Shown piece after piece: positions 1 through 37,614 of a DNA stretch of 37,614 nt; position 1 is the stretch's first letter; each line of letters opens with the position of its first letter. Location: positions 1 to 37,614 of the forward strand of contig JAUVLU010000026.1 in the NCBI GenBank assembly GCA_030600585.1. The letters are read 5' to 3'. Position numbers and translations under genes: made by a program. The notes beneath the pieces are model-generated. The model ran no database searches. It worked only from the letters and a program-made list of their open reading frames with translations, and was not told the origin of the DNA. The stretch comes from Candidatus Cloacimonadota bacterium (GTDB lineage Bacteria > Cloacimonadota > Cloacimonadia > Cloacimonadales > TCS61).

Positions 1-156
1 GATCTCAGCATTTGCTGTTTCAGTATCAACTATCTCAGTTGTTTCAGGAACAATCAATTCTTGATTATCTGGTCCTGTGGGTTCGTCTTTACTGCAACTA
101 ACTAAAACAACGATTATAGTAATTATTGATAAAATAAAAACTAATTCTTTTTTCAT
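1..156 (-). CDS. Lipoprotein, N-terminal part only (runs off the window)
   Basis: The frame is open from an ATG at 156-154 to the window edge, giving 52 residues. It begins with two lysines and a hydrophobic stretch (about residues 4-19) ending in a lipobox-like VLVSC, with the lipidated cysteine at about residue 21. The following stretch (SKDEPTGPDNQE) is acidic and low in complexity, typical of the linker of a surface or periplasmic lipoprotein. A Shine-Dalgarno GGAGG lies just upstream of the ATG. It lies directly downstream, on the same strand, of the attC-like site at 174-229, so it could be the next gene of a cassette array. The mature domain is outside the window and no function can be given. 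Confidence 0.72.
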   Translation of the reverse strand, partial: MKKELVFILSIITIIVVLVSCSKDEPTGPDNQELIVPETTEIVDTETANAEI

Positions 157-173
157 TCTTCCTCCAAATTACT

Positions 174-229
174 GCTAACGTTTGAGTTCACATGCCGACG
201 TAGAAGGTCGGGTAAAGCGAATTGTTAGC
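174..229 (-). mobile_element. Integron attC-like recombination site
   Basis: Read on the minus strand, the 56-bp site starts GCTAAC-AATTCG and ends ACTCAAACG-TTAGC, with inner inverted boxes CCGAC and GTCGG around a 7-nt spacer (CTTCTAC). The two arms pair imperfectly with unpaired bases, as in folded attC sites. The outer arms resemble those of classic attC sites such as those of aadA cassettes (TAACAATTCG ... AACTCAAGCGTTA; recalled, not searched). The site sits just after the stop codon of a minus-strand gene and just before the next minus-strand gene, the normal place for attC. The outer 7-bp boxes deviate from RYYYAAC/GTTRRRY. No integrase gene is in the window. Confidence 0.6.
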
Positions 230-239
230 CGATATTTTC

Positions 240-710
240 TTATCGGATTTTACTTGCCCACTGAAATAGGTAATCATCATATTTTCCTACCGCAATGACT
301 TCTTCGAATGATTCAAGTATGTCCAGCATGAAATCGAACTGAATATCAGAAATCAGAGATTTAATATCTTGGCTTCTAATGATATCAGCTTTGCTTAGAT
401 AGTAAACTTTTAGATAGTAACCCTTGATCACTCTTCTGGCATTATTCAGATTTTTAAATTCCTCACCATTTTTTTCTTTAAGCTCTCTAAATTTGAATTT
501 GTATTCTTCACTGTGTTCTTTTTTAAATTCACTTAACAAACACAAGGCATCATACATGAGTTGAGAACTAAATTCTGTTCTAAGATGTAATAATATTTGA
601 GTTTTAACTCCCTTATAGGAGACTTTCACTGTACGCCAAGCAGCTATTGTAGCAACTGCAGCTGCTATCGCGCTAACGGCACTGATTATTACAATTATCG
701 TACTATCCAT
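240..710 (-). CDS. Small N-terminally membrane-anchored protein of unknown function
   Basis: This is a 156-residue protein that I do not recognise. Residues about 4-26 form one hydrophobic segment rich in Ala, Ile and Val. The rest (about 30-156) is charged, apparently helical and cytoplasmic, with a Lys/Glu-rich middle around residues 63-90. A GGAGG lies 9 nt before the ATG, in the same sequence context (TTTGGAGG) that precedes the neighbouring lipoprotein gene. The stop codon lies in a small hairpin (229-234 with 241-246) followed at once by the attC-like site, so the gene looks like an integron cassette gene. Such genes are usually short, anchored or secreted, and of unknown role. Confidence 0.72.
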   Translation of the reverse strand: MDSTIIVIISAVSAIAAAVATIAAWRTVKVSYKGVKTQILLHLRTEFSSQLMYDALCLLSEFKKEHSEEYKFKFRELKEKNGEEFKNLNNARRVIKGYYLKVYYLSKADIIRSQDIKSLISDIQFDFMLDILESFEEVIAVGKYDDYLFQWASKIR

Positions 711-1034
711 ATCTATCTACCTCCAAATATTATACTACTAGAATCAAGCAGAAATCCTTTTAACAACTTTTAATCAAAGTTTTAATTCCAAAAAAATCAT
801 TAGATTCCTAAACAGTCACAAAATTTTCGATTTTAGCATTTAATGATATTCTCAATGATGAACTCCATAAACCATAAAAAAAATATAGAATCGGAAAAAT
901 GTGTCAAGAAAATTAAAGGAGTGCGGGTATACAAAAGTGCAAGAGTGCAGAAAATAAAATACAATCCTTAAAGATAATTGACACAATACAAACACTTTTA
1001 AAAATGAATTTTATAAAATTTGATTGGAGTTAAT
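711..1034. other. Divergent intergenic region, no gene seen
   Basis: This AT-rich 324-bp stretch lies between the minus-strand membrane protein and plus-strand yicC. I see no open frame, no second attC and no integrase. A TTGACA box at 978-983 could be a -35 element for yicC, but no convincing -10 box follows at 16-18 bp. Confidence 0.5.
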
Positions 1035-1910
1035 ATGAAAAGTATGACCGGATATGGCAGAGCAAAATACTTAGACGAGAATATCGATCTGGAAATTGAA
1101 GTAAGGTCTGTAAACAGCCGTTTTCTGGATCTCCGCATAAAACAGCCGTATTATCTTTCCTTTTTGGAAGCTGACATTTCCAAGCAGATCAATAAAATAA
1201 TAGTCCGCGGAAAAGTTGATGTAAATATTAATCTCAATTTACTCAAAACACCTGATATGGAGCTTAATGAAGAGATGGTAAAAGCTTATTGGGAATTATA
1301 TAATAAAGCAAAAGAGATGGTAAACACCGATGCACATCTCCCCTTTTCTAAATTGCTTTCCGAAGAAAATATTATAAGAATTGGAAAAAAAGAAATAGAT
1401 GAAGATAATATGAGTAGAATCGTTATGACGACATTGAATGAAGCTATAGCTTCGCATCAGAAAATGGCATCAGCAGAGGGCAGCTCTATGAAGGAATACT
1501 GCATAAATTCTTTGTCGACAATGAGTTCTGCCTTAAATAAAATTGAAGCTGAGTTTCCCAAATATAAAAAAGAAATTTATTTAAAATTAAAAGATAATAT
1601 TGAGGAATTGCTTGGTGAATTCATAAAGGAAGAAGATCATAAAAAACTGCTTTTGGAGACTGCGATATATGTTGAAAAGGCTGATATTACCGAAGAAATT
1701 GTGAGATTAAAGAACCATATTGATAAGTTTTCTGCCCTTTTGAATGAGATGGAAGAACTTGGTAAAAAATTGAATTTTGTTTTGCAAGAAATGCACAGGG
1801 AGATAAATACGATTGGCTCAAAGTTCAATTCTACAAAAGTGTTTAATGATATTATCCTTATTAAGGAAGAAATTGAAAAATGCAGGGAGATAGTACAAAA
1901 TGTCAAATAA
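1035..1910 (+). CDS. yicC: YicC-family endoribonuclease
   Basis: The 291-aa protein opens with the family signature MKSMTGYGRAK and carries the C-terminal DUF1732 signature REINTIGSKFNS near residue 260, so both YicC domains are present at normal length. E. coli YicC is reported as an endoribonuclease acting in RNA turnover. I chose the ATG at 1035 over an in-frame TTG at 1020 because GGAG precedes it and the family starts at this methionine. It is first in a tight plus-strand run (yicC, two-TM protein, rnr, waaA, amrS, NusG-II) and its 3' end overlaps the next start by 11 nt, suggesting translational coupling. Adjacency to rnr suits a shared RNA-decay role. Confidence 0.92.
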   Translation: MKSMTGYGRAKYLDENIDLEIEVRSVNSRFLDLRIKQPYYLSFLEADISKQINKIIVRGKVDVNINLNLLKTPDMELNEEMVKAYWELYNKAKEMVNTDAHLPFSKLLSEENIIRIGKKEIDEDNMSRIVMTTLNEAIASHQKMASAEGSSMKEYCINSLSTMSSALNKIEAEFPKYKKEIYLKLKDNIEELLGEFIKEEDHKKLLLETAIYVEKADITEEIVRLKNHIDKFSALLNEMEELGKKLNFVLQEMHREINTIGSKFNSTKVFNDIILIKEEIEKCREIVQNVK

Positions 1911-2340
1911 TGAACTAAAATTAAAATGGGTTTCGTATCCATTCAAAGATTTTCCGGCAATCTCTGCCCTATTGATTGTGTTCTTGATCGTTATAAGTTT
2001 ACTGCTTTGGAAAATAACCGTAGTTAATTGGAATATGCCTCTTTTCTTTTATTTGGGAATGGGAATATTTTTCCTGAGTTTGATAACATATTTCATACCT
2101 ACAACTTATGAGCTTTATGAAGATAAGATCATTGTTCATTACTGGCTTATAAAAGCAGAACGGCCATATACTCATTTCGGCTGCTATTATATCGATAAAA
2201 AAGGGATAATGTTAAGTACTTTTAAAATGCCCCGTAAACTTGATCCTTTCCGCGGGCTTTCTTTACGCTTTTCTAAAACTAAAAATGAAAAAGTTGAACT
2301 TCTTAAAATACTTGAAGAAAAGATCGGAAATAAAGTATAA
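1900..2340 (+). CDS. Small two-TM membrane protein, possibly PH-like
   Basis: The 146-aa protein has two hydrophobic segments, about residues 21-39 and 46-65, followed by a roughly 80-residue soluble part (YELYEDKIIVHYWLIKAERP ...). The pattern of two TM helices and then a beta-rich domain with a motif like Y-x-L-x-x-D-x-I resembles bacterial PH-domain (YdbT/bPH) membrane proteins. That assignment is by shape only. It overlaps yicC by 11 nt and ends 4 nt before rnr, so it is in the same transcript. No catalytic residues are visible. Confidence 0.75.
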   Translation: MSNNELKLKWVSYPFKDFPAISALLIVFLIVISLLLWKITVVNWNMPLFFYLGMGIFFLSLITYFIPTTYELYEDKIIVHYWLIKAERPYTHFGCYYIDKKGIMLSTFKMPRKLDPFRGLSLRFSKTKNEKVELLKILEEKIGNKV

Positions 2341-2344
2341 TTAA

Positions 2345-4426
2345 ATGTATGATAAAAATTTAGCATACTCTATCATTAAATTACTTGAAGATAACCATCA
2401 TAACTATTTCAAGATAAAAGATATAGCATATGCAATAAGGCTGAGAAAACATAAATATAAAGATCTTGTAGATACTCTTTTTAAATTAGCAAAAGATGGA
2501 GAGATCAATCTGAAGAACCGCAAATATTATGCAGTTAAAACAAAAAGATCACAAAATATCACCGGCACATTTGATGCGACTACTTTAGCGAGAAACAAAT
2601 CATTTGCTTTTGTAAAAGCAGAACCGGAGGATATTTTCATATCTTCAGAAGACACTTTAAATGCCTATCACAAAGATACGGTTGAGGTAGAAGTTAACTA
2701 TCAGCGGAATGGCAAGAAACACGGAATTATTACAAAGATCGTAAAAAGGGCTAATACGAAGATCATCGGTACTTTTCAGGAATATAATGGAAAGTATTAT
2801 ATTATTCCTGATAATTCACGGATCCATACAAATTTTGCGGTGAATGATATTTTAACTGCTGCAACCGGTGAGAAAGTTGTTCTCGAAGTAACCAACTGGG
2901 GCAGTCGAGAGTATCATAAAATCCCAGCCGGCAATGTGATAGAAGTGCTTGGCAAAGCCGGAAACCCTGATGTAGAGGTTCTGAGTGTTATCATGCAATA
3001 TGACCTACCTCTGGAATTTCCTCAAAATATATTCAATGAACTTAATGATCTTTCAGATGAAATTTCAGAAGCTATTATATCAAAACGTAAAGACCTCAGA
3101 GATTTGCTTACATTCACCATTGATCCGGCTTCAGCAAAAGATTATGATGATGCAATATCTTTGATCAGCAGCAAAAATGGTTATACGCTTTATGTTCATA
3201 TTGCCGATGTTGCGCACTACATAGATATAGGAAGCAATTTATTCAAAGAAGCTGCAAAACGAGGAAACAGCTACTATTTTCCTAAACGTGTGATACCAAT
3301 GCTGCCGGAGAAAATTTCCAACAAAATTTGCAGTTTGCGTCCATTTGAAGATAAACTTACATTAACAGTCCAGACACAATACAATAATAATTTCAAGATC
3401 ATTTCGCAAAGTGTATATGAAAGTATAATCTGCTCAAATGCCAGATTTAATTATGAAGAGATAGATGAATTCTTTGATGAGAAGAAAGAATTAGAACCCG
3501 AAATTGCCGAAACCCTCATCAATATGCGCAAACTATCTACAGCACTTACAAAGAACAGAATTAACTGCGGATACCTCAGGCTTAACATTCCTGAAACTAT
3601 TTTCATTTTCGATGACGAAGGGCATGTTGTCGATCTTGGACGCAGCGAGGAAACAGATTCGCATAAAATGATAGAAAACTTTATGCTGGTTGCAAACGAG
3701 TATATTGCAAAAGAACTTTCAATTGGGAAAACAATTTATAGAATACATGAAAAGCCGGATGAAGATAGACTGATAAAGCTCAAAGAGGAAATTACAAGCT
3801 ATAATATAAAAATGGAAATGCATCAGAATATGAATGTTGTGCTGCAGAAATTGTTGAACCAGCTTCCCGATGAAAATTACCACAGAGTTTTTGACCGCAA
3901 GATCCTGCGAAGTATGAAAAAAGCAAAATACTCTGTTGAAAATTTAGGGCACTTCGGACTTGCAATGCGATATTACACTCACTTCACCTCACCTATCAGA
4001 AGGATTTCAGACCTGATCATTCATCATCAAATTAAGAATAAATTAAATTCCCAACAAACTCCTTTTTCATCCTCTCATCTTTTCAAACTTGCCAAAATTG
4101 CGACTGAGAGAGAACAGATAGCTGATGAATCCGAACGGGAAGTTGACCTAAAAAACAAAACGATCTTTATGAAAAAGAAAATCGGTGATGAATATACTGC
4201 GATCATTATTGCTGTCCGCAATAATTCCTTAATTGTTGAATTAGACAGATATCCAGTAACAGGTATTATCGATATATCTTCTTTAAATGATGACTATTAC
4301 GAATTTTTCCCACAACATAGCCGTTTCATCGGCAAAAGAAATGGAAAGATTTATAAATTGACAGATAAACTGAAAGTTCTTTTAAGCAGCGTAGATGACG
4401 AAATTCATTTTAAGGTTCTAAAATAA
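2345..4426 (+). CDS. rnr: Ribonuclease R (RNase II/RNB family 3'-5' exoribonuclease)
   Basis: The 693-aa protein has an N-terminal winged-helix-like region (about 1-65), cold-shock-type OB domains, a central RNB catalytic domain and a C-terminal S1 domain (about 605-690). The RNB signature D260-PASAK-D266-Y-D268-D269 supplies the four metal-binding aspartates of the family. The second signature HFTSPIRRISDL lies near residue 545. The family degrades structured RNA processively from the 3' end, including rRNA and mRNA decay intermediates. The ATG at 2345 follows the upstream stop by 4 nt. Length is at the short end for RNase R and the basic tail after S1 is minimal. Confidence 0.95.
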   Translation: MYDKNLAYSIIKLLEDNHHNYFKIKDIAYAIRLRKHKYKDLVDTLFKLAKDGEINLKNRKYYAVKTKRSQNITGTFDATTLARNKSFAFVKAEPEDIFISSEDTLNAYHKDTVEVEVNYQRNGKKHGIITKIVKRANTKIIGTFQEYNGKYYIIPDNSRIHTNFAVNDILTAATGEKVVLEVTNWGSREYHKIPAGNVIEVLGKAGNPDVEVLSVIMQYDLPLEFPQNIFNELNDLSDEISEAIISKRKDLRDLLTFTIDPASAKDYDDAISLISSKNGYTLYVHIADVAHYIDIGSNLFKEAAKRGNSYYFPKRVIPMLPEKISNKICSLRPFEDKLTLTVQTQYNNNFKIISQSVYESIICSNARFNYEEIDEFFDEKKELEPEIAETLINMRKLSTALTKNRINCGYLRLNIPETIFIFDDEGHVVDLGRSEETDSHKMIENFMLVANEYIAKELSIGKTIYRIHEKPDEDRLIKLKEEITSYNIKMEMHQNMNVVLQKLLNQLPDENYHRVFDRKILRSMKKAKYSVENLGHFGLAMRYYTHFTSPIRRISDLIIHHQIKNKLNSQQTPFSSSHLFKLAKIATEREQIADESEREVDLKNKTIFMKKKIGDEYTAIIIAVRNNSLIVELDRYPVTGIIDISSLNDDYYEFFPQHSRFIGKRNGKIYKLTDKLKVLLSSVDDEIHFKVLK

Positions 4427-4471
4427 AATATTATAAGAAAATTAAATTTTCTAAAAAAAAGGAAATAATAT

Positions 4472-5683
4472 ATGTTTATTTATCGCATATTAACATCGTT
4501 TATTATAGGTATAAGTTATCCATTCATTAAATTACGTATGAAAAGTAAGCGAGGAAAGCAAAGAATTGGCATCCTGAAATATGGTTTTGAAAAATGTATA
4601 TGGATCCATGCTGCTTCAGTTGGAGAGGTAAATGCTGTAAAACCGCTTATAAATCAACTTCTGCAAAAATATCCGCAAAAAGATTTTATTATGACTACAA
4701 TGACTTCAACAGGATTGGAAGCTGCAAAGAAGATCAGTCCGAAATTAGCTGTCAGCCTTTTCCCGATCGATGCTTCGTTTATCCAAAGAAGATTCTTTAA
4801 TACAATAAACCCTGAATTGATAATCCTGGTAGAAACTGAAATCTGGCCTAATATGCTGCATATTGCAGGAAAACGTAATATTCCGGTAATAATGGTAAAC
4901 GCACGTATTTCAGATAGATCGTTCCCCAAATATAGAAATCTTCGCCTTTTATGGAAACCAGTTTGGAGGGTTATCAAAGCTGTAAATGCCCAATCGGAAA
5001 AGGATGCACGAAGATTCATGGGATTCAAATTCAATAATGTAGTAAATGCGCATAACCTCAAATTCTGCATTGATCTTCCTGAATTCGATAATAACACTTT
5101 AAGGAAAGAATTAGGCTATTCTGAGGACGATTTCATCATTGTTTGGGGAAGTAGTCGTCCCGGAGAAGAAAAGCTCTTTAAAGAGGTTTTTATCAGCCTT
5201 AAAGAGAAAATAAATAACCTTAAGGTCATTATTGTTCCGCGTCATCTTCATCGAATTCCACAAGTATGCGATTTTTTTAAGGAATTTGATTATAAACTCT
5301 TTTCCAAATTAGAAGAATCCGGTGATATACTTTTTGTTGATGAAATGGGTATTTTAAACATGATCTATGCTCTTTCCGATATTGCCATCGTTGGTGGCAG
5401 TTTCTATAATTTTGGCGGACACAATCCACTTGAACCTGCCTTTTATGGAACTTCCACGATCATCGGGAAATATCATCATTCCTGCAGAGATTCTGTAGAT
5501 AGGCTTTTAGATAACAACGGTATTATCGTATCTGACAAAAAGAAATTAATTGATGACATCCTGAATTTGTATAATAATAAAGAACTTCGTGAGCAGCTTG
5601 GTTCTAATGCCAAACAAACTCTTGGGCTTAATTCCGATAGCCTGAAAACGAATTTGAAGATATTGGAAAAATATTTGAAGTAG
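4472..5683 (+). CDS. waaA: 3-deoxy-D-manno-octulosonic acid (KDO) transferase
   Basis: The 403-aa GT-B glycosyltransferase matches WaaA/KdtA. An N-terminal hydrophobic anchor (about 1-20) is followed by IHAASVGEV with the catalytic-type Glu near residue 51, then ETEIWPN near 125, RPGEE near 227-231, PRHLHR near 256, and GGSFYNFGGHNPLEP near 310-325. The enzyme moves KDO from CMP-KDO to the lipid A precursor at the cytoplasmic face of the inner membrane. Its presence is the clearest sign that the AT-rich organism makes lipopolysaccharide and has two membranes. AAGGAA precedes the ATG, and amrS starts 4 nt after the stop. Confidence 0.95.
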   Translation: MFIYRILTSFIIGISYPFIKLRMKSKRGKQRIGILKYGFEKCIWIHAASVGEVNAVKPLINQLLQKYPQKDFIMTTMTSTGLEAAKKISPKLAVSLFPIDASFIQRRFFNTINPELIILVETEIWPNMLHIAGKRNIPVIMVNARISDRSFPKYRNLRLLWKPVWRVIKAVNAQSEKDARRFMGFKFNNVVNAHNLKFCIDLPEFDNNTLRKELGYSEDDFIIVWGSSRPGEEKLFKEVFISLKEKINNLKVIIVPRHLHRIPQVCDFFKEFDYKLFSKLEESGDILFVDEMGILNMIYALSDIAIVGGSFYNFGGHNPLEPAFYGTSTIIGKYHHSCRDSVDRLLDNNGIIVSDKKKLIDDILNLYNNKELREQLGSNAKQTLGLNSDSLKTNLKILEKYLK

Positions 5684-5687
5684 TGTT

Positions 5688-6659
5688 ATGAAAGAAGCTT
5701 TATTTTACAGTAAATTAGATGATCATAAAGTAAGATGTGATCTGTGTCCGCACAATTGTGTAATATCAACGGGAAAAACTGGAATATGCAGAGCGCGTAA
5801 GAATATTGATGGAGTCCTTTTTGCAATAAATTACGGGAAAACTATTACGATCAGTATAGATCCAATGGAGAAAAAACCATTATATCATTTCCATCCGGGC
5901 GAAAGCATTCTTTCTATTGGACCAAATTCCTGTAATTTCTCCTGTAAATTCTGTCAGAATTATCAATCAAGCCAGTTTGAAGTTCCCACTACAACAATAA
6001 CACCCGGAAAATTACTTGACCTGTGCAAGCTTCATTTATGCAATTTTGTAGCATTCACCTACACCGAGCCGACAACATGGTTTGAATTCATAATAGATTC
6101 TTCTAAATTATTAAAAGAAAATGGCATTAAAACCGTGATGGTAACAAATGGTTTCATTAAACAAGAACCTTTAAAAGAGCTTCTCCCCTATATCAATGCC
6201 ATGAATATCGACCTAAAAGCTTTCGATGAAAAATTCTACAAAAGTATCTGTAAGGGTTCATTACAGCCAGTATTGGAAACAATAAAAACAGCTTCAAAAT
6301 CGTGCCATGTAGAAATAACAAATCTTATTATCACAGATGAAAATGATTCCGAAGAACAAATCCGTGATCTTGTAGATTTCGTTGCAAGCGTTAATCCTGA
6401 GATTCCACTACATTTCTCGCGCTATTATCCTGTTTATAAAATGGAGAATCCTCCAACCTCGGTTTCTACACTAGAAATGGCAAAAAAAATAGCTGAGAAA
6501 AAATTGAACTATGTTTATCTTGGGAACATTGTAACGGAAAGAGATACAAATTGTCCGAACTGTGATCATCTGCTTATCCGCAGAGATTATCCTTTGAAAA
6601 ATGATATTTTAGATGGAAAATGTCCATCCTGCGGTCACACCATTTACGGTGAATTTTAA
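5688..6659 (+). CDS. amrS: AmmeMemoRadiSam-system radical SAM enzyme
   Basis: The 323-aa protein has an N-terminal C17-x2-C20-x3-C24 cluster, the radical SAM motif C82-x3-C86-x2-C89 (CNFSCKFC), and a C-terminal zinc-ribbon-like pair CPNC ... CPSC. The layout and GxxGICxARxN-type N-terminus match AmrS, a relative of pyruvate formate-lyase activating enzymes. The usual partners AmmeMemoRadiSam A and B are not in this window. The substrate is not established from the sequence. The stop overlaps the next start as TAATG, so translation is coupled to the NusG-II gene. Confidence 0.9.
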   Translation: MKEALFYSKLDDHKVRCDLCPHNCVISTGKTGICRARKNIDGVLFAINYGKTITISIDPMEKKPLYHFHPGESILSIGPNSCNFSCKFCQNYQSSQFEVPTTTITPGKLLDLCKLHLCNFVAFTYTEPTTWFEFIIDSSKLLKENGIKTVMVTNGFIKQEPLKELLPYINAMNIDLKAFDEKFYKSICKGSLQPVLETIKTASKSCHVEITNLIITDENDSEEQIRDLVDFVASVNPEIPLHFSRYYPVYKMENPPTSVSTLEMAKKIAEKKLNYVYLGNIVTERDTNCPNCDHLLIRRDYPLKNDILDGKCPSCGHTIYGEF

Positions 6660-7024
6660 TGATCCGAGATCTTCGTAAAATATTCACATCTGCAGATATT
6701 GTTCTAATATTCTTCCTTCTATCAATCGCAGTATTTATGCTTGTTCTCATTAAAGATGATATTTCAGCAAAACATGTCGAGATCAGCTATCATAATAAGT
6801 TTATGGTTTCAGTTCCATTGAATAAAGACAGAATAATCGATCTCGATGAAGGAATAGTTGTTGAAATTAAAGATGGAAAAGTAAGAATGAAGGAGTCAAC
6901 CTGTAAAAACAAGTATTGTGTTAAACAGAGCTGGAGTAACCGTTTCCCAATTATCTGCATTCCGAATGAAGTATCAATTGTGATAAAAAGCAAAAAGAAA
7001 GACGAAATGCTTATAACGAGGTAA
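6659..7024 (+). CDS. NusG domain II-containing membrane-anchored protein
   Basis: The 121-aa protein has one N-terminal TM segment (about 12-31), then a compact beta domain with the NusG domain II (DUF1312-type) signature, here STCKNKYCVKQSW ... IICIPNEV. Proteins of this shape are common in anaerobes and are thought to lie outside the membrane; their role is unknown. Two cysteines spaced by five residues (CKNKYC) and a third before IPNE match the family. It is last in the yicC-rnr-waaA-amrS run. Confidence 0.85.
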   Translation: MIRDLRKIFTSADIVLIFFLLSIAVFMLVLIKDDISAKHVEISYHNKFMVSVPLNKDRIIDLDEGIVVEIKDGKVRMKESTCKNKYCVKQSWSNRFPIICIPNEVSIVIKSKKKDEMLITR

Positions 7025-7029
7025 TGTAA

Positions 7030-7048
7030 CACGTTCACCTTGAACGTG
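7030..7048 (+). terminator. Hairpin after the yicC-to-NusG-II run; possible terminator
   Basis: CACGTTCA and TGAACGTG form an 8-bp stem with a 3-nt loop, starting 6 nt after the last stop of the operon. No U-tract follows, so it may act as an RNA-end stabiliser or be another dispersed palindrome. Confidence 0.4.
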
Positions 7049-7083
7049 CTGAAAAGAATTTTAGAATAAGGGAGAAATAAATT

Positions 7084-7307
7084 GAGTTACAAGTAAAACA
7101 AGATTCCAATCTTGTTATGTTTACTCGAAATCGGAGTTTCGAGTTACTTTCTCTTTACTCGAAATCGGACCCGGTGAAATATTCAGCAAGCTGATTTCAC
7201 AGGTTAAAAGCTATGAGTTACAAGTAAAACAAGATTCCAATCTTGTTATGTTTACTCGAAATCGGACCCGGTGAAATATTCAGCAAGCTGATTTCACAGG
7301 TTAAAAG
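7084..7307. repeat. Tandem composite of two palindromic repeat modules
   Basis: Module A (51 bp) occurs identically at 7084-7134 and 7215-7265. Module B (57 bp) occurs at 7154-7210 and 7251-7307; the modules share the TTTACTCGAAATCGG stretch where they overlap. Each module holds a palindrome: A has AACAAGATT-CC-AATCTTGTT, a perfect 9-bp stem; B has GTGAAAT ... ATTTCAC around CAGC-AAG-CTG. The array fills the gap between two convergent genes, ending 7 bp before the methyltransferase stop. It resembles bacterial interspersed mosaic elements. Confidence 0.85.
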
Positions 7308-7314
7308 TTTCGAG

Positions 7315-8064
7315 TTACTTCTTCCTCACCACATAAATCAAATTATCAGAATTCTCTGTAACATCACCGTTATCAAAATCTCCGTAAATATTGATGATTT
7401 CAAATTTGCATTTTTCAAATAATAATTTCATGTAATCTTTACTGCATTCTTTTAAGGAAATATCAATAAAAGTTCTTCGTTCTTCACCATTCTCAGCTAT
7501 TTCGAGATATTCGTCTTTCCAGTGTTTGATCTGATTGATACGGTCAATTTTATGTGAAGTGTACATTGTAACGGTGGAATTATTAATTGGATATTCTGCG
7601 GTATATGAATGTGTTCTTGGCAAAATTTCTGCACCTTCACAAATTCGCGGATTAATATCCATTGCCAGCACTCCCCCATCTTCAAGGTGATCATAAATGT
7701 TGTTCAAACATTTTATCTGTTCTTCAAGTGTGAGAAGCTGCTGAAATGAGGAATAACTAATAAAAGCAAATTTGAATTTCCTGTTAATTTTAAAGGTTGT
7801 CATATCTGAATTCAAAATTTCAATATTCGGTAAGTTTTTTGCTTTTAGAATATTAAGCATTTCATTGGAATTATCAATTACAAAGATGATGTGTCCGTCT
7901 TTTATTAATTCTTGAGTTATCCTGCCGGAACCGCAGCACAGCTCAAGGATCGGTCCACCGTATTCTTTAGCGAGTACTTTCCAAATACGAATATCCTCTC
8001 TTTGATTTGTGCAGATAAGATCAAATTCCCAATCATAATATTTGGCATGCTTATTCCAGTTCAT
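7315..8064 (-). CDS. Class I SAM-dependent methyltransferase, substrate unknown
   Basis: The 249-aa protein has the Rossmann motif I ILELCCGSGR near residues 39-48, an acidic motif II ending FVID near 63, NSDM near 85 and a later DHLEDGGVLAMDI near 130. This matches the Methyltransf_25-like group. The C-terminal half has an antiparallel sheet typical of small-molecule or tRNA-type methyltransferases. The substrate cannot be inferred: it is separated from the valS-to-hexomutase run by a 215-bp repeat-containing gap and has no functional partner next to it. Confidence 0.85.
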   Translation of the reverse strand: MNWNKHAKYYDWEFDLICTNQREDIRIWKVLAKEYGGPILELCCGSGRITQELIKDGHIIFVIDNSNEMLNILKAKNLPNIEILNSDMTTFKINRKFKFAFISYSSFQQLLTLEEQIKCLNNIYDHLEDGGVLAMDINPRICEGAEILPRTHSYTAEYPINNSTVTMYTSHKIDRINQIKHWKDEYLEIAENGEERRTFIDISLKECSKDYMKLLFEKCKFEIINIYGDFDNGDVTENSDNLIYVVRKK

Positions 8065-8091
8065 TTTTTACCTTTATATTCTTGTTCCTCC

Positions 8092-8268
8092 TGAAAGCAT
8101 TCGGGATTTTGGGAACAGTAATTTTATTTAAAAAAATTCTATAATTAAAAACAATCCTTAAGTCAAATCCGCCTAAGCGTTTTTAACTCAAGTCTTGCTT
8201 TTCTAACCTTCGGAAGTAAAATTATTTCACTTACTCTTATCCGTTAAATCCGTGAAGATCCGTGAGCA
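8092..8268. repeat. Intergenic palindrome and CCGTGA-type repeat
   Basis: At 8092-8117 TTGTTCC and GGAACA enclose an inner stem TCCTGAA/TTCGGGA. At 8239-8268 the motif (A)TCCGT recurs three times in tandem at 9-11 bp spacing. Both look like dispersed intergenic repeats. No gene is seen between 8065 and 8279. Confidence 0.5.
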
Positions 8269-8279
8269 ATTCATTAATT

Positions 8280-9632
8280 CTATTTGAATTTTTCTATTCT
8301 ATCTTCAATCAGTTTTTGAATTTCATGCAGACGTTCTTCTGTTTCGGCTTCGTAACGTAAAACGAGAACAGGAGTAGTATTTGAAGCTCTGCAAAGTCCC
8401 CAGCCGTCTTTAAAAGTTATTCGCATTCCATCAATAGCATTCACATCGTATCCTTCAGCAATAAATGAATCACGAACTTTTGCTACCAGATTGAACTTTT
8501 CTTCGTCAGTACTTTTGAAATGAATCTCCGGAGTATTATACACTTTGGGCTGATCTTCCAGAAATCGGCTTACCGGCACATCTGTTTTGCTCATTATCTC
8601 AACAAATCTTGCGCATACATAAATAGCATCATCAAAGCCAAGGAAACGATCTTTTAAGAATATATGACCGCTCATCTCACCGCTCATTAAAAGACCTTCT
8701 CTCTGCATTTTGCTTTTAATATTGGCATGACCGGTTTTATACATTATTGGAATTCCACCGTGTTTTTTTATGTCATCAAAAAAGATCTTTGAGCATTTCA
8801 CATCACCGATGATCTTTTCACCCGGATTATTTATTAAGAAATCACGCGCAATGATATTTAATGTTTGATCTCCAAACAGCATTTTACCGGTTTCATCAAT
8901 TACGCCTATCCTGTCTGCATCACCATCAAGCCCGAGTCCAACCTCAGCATCAGAGTTCTTAACTTCTGCAATCAGATCTGTCATATATTTTTCTACAGTT
9001 GGGTCGGGATGATGATTTGGAAAAGTTCCGTCCGGCTCACAATATAGCTCCTTGACTTTACAGCCAAGCCTTCTTAATATCTCGGGAAGATATGGTCCAC
9101 CGGCACCATTCCCACCATCTACAATAACTTTTACAGGTCTTTCGAGCTTTATATTATCAACAATATAATCTTTATAAATTTCATGCATTTCATCGTTTGT
9201 GGAAAGGGAGCCTTCTCCGGTTTCAAAATCTTTGTTCTGGATCAGTTTCAGGATTTCCTGTATTTGCTCACCATAAACGCTTTGCAAACCTTTATTCAAC
9301 TTGATCCCATTATATTCAGCGGGATTGTGACTGGCAGTGATCATAACACCACCATCTGTCTTCAGCTTCCAAATAGAAAAATATAGAACAGGAGTAGCTG
9401 TAGTGCCAACATCAATGACATCGATTCCGGTTTCAAGCATACCTTTTATGAATGCTTTTTTAAAGGCGGGAGTGCTGAGACGCGCATCACCACCTATACT
9501 TACAGTTTTCAAATCCTGTCTGCGGATAAAGGTTCCATAACCTTTTCCAATTTGGTAGAGAATGTCTTCATTAAGGTCTACATCTACAACACCTCTTATG
9601 TCATAAGCTCTAAAAATCTGTGGATTAACCAT
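8280..9632 (-). CDS. Phosphomannomutase/phosphoglucomutase
   Basis: The 450-aa alpha-D-phosphohexomutase has all four family signatures: the phosphoserine loop TASHNP (Ser101), the metal loop DGDADR (236-241), the sugar-binding loop GEMSGH (318-323) and a C-terminal phosphate-binding loop near RASNTTP. It interconverts hexose 1- and 6-phosphates, feeding cell-wall and LPS sugars. The length and the N-terminus (IFRAYDIRG) fit the AlgC-type bifunctional group, but mannose versus glucose preference cannot be read from the sequence. It starts 3 nt after rdgB. Confidence 0.92.
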   Translation of the reverse strand: MVNPQIFRAYDIRGVVDVDLNEDILYQIGKGYGTFIRRQDLKTVSIGGDARLSTPAFKKAFIKGMLETGIDVIDVGTTATPVLYFSIWKLKTDGGVMITASHNPAEYNGIKLNKGLQSVYGEQIQEILKLIQNKDFETGEGSLSTNDEMHEIYKDYIVDNIKLERPVKVIVDGGNGAGGPYLPEILRRLGCKVKELYCEPDGTFPNHHPDPTVEKYMTDLIAEVKNSDAEVGLGLDGDADRIGVIDETGKMLFGDQTLNIIARDFLINNPGEKIIGDVKCSKIFFDDIKKHGGIPIMYKTGHANIKSKMQREGLLMSGEMSGHIFLKDRFLGFDDAIYVCARFVEIMSKTDVPVSRFLEDQPKVYNTPEIHFKSTDEEKFNLVAKVRDSFIAEGYDVNAIDGMRITFKDGWGLCRASNTTPVLVLRYEAETEERLHEIQKLIEDRIEKFK

Positions 9633-9635
9633 AAT

Positions 9636-10232
9636 TTACTCCTTATTATTTATATAATTAATTAAAATTGGAATTATCTTATTGAAAGCTCTACTTCGGT
9701 GGCTTATCGTTTCTTTCTCGGTTTGCGTCATTTCCCCGAATGTTCTACCTGTTTCATCAGCTCTGAATATAGCATCATAACCGAAACCATTATCACCAAA
9801 TTCTTCTTCTGTTATTTTTCCTTCAACGATTCCTTCTGTAGTCGCTATCAATCCATCCGGAGAAACAAGAGCGCAGACAGTGCAGAACCGGGCATTTTTA
9901 TTGTTTTTGTTTTTCATTTCTTTAAGCAATTTCACTCGATTATCTTTATAGGAACAACCCTCTCCCGCAAAGCGAGCAGCATAAACACCTGGTTTGCCAT
10001 CTAATGCATCAACGAATAAACCGGTATCATCTGCAATTGTGAGCAATTTGGAATACTCAGCACATTCTGTTGCTTTCTTAATGGAATTTCCTTTGATCGT
10101 GTCTTTGTCTTCTATCACATCGAGCATATCAGGGAATTGAGAAGCGGAGACTATTTCTACTTTTAGATCCTTTAATATCTCTTTTATTTCAATTACTTTA
10201 TCTTCGTTGCGAGTTGCGAGTAGTAGTTTCAT
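9636..10232 (-). CDS. rdgB: XTP/dITP diphosphatase (HAM1/RdgB family)
   Basis: The 198-aa protein opens with LLATRNEDK, the nucleotide phosphate-binding loop of the family, followed by ADDTGLFVDAL (67-77), PGVYAARFAG and a C-terminal SHRSRA. It hydrolyses deaminated purine triphosphates (ITP, dITP, XTP) to monophosphates and so keeps them out of DNA and RNA. All expected residues and normal length are present. It is co-transcribed with the phosphohexomutase (3-nt gap) and follows the barrel gene by 11 nt. Confidence 0.95.
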   Translation of the reverse strand: MKLLLATRNEDKVIEIKEILKDLKVEIVSASQFPDMLDVIEDKDTIKGNSIKKATECAEYSKLLTIADDTGLFVDALDGKPGVYAARFAGEGCSYKDNRVKLLKEMKNKNNKNARFCTVCALVSPDGLIATTEGIVEGKITEEEFGDNGFGYDAIFRADETGRTFGEMTQTEKETISHRSRAFNKIIPILINYINNKE

Positions 10233-10243
10233 TTGTTTCCTTC

Positions 10244-11641
10244 TTATAATTTATAGTTTAATGACAAAAATAATGTATTTCCTAGTTCGTAAGGTCCATA
10301 ATAATTTAGGTCTATGTTTAAGGGTATATTTCTGAAAGGTGAAATACTCAAACCGACCATACGATTTTGATATAGTGTAAAGACAACTTTTTTTTCTCCA
10401 TTTGAATATCTAAAGTTGTTTGTGAAAAAAAAACATTGTTTAAACCGCATATGCAAGTATTTATTAAAAATATATTCTAAACCTAAAGATAAATCTGCTT
10501 CAAATAATATATTTTGATCATCAAAGAAGTTATTAGTATCATTCACATCATTTTTCAAGATTTTATCTTGATTTACAAGAAATACTTGAGTTTTCCATCC
10601 CATTAATAAATTCAATTTCTTTTTAAAAATCCAATTTTTCCCATAACCAATGAAACCTGATAGCTCGCTATATTTTAAGGTTTTGCCAATATAGGAATAA
10701 TTGGAATTTTCGGTAATAAGAGAATCACCTACATTCTGATAATCGTCAACAAGAGATGAAATTGTGCAATCTTCTTCAAAAGTTGAATTAAGATAATCTG
10801 CTTCGTAAGCTTCCCATAAAACACCACCAACAAGTGATGATCTTTTATTATCGTTGATTTTACGCAAAATTCTTCCTGAGAATCCAATAGAATAATCCGG
10901 GCAAGAATATTGATACTCTTCAAGAATACTTTTATTAAAATAAGCAACATCCCTATGTCCATCATAATAAAAGTAATCATATATTCCATCGCCATCGGGA
11001 TCACCATCTCGTAATTCTTGATAAGTAAAACTTCCTTGATAATCTCCTTTCCCAATTGCAACATTACTTAAAAGACTTAAAGTTTTGTTTCTGCTTAACT
11101 TTTTTTTCCAACCAATTTTTAACTTATGGTTAATTTTCTTTATAGAATTCACATCTTCTTGACTTGAAAAGCGGTCATAATAATCACTCTCATAAGAATA
11201 TGTATCTATCAAAATATTGTCTTGGTTATTAGTATAAATACTATAACTAAAGGCAATATTATCTTTTCCTAAAATTATAGAAATAGAGGAAAAGTTCTGA
11301 TCAAATTTATCTCTATACTCGATATTATTAAATTGCTGAACAGTACCTTGGTAACTTATATTTTTTTTGTGAAACGAAACTGCTAAATTCATATTATGTA
11401 TCTTCTTGCAGTACAAACCTGAAAATTTATAATTTGAAGTAAAATTTGAACTCAGGTATAAGAATTGGTTTGTTAAACTATTAAGTTCAACAGGATTTCG
11501 TATAATATCTGAAAAGAAATCATCATTTATCCAAGCAGGATCACTTTCTATTCCATTATTTCCGATAGAAACCAAACCACGAGCAACTAAAATATTTGCT
11601 GTCAGTAATATTACGAATAGGCATAAGATTATCTTTCGCAT
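10244..11641 (-). CDS. Exported beta-barrel-like protein of unknown function
   Basis: The 465-aa protein has a clear signal peptide (about 1-20, ending LVARG). The rest alternates short amphipathic strands with polar turns rich in Asn, Ser and Tyr and ends in LFLSLNYKL, an aromatic/aliphatic outer-membrane-barrel-like C-terminus. An aspartate-rich turn at 212-222 (DGDPDGDGIYD) looks like a calcium-binding loop. I see no enzymatic motif. The likely place is the outer membrane, by inference from signal, composition and end. It lies between the DUF1232 gene and rdgB in the valS run. Confidence 0.75.
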   Translation of the reverse strand: MRKIILCLFVILLTANILVARGLVSIGNNGIESDPAWINDDFFSDIIRNPVELNSLTNQFLYLSSNFTSNYKFSGLYCKKIHNMNLAVSFHKKNISYQGTVQQFNNIEYRDKFDQNFSSISIILGKDNIAFSYSIYTNNQDNILIDTYSYESDYYDRFSSQEDVNSIKKINHKLKIGWKKKLSRNKTLSLLSNVAIGKGDYQGSFTYQELRDGDPDGDGIYDYFYYDGHRDVAYFNKSILEEYQYSCPDYSIGFSGRILRKINDNKRSSLVGGVLWEAYEADYLNSTFEEDCTISSLVDDYQNVGDSLITENSNYSYIGKTLKYSELSGFIGYGKNWIFKKKLNLLMGWKTQVFLVNQDKILKNDVNDTNNFFDDQNILFEADLSLGLEYIFNKYLHMRFKQCFFFTNNFRYSNGEKKVVFTLYQNRMVGLSISPFRNIPLNIDLNYYGPYELGNTLFLSLNYKL

Positions 11642-11672
11642 TAAGCTCCTTAAATAAGTTTAATACATTGTA

Positions 11673-12197
11673 CTAATGTATCTTTGAAACCCAACCTTTT
11701 ATCTTTCTCAGTATATTTTTATCGAGAAAGTTTTCTGCAACATAAGTTATTTTTTGAAGAAGTTTTAAAACATCCTCTTCTCCGCTCCAGTTATCGATTA
11801 AAACTTGTTTATCTAATTCATTCAAAACAATATTCAATCCATAAACAACCAGAACAAGATCATCTACATAACCGATGAACGGAATGAAATCCGGAATAAT
11901 ATCTATTGGAGAAATTACATAAGCAATGATCCCTCCCACCAATAATTTCTGTTTTCCACCCACACGTTTATCAACAGTCAATCTGCATAAAAGAATAAAG
12001 AAATCCGGTAAAGTAAGAAGATACTCGGTAAACACTCCAGCTCTTTCTCCACCTTTAGCAACAGCTAATTTTTGTATCTTCTTTCTCAATTTCCCGTAGA
12101 ATTTCAATTTCTTTTGATCATCAGTAAAATCTTCTTCCTGTTCCACTGTAATTTCGATTTCCTCTGCTTGAATTTCATTTTTCTTATCTTCAACCAT
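11673..12197 (-). CDS. DUF1232 (YkvA-like) small membrane protein
   Basis: The 174-aa protein carries the DUF1232 core, with the helix-turn-helix membrane pattern ISPIDIIPDFIPFIGYVDDL around residue 105. The N-terminal 30 residues are very acidic and probably disordered. The family is widespread and membrane-associated, with no agreed function. It begins 8 nt after the valS stop, so it is translated from the same message. Confidence 0.85.
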   Translation of the reverse strand: MVEDKKNEIQAEEIEITVEQEEDFTDDQKKLKFYGKLRKKIQKLAVAKGGERAGVFTEYLLTLPDFFILLCRLTVDKRVGGKQKLLVGGIIAYVISPIDIIPDFIPFIGYVDDLVLVVYGLNIVLNELDKQVLIDNWSGEEDVLKLLQKITYVAENFLDKNILRKIKGWVSKIH

Positions 12198-12205
12198 TGC
12201 TCCTC

Positions 12206-14890
12206 CTATTTAAGCCCTTCGAGTAATGAAACTGTAATATCCAGTTTCGTTTTAACTTCCATAAATTTTTCTTTTTCTTTTGAAATGATCTGCTCCGGCG
12301 CATTTGCGATAAACTTAGAATTATTAAGTTTACCATTGATCTTTTTCAATTCAATTTCAAGTTTTGCGATCTGTTTTTTAAGTTTTTCTCTTTCCTCGTC
12401 AAGATCGATAAGTCCTTCCAAAGGTAGATAAATTTCGATGTTCTGAATAACTGCCGCAATACTGGATTTCGGTTTTTGCAGATCGACAGCAATTTCCATT
12501 TCAGCTATTTTTGCCAGTTTGGCAAAATAATTTTGATAATCATGCAAAAGCCGGATCTGATCTTCTGATGCAACTTTGATGAAAATGGCAACTTCTTTGC
12601 CGGGAGACAGATTTACCTGCTTTCGTAAATTACGAATAGCAGTGATCGCTTCCTGGATAAGTTTCATATCTTTATCTATCTTTCTGTTTATAAATGATTT
12701 ATCCTGCTTTGGGAAAGCTGCCAGAACTATTGTTTCCTCATCCATCGGAAAATAGTGTTTAATTCCCTGCCAAACCTCTTCCGCAATGAATGGCATTATC
12801 GGTTGAAGCAATCTCATTGATTGTTGCAGAATATCCAGAAGAATGAAGGTTGCCGTCAACTGACCTTGTTTATCTTCTTCATTATAAATCCTGTCTTTTG
12901 AAAGTTCCAGATACCAACTGCAGAATTCTTTCCAGATGAAATCCATCAGAATATTGGCAGCATCATTAAAACGAAGTGATTCATAATTCCTGCGTGTCTC
13001 TTCGATAACTTCGTTCAACCTGCTGTAAATCCATTTATCGGCAAGTTCAAGTTTCAGTTCATCTCTTTTGGGAAGACCTTCGATCTTCTCTGCATTCATC
13101 ATAATGAAGCGATAGGCGTTCCATATTTTATTGGCAAAATTCCGCCCTGTTTCCAGGATTGAGTTGGAATAATAACTGTCCTGTCCTTTAGGACTGGCAA
13201 AGATAATACTGAATCGAAGCGCATCAGCTCCCACGTTCTCAATTATATCTAAAGGATCAGGTGAGTTACCCAGGGATTTGCTCATCTTAATTCCTTTCTC
13301 ATCACGAACCATTCCGTGCAATAAAACTGTATCGAATGGTATTTTATCTTTGAATTCGAGCGTAGCCATTATCATTCTGGCAACCCACAGATAAATAATA
13401 TCCGGTGCTGTTACAAGTAGATTTGTAGGAAGAAAATATTCAAGTTCTTTGGTTTCTTGGGGCCAACCAAAAGTTGAGAAAGGCCAGAGCCAACTTGAAA
13501 ACCAGGTATCAAGAACATCTTCATCCTGTTTGAATTTATTGTGTCCACATTTGGGACAGGTAATCGGTTCTTCCTTAGCAACTACGATCTCATCGCAGTT
13601 CTGGCAATAGTAAACCGGAATTCTATGTCCCCACCAGATCTGGCGTGAAATACACCAATCTCGAACGTTATCCATCCAATGATAATAAACCTTTGTCCAT
13701 CTCTCCGGCTGAAATTTTACTTTTCCGCTCTTAACAACTTCGATCGCTCTTTCTGCCAGCGGTTTCATTTTAACGAACCACTGATCGGAAAGATATGGTT
13801 CGATAATCGTATCACAGCGGTAACACTGTCCAACTGCATGTTCGTGCGGTTTTATATTTCCAAGAAGTCCCTTTTCTTTTAAACATTTAACAATTTTATC
13901 ACGTGCTTCAAATCTATCGAGACCTGCAAATTCTTTGCCGGCATTTTCATTCATCACGCCGCATTCATCGATAACAATAATTTGCTCAAGATCATGCCGC
14001 AGTCCGATCTCATAATCGTTAGGATCATGTGCCGGAGTAACTTTTACACAGCCGCTGCCAAATTCCATATCTACAAATTCATCGGCAATTATAGGTATTT
14101 CTCTACCCACAAATGGGAGAATAACGGTTTTCCCAATCAGGTCTTTATATCGTTTATCTTTAGGATTCACAGCAATAGCAGTATCTCCCAGCATTGTCTC
14201 CGGGCGGGTTGTGGCAACTGTTACGTATTTTAATGTTCTAGCTCCTTCGACTCCGCTCAGGATGACAGATTCTTTAAAAGGATACTTCAAATCCCACAAG
14301 TTACCTACTTTATCTTCATGCTCTACTTCATCATTGGAAAGAGCTGTATGGCAACGCGGACACCAATTGATTATTCGTTTCCCCTTGTAGATAAACCCTT
14401 TCTCATATAATTTTACAAAAACTTCTTTAACCGCATCGGAAAGTCCTTCATCTAAGGTGAATCTCTGTTTTGTCCAATCGCAGGAACAACCGAGCTGCTT
14501 GAGTTGTTCGATGATCAAACCGCCCTTTTCTTCCTTCCATTTCCAAATACGTTTTATTAGTTCCTCTCGACCAATCTCATGTCGGGTTTTACCCTCTTTT
14601 GCCAGTTCTTTTTCTACCATGTTCTGGGTTGCGATTCCAGCATGATCAACTCCCGGCAGCCATAATGTGGGAACTCCTGTCATTCTTTTGTAACGTATCA
14701 TCACATCCTGAAGTGTATTATTAAGAACATGACCCATGTGCAGAATATTCGTAACATTCGGAGGAGGTATCAAAACTGTGAAAGGTTTTTTTGTTTTATC
14801 TATCTTTGGTGTGAAATAACCTTTATCTATCCAGTGTTTATACCATTTCTTTTCAATTTTTTGTGGTTCGTAACTTTTATTTATTTCCAT
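12206..14890 (-). CDS. valS: Valyl-tRNA synthetase, with a repeat-derived insertion
   Basis: The 894-aa class I synthetase has the HIGH motif as HMGH (51-54), a KMSKS motif near residue 535, a zinc-type CxxC ... CxxC pair (CQNCDE ... CPKCGH), the editing domain beginning VATTRPETMLGD, and the C-terminal coiled-coil arm (about 830-885) that is specific to ValS and separates it from IleS and LeuS. It charges tRNA-Val and edits threonyl-tRNA. Residues about 206-219 (ESVILSGVEGARTL) interrupt the usual hairpin before the editing domain and are encoded by a dispersed repeat. The frame stays open, so the enzyme is presumably functional. It is first of the minus-strand run down to the hexomutase. 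Confidence 0.97.
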   Translation of the reverse strand: MEINKSYEPQKIEKKWYKHWIDKGYFTPKIDKTKKPFTVLIPPPNVTNILHMGHVLNNTLQDVMIRYKRMTGVPTLWLPGVDHAGIATQNMVEKELAKEGKTRHEIGREELIKRIWKWKEEKGGLIIEQLKQLGCSCDWTKQRFTLDEGLSDAVKEVFVKLYEKGFIYKGKRIINWCPRCHTALSNDEVEHEDKVGNLWDLKYPFKESVILSGVEGARTLKYVTVATTRPETMLGDTAIAVNPKDKRYKDLIGKTVILPFVGREIPIIADEFVDMEFGSGCVKVTPAHDPNDYEIGLRHDLEQIIVIDECGVMNENAGKEFAGLDRFEARDKIVKCLKEKGLLGNIKPHEHAVGQCYRCDTIIEPYLSDQWFVKMKPLAERAIEVVKSGKVKFQPERWTKVYYHWMDNVRDWCISRQIWWGHRIPVYYCQNCDEIVVAKEEPITCPKCGHNKFKQDEDVLDTWFSSWLWPFSTFGWPQETKELEYFLPTNLLVTAPDIIYLWVARMIMATLEFKDKIPFDTVLLHGMVRDEKGIKMSKSLGNSPDPLDIIENVGADALRFSIIFASPKGQDSYYSNSILETGRNFANKIWNAYRFIMMNAEKIEGLPKRDELKLELADKWIYSRLNEVIEETRRNYESLRFNDAANILMDFIWKEFCSWYLELSKDRIYNEEDKQGQLTATFILLDILQQSMRLLQPIMPFIAEEVWQGIKHYFPMDEETIVLAAFPKQDKSFINRKIDKDMKLIQEAITAIRNLRKQVNLSPGKEVAIFIKVASEDQIRLLHDYQNYFAKLAKIAEMEIAVDLQKPKSSIAAVIQNIEIYLPLEGLIDLDEEREKLKKQIAKLEIELKKINGKLNNSKFIANAPEQIISKEKEKFMEVKTKLDITVSLLEGLK
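14233..14275. repeat. Dispersed TCCTGAGCGGAGTCGAAGGA-type repeat inside valS
   Basis: On the coding strand this stretch reads CTGTCATCCTGAGCGGAGTC followed by GAAGGAGCTAG. I know this as a common intergenic repeat in several environmental bacterial genomes. It is in frame and encodes the extra ValS peptide at residues about 206-219. The exact ends are estimated from where the family alignment resumes. Confidence 0.7.
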
Positions 14891-15281
14891 ATATTATCCT
14901 TATATTTTTAGCCGCTAAGAACGCTAAGTTCCACTAAGAAATAAGCGAAAACGGACTTTCACTGAATTTTTTAGCCACAAATTAACACGAATAAGCACGA
15001 ATTTCTTTTTGTAAAATAATTCACTTATTTTTTGTCATTCCCTCAAAAGAGGGAATCTAAAATTTTATCATTCTGTGAACTTCCAATTAAATTGGAAATT
15101 ATACTATTATTTATTCTATCATTATTCCTTTTGTCATTCACGTGAACTGTGTCAGACTTTTGACGGAAACGGGAATCTCTGCAGAACCAATAGATTCCCA
15201 ATCGAGTTGGGAATGACATTATTACTTTTTTTATGTGCCCTTCTGCCTGCCCCGTAAGGAAGAATGAATGTATCGGGGTGG
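14891..15281. repeat. Intergenic region filled with palindromic and dispersed repeats
   Basis: This 391-bp gap between the Nudix gene and valS holds no gene. It contains a GCTAAGAACGCTAAG repeat (14,911-14,945), a TTAGCCACAAATTAACACG-type repeat (about 14,970-15,003), and three hairpins: ATTCCCTC-AAAA-GAGGGAAT (15,038-15,057), TTCCAAT-TAA-ATTGGAA (15,081-15,097) and ATTCCCAA-TCGAG-TTGGGAAT (15,194-15,214). CCCCG and CGGGG near 15,250-15,277 may form the Nudix-operon end hairpin. Any valS promoter must also lie here. Confidence 0.75.
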
Positions 15282-15818
15282 CTACACATTTTCTTTACAG
15301 TATAATGCTTTCACTATATCTATAAATTTCACGTGTGATGGGAAGGCGATCTTGGGAAGATCATCAAAGCCGACATAACGTGCTTCGACTGCATCATCTC
15401 CAGCCTGAAGCTCACCTCCCACGACTCTCATCAGAAAGCCGAATGAAATAACTTTTTCGTATATTGGTGAAAATTCGCAATCATAACCCAATTGAATAAT
15501 AATTTCTCCATCAAGTCCTGTTTCTTCTTTCATCTCATCAATAGCGCAATCTGCAGGATCCTGATCTATTTCCACATAACCGCTGGGCAGAGCCCAGCCA
15601 CCTGCATTAGGCTCAAATTTACGTTTTATTATAACTATTTCGTTTTTATCGTTTATAATAACACAAGCTGAAGCAGGAATCGGATTCTTGTAAAATGTCC
15701 AACCGCATTTTGTGCATTTTGGCCGCATCTTTCCTTCACGATCAGTCTGAAGCATCATTTTATTCCCGCATTTAATACAGAAATTTACGTTTTGATAAGA
15801 TTCTTTTTTAATAGCCAT
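15282..15818 (-). CDS. Nudix hydrolase with N-terminal zinc ribbon
   Basis: The 178-aa protein has a zinc ribbon (CIKC ... CTKC, about 14-40) and then a Nudix domain, like NADH pyrophosphatase-type and ADP-ribose-type members with a leading ribbon. The Nudix box reads G-x5-Q-x7-D-E-M-x-E-E-T-G-L: the helix glutamates EE are present, but the first consensus Glu is Gln and the Arg of RE is Asp. Activity on a nucleoside diphosphate derivative is likely but substrate and rate are uncertain. It is the last gene of the nusB run, 3 nt after the preceding gene. Confidence 0.85.
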   Translation of the reverse strand: MAIKKESYQNVNFCIKCGNKMMLQTDREGKMRPKCTKCGWTFYKNPIPASACVIINDKNEIVIIKRKFEPNAGGWALPSGYVEIDQDPADCAIDEMKEETGLDGEIIIQLGYDCEFSPIYEKVISFGFLMRVVGGELQAGDDAVEARYVGFDDLPKIAFPSHVKFIDIVKALYCKENV

Positions 15819-15821
15819 TTC

Positions 15822-16598
15822 TTAACTCTTCACATCAAAATTTAATTTAATTATTTTATTTGCTTCAATAAAATATACACATTTTTCTAAAATATCAAAA
15901 TCACTTAAATGATCTATCTTTTTATCTGAATTATAAACAACTAATGTGTTCCCAGTTATATTTTCTATCAACTCAATTTCATTTTCCGAAAACATTAAAA
16001 TAATGCTGCTGTCAAGCCGTTTATACTTATTCAGTGAAATCTGAAATATGGAATTTTCTGTAACCGAGGGGATAGTTTCAAGCTGCTTTGCCCAGAATTC
16101 TTTTCCGGTATCACGGTTAAGGCAGATCGCATTTTTTTGTTTTGTAAGAACAAGGATTCTATTTGCATCGAGTAGTTCAATATTTACTAACTCTTCTTTA
16201 AATTGTTTTTCCCACATTATTTTTTTAAGGTCTTTACTAAGAACAAAGAGCTGATTTGAACCGATCAGGTAGATATTCTTATAATCAAAATAAGGTTTTT
16301 GCTTCAAATCTACATCAAATTCTCTTTCTGCTGTTTTTTCCAGAATTATTTTTTGCTTCTGAAATAGCTCAATATCATAAGATAAATTTAAAATCTCGTT
16401 AAAAACTTCCTGAGATTGTTGTTCAATATCCAGCAATTTCTGCATTAACTCGTTCTTCAGGAATTCGCTATTTTTTTGTTTTTGAATATACTGCTGTTCT
16501 GCCAGCCAGTTCTTTCCATAAAAAACATAAGCTACTGTCATTATAATTATTATTGCCATAATAAAAGCAATGAATCTCTTTTTCGTCTTACTTTTCAT
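15822..16598 (-). CDS. Single-pass membrane protein with coiled coil and PQQ-like repeats
   Basis: The 258-aa protein starts with a basic segment and one TM helix (about 9-28). A charged coiled-coil region (about 30-90) and a beta-rich part (about 100-255) follow. Phrases such as NRDTGKEFWAKQ and LSKDLKKIMWEKQF look like blades of a PQQ/WD-type propeller, but there are too few for a closed propeller. No catalytic residues are seen. It begins on the base after the radical SAM stop, so it is surely in the same operon and may anchor or scaffold that pathway at the membrane. Confidence 0.72.
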   Translation of the reverse strand: MKSKTKKRFIAFIMAIIIIMTVAYVFYGKNWLAEQQYIQKQKNSEFLKNELMQKLLDIEQQSQEVFNEILNLSYDIELFQKQKIILEKTAEREFDVDLKQKPYFDYKNIYLIGSNQLFVLSKDLKKIMWEKQFKEELVNIELLDANRILVLTKQKNAICLNRDTGKEFWAKQLETIPSVTENSIFQISLNKYKRLDSSIILMFSENEIELIENITGNTLVVYNSDKKIDHLSDFDILEKCVYFIEANKIIKLNFDVKS

Positions 16599-17681
16599 TT
16601 AACTCCACCATTTAATAAAACTTCTATAAAAGACTCTTATCAAGATAGGAAAATGCATCAACATATTCGTATAGGAAGCATTTGCGAGCGGGCAATAACA
16701 CTCTTTTCTCTTTATTGATAATCTCTCTTTCTTCATATTTTCATTAAACCAGATCTTTTTGAAATTATAATCATTAACCCGCAAACTTCCCATAGATTCT
16801 GCTTTTATACAGCATGACCAAATTTCACCATCAGGCGAGATCTGGGCAGAAGTAATTCCAGCATAACATGGAATAACCTGTGTTTTATCCCGCAATATTT
16901 TCTTTACTAAATTATAATACTCAATTCTAAAAGATTGCGTGATCTTGTTCATACCTTTGAATTTACCATTTTTTATACGATGAATTAGATAATCGATAGA
17001 TGTGCAATAAGAAATGATATCCGGTGTAATATCGCTCTCCATTGTATCTAGTTCAATACGCTGTTCTGCAATTTCAGTAATATAAGAATCCGGTTCAAGC
17101 CGCATAAGTTCATTTGCGATAGAAGAAAATTCGACAACATTCAATTTTGAAATTACAGTATGGATACCAATTGCAAGATTATCTATTTTCAAACTTTTAA
17201 GTTTATTAAAAGTGCTAATTACTTTCTTATAATTTCCAGGAACATTACGAATCTCATCATGCTTTTCTTCAATCCCGTCAATCGAGAGATTAATTATTAT
17301 CTGACTCTTTGAACAGATTTCAGTAATTTTTTTAACGTTGTTAACAATAACATCCGTTAACAAACCATTTGAAGGGATATTGATAATTTTGGGTTTGCAG
17401 TATTTGTATAATTCTTTGCAAATTTCAACAATATCTTTGCGTAGGAAAGGTTCGCCGCCGCTTAGTGTTATCCAGTATGGTGATCTGCCAAGTTTTTTAA
17501 AGATCAGTTTATATTCAGAAATGGTAAGATCATCCGATTTCTTTTTCCAAACATTACAAGTTTTGCATCTTGAATTACATTTATACAAAATACTTAAAGT
17601 ATAATTCATTGGCATAATGCGGGGAAACCCGAACTTACGGTAAAACTTATAAATGAAAATTCTTGGTATCAGCTCAAACAT
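16599..17681 (-). CDS. Radical SAM/SPASM-domain protein, unknown substrate
   Basis: The 360-aa protein has the radical SAM motif C35-x3-C39-x2-C42 (CNSRCKTC) and SGGEPF (74-79). Its C-terminal SPASM-like cysteine set includes CYAG ... CC ... CYCPLA, used to bind auxiliary iron-sulfur clusters. The family includes PqqE, peptide-maturing enzymes and lipid-modifying relatives. It sits 2 nt after a GT2 glycosyltransferase and directly before a membrane protein. No small precursor-peptide gene is visible in the operon, which argues against a simple RiPP role. A sugar, lipid or surface-glycan modification is equally possible. Confidence 0.87.
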   Translation of the reverse strand: MFELIPRIFIYKFYRKFGFPRIMPMNYTLSILYKCNSRCKTCNVWKKKSDDLTISEYKLIFKKLGRSPYWITLSGGEPFLRKDIVEICKELYKYCKPKIINIPSNGLLTDVIVNNVKKITEICSKSQIIINLSIDGIEEKHDEIRNVPGNYKKVISTFNKLKSLKIDNLAIGIHTVISKLNVVEFSSIANELMRLEPDSYITEIAEQRIELDTMESDITPDIISYCTSIDYLIHRIKNGKFKGMNKITQSFRIEYYNLVKKILRDKTQVIPCYAGITSAQISPDGEIWSCCIKAESMGSLRVNDYNFKKIWFNENMKKERLSIKRKECYCPLANASYTNMLMHFPILIRVFYRSFIKWWS

Positions 17682-17683
17682 TA

Positions 17684-18586
17684 TTATTTAATTTCCTTTT
17701 TTAAATTTTTCGTTGAATTTGCAATATCCCATTTAAAGGGATTTTTCTTGCGAATTTTATAATCATACCAACCCAGGATACGGCTGTATATTTCAACTAT
17801 GGCAGTTCCAAATAGAAAAAAAATCTTTTCTTTGTCCTTCTTCAATTCTTTGATGGCAAGATTCAGCAGAAGACCTTTATTCTGAGAAGAAACTGAATAA
17901 TCATTGTTTTCCATTAACCATAGATGTCCGGTTTCAATTCTTCTTCTCTGTTTAATGAAATCTCTTAGATTTTCTGGTCCTTTATTGTGAACAACGGCAT
18001 CAGGTATATATTTCAGCAGAAGATCATTCTCTTTCATAATAGCTTCAATGCTTGCTTCATCTACAGCACTTTCCGGCGGGATCTGCTCAAATATCTTCCT
18101 GAATGCAACCATCTCACCCAGCTTTGGAGAGATAATAGCCATTTCGTGATGCAGATTCCAAAGTAGATTAACACTATAACCAATAAATGTTCGAGGATCA
18201 TTCTCCGGTGTTGGTCTGCCGCCGGTCATTCCAATCTTTTCATCCAGGAATGGAATGATCATCTTTTCAACTGTATCTTCCGCAGGTATCGTATCTCCGC
18301 TTTCAATTATCAGAAGATCGGTATTTGCAGCTTTTATGAATTTGTTTATCGCAGAAGATTTGCCGCCTCTCTCTGCTTCAGTAATAAGCTTGATATTATT
18401 GTGCTTATTTTCGTATTCTCGAACAATGTCATCTGTTCCATCTGTGCAGGCACTGGAAACAACGATGATCTCCTGTATTTTAGTTCTATCCGATCTTTGA
18501 TTTAACAAAGCATCGAGTAATTTCCCAATATTCGCAGCTTCGTTATAGACGATTACGCCAATACTGCAAAAAAGTTTATCTTCCAT
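17684..18586 (-). CDS. GT2-family glycosyltransferase
   Basis: From the ATG at 18586 the protein is 300 aa. It has the GT-A start SIGVIVYNEAANIGKLL, a nucleotide-binding VVSSACTDGTDD near 45-56, and ESGD near 98-101 where most GT2 enzymes have a DxD metal motif. A later QRRRIETGHLW near 213-223 looks like the Q/RxxRW motif of processive or membrane-associated GT2 enzymes. An upstream in-frame TTG at 18607 would overlap nusB; I prefer the ATG because AAGAG precedes it. The product is probably a surface or lipid-linked sugar; the substrate is unknown. Confidence 0.87.
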   Translation of the reverse strand: MEDKLFCSIGVIVYNEAANIGKLLDALLNQRSDRTKIQEIIVVSSACTDGTDDIVREYENKHNNIKLITEAERGGKSSAINKFIKAANTDLLIIESGDTIPAEDTVEKMIIPFLDEKIGMTGGRPTPENDPRTFIGYSVNLLWNLHHEMAIISPKLGEMVAFRKIFEQIPPESAVDEASIEAIMKENDLLLKYIPDAVVHNKGPENLRDFIKQRRRIETGHLWLMENNDYSVSSQNKGLLLNLAIKELKKDKEKIFFLFGTAIVEIYSRILGWYDYKIRKKNPFKWDIANSTKNLKKEIK

Positions 18587-18593
18587 GATTTTA

Positions 18594-19019
18594 TTACTCT
18601 TTTGCAATAGCGTTCAATACGCCATTAATAAATTTTCCGGAACTTTCCGAACAATATTTTTTTGCTATTTCAATTGCTTCATTCATAATTATCGCAGGAG
18701 CTGTTTCAGTATAGATCAGCTCATAAACAGCAGCACGTATAACACTAAGATCGAGTTTTGCAATACGATCGAAAGACCAATTTATGGAATGAACCTTTAT
18801 CTTTTCATCAATGGGATCGATATGTAAAAGAACACTACAAACGATATCCGAAGCAAATTCATATATTGGATTATCCGGTAAAATCTCCTTATCGGCAGCA
18901 ACTTCTTCAAGAATTGTTAATACCCCGGTTTCTGTTAATAATCGAATATCATTATCCCGAAATTCTATCGAATATAAGGTTTGAATTGCTACTTCTCTAC
19001 CCTTTCTTCGCATTCCCAT
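18594..19019 (-). CDS. nusB: Transcription antitermination factor NusB
   Basis: The 141-aa protein begins [20 protein letters not shown] and ends [13 protein letters not shown], both hallmark NusB stretches, at normal length. NusB binds boxA RNA with NusE (ribosomal protein S10) and supports rRNA antitermination. GGAG lies 8 nt before the first ATG; the second ATG, two codons later, is also possible. It heads the minus-strand run of GT2, radical SAM, membrane and Nudix genes, with 7 nt to the GT2 start. Confidence 0.93.
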
Positions 19020-19187
19020 AATATATCTCCAAGTTTAGAAATTTAATAAATGACACTAAAATTCTGACTACTTTTAAAGCAAGATTTTTCTGGGTTTTTA
19101 TAGATACATTCTTTTTCTTTTGTGAATTATGAAAATCTATAATTAATGTACAATATTCTCTAAATTTGAATTTGAATGTAATTTTAT

Positions 19188-19216
19188 TTGACATTTATAG
19201 TTAAAAATAATAATAA
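19188..19216 (+). promoter_or_regulatory. Candidate sigma-70-type promoter for phoH
   Basis: A perfect TTGACA (19,188-19,193) is followed after 17 bp by TAATAA (19,211-19,216), a weak -10 match. phoH starts 28 bp further on. The 224-bp gap is divergent (nusB leaves leftward), so it should hold promoters for both sides. Confidence 0.4.
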
Positions 19217-19243
19217 AAGAAAGTGTAAATTATAGGAGGATTA

Positions 19244-20605
19244 ATGGGGAATAACAAAAAGAAGAAAATATTTGTATTAGATACAAATGTACTCATTCAC
19301 AATCCGAATGCAATGTTCAATTTTGAAGAAAACACAGTTGTAATCCCGATCACTGTAATTGAAGAAGTAGATAATTTTAAAAAGGGTGTTGATGAAAAAG
19401 GCAGAAACGCCCGTCAAATAGGACGTTATCTGGATGCACTCAGAGAAAAGGGCAGTCTAAAAGATGGTGTTAAAACAGAGAAAGGTGGAATAATTATGGT
19501 TGTTCTCAGCCGAAAAGTTTCTGAGACTGCTAACGATGTTCTTATCACCGATACGAATGACAATCTGATTATTGGAACTGCATTATATATTCACCAAAAA
19601 GAACCTGATAAAGAGGTTACTTTGGTTTCTAAAGACGCTAATGTCCGTATTAAAGCGGATGCAGTTGGTATTAAAGCAGCAAATTTTGAAACAGATAAGA
19701 TCAATTTTTCTGAGTTGTATATGGGGTATCTCAAACTCCTGGTTGATGATGACACTATTGAAAAATTTAAAAAAGAAGAATTCATGAATAATGATTTTGG
19801 TGAGATATATCCAAACCAGTTTGTAATGTTCTGTAAACATGAAGATGATGAAGATGGACTCGTAGCCAGATATTCGGTAACAAATAATGCAATTTATCAA
19901 TTAAAGTATTATACAGGACAGGAGATATTTGGAATTAAAGCACGAAACGTAGAGCAGGTAATGTCATTTGACCTTTTATTGGATCCGGAAGTAAAGCTTG
20001 TAAGCTTAGTTGGTAAAGCCGGAACAGGCAAAACACTTGTTGCGCTTGCAGCCGGATTAGATCAAGTTGTAGAGAAAAACAATTATACTCGTATGGTTGT
20101 TTCACGACCCGTATCTCCTCTTGGCAAAGATATCGGTTATCTTCCTGGTACTAAAGCTGAGAAGTTCAATCCGTGGATGCAGCCGATATTTGATAATATG
20201 GAGATCCTTCTTTCTAACCGGAGCGATAAAGAAAATAATGATAATGGAAAGATATTCGGAAAGAAACAACCCGGATTAAATGACTATCTGGATTTCGGGT
20301 TTATTGAATTGGAACCTCTCACCTACATTCGCGGGCGTAGTCTTCCTGACCAATATCTTATTGTTGATGAAGCACAGAATCTTACTCCACACGAAATGAA
20401 AACTATTATTACAAGAGCTGGAGAAGGAACAAAGATCGTGCTTACCGGTGATCCGTATCAGATAGATATTCCATATCTTGATTCCGAAAGTAACGGGTTA
20501 AGCATAGCAGTTGAGAAACTTAAAAAAGAAGATATCGTAGGACATGTAACCCTAACCAAGGGAGAACGTTCAGAGCTGGCAGATCTTGCAGCGAAGTTCT
20601 TTTAA
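19244..20605 (+). CDS. PIN-PhoH fusion ATPase (PhoH2 type)
   Basis: The 453-aa protein joins an N-terminal PIN domain to a C-terminal PhoH P-loop domain. The PIN part has VLDTNVLIHNP (about 10-20) and LITDTNDNLI (about 103-112), the acidic sites of PIN nucleases. The P-loop part has GKAGTGKT (257-264) and the DExx-type box LIVDEAQN near 371-378, then LTGDPYQID. Family members of this architecture are reported as RNA helicases/RNases of toxin-antitoxin type or as stress proteins. A strong AGGAGG precedes the ATG. No small antitoxin gene is seen upstream. Confidence 0.93.
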   Translation: MGNNKKKKIFVLDTNVLIHNPNAMFNFEENTVVIPITVIEEVDNFKKGVDEKGRNARQIGRYLDALREKGSLKDGVKTEKGGIIMVVLSRKVSETANDVLITDTNDNLIIGTALYIHQKEPDKEVTLVSKDANVRIKADAVGIKAANFETDKINFSELYMGYLKLLVDDDTIEKFKKEEFMNNDFGEIYPNQFVMFCKHEDDEDGLVARYSVTNNAIYQLKYYTGQEIFGIKARNVEQVMSFDLLLDPEVKLVSLVGKAGTGKTLVALAAGLDQVVEKNNYTRMVVSRPVSPLGKDIGYLPGTKAEKFNPWMQPIFDNMEILLSNRSDKENNDNGKIFGKKQPGLNDYLDFGFIELEPLTYIRGRSLPDQYLIVDEAQNLTPHEMKTIITRAGEGTKIVLTGDPYQIDIPYLDSESNGLSIAVEKLKKEDIVGHVTLTKGERSELADLAAKFF

Positions 20606-20607
20606 GA

Positions 20608-20702
20608 TAATCAGCCACGAAGAACGCGAAGGAACGCAAAGAAAAAACTAAAAAAAGTTTATTCTTCTCCTTAGTGAAGCTTAGTGTTCTTAGCGGCTAA
20701 AA
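20608..20702. repeat. Two opposed dispersed repeats of the TTAGCCACGAAGAACGC type
   Basis: At 20,611-20,645 the sequence GCCACGAAGAACGCGAAGG runs on into an A-rich tail. At 20,670-20,702 the reverse complement of a sister version (TTAGCCGCTAAGAACACTAAG) occurs, so the two could fold together. The same family is seen at 14,911 and, in frame, inside leuS at 28,098-28,133. The gap between phoH and alr holds no gene. Confidence 0.75.
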
Positions 20703-20739
20703 TATCTGTGGCAAATATATAGTGGCAAAAAGGAATAAT

Positions 20740-22638
20740 ATGAAAAACGATAGAAGTTGGACAGAAATCGATCTTACAAATTTTAAAAATAATATAAAAG
20801 AATTAAAGAAATTCTTTCATCCACAGGCAGAATTTATGCAGATCGTTAAAGCAGATGCTTATGGTCATGGTGCTTTTCAGATTGCAAAAAAAGCGATTGA
20901 ATGCGGAGCCATTTCACTGGGAGTTGCAAACGTACAGGAAGGACTTCTGCTCAGGTATCAAGGAATAAAAATCACGATTGTTATTCTTTCACCTTCATTG
21001 GAAAATGAAATTGAACAAATATTAGAAAACGATCTTATCCCAACTATCTCAACACTCGATTTCGCTGTGAAACTTAATAAAAAGGGAAAATGCAAAATCC
21101 ACATCAATATCGATACCGGAATGGGGAGAAGCGGATTTTATTATGAGAAAGCTTTAGAAAACATTAAGAAAATAAAGAATCTGGAAAATCTTGAGATCGA
21201 CGGGATATTTTCTCATTACTCTTCTGCGGAAGAAGATCCTGAATTCACGAAACTACAATCAGATAGGTTTGAAGAGATTCTTTCCAAACTCGATGTAATG
21301 CCAAAATACATTCATATTTCCAATAGCAGCGGAGTAATTACCTTTCCAAATAAATATGCAAATCTTGTCCGACTTGGCTTACTCTCATACGGGATATATT
21401 CCAATAAAGATATGAAAAACAAAGTTATTTTGAAGCCTGTAATGACTTTTAAATCCCGCATAACTCAAATAAAATATGCAAAGAAAAATGACTCGATCGG
21501 CTATAATAGAACTTTCATCGCACCTGAGAATATGAAGTATGCCATCCTGCCTGTCGGTTATGCAGACGGCTATGATTTCCTGCTTTCCAATAAAGGCAAA
21601 GTAATAATAAAAAATCTGGTTTGCAATATTGTTGGAAAAGTAAGTATGGATATGATTGCAGTTGATGTAACAAAAGTTGCGGAAACGAAAGTTGGAAATG
21701 AAGTAATTCTGCTGGGTGATTCAAATGAAAATATCACAGTAGAAAACCTTACCTTGCTTTATGGCGGATTAAGTTACGAATTGCTTTCCCAGATTGGAAG
21801 AAGAGCAAAAAGATATTATAAGGAAAATGGAAAGATCATTGATTCTTCCCCACTTCTACGCCGAGAATTCATGCCAAAAGATCTTTCTGATAATAAGCTA
21901 GGAAATATCATTGAGACCGCTATTGAACAAAGACTGCAAAGCAAGGAAATAGCGAATCTGGTGCACGAAGATATCCTAAAGAGGTTATTTGCCGAAAAAG
22001 ATAAAGACATCCATTACAGGCGAAATTTCAAGCACTCGATCAAATTTGAAGAATCCACAAAGTCCCCATTTGGAAGGGGGAATGAAAGGGGGTTTGCTGA
22101 CAACTTTTACCTCACAAGTACAACTCTTTCATTCACAAAAAAACTTCAAAATGATTATTTTTATGTTGCCTGCGCCAAAACAGAATCTGATCTGGAAAAA
22201 TATTTCCTGCGTAATGATGTTGAATATCGCTGGCTGCTGGATAACAGTATCAATCTGAAAGAAATGTTTTTTACTGTAACATCGGTTAAAGTGAATAATA
22301 TAGAACTATACAACGAAATGAAGATCGCTGATGGATGTATCGAAATAAAATGTTATCATCCAAACCTTAAAAGTTTGGTTGGGAAAGAAGTGGATTTTTC
22401 TATCTCTACCAAAACGTATTATCCAAAAAGCTCTCATCAGCTTTCAGTTTATATCATTGAAATGACACAAGGTGTTAATATCTCCTTTGAAAGTGAATTG
22501 AAAAATGTGGAAGCTGTACCAATCTTCTCTGGTAAAAGCAAATTCCCGAAGATACTCAAAAGCAAAAATAAGATCTCAATTTCTACAGATAAAGACGAAT
22601 GGGTATTCCCTACCAGCGGCGTAGTGTTTGTTTATTGA
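20740..22638 (+). CDS. alr: Alanine racemase with a long C-terminal extension
   Basis: Residues 1 to about 370 form a complete fold-type III alanine racemase. It has IVKADAYGHGA with the PLP lysine K37, the DTGMGRSGF loop, SNSSG, a GYNRTF stretch supplying the second catalytic tyrosine, and PVGYADGYD. The enzyme makes D-alanine for peptidoglycan. At 632 aa it is about 260 residues longer than usual. The extra part (about 373-632) has a charged helical stretch and then a beta-rich region; I do not recognise it. It includes an in-frame repeat-derived peptide at about 441-453. AGGA precedes the ATG; an in-frame TTG at 20722 is less likely. The next gene starts 1 nt after the stop. Confidence 0.93.
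   Translation: MKNDRSWTEIDLTNFKNNIKELKKFFHPQAEFMQIVKADAYGHGAFQIAKKAIECGAISLGVANVQEGLLLRYQGIKITIVILSPSLENEIEQILENDLIPTISTLDFAVKLNKKGKCKIHINIDTGMGRSGFYYEKALENIKKIKNLENLEIDGIFSHYSSAEEDPEFTKLQSDRFEEILSKLDVMPKYIHISNSSGVITFPNKYANLVRLGLLSYGIYSNKDMKNKVILKPVMTFKSRITQIKYAKKNDSIGYNRTFIAPENMKYAILPVGYADGYDFLLSNKGKVIIKNLVCNIVGKVSMDMIAVDVTKVAETKVGNEVILLGDSNENITVENLTLLYGGLSYELLSQIGRRAKRYYKENGKIIDSSPLLRREFMPKDLSDNKLGNIIETAIEQRLQSKEIANLVHEDILKRLFAEKDKDIHYRRNFKHSIKFEESTKSPFGRGNERGFADNFYLTSTTLSFTKKLQNDYFYVACAKTESDLEKYFLRNDVEYRWLLDNSINLKEMFFTVTSVKVNNIELYNEMKIADGCIEIKCYHPNLKSLVGKEVDFSISTKTYYPKSSHQLSVYIIEMTQGVNISFESELKNVEAVPIFSGKSKFPKILKSKNKISISTDKDEWVFPTSGVVFVY
22058..22097. repeat. Dispersed CCCC/GGGGG repeat inside alr
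   Basis: The stretch AGTCCCCATTTGGAAGGGGG followed by AATGAAAGGGGGTTT has the make-up of a common intergenic repeat (C-runs and G-runs in mirrored spacing). It is in frame and encodes KSPFGRGNERGF in the alr extension. The G-runs stand out against the AT-rich gene. Confidence 0.65.
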
Positions 22639-22639
22639 A

Positions 22640-23455
22640 ATGAAGCAATCTTTTAATGATCCACATCCAAAAATTCTCTATAAATATAGAGATTGGAATA
22701 ATCCATATCATAAGAAAATTATAACTGATTTGGAAATATTTTTTCCAAGTTGTAAAAACCTTAATGATCCATTTGATTGTAAAATTCCAATTTATGTCAG
22801 AAATATTGGAAAAAATAAAAAACAAATAAAGGCATTAATACATAACTATGTACAAAAAAATTATCCTTATTTCACAAGACAACAAAGAAGAGAAAAAGAA
22901 AAACAAATTTATAAAGAAAAGAATTTTAGTAATTATTCATTACAAAAAGAATTACAGTATGACATAATTAATAGAAAATTCGGAATATTTTCATTATCAT
23001 CTAATCTAGGAGATCCAAAACTATGGTCACTTTATGCAAATTCACATAAGGGTTTTTGTATAGGTTTTGACATTGAAATTATATTTAAACTTGAAAATAA
23101 TAAAGCTTATTTTAATAAAATAGAGCACTTATTTCAACTGAAGAAAGTTAATTATGTTTCTGAATTTCCCATATGGGAGCAAGTAAATGAGGATAGATCA
23201 TTAGATCAGATAATTACTAAGTCGACTGATTGGGAACATGAACAAGAATATAGATTAATTGCGCTAGATAAACCAAATTGGATATATAAAATACCAAAAA
23301 AAACAATATCAGAAATTATTTTTGGTTTAAAAACTTTAAAAGAAACGAGAACAGAGATAATGAAAGAAATAAATAAAAACAATATTAGCATTAAATTCTA
23401 CGAAATAATTCAGAAACCTAACAGTTTTGAGCTTTCTTGTAAAGCTATTAAATAA
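22640..23455 (+). CDS. DUF2971 family protein
   Basis: From the ATG at 22640 the protein is 271 aa. It shows the family pattern: LYKYRDW near the start, then IFFPSCKNLNDPFDCK, FGIFSLSSNLGDPKLWSLYA, HKGFCIGFDIE and the late EHEQEYRLIAL. DUF2971 has no agreed function; members are scattered and often lie in accessory DNA. The gene starts 1 nt after alr with no clear Shine-Dalgarno, so it may depend on translation of alr. A TTG at 22628 is an alternative start. It is more AT-rich than alr and could be a late arrival. Confidence 0.85.
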   Translation: MKQSFNDPHPKILYKYRDWNNPYHKKIITDLEIFFPSCKNLNDPFDCKIPIYVRNIGKNKKQIKALIHNYVQKNYPYFTRQQRREKEKQIYKEKNFSNYSLQKELQYDIINRKFGIFSLSSNLGDPKLWSLYANSHKGFCIGFDIEIIFKLENNKAYFNKIEHLFQLKKVNYVSEFPIWEQVNEDRSLDQIITKSTDWEHEQEYRLIALDKPNWIYKIPKKTISEIIFGLKTLKETRTEIMKEINKNNISIKFYEIIQKPNSFELSCKAIK

Positions 23456-23458
23456 TTT

Positions 23459-24715
23459 TCAACAACTCATCCCGGCTGCAAACCCGGTACTCCAGGCAAT
23501 CTGCAAATTAAATCCACCTGTATAAGCGTCGCAATCTAATATCTCACCGGCAAAGAATAATCCGGGTACAAGTTTAGATTCCATTGTTTTAGGATTGATC
23601 CGGCTCACGTCCACCCCGCCTGAAGTAATTATTGCATCTGATATCGGACGGAATTTAATTAATTGAATTGTAAGTTCCTTAAGAGAGTGAATAAGGTTAT
23701 TTCTCTCGCTTCCTGTGATTTGATGAACAGGTTTTTCTTCCGGAATTCCTGAAAGCTTTTGAATAACAGGAATCATTTTTTTAGGTAAAAGATTTTTGAG
23801 GATATTCTTAAATTGCTTATTCGAGAATTCCTTAAAATCACGTTGAAGCCGTTCATCAAGCTTTTCTTCTGAAAGTGCAGGCTTGAGATCGATAACAAGT
23901 TTGTGTCCATCCAAATTACGGATATGTGAAGTTGCAGAAAGTATCATCGGACCGGAAACACCGAAATGAGTGAACAGCATTTCACCAAAATCTTCATAAA
24001 CAATTTTCTCTTTTGCATCGATTATTTTAATCGCTGTATTTTTGAGTGAAAGTCCCTGCAGATCTTTTACATTGCAGCCTTTTGAAGTGTTTGTTCCATC
24101 AAGTGGATAAATCCTTTTGGCGATTATTGGAACTAAAGATGGTTTAAATCTGCTGACTTTATGACCAAAGTTCCTAGCAAACTTATATCCATCTCCTGTA
24201 GAACCTGTTGAAGGATATGATTTCCCACCTGTTGTTATAATTATCTTCTCACCCTTTATCACTTCATTATTATCCAATTTAACAGCAAATATTTTGCCGA
24301 ACTGCATAACATTTACAACCGGGCAATGCAGGACATTAACTGTGTGTTTATAGATGTATTTCAATAAAACTTCAACAACATCTTTAGCTTTATCTGATGC
24401 TGGAAATACTCGATTTCCCCGTTCTATTTTTGTTTCCAATCCAAGTTCATTAAAGAAAGCTACTGTATCATAACTGCTGAATCCGTAAAAAGCATTTGTG
24501 AGGAATTTACCGTTAACCGGAACGTTCTCTATGAGCCGGGGCACATCACAATAATTAGTTATATTGCATCTGCCTTTTCCGGTGATCAAGAGCTTCTTCC
24601 CCAGAACCGGATTCTTTTCGATAAGTATTACTTTCTTTCCGTTTTTCGCAACAGTTCCGGCAGCCATCATTCCTGCTGCGCCGCCGCCAATCACGATTAC
24701 ATCGTAGTTTTTCAT
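23459..24715 (-). CDS. HI0933/BaiN-type flavoprotein (NAD(P)/FAD-dependent oxidoreductase)
   Basis: The 418-aa protein begins DVIVIGGGAAGMMAA, a dinucleotide-binding GxGxxG fold, followed by GKKLLITGKGRCNITN, the signature of the HI0933 family. TGGKSYPSTGSTGDGY lies near 155-170, and the C-terminal GLFFAGEILDCDAYTGG, which closes over the FAD, is also typical. Members include BaiN and YhiN; most have no proven substrate. It converges with the DUF2971 gene (3 nt between stops) and is followed upstream by the repeat-flanked transposase. Confidence 0.92.
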   Translation of the reverse strand: MKNYDVIVIGGGAAGMMAAGTVAKNGKKVILIEKNPVLGKKLLITGKGRCNITNYCDVPRLIENVPVNGKFLTNAFYGFSSYDTVAFFNELGLETKIERGNRVFPASDKAKDVVEVLLKYIYKHTVNVLHCPVVNVMQFGKIFAVKLDNNEVIKGEKIIITTGGKSYPSTGSTGDGYKFARNFGHKVSRFKPSLVPIIAKRIYPLDGTNTSKGCNVKDLQGLSLKNTAIKIIDAKEKIVYEDFGEMLFTHFGVSGPMILSATSHIRNLDGHKLVIDLKPALSEEKLDERLQRDFKEFSNKQFKNILKNLLPKKMIPVIQKLSGIPEEKPVHQITGSERNNLIHSLKELTIQLIKFRPISDAIITSGGVDVSRINPKTMESKLVPGLFFAGEILDCDAYTGGFNLQIAWSTGFAAGMSC

Positions 24716-24737
24716 AGACCTCTATTTCTTTCTAGCG

Positions 24738-24886
24738 TTCTCTCGTTAACAAGTTGCACTTGTTAACGCACTTGCAACGTAAGTTTCACTTACAAGGCTT
24801 CTTCACATTCTTGAAGTACAACTTCACAAACAATTAAATTCGCAATCCGGCAACTGCCGGATGCGAACAAGAATAATTAAATACTT
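24738..24886. repeat. Direct repeat, left copy, with four hairpins (REP/BIME-like)
   Basis: This 149-bp copy contains four successive palindromes: GTTAACAAG-TTGCA-CTTGTTAAC, GTAAG-TTTCA-CTTAC, GAAGT-ACA-ACTTC, and TTCGC(A)ATCCGGCA-AC-TGCCGGATGCGAA with a bulged A. The right copy is at 25,452-25,600 in the same orientation. The copies differ at scattered bases mostly between stems, and stems are kept. It lies 4 bp beyond the transposase stop codon. Confidence 0.88.
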
Positions 24887-24890
24887 TCAC

Positions 24891-25430
24891 TTACAAATCA
24901 TTCAAGCTATTTAATTTGATAATCTCATTTCCATCAAAATCTTTATTATTTGCAGAACTATATTTCCAACATTCAGGTTCATTTACAAAGCCTTTTCTTA
25001 CTGGATTTTGATGAATATAATTCGTTTTCTGTTCTAACATTTTGTATGAACTAATTAGTTGAGGATGAAATCCTTCTTGCCATACTTGATAATCACTTTC
25101 TAATTTATTTCGTTTTTTGAAGAAGTGTAATTGATTCAGTAACCAATCATGTTTAGATGTCTTCAAATATTCTATTATCTCTTTTGCTGTGTGCCTTTTA
25201 AAAGATTTCATTGATTCAGATAGGTCTTTTGCAGATGTAATTAAATGTAGATGATTGGGCAATATTACATATGAATATATCTTCAGCAAATTTTCATTTA
25301 TGCAGTAATTTAATGAGTCAGTAATAATTTGAAAAGTTTCTACATTTGTGAAAATGGGAATCCACTCAACAATTGTTGAAGTTGTGAAGTAAACTCCATC
25401 AGATTCTATAACTTTATATCTACTTTTCAT
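24891..25430 (-). CDS. REP-associated tyrosine transposase (RAYT, Y1/HUH family)
   Basis: The 179-aa protein is a Y1-type HUH endonuclease of the TnpA-REP group. It has YVILPNHLHLI (His-hydrophobic-His, near residue 60) and the catalytic-tyrosine motif YIHQNPVRKGFV near 138-149. RAYTs are domesticated single-copy relatives of IS200 transposases thought to bind, cut and spread REP hairpins. The gene sits between two 149-bp direct repeats full of hairpins, as expected for such a system. No inverted terminal repeats or partner tnpB are present, so this is not a standard IS. Confidence 0.9.
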   Translation of the reverse strand: MKSRYKVIESDGVYFTTSTIVEWIPIFTNVETFQIITDSLNYCINENLLKIYSYVILPNHLHLITSAKDLSESMKSFKRHTAKEIIEYLKTSKHDWLLNQLHFFKKRNKLESDYQVWQEGFHPQLISSYKMLEQKTNYIHQNPVRKGFVNEPECWKYSSANNKDFDGNEIIKLNSLNDL

Positions 25431-25451
25431 TTCTCACCTTTCTTTCAATTC

Positions 25452-25600
25452 TTCTCTCGTTAACAAGTTGTACTTGTTAACGCACTTGATGTGTAAGTTT
25501 TACTTACAAACATTTATTAATTTTCTTGAAGTACAACTTCGCAAAATAATTGTGTTCGCAATCCGGCGACTGCCGGATGCGAACAAGAATAAAATACTTT
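25452..25600. repeat. Direct repeat, right copy, with four hairpins (REP/BIME-like)
   Basis: This is the partner of the left copy: GTTAACAAG-TTGTA-CTTGTTAAC, GTAAG-TTTTA-CTTAC, GAAGT-ACA-ACTTC and the ATCCGGC-GAC-TGCCGGAT hairpin occur in the same order. The base changes sit largely in loops. It starts about 20 bp upstream of the transposase start and ends at the stop codon of the 65-aa membrane protein gene. Confidence 0.88.
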
Positions 25601-25796
25601 ATTTCTTTATGAACACCAAATATAATGGTCGAAGCGCAAATATAATTGCACCTGCAACATACCACCAAGTATTCAGTGAAGTTATCTGTGGGATGAATTT
25701 GATAAGAATGATCAGAACACACATTGCTGTCATTTGGGTTAATTTGACATCAAATAATGTGAAATATTTGATTCTTTTATTTAAATAACCAAACAT
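25599..25796 (-). CDS. Small two-TM membrane protein
   Basis: The 65-aa protein has two hydrophobic segments, about 22-38 and 44-62, joined by a short turn (PQITSLNTWW), with basic residues at the N-terminus (YLNKRIK) and end (FIKK). A strong AGGAGG lies at good spacing before the ATG. I recognise no function. Size and layout suggest a small integral membrane protein; the RBS argues it is real, not a chance frame. Confidence 0.72.
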   Translation of the reverse strand: MFGYLNKRIKYFTLFDVKLTQMTAMCVLIILIKFIPQITSLNTWWYVAGAIIFALRPLYLVFIKK

Positions 25797-26156
25797 GATT
25801 CCTCCTTATTTTGCAATATCCTGAAGAATTTCAGAATAATAATGTCATACATTAATTTTCACCTTAAATAATTCAAGTCTTTTCTTCTCTGAGTTACATT
25901 TCAAAAAATGTTTGACCAAATGGCTTCCGTTTCAAAACTTGCGTTAGAATTTATTAAAGGGAGAAAGAACTTATGAGATATTTTATTCGCACGCATTGCA
26001 AATTTGCCGCATCAACTCAGCTAAGTCTCTTTCTTTTACTCCCCTGTTAGGGGAATAATACTATTTTTTACTATAAAACAAAATTTAATAATATCATTCG
26101 GCTTCTCTGAACCACTCGTGAGTGGAAAGATACGCCGAGACGAGGGAGAAATATAA
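25797..26156. other. Intergenic region upstream of leuS; two hairpins, no gene
   Basis: In this 360-bp gap I find CCCCT-GTT-AGGGG (26,041-26,053) and CCACT-CGTG-AGTGG (26,112-26,125). The second lies in a larger CGGC/GCCG-closed stem at about 26,099-26,136, 20-30 bp before leuS. There is no T-box sequence (AGGGTGG-type) of tRNA-responsive leaders. Promoters for both directions should lie here, but none is clear. Confidence 0.5.
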
Positions 26157-28658
26157 ATGGAATATCCTTTTGAAAAAATAGAGAAGAAATGGCAGAAGAT
26201 ATGGAATGATAAGAAGATATTCAATGCCAAAGACAATACAGATAAAAAGAATTATTACGTTCTTTCAATGTTTCCCTATCCATCGGGCGCACTGCATATG
26301 GGTCACGTTTCCAATTATTCTATTGCAGACGCAATTAGCCGTTATAAGATGATGCAGGGATACAATGTAATGCAGCCGATGGGTTATGACTCATTTGGAA
26401 TGCCGGCAGAAAATTTTGCCATTCAGCATAATTCTCATCCGCGAATAACCACCGATAACAACATCAATATTATGAGAAAACAGTTCGATATGATGGGTTT
26501 TGGAATCGATTGGGAACGTGAAGTAAGCACATGTCATTCCGATTACTACAAATGGGGACAGTGGTTCTTTAAAAAAATGTATGAGAAAGGACTGGCTTAC
26601 AAGAAAACATCGTTTCAAAATTGGTGTGATGATTGCCAAACCGTGCTGGCAAATGAGCAGGTAGAAGATGGCAAATGCTGGCGTTGCAATAGTGTTGTGC
26701 GGCAAAAAGAACTGGAACAATGGTTCTTTAAAATTACAGATTATGCGGAAGAACTGCTGGATTTTAGTGGAGTTATAGATTGGCCTGAACGTGTGAAAAC
26801 AATGCAGACCAATTGGATCGGGAAAAGTTTTGGAACGGAGATCTGGTTCAAATTGGAAAATTCGGAAGAGCTTATAAAGGTATTTACCACCAGACCTGAT
26901 ACGATTTTCGGTTGCACTTTTATGGCGCTTCCACCTGAGCATCCGCTGGTTACAAGCTGGCTCAAAAATGATCCGGAAAATTCCAAAATGCATAAATTCT
27001 GCGATAAGGTTATGAACGAAGATACAATTAGCAGAACGGCGGAAGATACAACTAAAGAAGGAATTTTTACCGATAGATTTGCAATTAATCCTGTTAATGG
27101 AGAAAAGGTTCAAATATGGATCACGAATTATGTGTTGATGGATTATGGAACAGGTGCCGTGATGGCTGTTCCTACTCACGATCAGCGTGATTTTGAATTT
27201 GCCAAAAAGTATGATATTCCCATGAAGATAGTTATCCAAAATCCTGAAGAAAATTTGATCCTGAAAGAAATGGAAAAGGCTTATACTGAGCCGGGAATAC
27301 TTGTTAATTCGGGTAAATTCGATGGAATGAAAAGTGATGAATCTATGAAATCCATTTCTGAATGGATGACTGAAAATAAAATGGGAAAAGAGACGGTAAC
27401 TTACAGATTACGTGACTGGGGAGTTTCACGTCAACGCTATTGGGGGAATCCGATTCCAATAATTTATTGTGAAGATTGCGGAACTGTTCTTGTTCCCGAT
27501 GAAGATCTTCCAATTAAGCTTCCCGAGAATGTCAAGCTGGGAAAAACTACTCAGAATCCGCTGCTTTCGGTTGAAGATTGGGTTAATGTGAAATGCCCGA
27601 AATGCGGGAAACATGCCAGACGTGAAACGGATACGATGGATACTTTTGTGGATAGTAGTTGGTATTACGCCCGTTATGCCGATCCTAAAAATAATAAAAT
27701 GCCGTTCAGTAAGGAACTTGCAGATAACTGGCTTCCGGTAGATCAATATATCGGCGGGATCGAGCATGCCGTAATGCACTTGATGTATGCGCGTTTCTTC
27801 CATAAATTCATGCGTGATCTGGGAATGGTAAATTCTAACGAACCGTTTGCAAGATTGCTCACACAGGGTATGGTCACAAAAGACGGTGCAAAGATGAGCA
27901 AATCTAAAGGTAATGTGGTTGATCCGCAATATATCATAGACCGTTACGGAGCAGATACAGTACGTGTATTCATGCTGTTTGCTTCACCACCCGATAAAGA
28001 TTCGGAGTGGAGTGATGAAGGTGTGAAAGGCGCATTCAGGTTTTTGAACCGTGTGTGGAGATTGTTTGATGAAAATCTGGATTTGATAAAGGATAATTTA
28101 GCCACGAAGGAACGCGAAGAAACACTAAGAAAAGAAAATATGGAAATTTCTTCGCCAATGAAGAAGCTTCGTTTCAGTACTCATTTCACAATAAAGAAAG
28201 TGCTGAATGATATTGAGAATAGAATGCAGTTCAATACTGCCATCGCTGCTGTCATGGAGCATTTGAATAATGTTTATTCTATTAAGAATGTAGAAACTTT
28301 GAATGCTGCTGAAAAAGCTATATTTGTAGAAAGCTGTGTAGCAATTCCGCATTTGATGTATGTTTTCGCACCGCATCTCAGTGAAGAATTGTGGAAGATG
28401 ATCGGAAAAGAAAATCTTTTGCATGAAGCCGGTTTACCTGAGTTCAATGAGAAATATCTAATTCAGGATGAGATCACTTATGTAATTCAGATCATGGGAA
28501 AAGTTCGCGGTAAGATAAATGTATCGGTCGATGCAACTGACGATGAAATAAAGAAACTGGCTTTGGAAGTGGAAAACGTGCAGAAATCATTGGAAGGTAA
28601 GAATATTCTGAAGATGATTATTGTTCCGAAGAAACTGGTGAGTATTGTAGCTAAGTAA
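26157..28658 (+). CDS. leuS: Leucyl-tRNA synthetase, with a repeat-derived insertion
   Basis: The 833-aa class I synthetase has FPYPSGALHMGHV with HMGH at 47-50 and KMSKS at about 579-583. It also has a zinc-type CDDC ... CWRC pair near residue 160 and the editing domain start TTRPDTIFGCTFMAL, separating it from ValS. It charges tRNA-Leu. Residues about 647-660 (LATKEREETLRKEN) lie between conserved parts and are encoded by a dispersed repeat that also occurs between genes in this window. GGGAG precedes the ATG. A strong terminator follows, so it appears to be the sole or last gene of its transcript. Confidence 0.97.
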   Translation: MEYPFEKIEKKWQKIWNDKKIFNAKDNTDKKNYYVLSMFPYPSGALHMGHVSNYSIADAISRYKMMQGYNVMQPMGYDSFGMPAENFAIQHNSHPRITTDNNINIMRKQFDMMGFGIDWEREVSTCHSDYYKWGQWFFKKMYEKGLAYKKTSFQNWCDDCQTVLANEQVEDGKCWRCNSVVRQKELEQWFFKITDYAEELLDFSGVIDWPERVKTMQTNWIGKSFGTEIWFKLENSEELIKVFTTRPDTIFGCTFMALPPEHPLVTSWLKNDPENSKMHKFCDKVMNEDTISRTAEDTTKEGIFTDRFAINPVNGEKVQIWITNYVLMDYGTGAVMAVPTHDQRDFEFAKKYDIPMKIVIQNPEENLILKEMEKAYTEPGILVNSGKFDGMKSDESMKSISEWMTENKMGKETVTYRLRDWGVSRQRYWGNPIPIIYCEDCGTVLVPDEDLPIKLPENVKLGKTTQNPLLSVEDWVNVKCPKCGKHARRETDTMDTFVDSSWYYARYADPKNNKMPFSKELADNWLPVDQYIGGIEHAVMHLMYARFFHKFMRDLGMVNSNEPFARLLTQGMVTKDGAKMSKSKGNVVDPQYIIDRYGADTVRVFMLFASPPDKDSEWSDEGVKGAFRFLNRVWRLFDENLDLIKDNLATKEREETLRKENMEISSPMKKLRFSTHFTIKKVLNDIENRMQFNTAIAAVMEHLNNVYSIKNVETLNAAEKAIFVESCVAIPHLMYVFAPHLSEELWKMIGKENLLHEAGLPEFNEKYLIQDEITYVIQIMGKVRGKINVSVDATDDEIKKLALEVENVQKSLEGKNILKMIIVPKKLVSIVAK
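28098..28133. repeat. Dispersed TTAGCCACGAAGG-type repeat inside leuS
   Basis: TTAGCCACGAAGGAACGCGA followed by an A-rich tail matches the intergenic copy at 20,611-20,645 almost base for base, apart from one extra G and a few changes. It is in frame and encodes leuS residues about 647-660. Confidence 0.8.
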
Positions 28659-28845
28659 GACGAACCACAGAGCACACGGAGAGCACAGAGGAAAATAGTA
28701 GATAGACATTAACATTCAGCATGTTGCGGACTTGACTCGTGGTGAGACTGCAAATATGAGTTGAGAACACAACAACACAGAGACACTGAGACACCTGTCT
28801 TCGTCCTGATCTTCGGGACTACGCCAAGGCAGGCAGAGAAAAAAT
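28659..28845. repeat. Dispersed repeats after leuS
   Basis: An ACCACAGAGCACACGGAGAG-type repeat (about 28,664-28,695), an ACACAGAGACACTGAGACAC-type repeat (about 28,770-28,796), and a GTCCTGAT ... GGGACTACG palindrome ending GGCAGGCAG (about 28,797-28,836) follow one another. No gene is seen between 28,659 and 29,260. Confidence 0.6.
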
Positions 28846-28851
28846 ATGTAG

Positions 28852-28881
28852 GGACAGCTCATTGAGCTGTCCTTTTTTTTT
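28852..28881 (+). terminator. Rho-independent terminator of leuS
   Basis: GGACAGCTC and GAGCTGTCC form a perfect 9-bp stem with loop ATT, directly followed by nine T. It separates leuS from the CBASS operon. Confidence 0.85.
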
Positions 28882-29069
28882 GATTCAAAATAGGTATATT
28901 CCTTAATACCTTTAAGATTAACAAAATAGAAAGATATATCACAATTTTCAAAATATTTTTTAAGAGATATATATCATTATTTGGTATATAGTTAAAAAAA
29001 AAGTTAATCTCTTAATCTCTTTTATAATGCAGATCTATGATTTTAACAATATTCTTAAAAAATTCTAAC

Positions 29070-29097
29070 TTGACATTATTTAAAAAAACATTAAATT
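29070..29097 (+). promoter_or_regulatory. Candidate promoter of the CBASS operon
   Basis: TTGACA (29,070-29,075) is followed after 16 bp by TAAATT (29,092-29,097), 4 of 6 to TATAAT. It lies in a very AT-rich stretch after the leuS terminator and 164 bp before the first gene, so a long leader RNA with two hairpins would result. Confidence 0.42.
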
Positions 29098-29133
29098 AGC
29101 AGATAGATCTTTAGAGTGCTAAATTAAAAAACA

Positions 29134-29151
29134 GCAGGACGGATGTCCTGC
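29134..29151. repeat. GCAGGAC-GGAT-GTCCTGC hairpin in the CBASS leader
   Basis: A perfect 7-bp stem with a 4-nt loop lies between the candidate promoter and the first gene. No T-tract follows, so it is not a standard terminator. It may be a dispersed palindrome or a leader structure. Confidence 0.5.
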
Positions 29152-29232
29152 CGAAAAAGAGAAATTAATCTCATTTGTTAAGTCACGCTAACAAAGTTTG
29201 ATAATTATATTTTTCCGTCAAGTCGGTTCTGC

Positions 29233-29256
29233 ATCCTCCTGAAAAAAAAGGAGGAT
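29233..29256 (+). promoter_or_regulatory. Hairpin that sequesters the ribosome binding site of the DUF2188 gene
   Basis: ATCCTCCT (29,233-29,240) pairs perfectly over 8 bp with AGGAGGAT (29,249-29,256) across a loop of G and seven A. The right arm contains the whole Shine-Dalgarno GGAGG, 6 nt before the ATG at 29,261. In the folded RNA the site would be hidden from ribosomes, suggesting translational control at the head of the CBASS operon. Confidence 0.6.
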
Positions 29257-29260
29257 TATT

Positions 29261-29497
29261 ATGTCCAAAAAAGGGGAAAATCAACATGTTGTACCACATG
29301 AAAATGGATGGGCCGTCAAAGGAGAAAGGAACCAAAGGGCAACAAAAGTTACGAAAACACAAGAACAAGCAATTAATATTGCAACTGAAATTGCTAAGAA
29401 TCAACATTCCGACACTAAGATACATGGAAGAAATGGAAGAATTAGAGCCGGGAATAGTTACGGAAATGATCCGTGTCCACCAAAAGATAAGAAATGA
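29261..29497 (+). CDS. DUF2188 domain protein, first gene of the CBASS operon
   Basis: The 78-aa protein is DUF2188 almost from end to end: HVVPHENGWAVKGE near the start, a helix with TQEQAINIATEIAKNQ, then IHGRNGRIRAGNSYGNDPCP. The family is small, basic and of unknown role; the fold is probably two short beta-hairpins and a helix. It starts the operon with a strong but hairpin-locked Shine-Dalgarno and ends 10 nt before the CD-NTase. It could modulate the CD-NTase or bind nucleic acid; nothing in the sequence decides this. Confidence 0.88.
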   Translation: MSKKGENQHVVPHENGWAVKGERNQRATKVTKTQEQAINIATEIAKNQHSDTKIHGRNGRIRAGNSYGNDPCPPKDKK

Positions 29498-29507
29498 GGA
29501 GAATACT

Positions 29508-30569
29508 ATGCCAATAAAACTAAAAAAACAATTCAAAGAATTTCATGAAGCGATTGCTTTGAATGAATCTAATGAGTTAATAGAAAAAAGAGAGAAATTA
29601 CAAAGTTGCCTTGAGAAAAATTTAGTCTATAGTCTAGAGAAAAATGGATTTGAAAACATAAAAATTGTTAAATTTATTGATCAAGGAAGTTATAAGATAA
29701 ATACAACTATCAAGTCTAAAGATAATATTTATGATCGGGATGTAGCTGTTATTCTAGAATTAGACCCAGATACTTATGATGATCCTGTAGAAATAAAAAA
29801 GATTGTTAGAGATATTTTAACAATTGAGAATCAAAGATATCCACTTATAAAAGAACCTTGTGTTACTGTTACATATACTGAAGAAAGTGAAGAAAAATAT
29901 CATATAGACATGCCAATATATGCACAAGATGACAATGATGATATTTTCTTAGGAAGAGGAAAAGAATTTGCAAATGAAGAAAATAAAATTTGGGAACCTG
30001 CTGATCCTGAGGGGTTGAATGATTATTTTACTGAAAAATTAAAAGATGATGATGGGAAACAACTTAGAAGAATAATTAGGTACTTGAAGAAATGGAAATC
30101 TGAAAAGTATTCTAATTCTGAAAATGACAATGAAATACCACCAAGTATAGCTTTAACTCTTCTTGCTTGTGAGTATTTTGAAGCCAAGAAAATCGAATCA
30201 AAATATGATGATCTTGAAGCCCTATACTACATTGTTTACAAAATTTTTGAAGAATTTGTAATAAATAATGAGTTGTTCTCAGATGAAATCCAATCCGTTG
30301 AAATGACGTGTAATTTACCAGTTATTCCTTATTCGGATGTATTAATTAAAATGAAACAATCTGATAATAATGTTTATTTAATTAAATTCTACAAAAGAAT
30401 TTTAAAATTTAAAACAGCTTTAAAGAACGCAATAGACTCCGAATTTGATCACGAAGCAGCTGAATACATTCAAAAAGAGCTTGGTGAAGAATTCGAGATT
30501 CCTTCAAAAGAAAATACAAGCAAGAAAAGTGATTATCCAGATATAAAAAAGGAAGATTCATTTGCATGA
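29508..30569 (+). CDS. CD-NTase (cGAS/DncV-like nucleotidyltransferase) of type II CBASS
   Basis: From the ATG at 29508 the protein is 353 aa. It has the nucleotidyltransferase helix start G60-S61, the metal-binding pair D76-R-D78 on the strand YDRDVAVIL, and a third acidic residue D134 in YHIDMPIYA. The family joins nucleotides into cyclic di- or trinucleotides when phage infection is sensed. Product and clade cannot be read here. The tail after about residue 322 is charged and likely flexible, ending DSFA, a small-residue end fit for Cap2 conjugation. Upstream in-frame starts would run through the DUF2188 gene, and GAGGA lies right before this ATG. Confidence 0.93.
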   Translation: MPIKLKKQFKEFHEAIALNESNELIEKREKLQSCLEKNLVYSLEKNGFENIKIVKFIDQGSYKINTTIKSKDNIYDRDVAVILELDPDTYDDPVEIKKIVRDILTIENQRYPLIKEPCVTVTYTEESEEKYHIDMPIYAQDDNDDIFLGRGKEFANEENKIWEPADPEGLNDYFTEKLKDDDGKQLRRIIRYLKKWKSEKYSNSENDNEIPPSIALTLLACEYFEAKKIESKYDDLEALYYIVYKIFEEFVINNELFSDEIQSVEMTCNLPVIPYSDVLIKMKQSDNNVYLIKFYKRILKFKTALKNAIDSEFDHEAAEYIQKELGEEFEIPSKENTSKKSDYPDIKKEDSFA

Positions 30570-32274
30570 TGAAGTCATTAACTTATTAAAAAAGGATATA
30601 AATGTAATCAAGACAGATATTGTCGGAAACTACATTTACTTCAAACTTCTCTTGAGTAGTGGTGAATATGAATTTTACATGGGGATACCTGATCAATTCC
30701 CAAGAACACTTCCTAATATAATTTCATCAAATGCAATATATCCTCATTTTTTAACAGTAAAAAAATCTTCTCGATTATTTAGCGGTAAACCTCTTATCTT
30801 TGAGATTCTAAAGAAAGATAAGATTTCATTATTATGTTATAAGAATACTAAGAATTTAATATTATACAAAGCTTCGAAAGAGAATGCTATAAAATTTACG
30901 TTAGACCAGCTTAAGCGATTGATGACTTTATCAAAGAAAGAAATTAAAGAAGAATTTCAAAAGGAATTTATTTACTATTTTAATCAAAACATCACTGAAA
31001 AGAGTTATTCTATTGATCTTTTTATTCCCCCTATTCAGGTAGTTGCAGAGATAGATATTATTGAAAGTAAGAAAATAAAAATTGCGTTATTAAAAAACGA
31101 AACTCTTAATAAGCAATATCTGAAACCTATTAAAATAGGGAAGGGAATGTATATTCCTTTGAATAATACAAATGGAATTTTACCACCAAACTGTGGTGTA
31201 GATTGGAATAAAGAGTTTCTTTTAAAATTACTGAGTTATCATGTAAATTACGATAATTATAAAAGGATAGTAAATACTTTTATCGACACAGATAAATATT
31301 TTGTAGTCTTTAAAATGGCAATTAGTAAAGAGTTAGAAATAATGTATACTATTAGCCTTAATTTTAAAACAAAAATCAGAAAGAAATTAAAAGAAAAGCT
31401 TATTGATGACTTAGAATCAATTTCTTTTATTTCTACAAAGAGGTGTGATATGTATTATTTACAACAACGTATTGGCAGTAATAATGATTTCTATAAAAAG
31501 AATGTTTTACTTGTTGGTTGTGGCTCTTTAGGAAGTTATATAGCACAAGAATTACCAAAAATCGGAATAATGAAATTATCAATCATAGATAGCGATATTT
31601 TAGGAGTTGAGAATATTGCACGCCATAGTTTAGGATATTGCTCTACCGGAAATAATAAAGCTAACATCATGGGAATGATTCTTGAAAGAAGATTTCCTCA
31701 ACTAGAAGCACAGGCTTATCCAAATCAATTTGAAGAAATTCTCGTAAATAGAGATTTTAATCTCGATGAATTTGATTTAATAATAATTTCTACAGGTTAT
31801 ACAGATAGACAATTGGTATTTAATGAAATTTTCAGAAAAAACAATTTAAAGACTTCAGTTTTATATACTTGGATAGAAGGATATGGTGTTGGTGCTCACG
31901 CCTTACTTGTTGATTATAACAAACCAGGTTGTTTCAATTGTTTATTATCACATAAAGGTAAACTTATTAATAATAAGGCACATTTTTTATCAGAAGATAA
32001 TCCTGAAATGTTAACTGGTGACGGTTGTGGAGGAACATTTAATCCATATGGTAATATTATCCTCTTACAAGCTACATCATTGATTATCAATGTAATTATG
32101 AATTATTTCAATAATGTACACGAAAACAAAAATAATCTATTGTTTTCTATGAAAAATATTAACAGCCAAAATCTAAACTTTAACGATAGGTACAATCTAA
32201 GCCAACAAGTTCTTAATAACGGGATTGATGATTATATTGAAAAAGGATATAATGTCTGTGGCAGAAAATTATAG
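30562..32274 (+). CDS. cap2: Cap2: E2-E1 ubiquitin-like ligase of type II CBASS
   Basis: The 570-aa protein has an N-terminal E2-like domain (about 1-150) with a candidate catalytic cysteine C92 in SLLCYKN, a linker domain, and a C-terminal ThiF/E1 adenylation domain from about 300. The E1 part has VGCGSLGS (318-325), IIDSD and ENIARHSLG. Candidate transfer or zinc cysteines are C457 and C460 (PGCFNC) and C489 (GDGCGG). By family knowledge Cap2 adenylates the CD-NTase C-terminus and conjugates it to a target, priming it. The start is TTG, overlapping the CD-NTase by 8 nt, with GGAAG 6 nt upstream; no in-frame ATG lies nearby. Confidence 0.93.
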   Translation: MHDEVINLLKKDINVIKTDIVGNYIYFKLLLSSGEYEFYMGIPDQFPRTLPNIISSNAIYPHFLTVKKSSRLFSGKPLIFEILKKDKISLLCYKNTKNLILYKASKENAIKFTLDQLKRLMTLSKKEIKEEFQKEFIYYFNQNITEKSYSIDLFIPPIQVVAEIDIIESKKIKIALLKNETLNKQYLKPIKIGKGMYIPLNNTNGILPPNCGVDWNKEFLLKLLSYHVNYDNYKRIVNTFIDTDKYFVVFKMAISKELEIMYTISLNFKTKIRKKLKEKLIDDLESISFISTKRCDMYYLQQRIGSNNDFYKKNVLLVGCGSLGSYIAQELPKIGIMKLSIIDSDILGVENIARHSLGYCSTGNNKANIMGMILERRFPQLEAQAYPNQFEEILVNRDFNLDEFDLIIISTGYTDRQLVFNEIFRKNNLKTSVLYTWIEGYGVGAHALLVDYNKPGCFNCLLSHKGKLINNKAHFLSEDNPEMLTGDGCGGTFNPYGNIILLQATSLIINVIMNYFNNVHENKNNLLFSMKNINSQNLNFNDRYNLSQQVLNNGIDDYIEKGYNVCGRKL

Positions 32275-32767
32275 ACTAAAACAATATATATTACCAAATA
32301 AAAAAATATTAGAAATCAATGCTTTAATCGTTGATGAATTACTCTCTTATCGTCAAAATAATGATGAAAATGAATCTGGTGGAATTCTTATTGGTTTAAC
32401 ATCGAAAAAAGGCAACATACTAATAAAAAAAATAACAACACCATTCGAAAACGATACTAGGCATCATTTGATTTATAAACGAAAAAGTATTGAACATTTA
32501 AAAATCCTTAAAAGAGAATATATAATTTCAAACGGAATTATGACTTATCAGGGTAACTGGCACACTCATCCATTTCCACAAGCTCTTCCTTCTGTAATTG
32601 ATACTAATTCATGGAATGAATCTTTAGAAGAAGAAATAAGTTTGTCTGGTTATTTAATATTTATTATCATAAGTCAGAAAGAAATTGGAGTATGGGCAAG
32701 AAAACTTAACACAAAGAAAATAATTAAATTGAATGAAAGAGGTAAATATGAATGTAGCAATAAATGA
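32252..32767 (+). CDS. cap3: Cap3: JAB/JAMM isopeptidase of type II CBASS
   Basis: From the ATG at 32252 the protein is 171 aa. The JAMM zinc site is complete: E41 (NESGGILIG), H104-T-H106, then S114 and D117 in the H-x-H-x7-S-x2-D pattern. Cap3 proteins cut the CD-NTase from its conjugates and so oppose Cap2. AAAGGAT precedes this ATG; an earlier in-frame ATG at 32225 is possible but deeper in cap2. It overlaps cap2 by 23 nt and the next gene by 20 nt, so the module is translated as a unit. Confidence 0.93.
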   Translation: MSVAENYRLKQYILPNKKILEINALIVDELLSYRQNNDENESGGILIGLTSKKGNILIKKITTPFENDTRHHLIYKRKSIEHLKILKREYIISNGIMTYQGNWHTHPFPQALPSVIDTNSWNESLEEEISLSGYLIFIIISQKEIGVWARKLNTKKIIKLNERGKYECSNK

Positions 32768-33719
32768 TACTTTAAGTGTAATTGAAAGAGTGCAACAACA
32801 TAGTTCATTAAATGGATGGGTAATAACATTTATATTAATAATTATTCCAATTGTGTACGAGATAATTAAAAGTAACCTTTCATCAATAAAATTAATTTAT
32901 GGATTTGTTTTAAATTTACCTCTTATTAAATCCTTAAATAAAAGTGAGGGTGTTTTTTTAATGAACCAGTCCCAACAACAAAAAAATTGGATAACTATAA
33001 AAAAAGAATATTTAAAGAAAAATTTTCAAACAATTGAAATAAATTACAAAAAATTACTAAAATCAAATGGTTTAATATCTGAAATAAATTTAAGAAAAAT
33101 ATTTAAAAAGCATATCACAAAAGTTAAGAAAATTGAAAGAAAATTATTAAGAATTAATAACTTAAGTTATTGTGGTTTTCCTCATGTTCCACTTGGATTT
33201 TTTGATGGTAATAATTTAAGAAAAGTTAATAACATTTCACATATAAATTACTTTGAAAATCCCCCTTGCTCTGAACAAGGATTTTTTGAATTAAAGCACA
33301 TTTACAACGATCCTGTAAAAATTGAATCTTCGGATTTAGAGGGAATAAATATTGTAAATGAAGTTATTCTCAAAGTTGAGCAGTCATATAAAATTCAAGA
33401 TAAGGATGTAAAACAGATTAATTCAGAGCTACAAATACTAAAATTCTCAAACATAGAGATCAAACCATGGGGAATTACAAATTATGCTCAACTCGATTCA
33501 TTTAAAAATCAGTTTAGAAATTATTTAATCTTATTAAAAGAAATAGGAATAAAAAAAATTCATTTAGTAGCCACAACTCCTACACCATTAAGCTTTGCTT
33601 TAGGTTCTGCGATAGAACATCATTTCCCAGAAATTATCGTATACAATTATTGCAATGGAGTTTTTGATTGGAGTATTAGTATTCAAAAAAAGGAAATTTC
33701 ATATCATAATCTAAAATAG
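32748..33719 (+). CDS. Membrane-anchored SAVED-domain CBASS effector
   Basis: The 323-aa protein has one clear TM segment (about 24-40, WVITFILIIIPIVYEII), a second weaker hydrophobic stretch (about 47-58), a basic helical linker, and a C-terminal SAVED domain from about 130. SAVED features are YCGFPHVPLGFFDG and the late HLVATTPTPLSFALGSAIEH. SAVED domains bind cyclic oligonucleotides made by the CD-NTase; TM versions are predicted to disrupt the membrane and stop growth. It starts at an ATG with GAGG before it and is the last gene of the operon. Very AT-rich. Confidence 0.88.
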   Translation: MNVAINDTLSVIERVQQHSSLNGWVITFILIIIPIVYEIIKSNLSSIKLIYGFVLNLPLIKSLNKSEGVFLMNQSQQQKNWITIKKEYLKKNFQTIEINYKKLLKSNGLISEINLRKIFKKHITKVKKIERKLLRINNLSYCGFPHVPLGFFDGNNLRKVNNISHINYFENPPCSEQGFFELKHIYNDPVKIESSDLEGINIVNEVILKVEQSYKIQDKDVKQINSELQILKFSNIEIKPWGITNYAQLDSFKNQFRNYLILLKEIGIKKIHLVATTPTPLSFALGSAIEHHFPEIIVYNYCNGVFDWSISIQKKEISYHNLK

Positions 33720-33733
33720 CAATAATAAGAAAT

Positions 33734-33820
33734 TGGTGCAGAAGGGGGGACTCGAACCCCCACAAGCTATTGCTCACTAGACCCTGAACCTAGCGCGTCT
33801 ACCAATTTCGCCACTCGGGC
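33734..33820 (-). tRNA. tRNA-Leu (CAG anticodon), acceptor stem mismatched; probably a chimera
   Basis: The minus strand reads as a class II tRNA with TTCGAGT T-loop, long variable arm, anticodon loop TTCAGGG (anticodon CAG, leucine) and encoded CCA. The acceptor stem should pair GCCCGAG (1-7) with CTTCTGC (66-72): pairs 3-70 (C-T) and 4-69 (C-C) are mismatched and 5-68 is G-T. The 5' half suits a CTCGGGC partner and the 3' half a GCAGAAG partner. Base composition switches here, so the gene is likely two half-genes joined. Confidence 0.88.
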
Positions 33821-33912
33821 GTGCGGAGCGTTAATGTAGCACCGGGCTTGGCTCGGTGTCAATATTTGTGGTCGCGTAGCATGCTCCGCGGGATTCTGAT
33901 ATCATGGGGCGA

Positions 33913-33931
33913 GGGCCGACAACATCGGCCC
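33913..33931. repeat. GGGCCGA-CAACA-TCGGCCC hairpin upstream of the DUF89 gene
   Basis: A perfect 7-bp GC stem with a 5-nt loop lies 52 bp before the DUF89 start. No T-run follows, so it is not an evident terminator. The rest of 33,821-33,983 shows no gene. Confidence 0.45.
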
Positions 33932-33983
33932 GTCACGCGGCTCATTCTCCAAGTGATAGCATGAAGGAGTTCTCTGCACCGAA

Positions 33984-34865
33984 ATGAAGACTTACCTGGA
34001 ATGTATACCGTGCATGATGTCCCAGGCTTTGCGGGCGGGTCGGGAAGCAGGGCTGGCGGACGAAGGGCTCAAGACGCTTCTTGATGAGGTGGGGATGCTG
34101 ATCCGCGATATCCCTATGGGCAGCACTCCGCCGGAATCGGGAAAGCTCGTATATGAGAAAGTGCGGGGAATCACGGGCAAGAAGGATCCTTACTCGCGTA
34201 TGAAGGCGGCGCACATCCGCGAAGCAATAACGCTGTATCCGGAGATGAAGAAGATTGTCGGGAAAGCGGGTGATCCTCTGTTGACGAGCATTCGGCTTGC
34301 CATCGCGGGGAACGTCATTGACCTGGGAGTGAACAGGCAGTTTGATCTGATTGAAGAGATCCAGCAATCCCTGGGCCAGGAGTTGGCCATTTCCCATTAC
34401 GACTCCTTTGTCCGATATCTCGAGGAATCGACCTCAATCCTCTACCTGGGTGACAACGCGGGAGAATCGGTTTTTGACAGGATCCTGATTGAAGCGCTGG
34501 GGAAGCCAGTTCAGTTTGTGGTCAGAGATATTCCGGTCATTAATGATGTGACTCGAGAGGATGCCATGATGTCCGGGCTCGGGGAGGTAGCGGAGATAGT
34601 GTCGTCGGGAACTCCTGCCCCGGGAACTGTCTTATCCCTGTGTACGGAGGAGTTCCTGGAAATATTCAATCATGCGGATATGATCATCAGCAAAGGGCAG
34701 GGCAACTACGAAGCGCTTTCCGAGACGGATCGGCCGGTGTTCTTCCTGCTGAAAGTCAAATGTCCGGTGATCGCCCGAAACCTCGGGGTAGAGGAAAACG
34801 ATATTGTGCTGAAGTTCAGCAACGTCGATTCCACGGCGCAAATTCAAGGGGGGCCTGCACTATGA
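33984..34865 (+). CDS. DUF89/ARMT1-like protein (damage-control phosphatase family)
   Basis: The 293-aa protein matches the DUF89 family: an N-terminal CIPCMMSQALRA, RMK near residue 72, a central ILYLGDNAGESVFDR with the metal-binding aspartate/asparagine, and ADMIISKGQGNYE near 232. Members are metal-dependent phosphatases thought to remove damaged sugar phosphates or metabolites. The early CxxC marks the prokaryotic subgroup. AAGGAG is 14 nt before the ATG, a long gap. The stop overlaps the next start as ATGA. Its GC-rich codon use differs sharply from genes to the left. Confidence 0.88.
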   Translation: MKTYLECIPCMMSQALRAGREAGLADEGLKTLLDEVGMLIRDIPMGSTPPESGKLVYEKVRGITGKKDPYSRMKAAHIREAITLYPEMKKIVGKAGDPLLTSIRLAIAGNVIDLGVNRQFDLIEEIQQSLGQELAISHYDSFVRYLEESTSILYLGDNAGESVFDRILIEALGKPVQFVVRDIPVINDVTREDAMMSGLGEVAEIVSSGTPAPGTVLSLCTEEFLEIFNHADMIISKGQGNYEALSETDRPVFFLLKVKCPVIARNLGVEENDIVLKFSNVDSTAQIQGGPAL

Positions 34866-35311
34866 GTTCGTCAACCAAGATCGGAATCATCATTTGCGAT
34901 CGCTACAAGACCTGTGCGGGCGGCAAATGTTTCAGATCGCTGAAACGCAGAGAGGGGGCCTTTTCCATCTATCCTCGGGAAGAAGATGTGGAGATAGTCG
35001 GATACACCACATGCGGGGGATGTCCAGGTGGGAACATAGAGTATGCCCCGGAAGAGATGGAGAAGAACGGAGCGACAGTGATTCATCTGGCGACCGGGTT
35101 GGTGGTTGGCTATCCTCCGTGTCCCTATATCTCTTCCTTCAAGGCTCTGATTGAAGAAAAACACCGACTCAACGTGGTGATTGGCACGCACCCTATCCCG
35201 CAGAACTACTACCTGACCCACCAGGCACTCGACACGTGGAACGGCGAGGAATGGAAGGAGTTGATCGCTCCTACGTTGTCGAACGAGGAAATACGTTTAG
35301 CATACGATTGA
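34862..35311 (+). CDS. CGGC-domain protein
   Basis: The 149-aa protein contains CGGCPGG at about residues 51-57, the motif that names the CGGC domain. It also has an earlier TCAGGKC pair (about 18-24) and a later YPPCPY. The cysteines suggest metal or cluster binding; no function is established. It overlaps the DUF89 gene by four bases (ATGA), so the two are translationally coupled. A longer upstream frame exists but lies wholly over the DUF89 gene. Confidence 0.85.
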   Translation: MSSSTKIGIIICDRYKTCAGGKCFRSLKRREGAFSIYPREEDVEIVGYTTCGGCPGGNIEYAPEEMEKNGATVIHLATGLVVGYPPCPYISSFKALIEEKHRLNVVIGTHPIPQNYYLTHQALDTWNGEEWKELIAPTLSNEEIRLAYD

Positions 35312-35358
35312 GGTGAGATTTCCGCTTCCGCGGCCTTGTTATGCCCGGCGCGCGATCG

Positions 35359-35487
35359 CTATTCGCTCCCGCCCTTGTTGGATCGATTATCCTTGATCAG
35401 CTTGACGACCTTCTGCACACCTACGTCTATCTGAGGCTTGAACAAGTAGCCCAACACAACACCAACGAACAATCCAAAAAACCACAT
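35359..35487 (-). CDS. 42-aa membrane peptide coupled to hsp20
   Basis: The small frame starts MWFFGLFVGVVLGYLFKP, one short TM segment, followed by an amphipathic, basic helix (VQKVVKLIKDNRS) and a polar end. Its ATG overlaps the hsp20 stop as TAATG, with GGAG 8 nt before it inside the hsp20 end. Overlap, RBS and plausible membrane-peptide composition support it as a gene, but it is short. Confidence 0.6.
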   Translation of the reverse strand: MWFFGLFVGVVLGYLFKPQIDVGVQKVVKLIKDNRSNKGGSE

Positions 35488-36011
35488 TACTTTTTCTCCT
35501 TCGTGGGACCCTCGTCTTCGTTGACAATATTGATTTTTACGCCCTCTGTCTGTGGTTGGATCTCCCGGGGCGGAATCGAAACCGTGAGAATTCCGTTCCT
35601 ATAGACGGCTTTCACCTGGTCGCGATCAAACTTGTCCGCCGGGACGTAGTAACGCTGATCGGAAAAGCCCTTCCGCTTGAGTCGGCGCTTGAAGTAGCGA
35701 ACCCCCTCCGGGTCCTTCATCTCTTCAGGAATCGTACCGCTGAAGGTCATGTAGTCGCCCTTGAACTCCAGGCTGACGTCCTTCTCGCCGAAGCCGGCGA
35801 TGGCGAACTCGAAGACGAGCACTTTGTCTTCGGTCATGTAGATGTTGGCGGCCGGAAATGGGTATGCCGAGTAGTACTCGCGGTTCCACTTCCAAGCTTT
35901 CTCATCCGGGTTGAACTGCATTCCTTCGGTGAATGCACTGGTGAAGTCCTCGGCCGCTGAGAATATTTCATCCATCAGCTTTCCGAGATCGGGGAAATCA
36001 TGGCGTTTCAT
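35487..36011 (-). CDS. Hsp20/alpha-crystallin small heat-shock protein
   Basis: The 174-aa protein has a variable N-terminal arm (1-50), an alpha-crystallin domain (about 55-155) with NGILTVSIP, the conserved G-x-L motif near its end, and a short lysine-rich C-terminal tail. It would act as an ATP-independent holdase chaperone. GAGGAGG sits 5 nt upstream of the ATG. A sigma-54-type promoter lies 127 bp upstream, and a 42-aa peptide gene follows in TAATG overlap. Confidence 0.93.
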   Translation of the reverse strand: MKRHDFPDLGKLMDEIFSAAEDFTSAFTEGMQFNPDEKAWKWNREYYSAYPFPAANIYMTEDKVLVFEFAIAGFGEKDVSLEFKGDYMTFSGTIPEEMKDPEGVRYFKRRLKRKGFSDQRYYVPADKFDRDQVKAVYRNGILTVSIPPREIQPQTEGVKINIVNEDEGPTKEKK

Positions 36012-36137
36012 AACGCCTCCTCTGCATGCCGCAATCGGTTCAATATGATACCGGAGCCGGCAAGATATGCCCCATACTTGGGACTACCGCCCATACCGCG
36101 ACGGCCTCGGGCCCTTTCGGCGCCCGCACCTATAAGA

Positions 36138-36153
36138 TGCAACATTCATGCCA
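36138..36153 (-). promoter_or_regulatory. Sigma-54 (RpoN)-type promoter upstream of hsp20
   Basis: On the minus strand the bases read TGGCATG-AATG-TTGCA. The sigma-54 consensus is TGGCACG-N4-TTGCW, so there is one mismatch and the GG/GC spacing is exact. It points at hsp20, with a 5' leader of roughly 115 nt. The remaining part of the 396-bp gap (36,012-36,407) holds no convincing gene; the start region of the YmdB-like gene must also lie there. Confidence 0.55.
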
Positions 36154-36407
36154 ATTCCGCCACCCCTGGTATGGCGGGCGGGTCAAAATTATAACTCCTT
36201 ACAGGGTAAGAATGTATTGGCCGAGAATCGGGCTGCGTGTTGATTGGTTCGGTATCGGCGTCGTCCCGCCGCGTCGCCTGAGGTTCACGGCGCGGCAAAA
36301 AGATTCACCGCGGCGAGGAATCGATCCAAACCGTGTCGAAATGACCCGGTGCGCTGTCGATCGATGTCGTGACAGACTGGCGAGGCTTCTGATAGGATAC
36401 GCGGGCT

Positions 36408-37223
36408 TTGCGTGTACTATTCATTGCTGAAATTGTGGGGAAAGCCGGCGTCTACTGCGTGAAGTCGGTGTTGCCTGGCCTCCGGAAAGAGCTCGAGATC
36501 GATTTTGTGGTTGCCAATGCCGATGGCGCCACCGGGGGTTTCGGGATCGGGAAGAACCATGCCATCTACCTTCGCAAGCTCGGCATCGATGTGATCACCG
36601 GCGGCGAGCAGATCTACTTCAAGAAGGATATGGTTGCCCACATTGAAAACTCCTCCTACATACTGCGACCGGCCAACTTCTCGCCGGCCGCGCCCGGGAG
36701 AGGGTGGCGTTACTTCAATGCCGGCGAAGAGCGGGTGGCGGTGATTAGCCTGTTGGGACAGTCCGGTTTTGATCGGGTCCATGCCAGTAACCCGTTTACC
36801 TACCTGCCCGAGCTTGCGAGCAAGGCGAGGAGAGAGACGCCGTACGTTATCGTTGATTTCCATGCCGTTACGACGGCGGAGAAGTACACGATGTTCCATC
36901 GGGCGGACGGTGCCGTATCGGCGATAGTCGGGACGGGAACCCGCGTGCAGACCAACGACGCCGCAATCATGCCGCGCGGAACGGCAGTCATCACCGATGT
37001 TGGTAGAACGGGGAGCCGTGATAGCGTGGCCGGTCTGGATCCTGGCCCCGAGATCCGAAAGTTTATAAGTTCTATGCCGGAGCGGTCGGCTGACGCGTGG
37101 GGCGTGCTCCAGTTCCAGGGCGTAGTTCTGGATCTGAATCCGGACGGGAAAGCTGAGCGGATTGAGCCGGTGACCCGGACCTGCAAGGAGGCGTCTAGTG
37201 ACCGAACGGGCGCGAGTGATTGA
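36408..37223 (+). CDS. YmdB-family metallophosphoesterase homologue lacking most metal ligands
   Basis: The 271-aa protein aligns along its length with YmdB/TIGR00282 phosphodiesterases: MRVLFIAEIVG, RPANF near 88, VDFHA near 149 and AVITDVGRTG. Family ligands are altered: Asp8 is Glu, the GEN motif is ADG, GNH is GEQ, and GTHTHVQT is GTGTRVQT; only the histidine in DFHA is clearly kept. The fold should be intact but catalysis is doubtful. Start is TTG, chosen because the conserved N-terminus begins there. It overlaps the RseC gene by 26 nt. Confidence 0.85.
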   Translation: MRVLFIAEIVGKAGVYCVKSVLPGLRKELEIDFVVANADGATGGFGIGKNHAIYLRKLGIDVITGGEQIYFKKDMVAHIENSSYILRPANFSPAAPGRGWRYFNAGEERVAVISLLGQSGFDRVHASNPFTYLPELASKARRETPYVIVDFHAVTTAEKYTMFHRADGAVSAIVGTGTRVQTNDAAIMPRGTAVITDVGRTGSRDSVAGLDPGPEIRKFISSMPERSADAWGVLQFQGVVLDLNPDGKAERIEPVTRTCKEASSDRTGASD

Positions 37224-37602
37224 GATTCACGAGGATTCCGCGATGCTGGAGTGCTTTGAGAACTCCGGTTGCGAGAGTTGCAGCAGTTCGTTCTGCAACG
37301 TCAAGGTTCGGACATTTCAGGCCGCCGTCACTTCCGAGGTTCGAGTGAACATCGGTGACCGGGTTGAAGTCTTTCTGCCTCCGTCCAAGGCGATCGGAGC
37401 CGGGTTTTTCGTGCTGATATTCCCCCTCCTGCTCTTTGTTGGTGTCTACCTCGCCTTCGGGTTTCTCGAGAACGAAGGGGCTCAGGTGGGCGCCGGGCTT
37501 GGAGGGCTTGCCGCCGGGTTCGGGCTTGTCTACCTGATTGGACGCCGCCGGCGCCACGATCTGCCTCGGATTGTTCGTGTGCTTCACGGCACGAGCGTGT
37601 AG
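37198..37602 (+). CDS. RseC/MucC-family protein (SoxR-reducing system)
   Basis: The 134-aa protein has an N-terminal cysteine cluster CFENSGCESCSSSFC (about 20-34) and two TM segments (about 68-85 and 95-115), ending in a basic cytoplasmic tail. This is the RseC layout; relatives sit beside rnf (electron-transport) genes and support reduction of SoxR-like clusters. The start is GTG with AGGAGG about 7 nt before it, inside the YmdB-like gene. The gene is complete; the next genes lie beyond the window. Confidence 0.88.
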   Translation: MTERARVIEIHEDSAMLECFENSGCESCSSSFCNVKVRTFQAAVTSEVRVNIGDRVEVFLPPSKAIGAGFFVLIFPLLLFVGVYLAFGFLENEGAQVGAGLGGLAAGFGLVYLIGRRRRHDLPRIVRVLHGTSV

Positions 37603-37614
37603 CCGTACACCTCG

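Follow-up and report, generated by a model that had tools for sequence, protein, structure and literature searches.

A DUF2188 (PDC-S16) protein leading a type II CBASS operon in Cloacimonadota as a candidate accessory of exchangeable defence cassettes

Described systems and the Cloacimonadota locus

The first gene of the RRDM island of enteropathogenic E. coli encodes RptR, a 79-aa protein located before hsdM and composed of four alpha helices, and the hsdS-hsdR interval of this island, called a potential recombination hotspot, carries another defence system (PMC12255303). Regulators encoded upstream of diverse immune operons, namely CapK+CapS, CapW and CapH+CapP, are covered in a second report, where 88 of 443 capKS loci lie directly downstream of an RM system and 57 capKS loci are followed by a YegP homologue (PMC13373217). 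Both the use of the hsdS-hsdR interval by defence systems and the sharing of immune regulators have thus already been published (PMC12255303, PMC13373217).

PDC-S16, a candidate defence family of PADLOC whose entry consists of a name only, is matched by the protein studied here, a DUF2188 protein encoded in a 37,614-nucleotide stretch of Candidatus Cloacimonadota DNA (the window). Its candidate status was already known; the lead position of PDC-S16 in cassettes, the exchange of cargo behind it and the selection acting on it emerge from the present analysis. In a search of open-access papers, DUF2188 occurs in seven, none of which has a title or abstract opening about defence; no other paper listed has DUF2188 in these parts, and PDC-S16 occurs in none. 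The gene and its surroundings comprise the following features:

29261..29497, + strand: DUF2188 / PDC-S16 protein, 78 aa, pI 9.9, predicted b-b-b-a-b-b fold
29456..29494, + strand: C-terminal tail SYGNDPCPPKDKK of DUF2188, the majority of its positions at least 90% conserved
29508..30569, + strand: CD-NTase (SMODS / DncV-like), first core CBASS gene (Pfam, PADLOC)
30562..32274, + strand: E1-E2 (Cap2-type) (Pfam, PADLOC)
32225..32767, + strand: JAB (Cap3-type) (Pfam, PADLOC)
32733..33719, + strand: 1TM-SAVED effector (Pfam, PADLOC)
33737..33820, - strand: tRNA gene, right border of the leuS--tRNA-Leu variable site (Rfam)

An earlier reading made without database searches (the sequence-only reading) had proposed the first of these genes as an extra CBASS component, codirectional with the CD-NTase and 10 nt before it. 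The open reading frame is real, with a match to Pfam DUF2188 (PF09954) over the whole model (E 1.2e-21, 77.1 bits against a cut-off of 22, model positions 1-62 of 62) and to the PADLOC PDC-S16 profile (E 2.1e-35, 74 of 75 positions covered). Its placement was likewise confirmed, the DUF2188 stop lying at 29495-29497 and the CD-NTase ATG at 29508 on the same strand, with a gap of 10 nt. The CD-NTase, E1-E2, JAB and effector genes in one operon constitute a complete type II CBASS. These four downstream genes match type II CBASS with a SAVED effector, to which the window adds DUF2188 as lead gene; of the nearest plasmid CBASS loci, none of the 3 examined has this addition.

DUF2188 resembles RptR in being a small protein that accompanies a type I RM operon with a defence system in the hsdS-hsdR interval, but differs in sitting between hsdS and the cargo, or at the head of an RM-free cassette, and in having a single predicted helix. 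Like CapK+CapS, CapW and CapH+CapP, it is one type of protein common to CBASS and other immune operons; unlike these HTH, WYL, kinase and protease proteins, its model contains no HTH. The reading we prefer, with belief and doubt about evenly balanced, is that DUF2188 (PDC-S16) is a cargo-independent accessory of exchangeable defence cassettes, the CBASS operon of the window being one such cassette. A domain of unknown function would thereby gain a testable role, and if one small protein serves many unrelated cassettes, this could account for toxic cargo moving from host to host without killing them.

Neighbours of close and distant DUF2188 relatives

A scan of a genome collection identified 187 DUF2188 relatives, and the 80 most similar to that of the window were retained; the 30 closest loci, distributed over many phyla, encode proteins 68-79% identical to the window protein. 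Three loci (L037, L063 and L091) are duplicates of L016, L014 and L019 and were dropped from the neighbour-family and spacing analyses, and are still counted within the 80 and the 30 through their duplicates. Genes of unrelated defence systems were found to follow near-identical DUF2188 proteins at a short, constant distance: a codirectional gene begins 8-14 nt downstream in 20 of the 30 closest loci, a count that favours start codons near 10 nt (without this preference, 16 of the 20 fall at 9-14 nt) and for which the spacing at L060, where an automatic gene call was lacking, was read by eye. An HsdS-like gene is located nearby in 16 of the 30 and an HsdR-like gene in 15, and in 13 the hsdS gene stops 2 nt ahead of DUF2188, the typical RM layout being hsdM, hsdS, 2 nt, DUF2188, 9-14 nt, cargo, hsdR.

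The cargo behind close DUF2188s includes CBASS, TIRs, ThsB, AbiJ_NTD4/PDC-S32 (AbiJ-like), PDC-S06, PDC-S34, DUF6119 and NA37. Patatin, HNH-SAVED and Cap15 effectors occur in the CBASS cargo of the closest relatives, the patatin, HNH-SAVED and TIR labels denoting sequence likeness without a family search of those members, and a SMODS-NUDIX effector accompanies the CD-NTase of a less close locus (L074). Together with the 1TM-SAVED effector of the window and that of L074, five CBASS effector types thus stand beside DUF2188. A second DUF2188 copy in the window's genome (contig C2) lies between a gene judged methylase-like by eye and NA37, and among more distant relatives (in L067-L116) many lack a partner gene close by. 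If one small protein does serve many cassettes, its fixed place 8-14 nt before the cargo can also help to find new defence genes.

Of the best 80 of the 187 loci, 17 have a CD-NTase: 12 belong to the 30 closest and 5 to the remaining 50. In all 17 the CD-NTase shares the strand of DUF2188, and it lies downstream in 15 and upstream in 2; as a measure of scale, 395 Desulfobacterota genomes contain 26 SMODS matches in total. The link between DUF2188 and CD-NTase is far above chance. For the fraction of defence neighbours in general a clean null is lacking, the distant-gene control in the same stretches being itself rich in defence genes. The sequence-only reading had called for such a neighbourhood survey and had set a lack of enrichment as its refuting outcome; enrichment for CD-NTases and for other defence genes was seen.

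In broader samples, DUF2188 was found in 29 of 395 Desulfobacterota genomes (33 matches), with a CD-NTase in 2 of 31 DUF2188 stretches (30 with a gene call and L206 without) and a CapV-like gene in L195. Close codirectional neighbours in this phylum matched PADLOC at E <=1e-5 in 11 of 20 cases, some through generic domains. At L196 DUF2188 immediately precedes a CD-NTase, as in the window; elsewhere it may end the operon (L189, L190, L203) or stand alone. Among Pseudomonadota, 29 of 200 genomes carry DUF2188, and 2 of 30 loci have a CD-NTase, one of them the chosen centre. The reverse test located DUF2188 within about 1.5 kb of 3 of 26 Desulfobacterota CD-NTases, one in the chosen centre genome, and near 2 of 15 Bacteroidota relatives of the window CD-NTase; one set of 25 genomes was selected partly for a known CD-NTase. 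From the neighbour survey and the reverse test we therefore conclude that close DUF2188s often have CBASS as their partner and that the majority of CBASS loci lack DUF2188.

A DUF2188 relative is encoded in 461 of 72,556 plasmid records, of which 342 are from Klebsiella. In the 13 plasmid relatives at >=60% identity, which are interrelated so that the counts are not independent events, CapV/patatin is directly downstream in 8 (7 with an annotated CD-NTase), a TIR gene in 1, a protein of ~69 aa in 3 and none of these in 1. A divergent XRE or HTH-ImmA gene stands beside DUF2188 in 12 of the 13. At L017, L020 and on close plasmids an XRE-ImmA/IrrE-type gene, often with a PIN/VapC-like gene, occurs in line or divergent, and it may possibly be a DNA-damage-responsive switch.

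It is improbable that DUF2188 is a CBASS-specific component or regulator. From the sequence-only proposal of an extra CBASS component the CD-NTase enrichment stands, to which the frequency among the 30 closest loci, the CapV/patatin neighbours on plasmids and the place directly ahead of the CD-NTase in the window and at L196 contribute, but the designation covers too little: DUF2188 likewise leads ThsB, TIR, AbiJ-like, PDC-S06, PDC-S34, DUF6119 and NA37 genes, and most CBASS loci tested are without it. A Cap core component would be expected with CBASS and not with unrelated systems, and DUF2188 occurs with both. We see an equally slim prospect for hitchhiking, in which DUF2188 would have a housekeeping or mobile-element role and come to lie near defence genes through shared islands. 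On some plasmids DUF2188 does have genes for metals or metabolism as neighbours (an iron-citrate gene and a DUF2384-RES pair in the single Klebsiella record examined), but the fixed spacing and position within the close clade across many phyla argue against this explanation.

Several other neighbours were recorded. At L016 a small DUF3892 gene (2363-2671) lies upstream of DUF2188 and the DUF6119 gene. Directly behind DUF2188 in three phyla is a family of ~210 aa (FxNCPFD ... SIHDLSR ... NMPFELG; L021, L022, L194, L207, L252, L254, L258), for which we found no match in Pfam (L021), PADLOC (L021, L194, L207) or NCBIfam (L021, L258) and no convincing PDB sequence match; it is possibly an unlisted defence gene. 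Four Pseudomonadota loci (L253, L255, L257, L260) encode a partner of ~390-480 aa (ARFIRNTP...LQAYF) 12-15 nt after DUF2188, of which the L253 member had no NCBIfam match.

Cargo exchange and selection on the protein

Eleven locus pairs were chosen by us for differing cargo. In all 11 the homologous block, made up of the hsdS 3' end and DUF2188, breaks off within a span from -2 to +6 nt around the DUF2188 stop, and homology resumes at or near hsdR. In L040/L056, which both have CBASS cargo, it resumes at the CD-NTase; a 126-nt HNH remnant is additionally common to L048 and L044, and the resumed homology of the L049/L048 pair is a 50-nt block only. At L058 the hsdS-hsdR interval holds DUF2188 but no cargo, hsdR following it directly, and at L066 a second, truncated DUF2188 3' end is fused to an HNH-SAVED remnant before another cargo. 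The DUF2188 tree has little resolution, with stars on 2 of its 24 inner branches. Cargo labels are spread over it without regard to the branching, needing 10 changes where shuffled labels need 9.2 on average; for effector labels the figures are 18 and 18.5. The narrow 8-14 nt spacing and the exact exchange behind the stop suggest that DUF2188 is coupled to its cargo.

Exchange was also observed at the site of the window itself, which is bounded by leuS (named from sequence) and the tRNA gene. Of 10 genomes in the genus, 6 yielded the leuS 3' end, the window included, and a tRNA gene follows it in the window and in all five congeners (tRNA-Leu CAG in the five); the tRNA gene of the window is 92-99% identical to tRNA-Leu(CAG) of these congeners. 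The interval holds a membrane protein of 185-187 aa, presumably MntP-like, in four of them (G093, G094, G097, G099), DUF2188 with a ThsB-type gene in G098, and DUF2188 with CBASS in the window. Window and G098 share 129 of 165 leader bases, 122 of 195 bases of the DUF2188 core and 39 of 42 of the tail, and the homologous block stops 8 nt past the DUF2188 stop; the lead gene and leader are therefore common, and the cargo differs. In G093 (L034) the same site has an additional 955-aa repeat protein, P-loop-like and leucine-rich-repeat-like in sequence and NLR-like by eye, adjoined by a small Phd-like gene.

We regard it as rather unlikely that DUF2188 acts on its own as a small protein against phages (or plasmids), with cargo gathering behind it through its location in defence loci. 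Consistent with such a stand-alone role are the listing of PDC-S16 in PADLOC, the retention of DUF2188 without cargo at L058, orphan copies on phages and chromosomes, and the occurrence of DUF2188 as first or last gene of an operon; the two phage records examined, of 20, showed no annotated defence partner beside it. The narrow spacing and the exact exchange behind the stop codon speak for coupling to the cargo instead.

The end of homology at the stop codon would also be seen if the DNA alone mattered and the DUF2188 gene were a homology anchor for cargo recombination, a model to which the truncated copy of L066 and the tail bases shared by the window and G098 could likewise be assigned. The substitution pattern makes it highly improbable. 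For 40 pairs with dS 0.1-1.5, dN/dS had a median of 0.047 and a maximum of 0.17, and across phyla (231 pairs, 22 sequences) mean pN and pS were 0.021 and 0.906 in the tail and 0.110 and 0.743 in the core. The tail residues are near invariant despite saturated synonymous sites, so the conserved entity is the protein, not the DNA, and it is under strong purifying selection.

Fold, leader and possible mode of action

The structure model of DUF2188 (mean pLDDT 84.7) consists of one helix and five strands and does not correspond to a helical DNA-binding fold of the HTH, WYL or four-helix repressor kind (CapH, CapW and RptR type). The tail SYGNDPCPPKDKK lies mostly beyond the Pfam match, which ends at residue 67, in a low-confidence part of the model, and its 13 residues supply 10 of the 19 positions conserved at >=90% in one alignment and 11 of 27 in another. 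Neither Foldseek (best E 0.14) nor VIA (best Z 4.8, to AcrIF5, rmsd 2.8, 57 aligned), both weak, gave a confident match to a solved fold. Cas1 and AcrIF5 were set aside as structural look-alikes, their matches being too weak, as were PstA (E 0.34 by sequence) and C2HR4, whose E of 0.00023 spans a 20-residue helix. Among viral models one match, to an unnamed protein, reached E 6.4e-5. DUF1508, which we take to be the YegP family, showed no similarity to DUF2188 in a profile comparison, a weak test with a two-sequence profile.

Upstream of the gene lie the following elements:

28850..28874, + strand: intrinsic terminator-like site after leuS, belonging to leuS
29070..29097, + strand: sigma-70-like promoter TTGACA-16-TAAATT
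29132..29153, no strand assigned: 9-bp leader hairpin GCAGGAC-GGAT-GTCCTGC, identical in G098
29233..29256, + strand: 8-bp hairpin burying the DUF2188 Shine-Dalgarno, predicted in G098 too

The statement that this leader carries the only evident regulatory structure was borne out in part, in that a promoter and two hairpins are found there; the terminator is that of leuS, and a leader of this type occurs in only 2 of 121 genomes of the phylum (G000 and G098, with a weak 45-nt match in G058) and is therefore no general feature of DUF2188. Promoter-like sites as a class numbered 4 against a shuffle mean of 2.6, and the sister genome G098 matches positions 29070-29103 at 34 of 34 bases. In both genomes the leader has a better predicted fold than its shuffles (z -2.93 in the window, -4.20 in G098). 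The hairpin at 29132-29153 is unique in the genome at <=2 mismatches, so a genome-wide repeat was dismissed, and in Rfam the tRNA was the sole element to reach its cut-off.

If DUF2188 is a cargo-independent accessory, it would presumably act on a target common to all cassettes, since a single protein of this size could hardly bind a phospholipase, an HNH nuclease, TIRs and an ATPase in one manner; candidate targets are the mRNA or promoter of the operons, a factor of the host or of the RM system, and a phage signal. The basic b-sheet domain might touch nucleic acid, a guess based on its charge of about +7, and the near-invariant flexible tail could bind a constant partner. Translated first, DUF2188 might then set the timing or amount of cargo production or activity; we guess at such nucleic-acid regulation because of the charge, the lead position and the SD-burying leader hairpin in the window. 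A more far-reaching version, in our view unlikely, makes DUF2188 a universal 'licence' protein that would hold unrelated abortive effectors silent or primed via one host, RM or nucleic-acid target read by the tail; were it true, cargo could be exchanged behind DUF2188 without new regulation. A role as type II antitoxin is unlikely because the cargo genes are unrelated.

Two further observations concern the remainder of the window. Just past the tRNA gene the GC content changes from about 0.30 to 0.54, congener stretches have no homology to the window beyond the tRNA, and positions 33900-37614 may be either a foreign segment or a chimeric contig end. On the - strand at 24891-25430 lies an IS200-like (Y1) transposase-related gene, recognized by a weak Pfam match below the cut-off.

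Follow-up and report, generated by a model that had tools for sequence, protein, structure and literature searches.

The window, which is an entire contig (C49) of 37,614 bp, is with a probability of roughly 96% an assembly chimera, in which the DNA of an AT-rich genome carrying leuS and a CBASS operon (the left genome) passes within a tRNA-Leu(CAG) gene into the DNA of a spirochaete. The assembly software almost certainly joined two genomes at a short sequence common to both tRNA genes, so that the junction is an artefact and holds no new biology. The contig is part of a bin of 89 contigs (2.58 Mb; completeness 96.8%, contamination 1.8%). A chimeric join of two genomes had been proposed by the initial annotation, and our data support it along with each of the specific predictions attached to it, the right side deriving from Spirochaetales and the native remainder of the locus lying beside a second hybrid tRNA on contig C9. 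The features of the window are as follows.

26157-28658, plus strand: leuS, which belongs to the left genome and anchors the native locus on its left side
29286-33719, plus strand: CBASS operon encoding CD-NTase, E1-E2 (ThiF), JAB peptidase and TM-SAVED effector (Pfam and PADLOC)
33734-33774, minus strand: 3' part of the tRNA-Leu(CAG), with variable arm, T-arm, 3' acceptor arm CTTCTGC and CCA, native to the left genome, as it lies in a stretch of 78-79 bp, extending into the D-arm, that is identical in congeners
33775-33807, minus strand: 33-bp stretch common to native and spirochaete tRNA-Leu(CAG) that holds the join, AATTGGTAGACGCGCTAGGTTCAGGGTCTAGTG
33808-33820, minus strand: hybrid tRNA, foreign 5' end, GCCCGAGTGGCGA
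33821-33866, minus strand: foreign tRNA promoter region, TTGACA ... GGTGCTAC
33984-35311, plus strand: ARMT1-like (DUF89) and CGGC-domain genes (Pfam), foreign
35369-37614 (contig end): hsp20 (minus strand), ymdB (plus strand) and rseC (plus strand), foreign

ARAGORN and Rfam agree on a single tRNA in the window, the tRNA-Leu(CAG) at 33820-33734 on the minus strand, which reaches an Rfam score of 39.1 bits compared to 43.5-74 bits for the remaining full-length tRNAs in this bin. Its acceptor stem, formed by GCCCGAG and CTTCTGC, leaves C3-U70 and C4-C69 unpaired and has merely a G.U pair at 5-68, the failed pairs being marked in the Rfam alignment. The GC content amounts to 0.345 over positions 1-28658, falls to 0.273 in the CBASS stretch and is 0.56 from 33821 to the end of the contig; values on the left side range from 0.25 to 0.41 and the step to 0.56 falls at the tRNA gene. 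The break in composition and the unpaired positions 3-70 and 4-69, both read from the letters before, are thereby confirmed, the GC step being from 0.27-0.35 to 0.56. We found no intact tRNA-Leu(CAG) in the bin, in which the remaining tRNA-Leu genes have the anticodons TAA, TAG, AAG and CAA, and the only two tRNA-Leu(CAG) genes found are both hybrids with defective stems. A weak and short tRNA match (34.2 bits, 56 bases) without an ARAGORN call adjoins a tRNA-Asp on another contig (G000:C25:12088-12143) and is possibly a tRNA remnant.

The two sides of the window have different closest lineages. On the left, identity to congeners is 82-99% for leuS and the tRNA body, with leuS being 82-90% identical to the leuS situated immediately left of this same tRNA-Leu in five congeners (G001, G002, G003, G006 and G007) and the tRNA body, from approximately 33724-33731 to 33815, being 98-99% identical in G001, G002, G006, G008 and G009. 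Across 74-79 bases, starting at the D-arm and ending at the 3' terminus, the tRNA of the window is exactly identical to those of the congeners, and the congener 5' arm, GCAGAAG, pairs perfectly with the CTTCTGC of the window. In the congeners the genes, named by sequence resemblance, follow the order leuS, mntP, tRNA-Leu(CAG), dnaX and a polysaccharide-deacetylase-like gene; the order leuS, CBASS operon and tRNA in the window is the same locus with another insert. The CBASS operon is thus linked with the native body of the tRNA and belongs to the left genome, and the sequence right of approximately 33,808 does not.

On the right, YmdB and Hsp20 are 92-94% identical to Spirochaetales proteins. 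The DNA carrying hsp20, ymdB and rseC is 83-86% identical, with the genes in the same order, to G038:C12:21861-24416, G038 being Spirochaetales bacterium CORE_19_RING_Bin_00006, which was surveyed among 14 named-MAG genomes with a relative of the ARMT1-like gene of the tail. The encoded proteins show identities of 92.5% (Hsp20), 94% (YmdB) and 73% (RseC). The bin has a YmdB of its own (C53:7141-7929) that is 38% identical to the YmdB of the tail, making the latter a second copy; the relatives with a YmdB match have a single copy each, 33-42% identical to the tail protein. The tetranucleotide distance of the tail is 0.169 to G038, its nearest genome, versus 0.291 to the left side of its own contig. 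Both this comparison and separate searches with each side had been suggested by the initial annotation, and the searches led to the congeners on the left and to Spirochaetales on the right. A tRNA-Leu(CAG) starting with GCCCGAG and paired by CTCGGGC is present in four genomes of the Spirochaetales family of G038, so that the two partner arms predicted for the mispaired stem, GCAGAAG and CTCGGGC, exist in the congeners and in this family, respectively. In two of these four spirochaete genomes (L083 and L084), 91 bases that cover the 5' portion of the tRNA-Leu together with the upstream DNA and its promoter are 82% identical to the tail. With one paired version of the tRNA in the congeners, another in spirochaetes and the hybrid limited to this bin among 107 genomes of the order, the mispaired stem goes beyond chance.

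The ARMT1-like protein is 53-66% identical to proteins of Bacteroidota, Spirochaetales and other MAGs, and the CGGC-domain protein is 75% identical to a Bacteroidales protein. Neither gene is present at the corresponding place beside hsp20-ymdB in G038, the nearest spirochaete, and the gene order of the tail is therefore just partly confirmed; possibly these genes are arranged differently in the species from which the tail really came. The ARMT1-like gene followed by the CGGC gene is also found as an adjacent pair in a Bacteroidales MAG (L047), which suggests that the two form a module that is linked or mobile.

Lineage, gene order and tRNA arms change at one place, at which the congeners have dnaX. 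The join lies in sequence of both sources, as the 33 bp at 33775-33807 are identical in a congener (L059), the window and a member of the spirochaete family (L085). With the A at 33808 taken as foreign, the crossover falls within 33775-33807; the wider interval 33775-33815 holds in any case, also with this A as native variation. The fusion of two tRNA-Leu genes across their conserved middle from D-arm to anticodon, as envisaged from the unequal arms, agrees with the position of this shared stretch, and the boundary to the right of which the DNA should not be assigned to the CBASS host is refined from about 33,800 to about 33,808. A chimera would have been contradicted had this junction turned up in an independent genome; a zero-mismatch search of 107 genomes of the order detected the hybrid junction in this bin alone and in none of the other 106.

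The true continuation of the native locus is found elsewhere in the assembly. The dnaX of the bin lies on contig C9 (C9:62911-65373; with its flank C9:61525-65373) and adjoins the second hybrid tRNA-Leu(CAG), in which the native 5' arm GCAGAAG is combined with a foreign 3' arm, CTTCGGC, resulting in one stem mismatch. Beyond this hybrid, 3.65 kb of foreign DNA with 43.5% GC extend to the end of the contig:

G000:C9:65370-69105 (L068:8371-12106): hybrid tRNA and foreign tail with the genes for fbp (fructose-bisphosphatase), a long class-II-aldolase-like protein and an SH3-domain-like protein

The C9 tail derives from a third genome. Its aldolase gene is absent from all 20 relatives examined, and a search of G038 and three genomes of its family did not find it either, the latter absence being weak because the search had no positive control. 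The overlap of native and foreign sequence at the C9 join is expected to be about 29 bp. With dnaX beside the second hybrid on C9 and only hybrid copies of tRNA-Leu(CAG) found in the bin, the native locus was thus cut at the tRNA, and its two ends were extended into different organisms.

This supports a model according to which the true locus of the left genome would read leuS, CBASS, tRNA-Leu(CAG) and dnaX, and the source metagenome would contain at least two other organisms whose tRNA-Leu(CAG) shares about 30 consecutive bases with the native gene, in the part that spans D-arm and anticodon arm. At this shared stretch the assembler would have departed from the native path: coming from the leuS/CBASS side, the assembly would have run into the spirochaete, resulting in the right 3.8 kb of the window, and coming from the dnaX side into the third organism, resulting in the last 3.65 kb of C9. 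The data themselves show the switch in composition and lineage, the source of either tRNA half, the continuation of the native locus on C9, the second hybrid and the lack of the junction in relatives. We infer an origin in the assembler rather than in a cell, with a short shared k-mer as the cause, because one locus yields two hybrids with unrelated partners, both tails reach contig ends, the overlaps measure about 30 bp, the stem is mispaired, the junction is missing from the 106 other genomes of the order and the rest of the 15-kb region of G038 has no further match in the bin. The case resembles the inter-species contig chimerism defined by the GUNC authors, in which fragments of different source genomes are placed in a single contig (PMC8201837); unlike in this general type, the join has here been narrowed to some 33 bp inside a tRNA gene, and the other broken end of that locus has been located on a different contig. 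The same authors describe misassembly as a known error in MAGs which is relatively rare compared to mis-binning (PMC8201837), and we count this against the chimera, together with the gene order of the tail being just partly confirmed. Our literature search returned general work on chimerism but no study of joins situated in tRNA genes.

Integration commonly takes place at tRNA genes, and an island or another type of mobile element inserted into the tRNA-Leu(CAG) of the left genome would place a junction within a tRNA gene with foreign composition on one side, as is known for islands, ICEs and prophages. The tails of C49 and C9 would then be the two ends of the element and the hybrids its attachment sites, and the topology fits, a native 3' half being joined to a foreign 5' end on C49 and a foreign 3' half to a native 5' end on C9. 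After such an integration the tRNA would be expected to remain functional, and both ends to derive from the same element and share one attachment tRNA; neither holds here. The stems of both hybrids are mismatched, so that the acceptor stem is restored in neither, and the foreign arms GCCCGAG and CTTCGGC do not make one tRNA, with C4-C69 unpaired and 5-68 being G.U. The tails also differ from each other in composition (GC 0.56 versus 0.435; tetranucleotide distance 0.309) and gene content, they carry the housekeeping genes ymdB, rseC, fbp and the aldolase gene as cargo, and the failure to find this aldolase in the four spirochaete genomes, although lacking a positive control, points the same way. 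Pfam revealed no integrase among the main genes of the C49 tail and two of the three genes of the C9 tail, and such a gene could lie outside these 3.7-kb tails. Because the foreign halves are not one tRNA and the tails differ, we reject the integration of an element, which we regard as very improbable. A reciprocal swap with one foreign genome was considered as well and rejected, given the C9 arm CTTCGGC versus the spirochaete CTCGGGC and the outcome of the same aldolase search.

The position of the breakpoint precisely in the shared stretch would also be expected if homologous recombination across phyla at the 33 bp had brought spirochaete DNA into the left genome. Such an event would leave the genome without an intact tRNA-Leu(CAG), the only two copies found having defective stems; moreover, the donor DNA extends to the contig end with none further in the bin, and the junction is missing from all 106 relatives, making this explanation close to negligible. 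That in a real cell spirochaete DNA recombined into the tRNA-Leu(CAG) of an unrelated lineage, with the remaining hybrid genes, one of them with a two-mismatch stem, still working, is in our view highly improbable. Ordinary variation within one genome, with a diverged or decaying tRNA gene, could be invoked for the GC step considering that GC on the left side itself spans 0.25-0.41, but lineage, gene order and tRNA arms switch together at a position occupied by dnaX in the congeners, and this reading, to which we assign almost no probability, is already refuted by the 94% identity to a spirochaete YmdB together with the conservation of gene order.

The assembly chimera thus remains our reading, and it averts a false inference: the genes for the ARMT1-like, CGGC, Hsp20, YmdB and RseC proteins should be taken neither for neighbours of the CBASS operon nor for horizontal acquisitions of its host. 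The bin has at least two chimeric contig ends, those of C49 and C9. The arms of an acceptor stem fitting different lineages reveal both the join and its two sources, providing a simple check for chimeras. The CBASS operon corresponds to type II CBASS, with all four genes (CD-NTase, E1-E2, JAB and TM-SAVED) present beside the join; it lies outside the join itself and is a property of the left genome.

Within the native locus, the CBASS operon occupies the interval between leuS and the tRNA where congeners have mntP, and the window is without an mntP-like gene. We compared the interval of the window (28658-33734) with three others (L060:13482-17509, L062:2436-6147 and L059:2211-3031). Its content varies in the genus and often comprises defence-like genes, i.e. 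CBASS in the window, a NACHT-LRR protein in G007, a ThsB-type TIR protein together with an E2-like and a PDC-M50-type (PDC-M50A) protein in G002, and mntP alone in G001, which gives the leuS-tRNA-Leu(CAG) interval the appearance of a defence hotspot within the genus.
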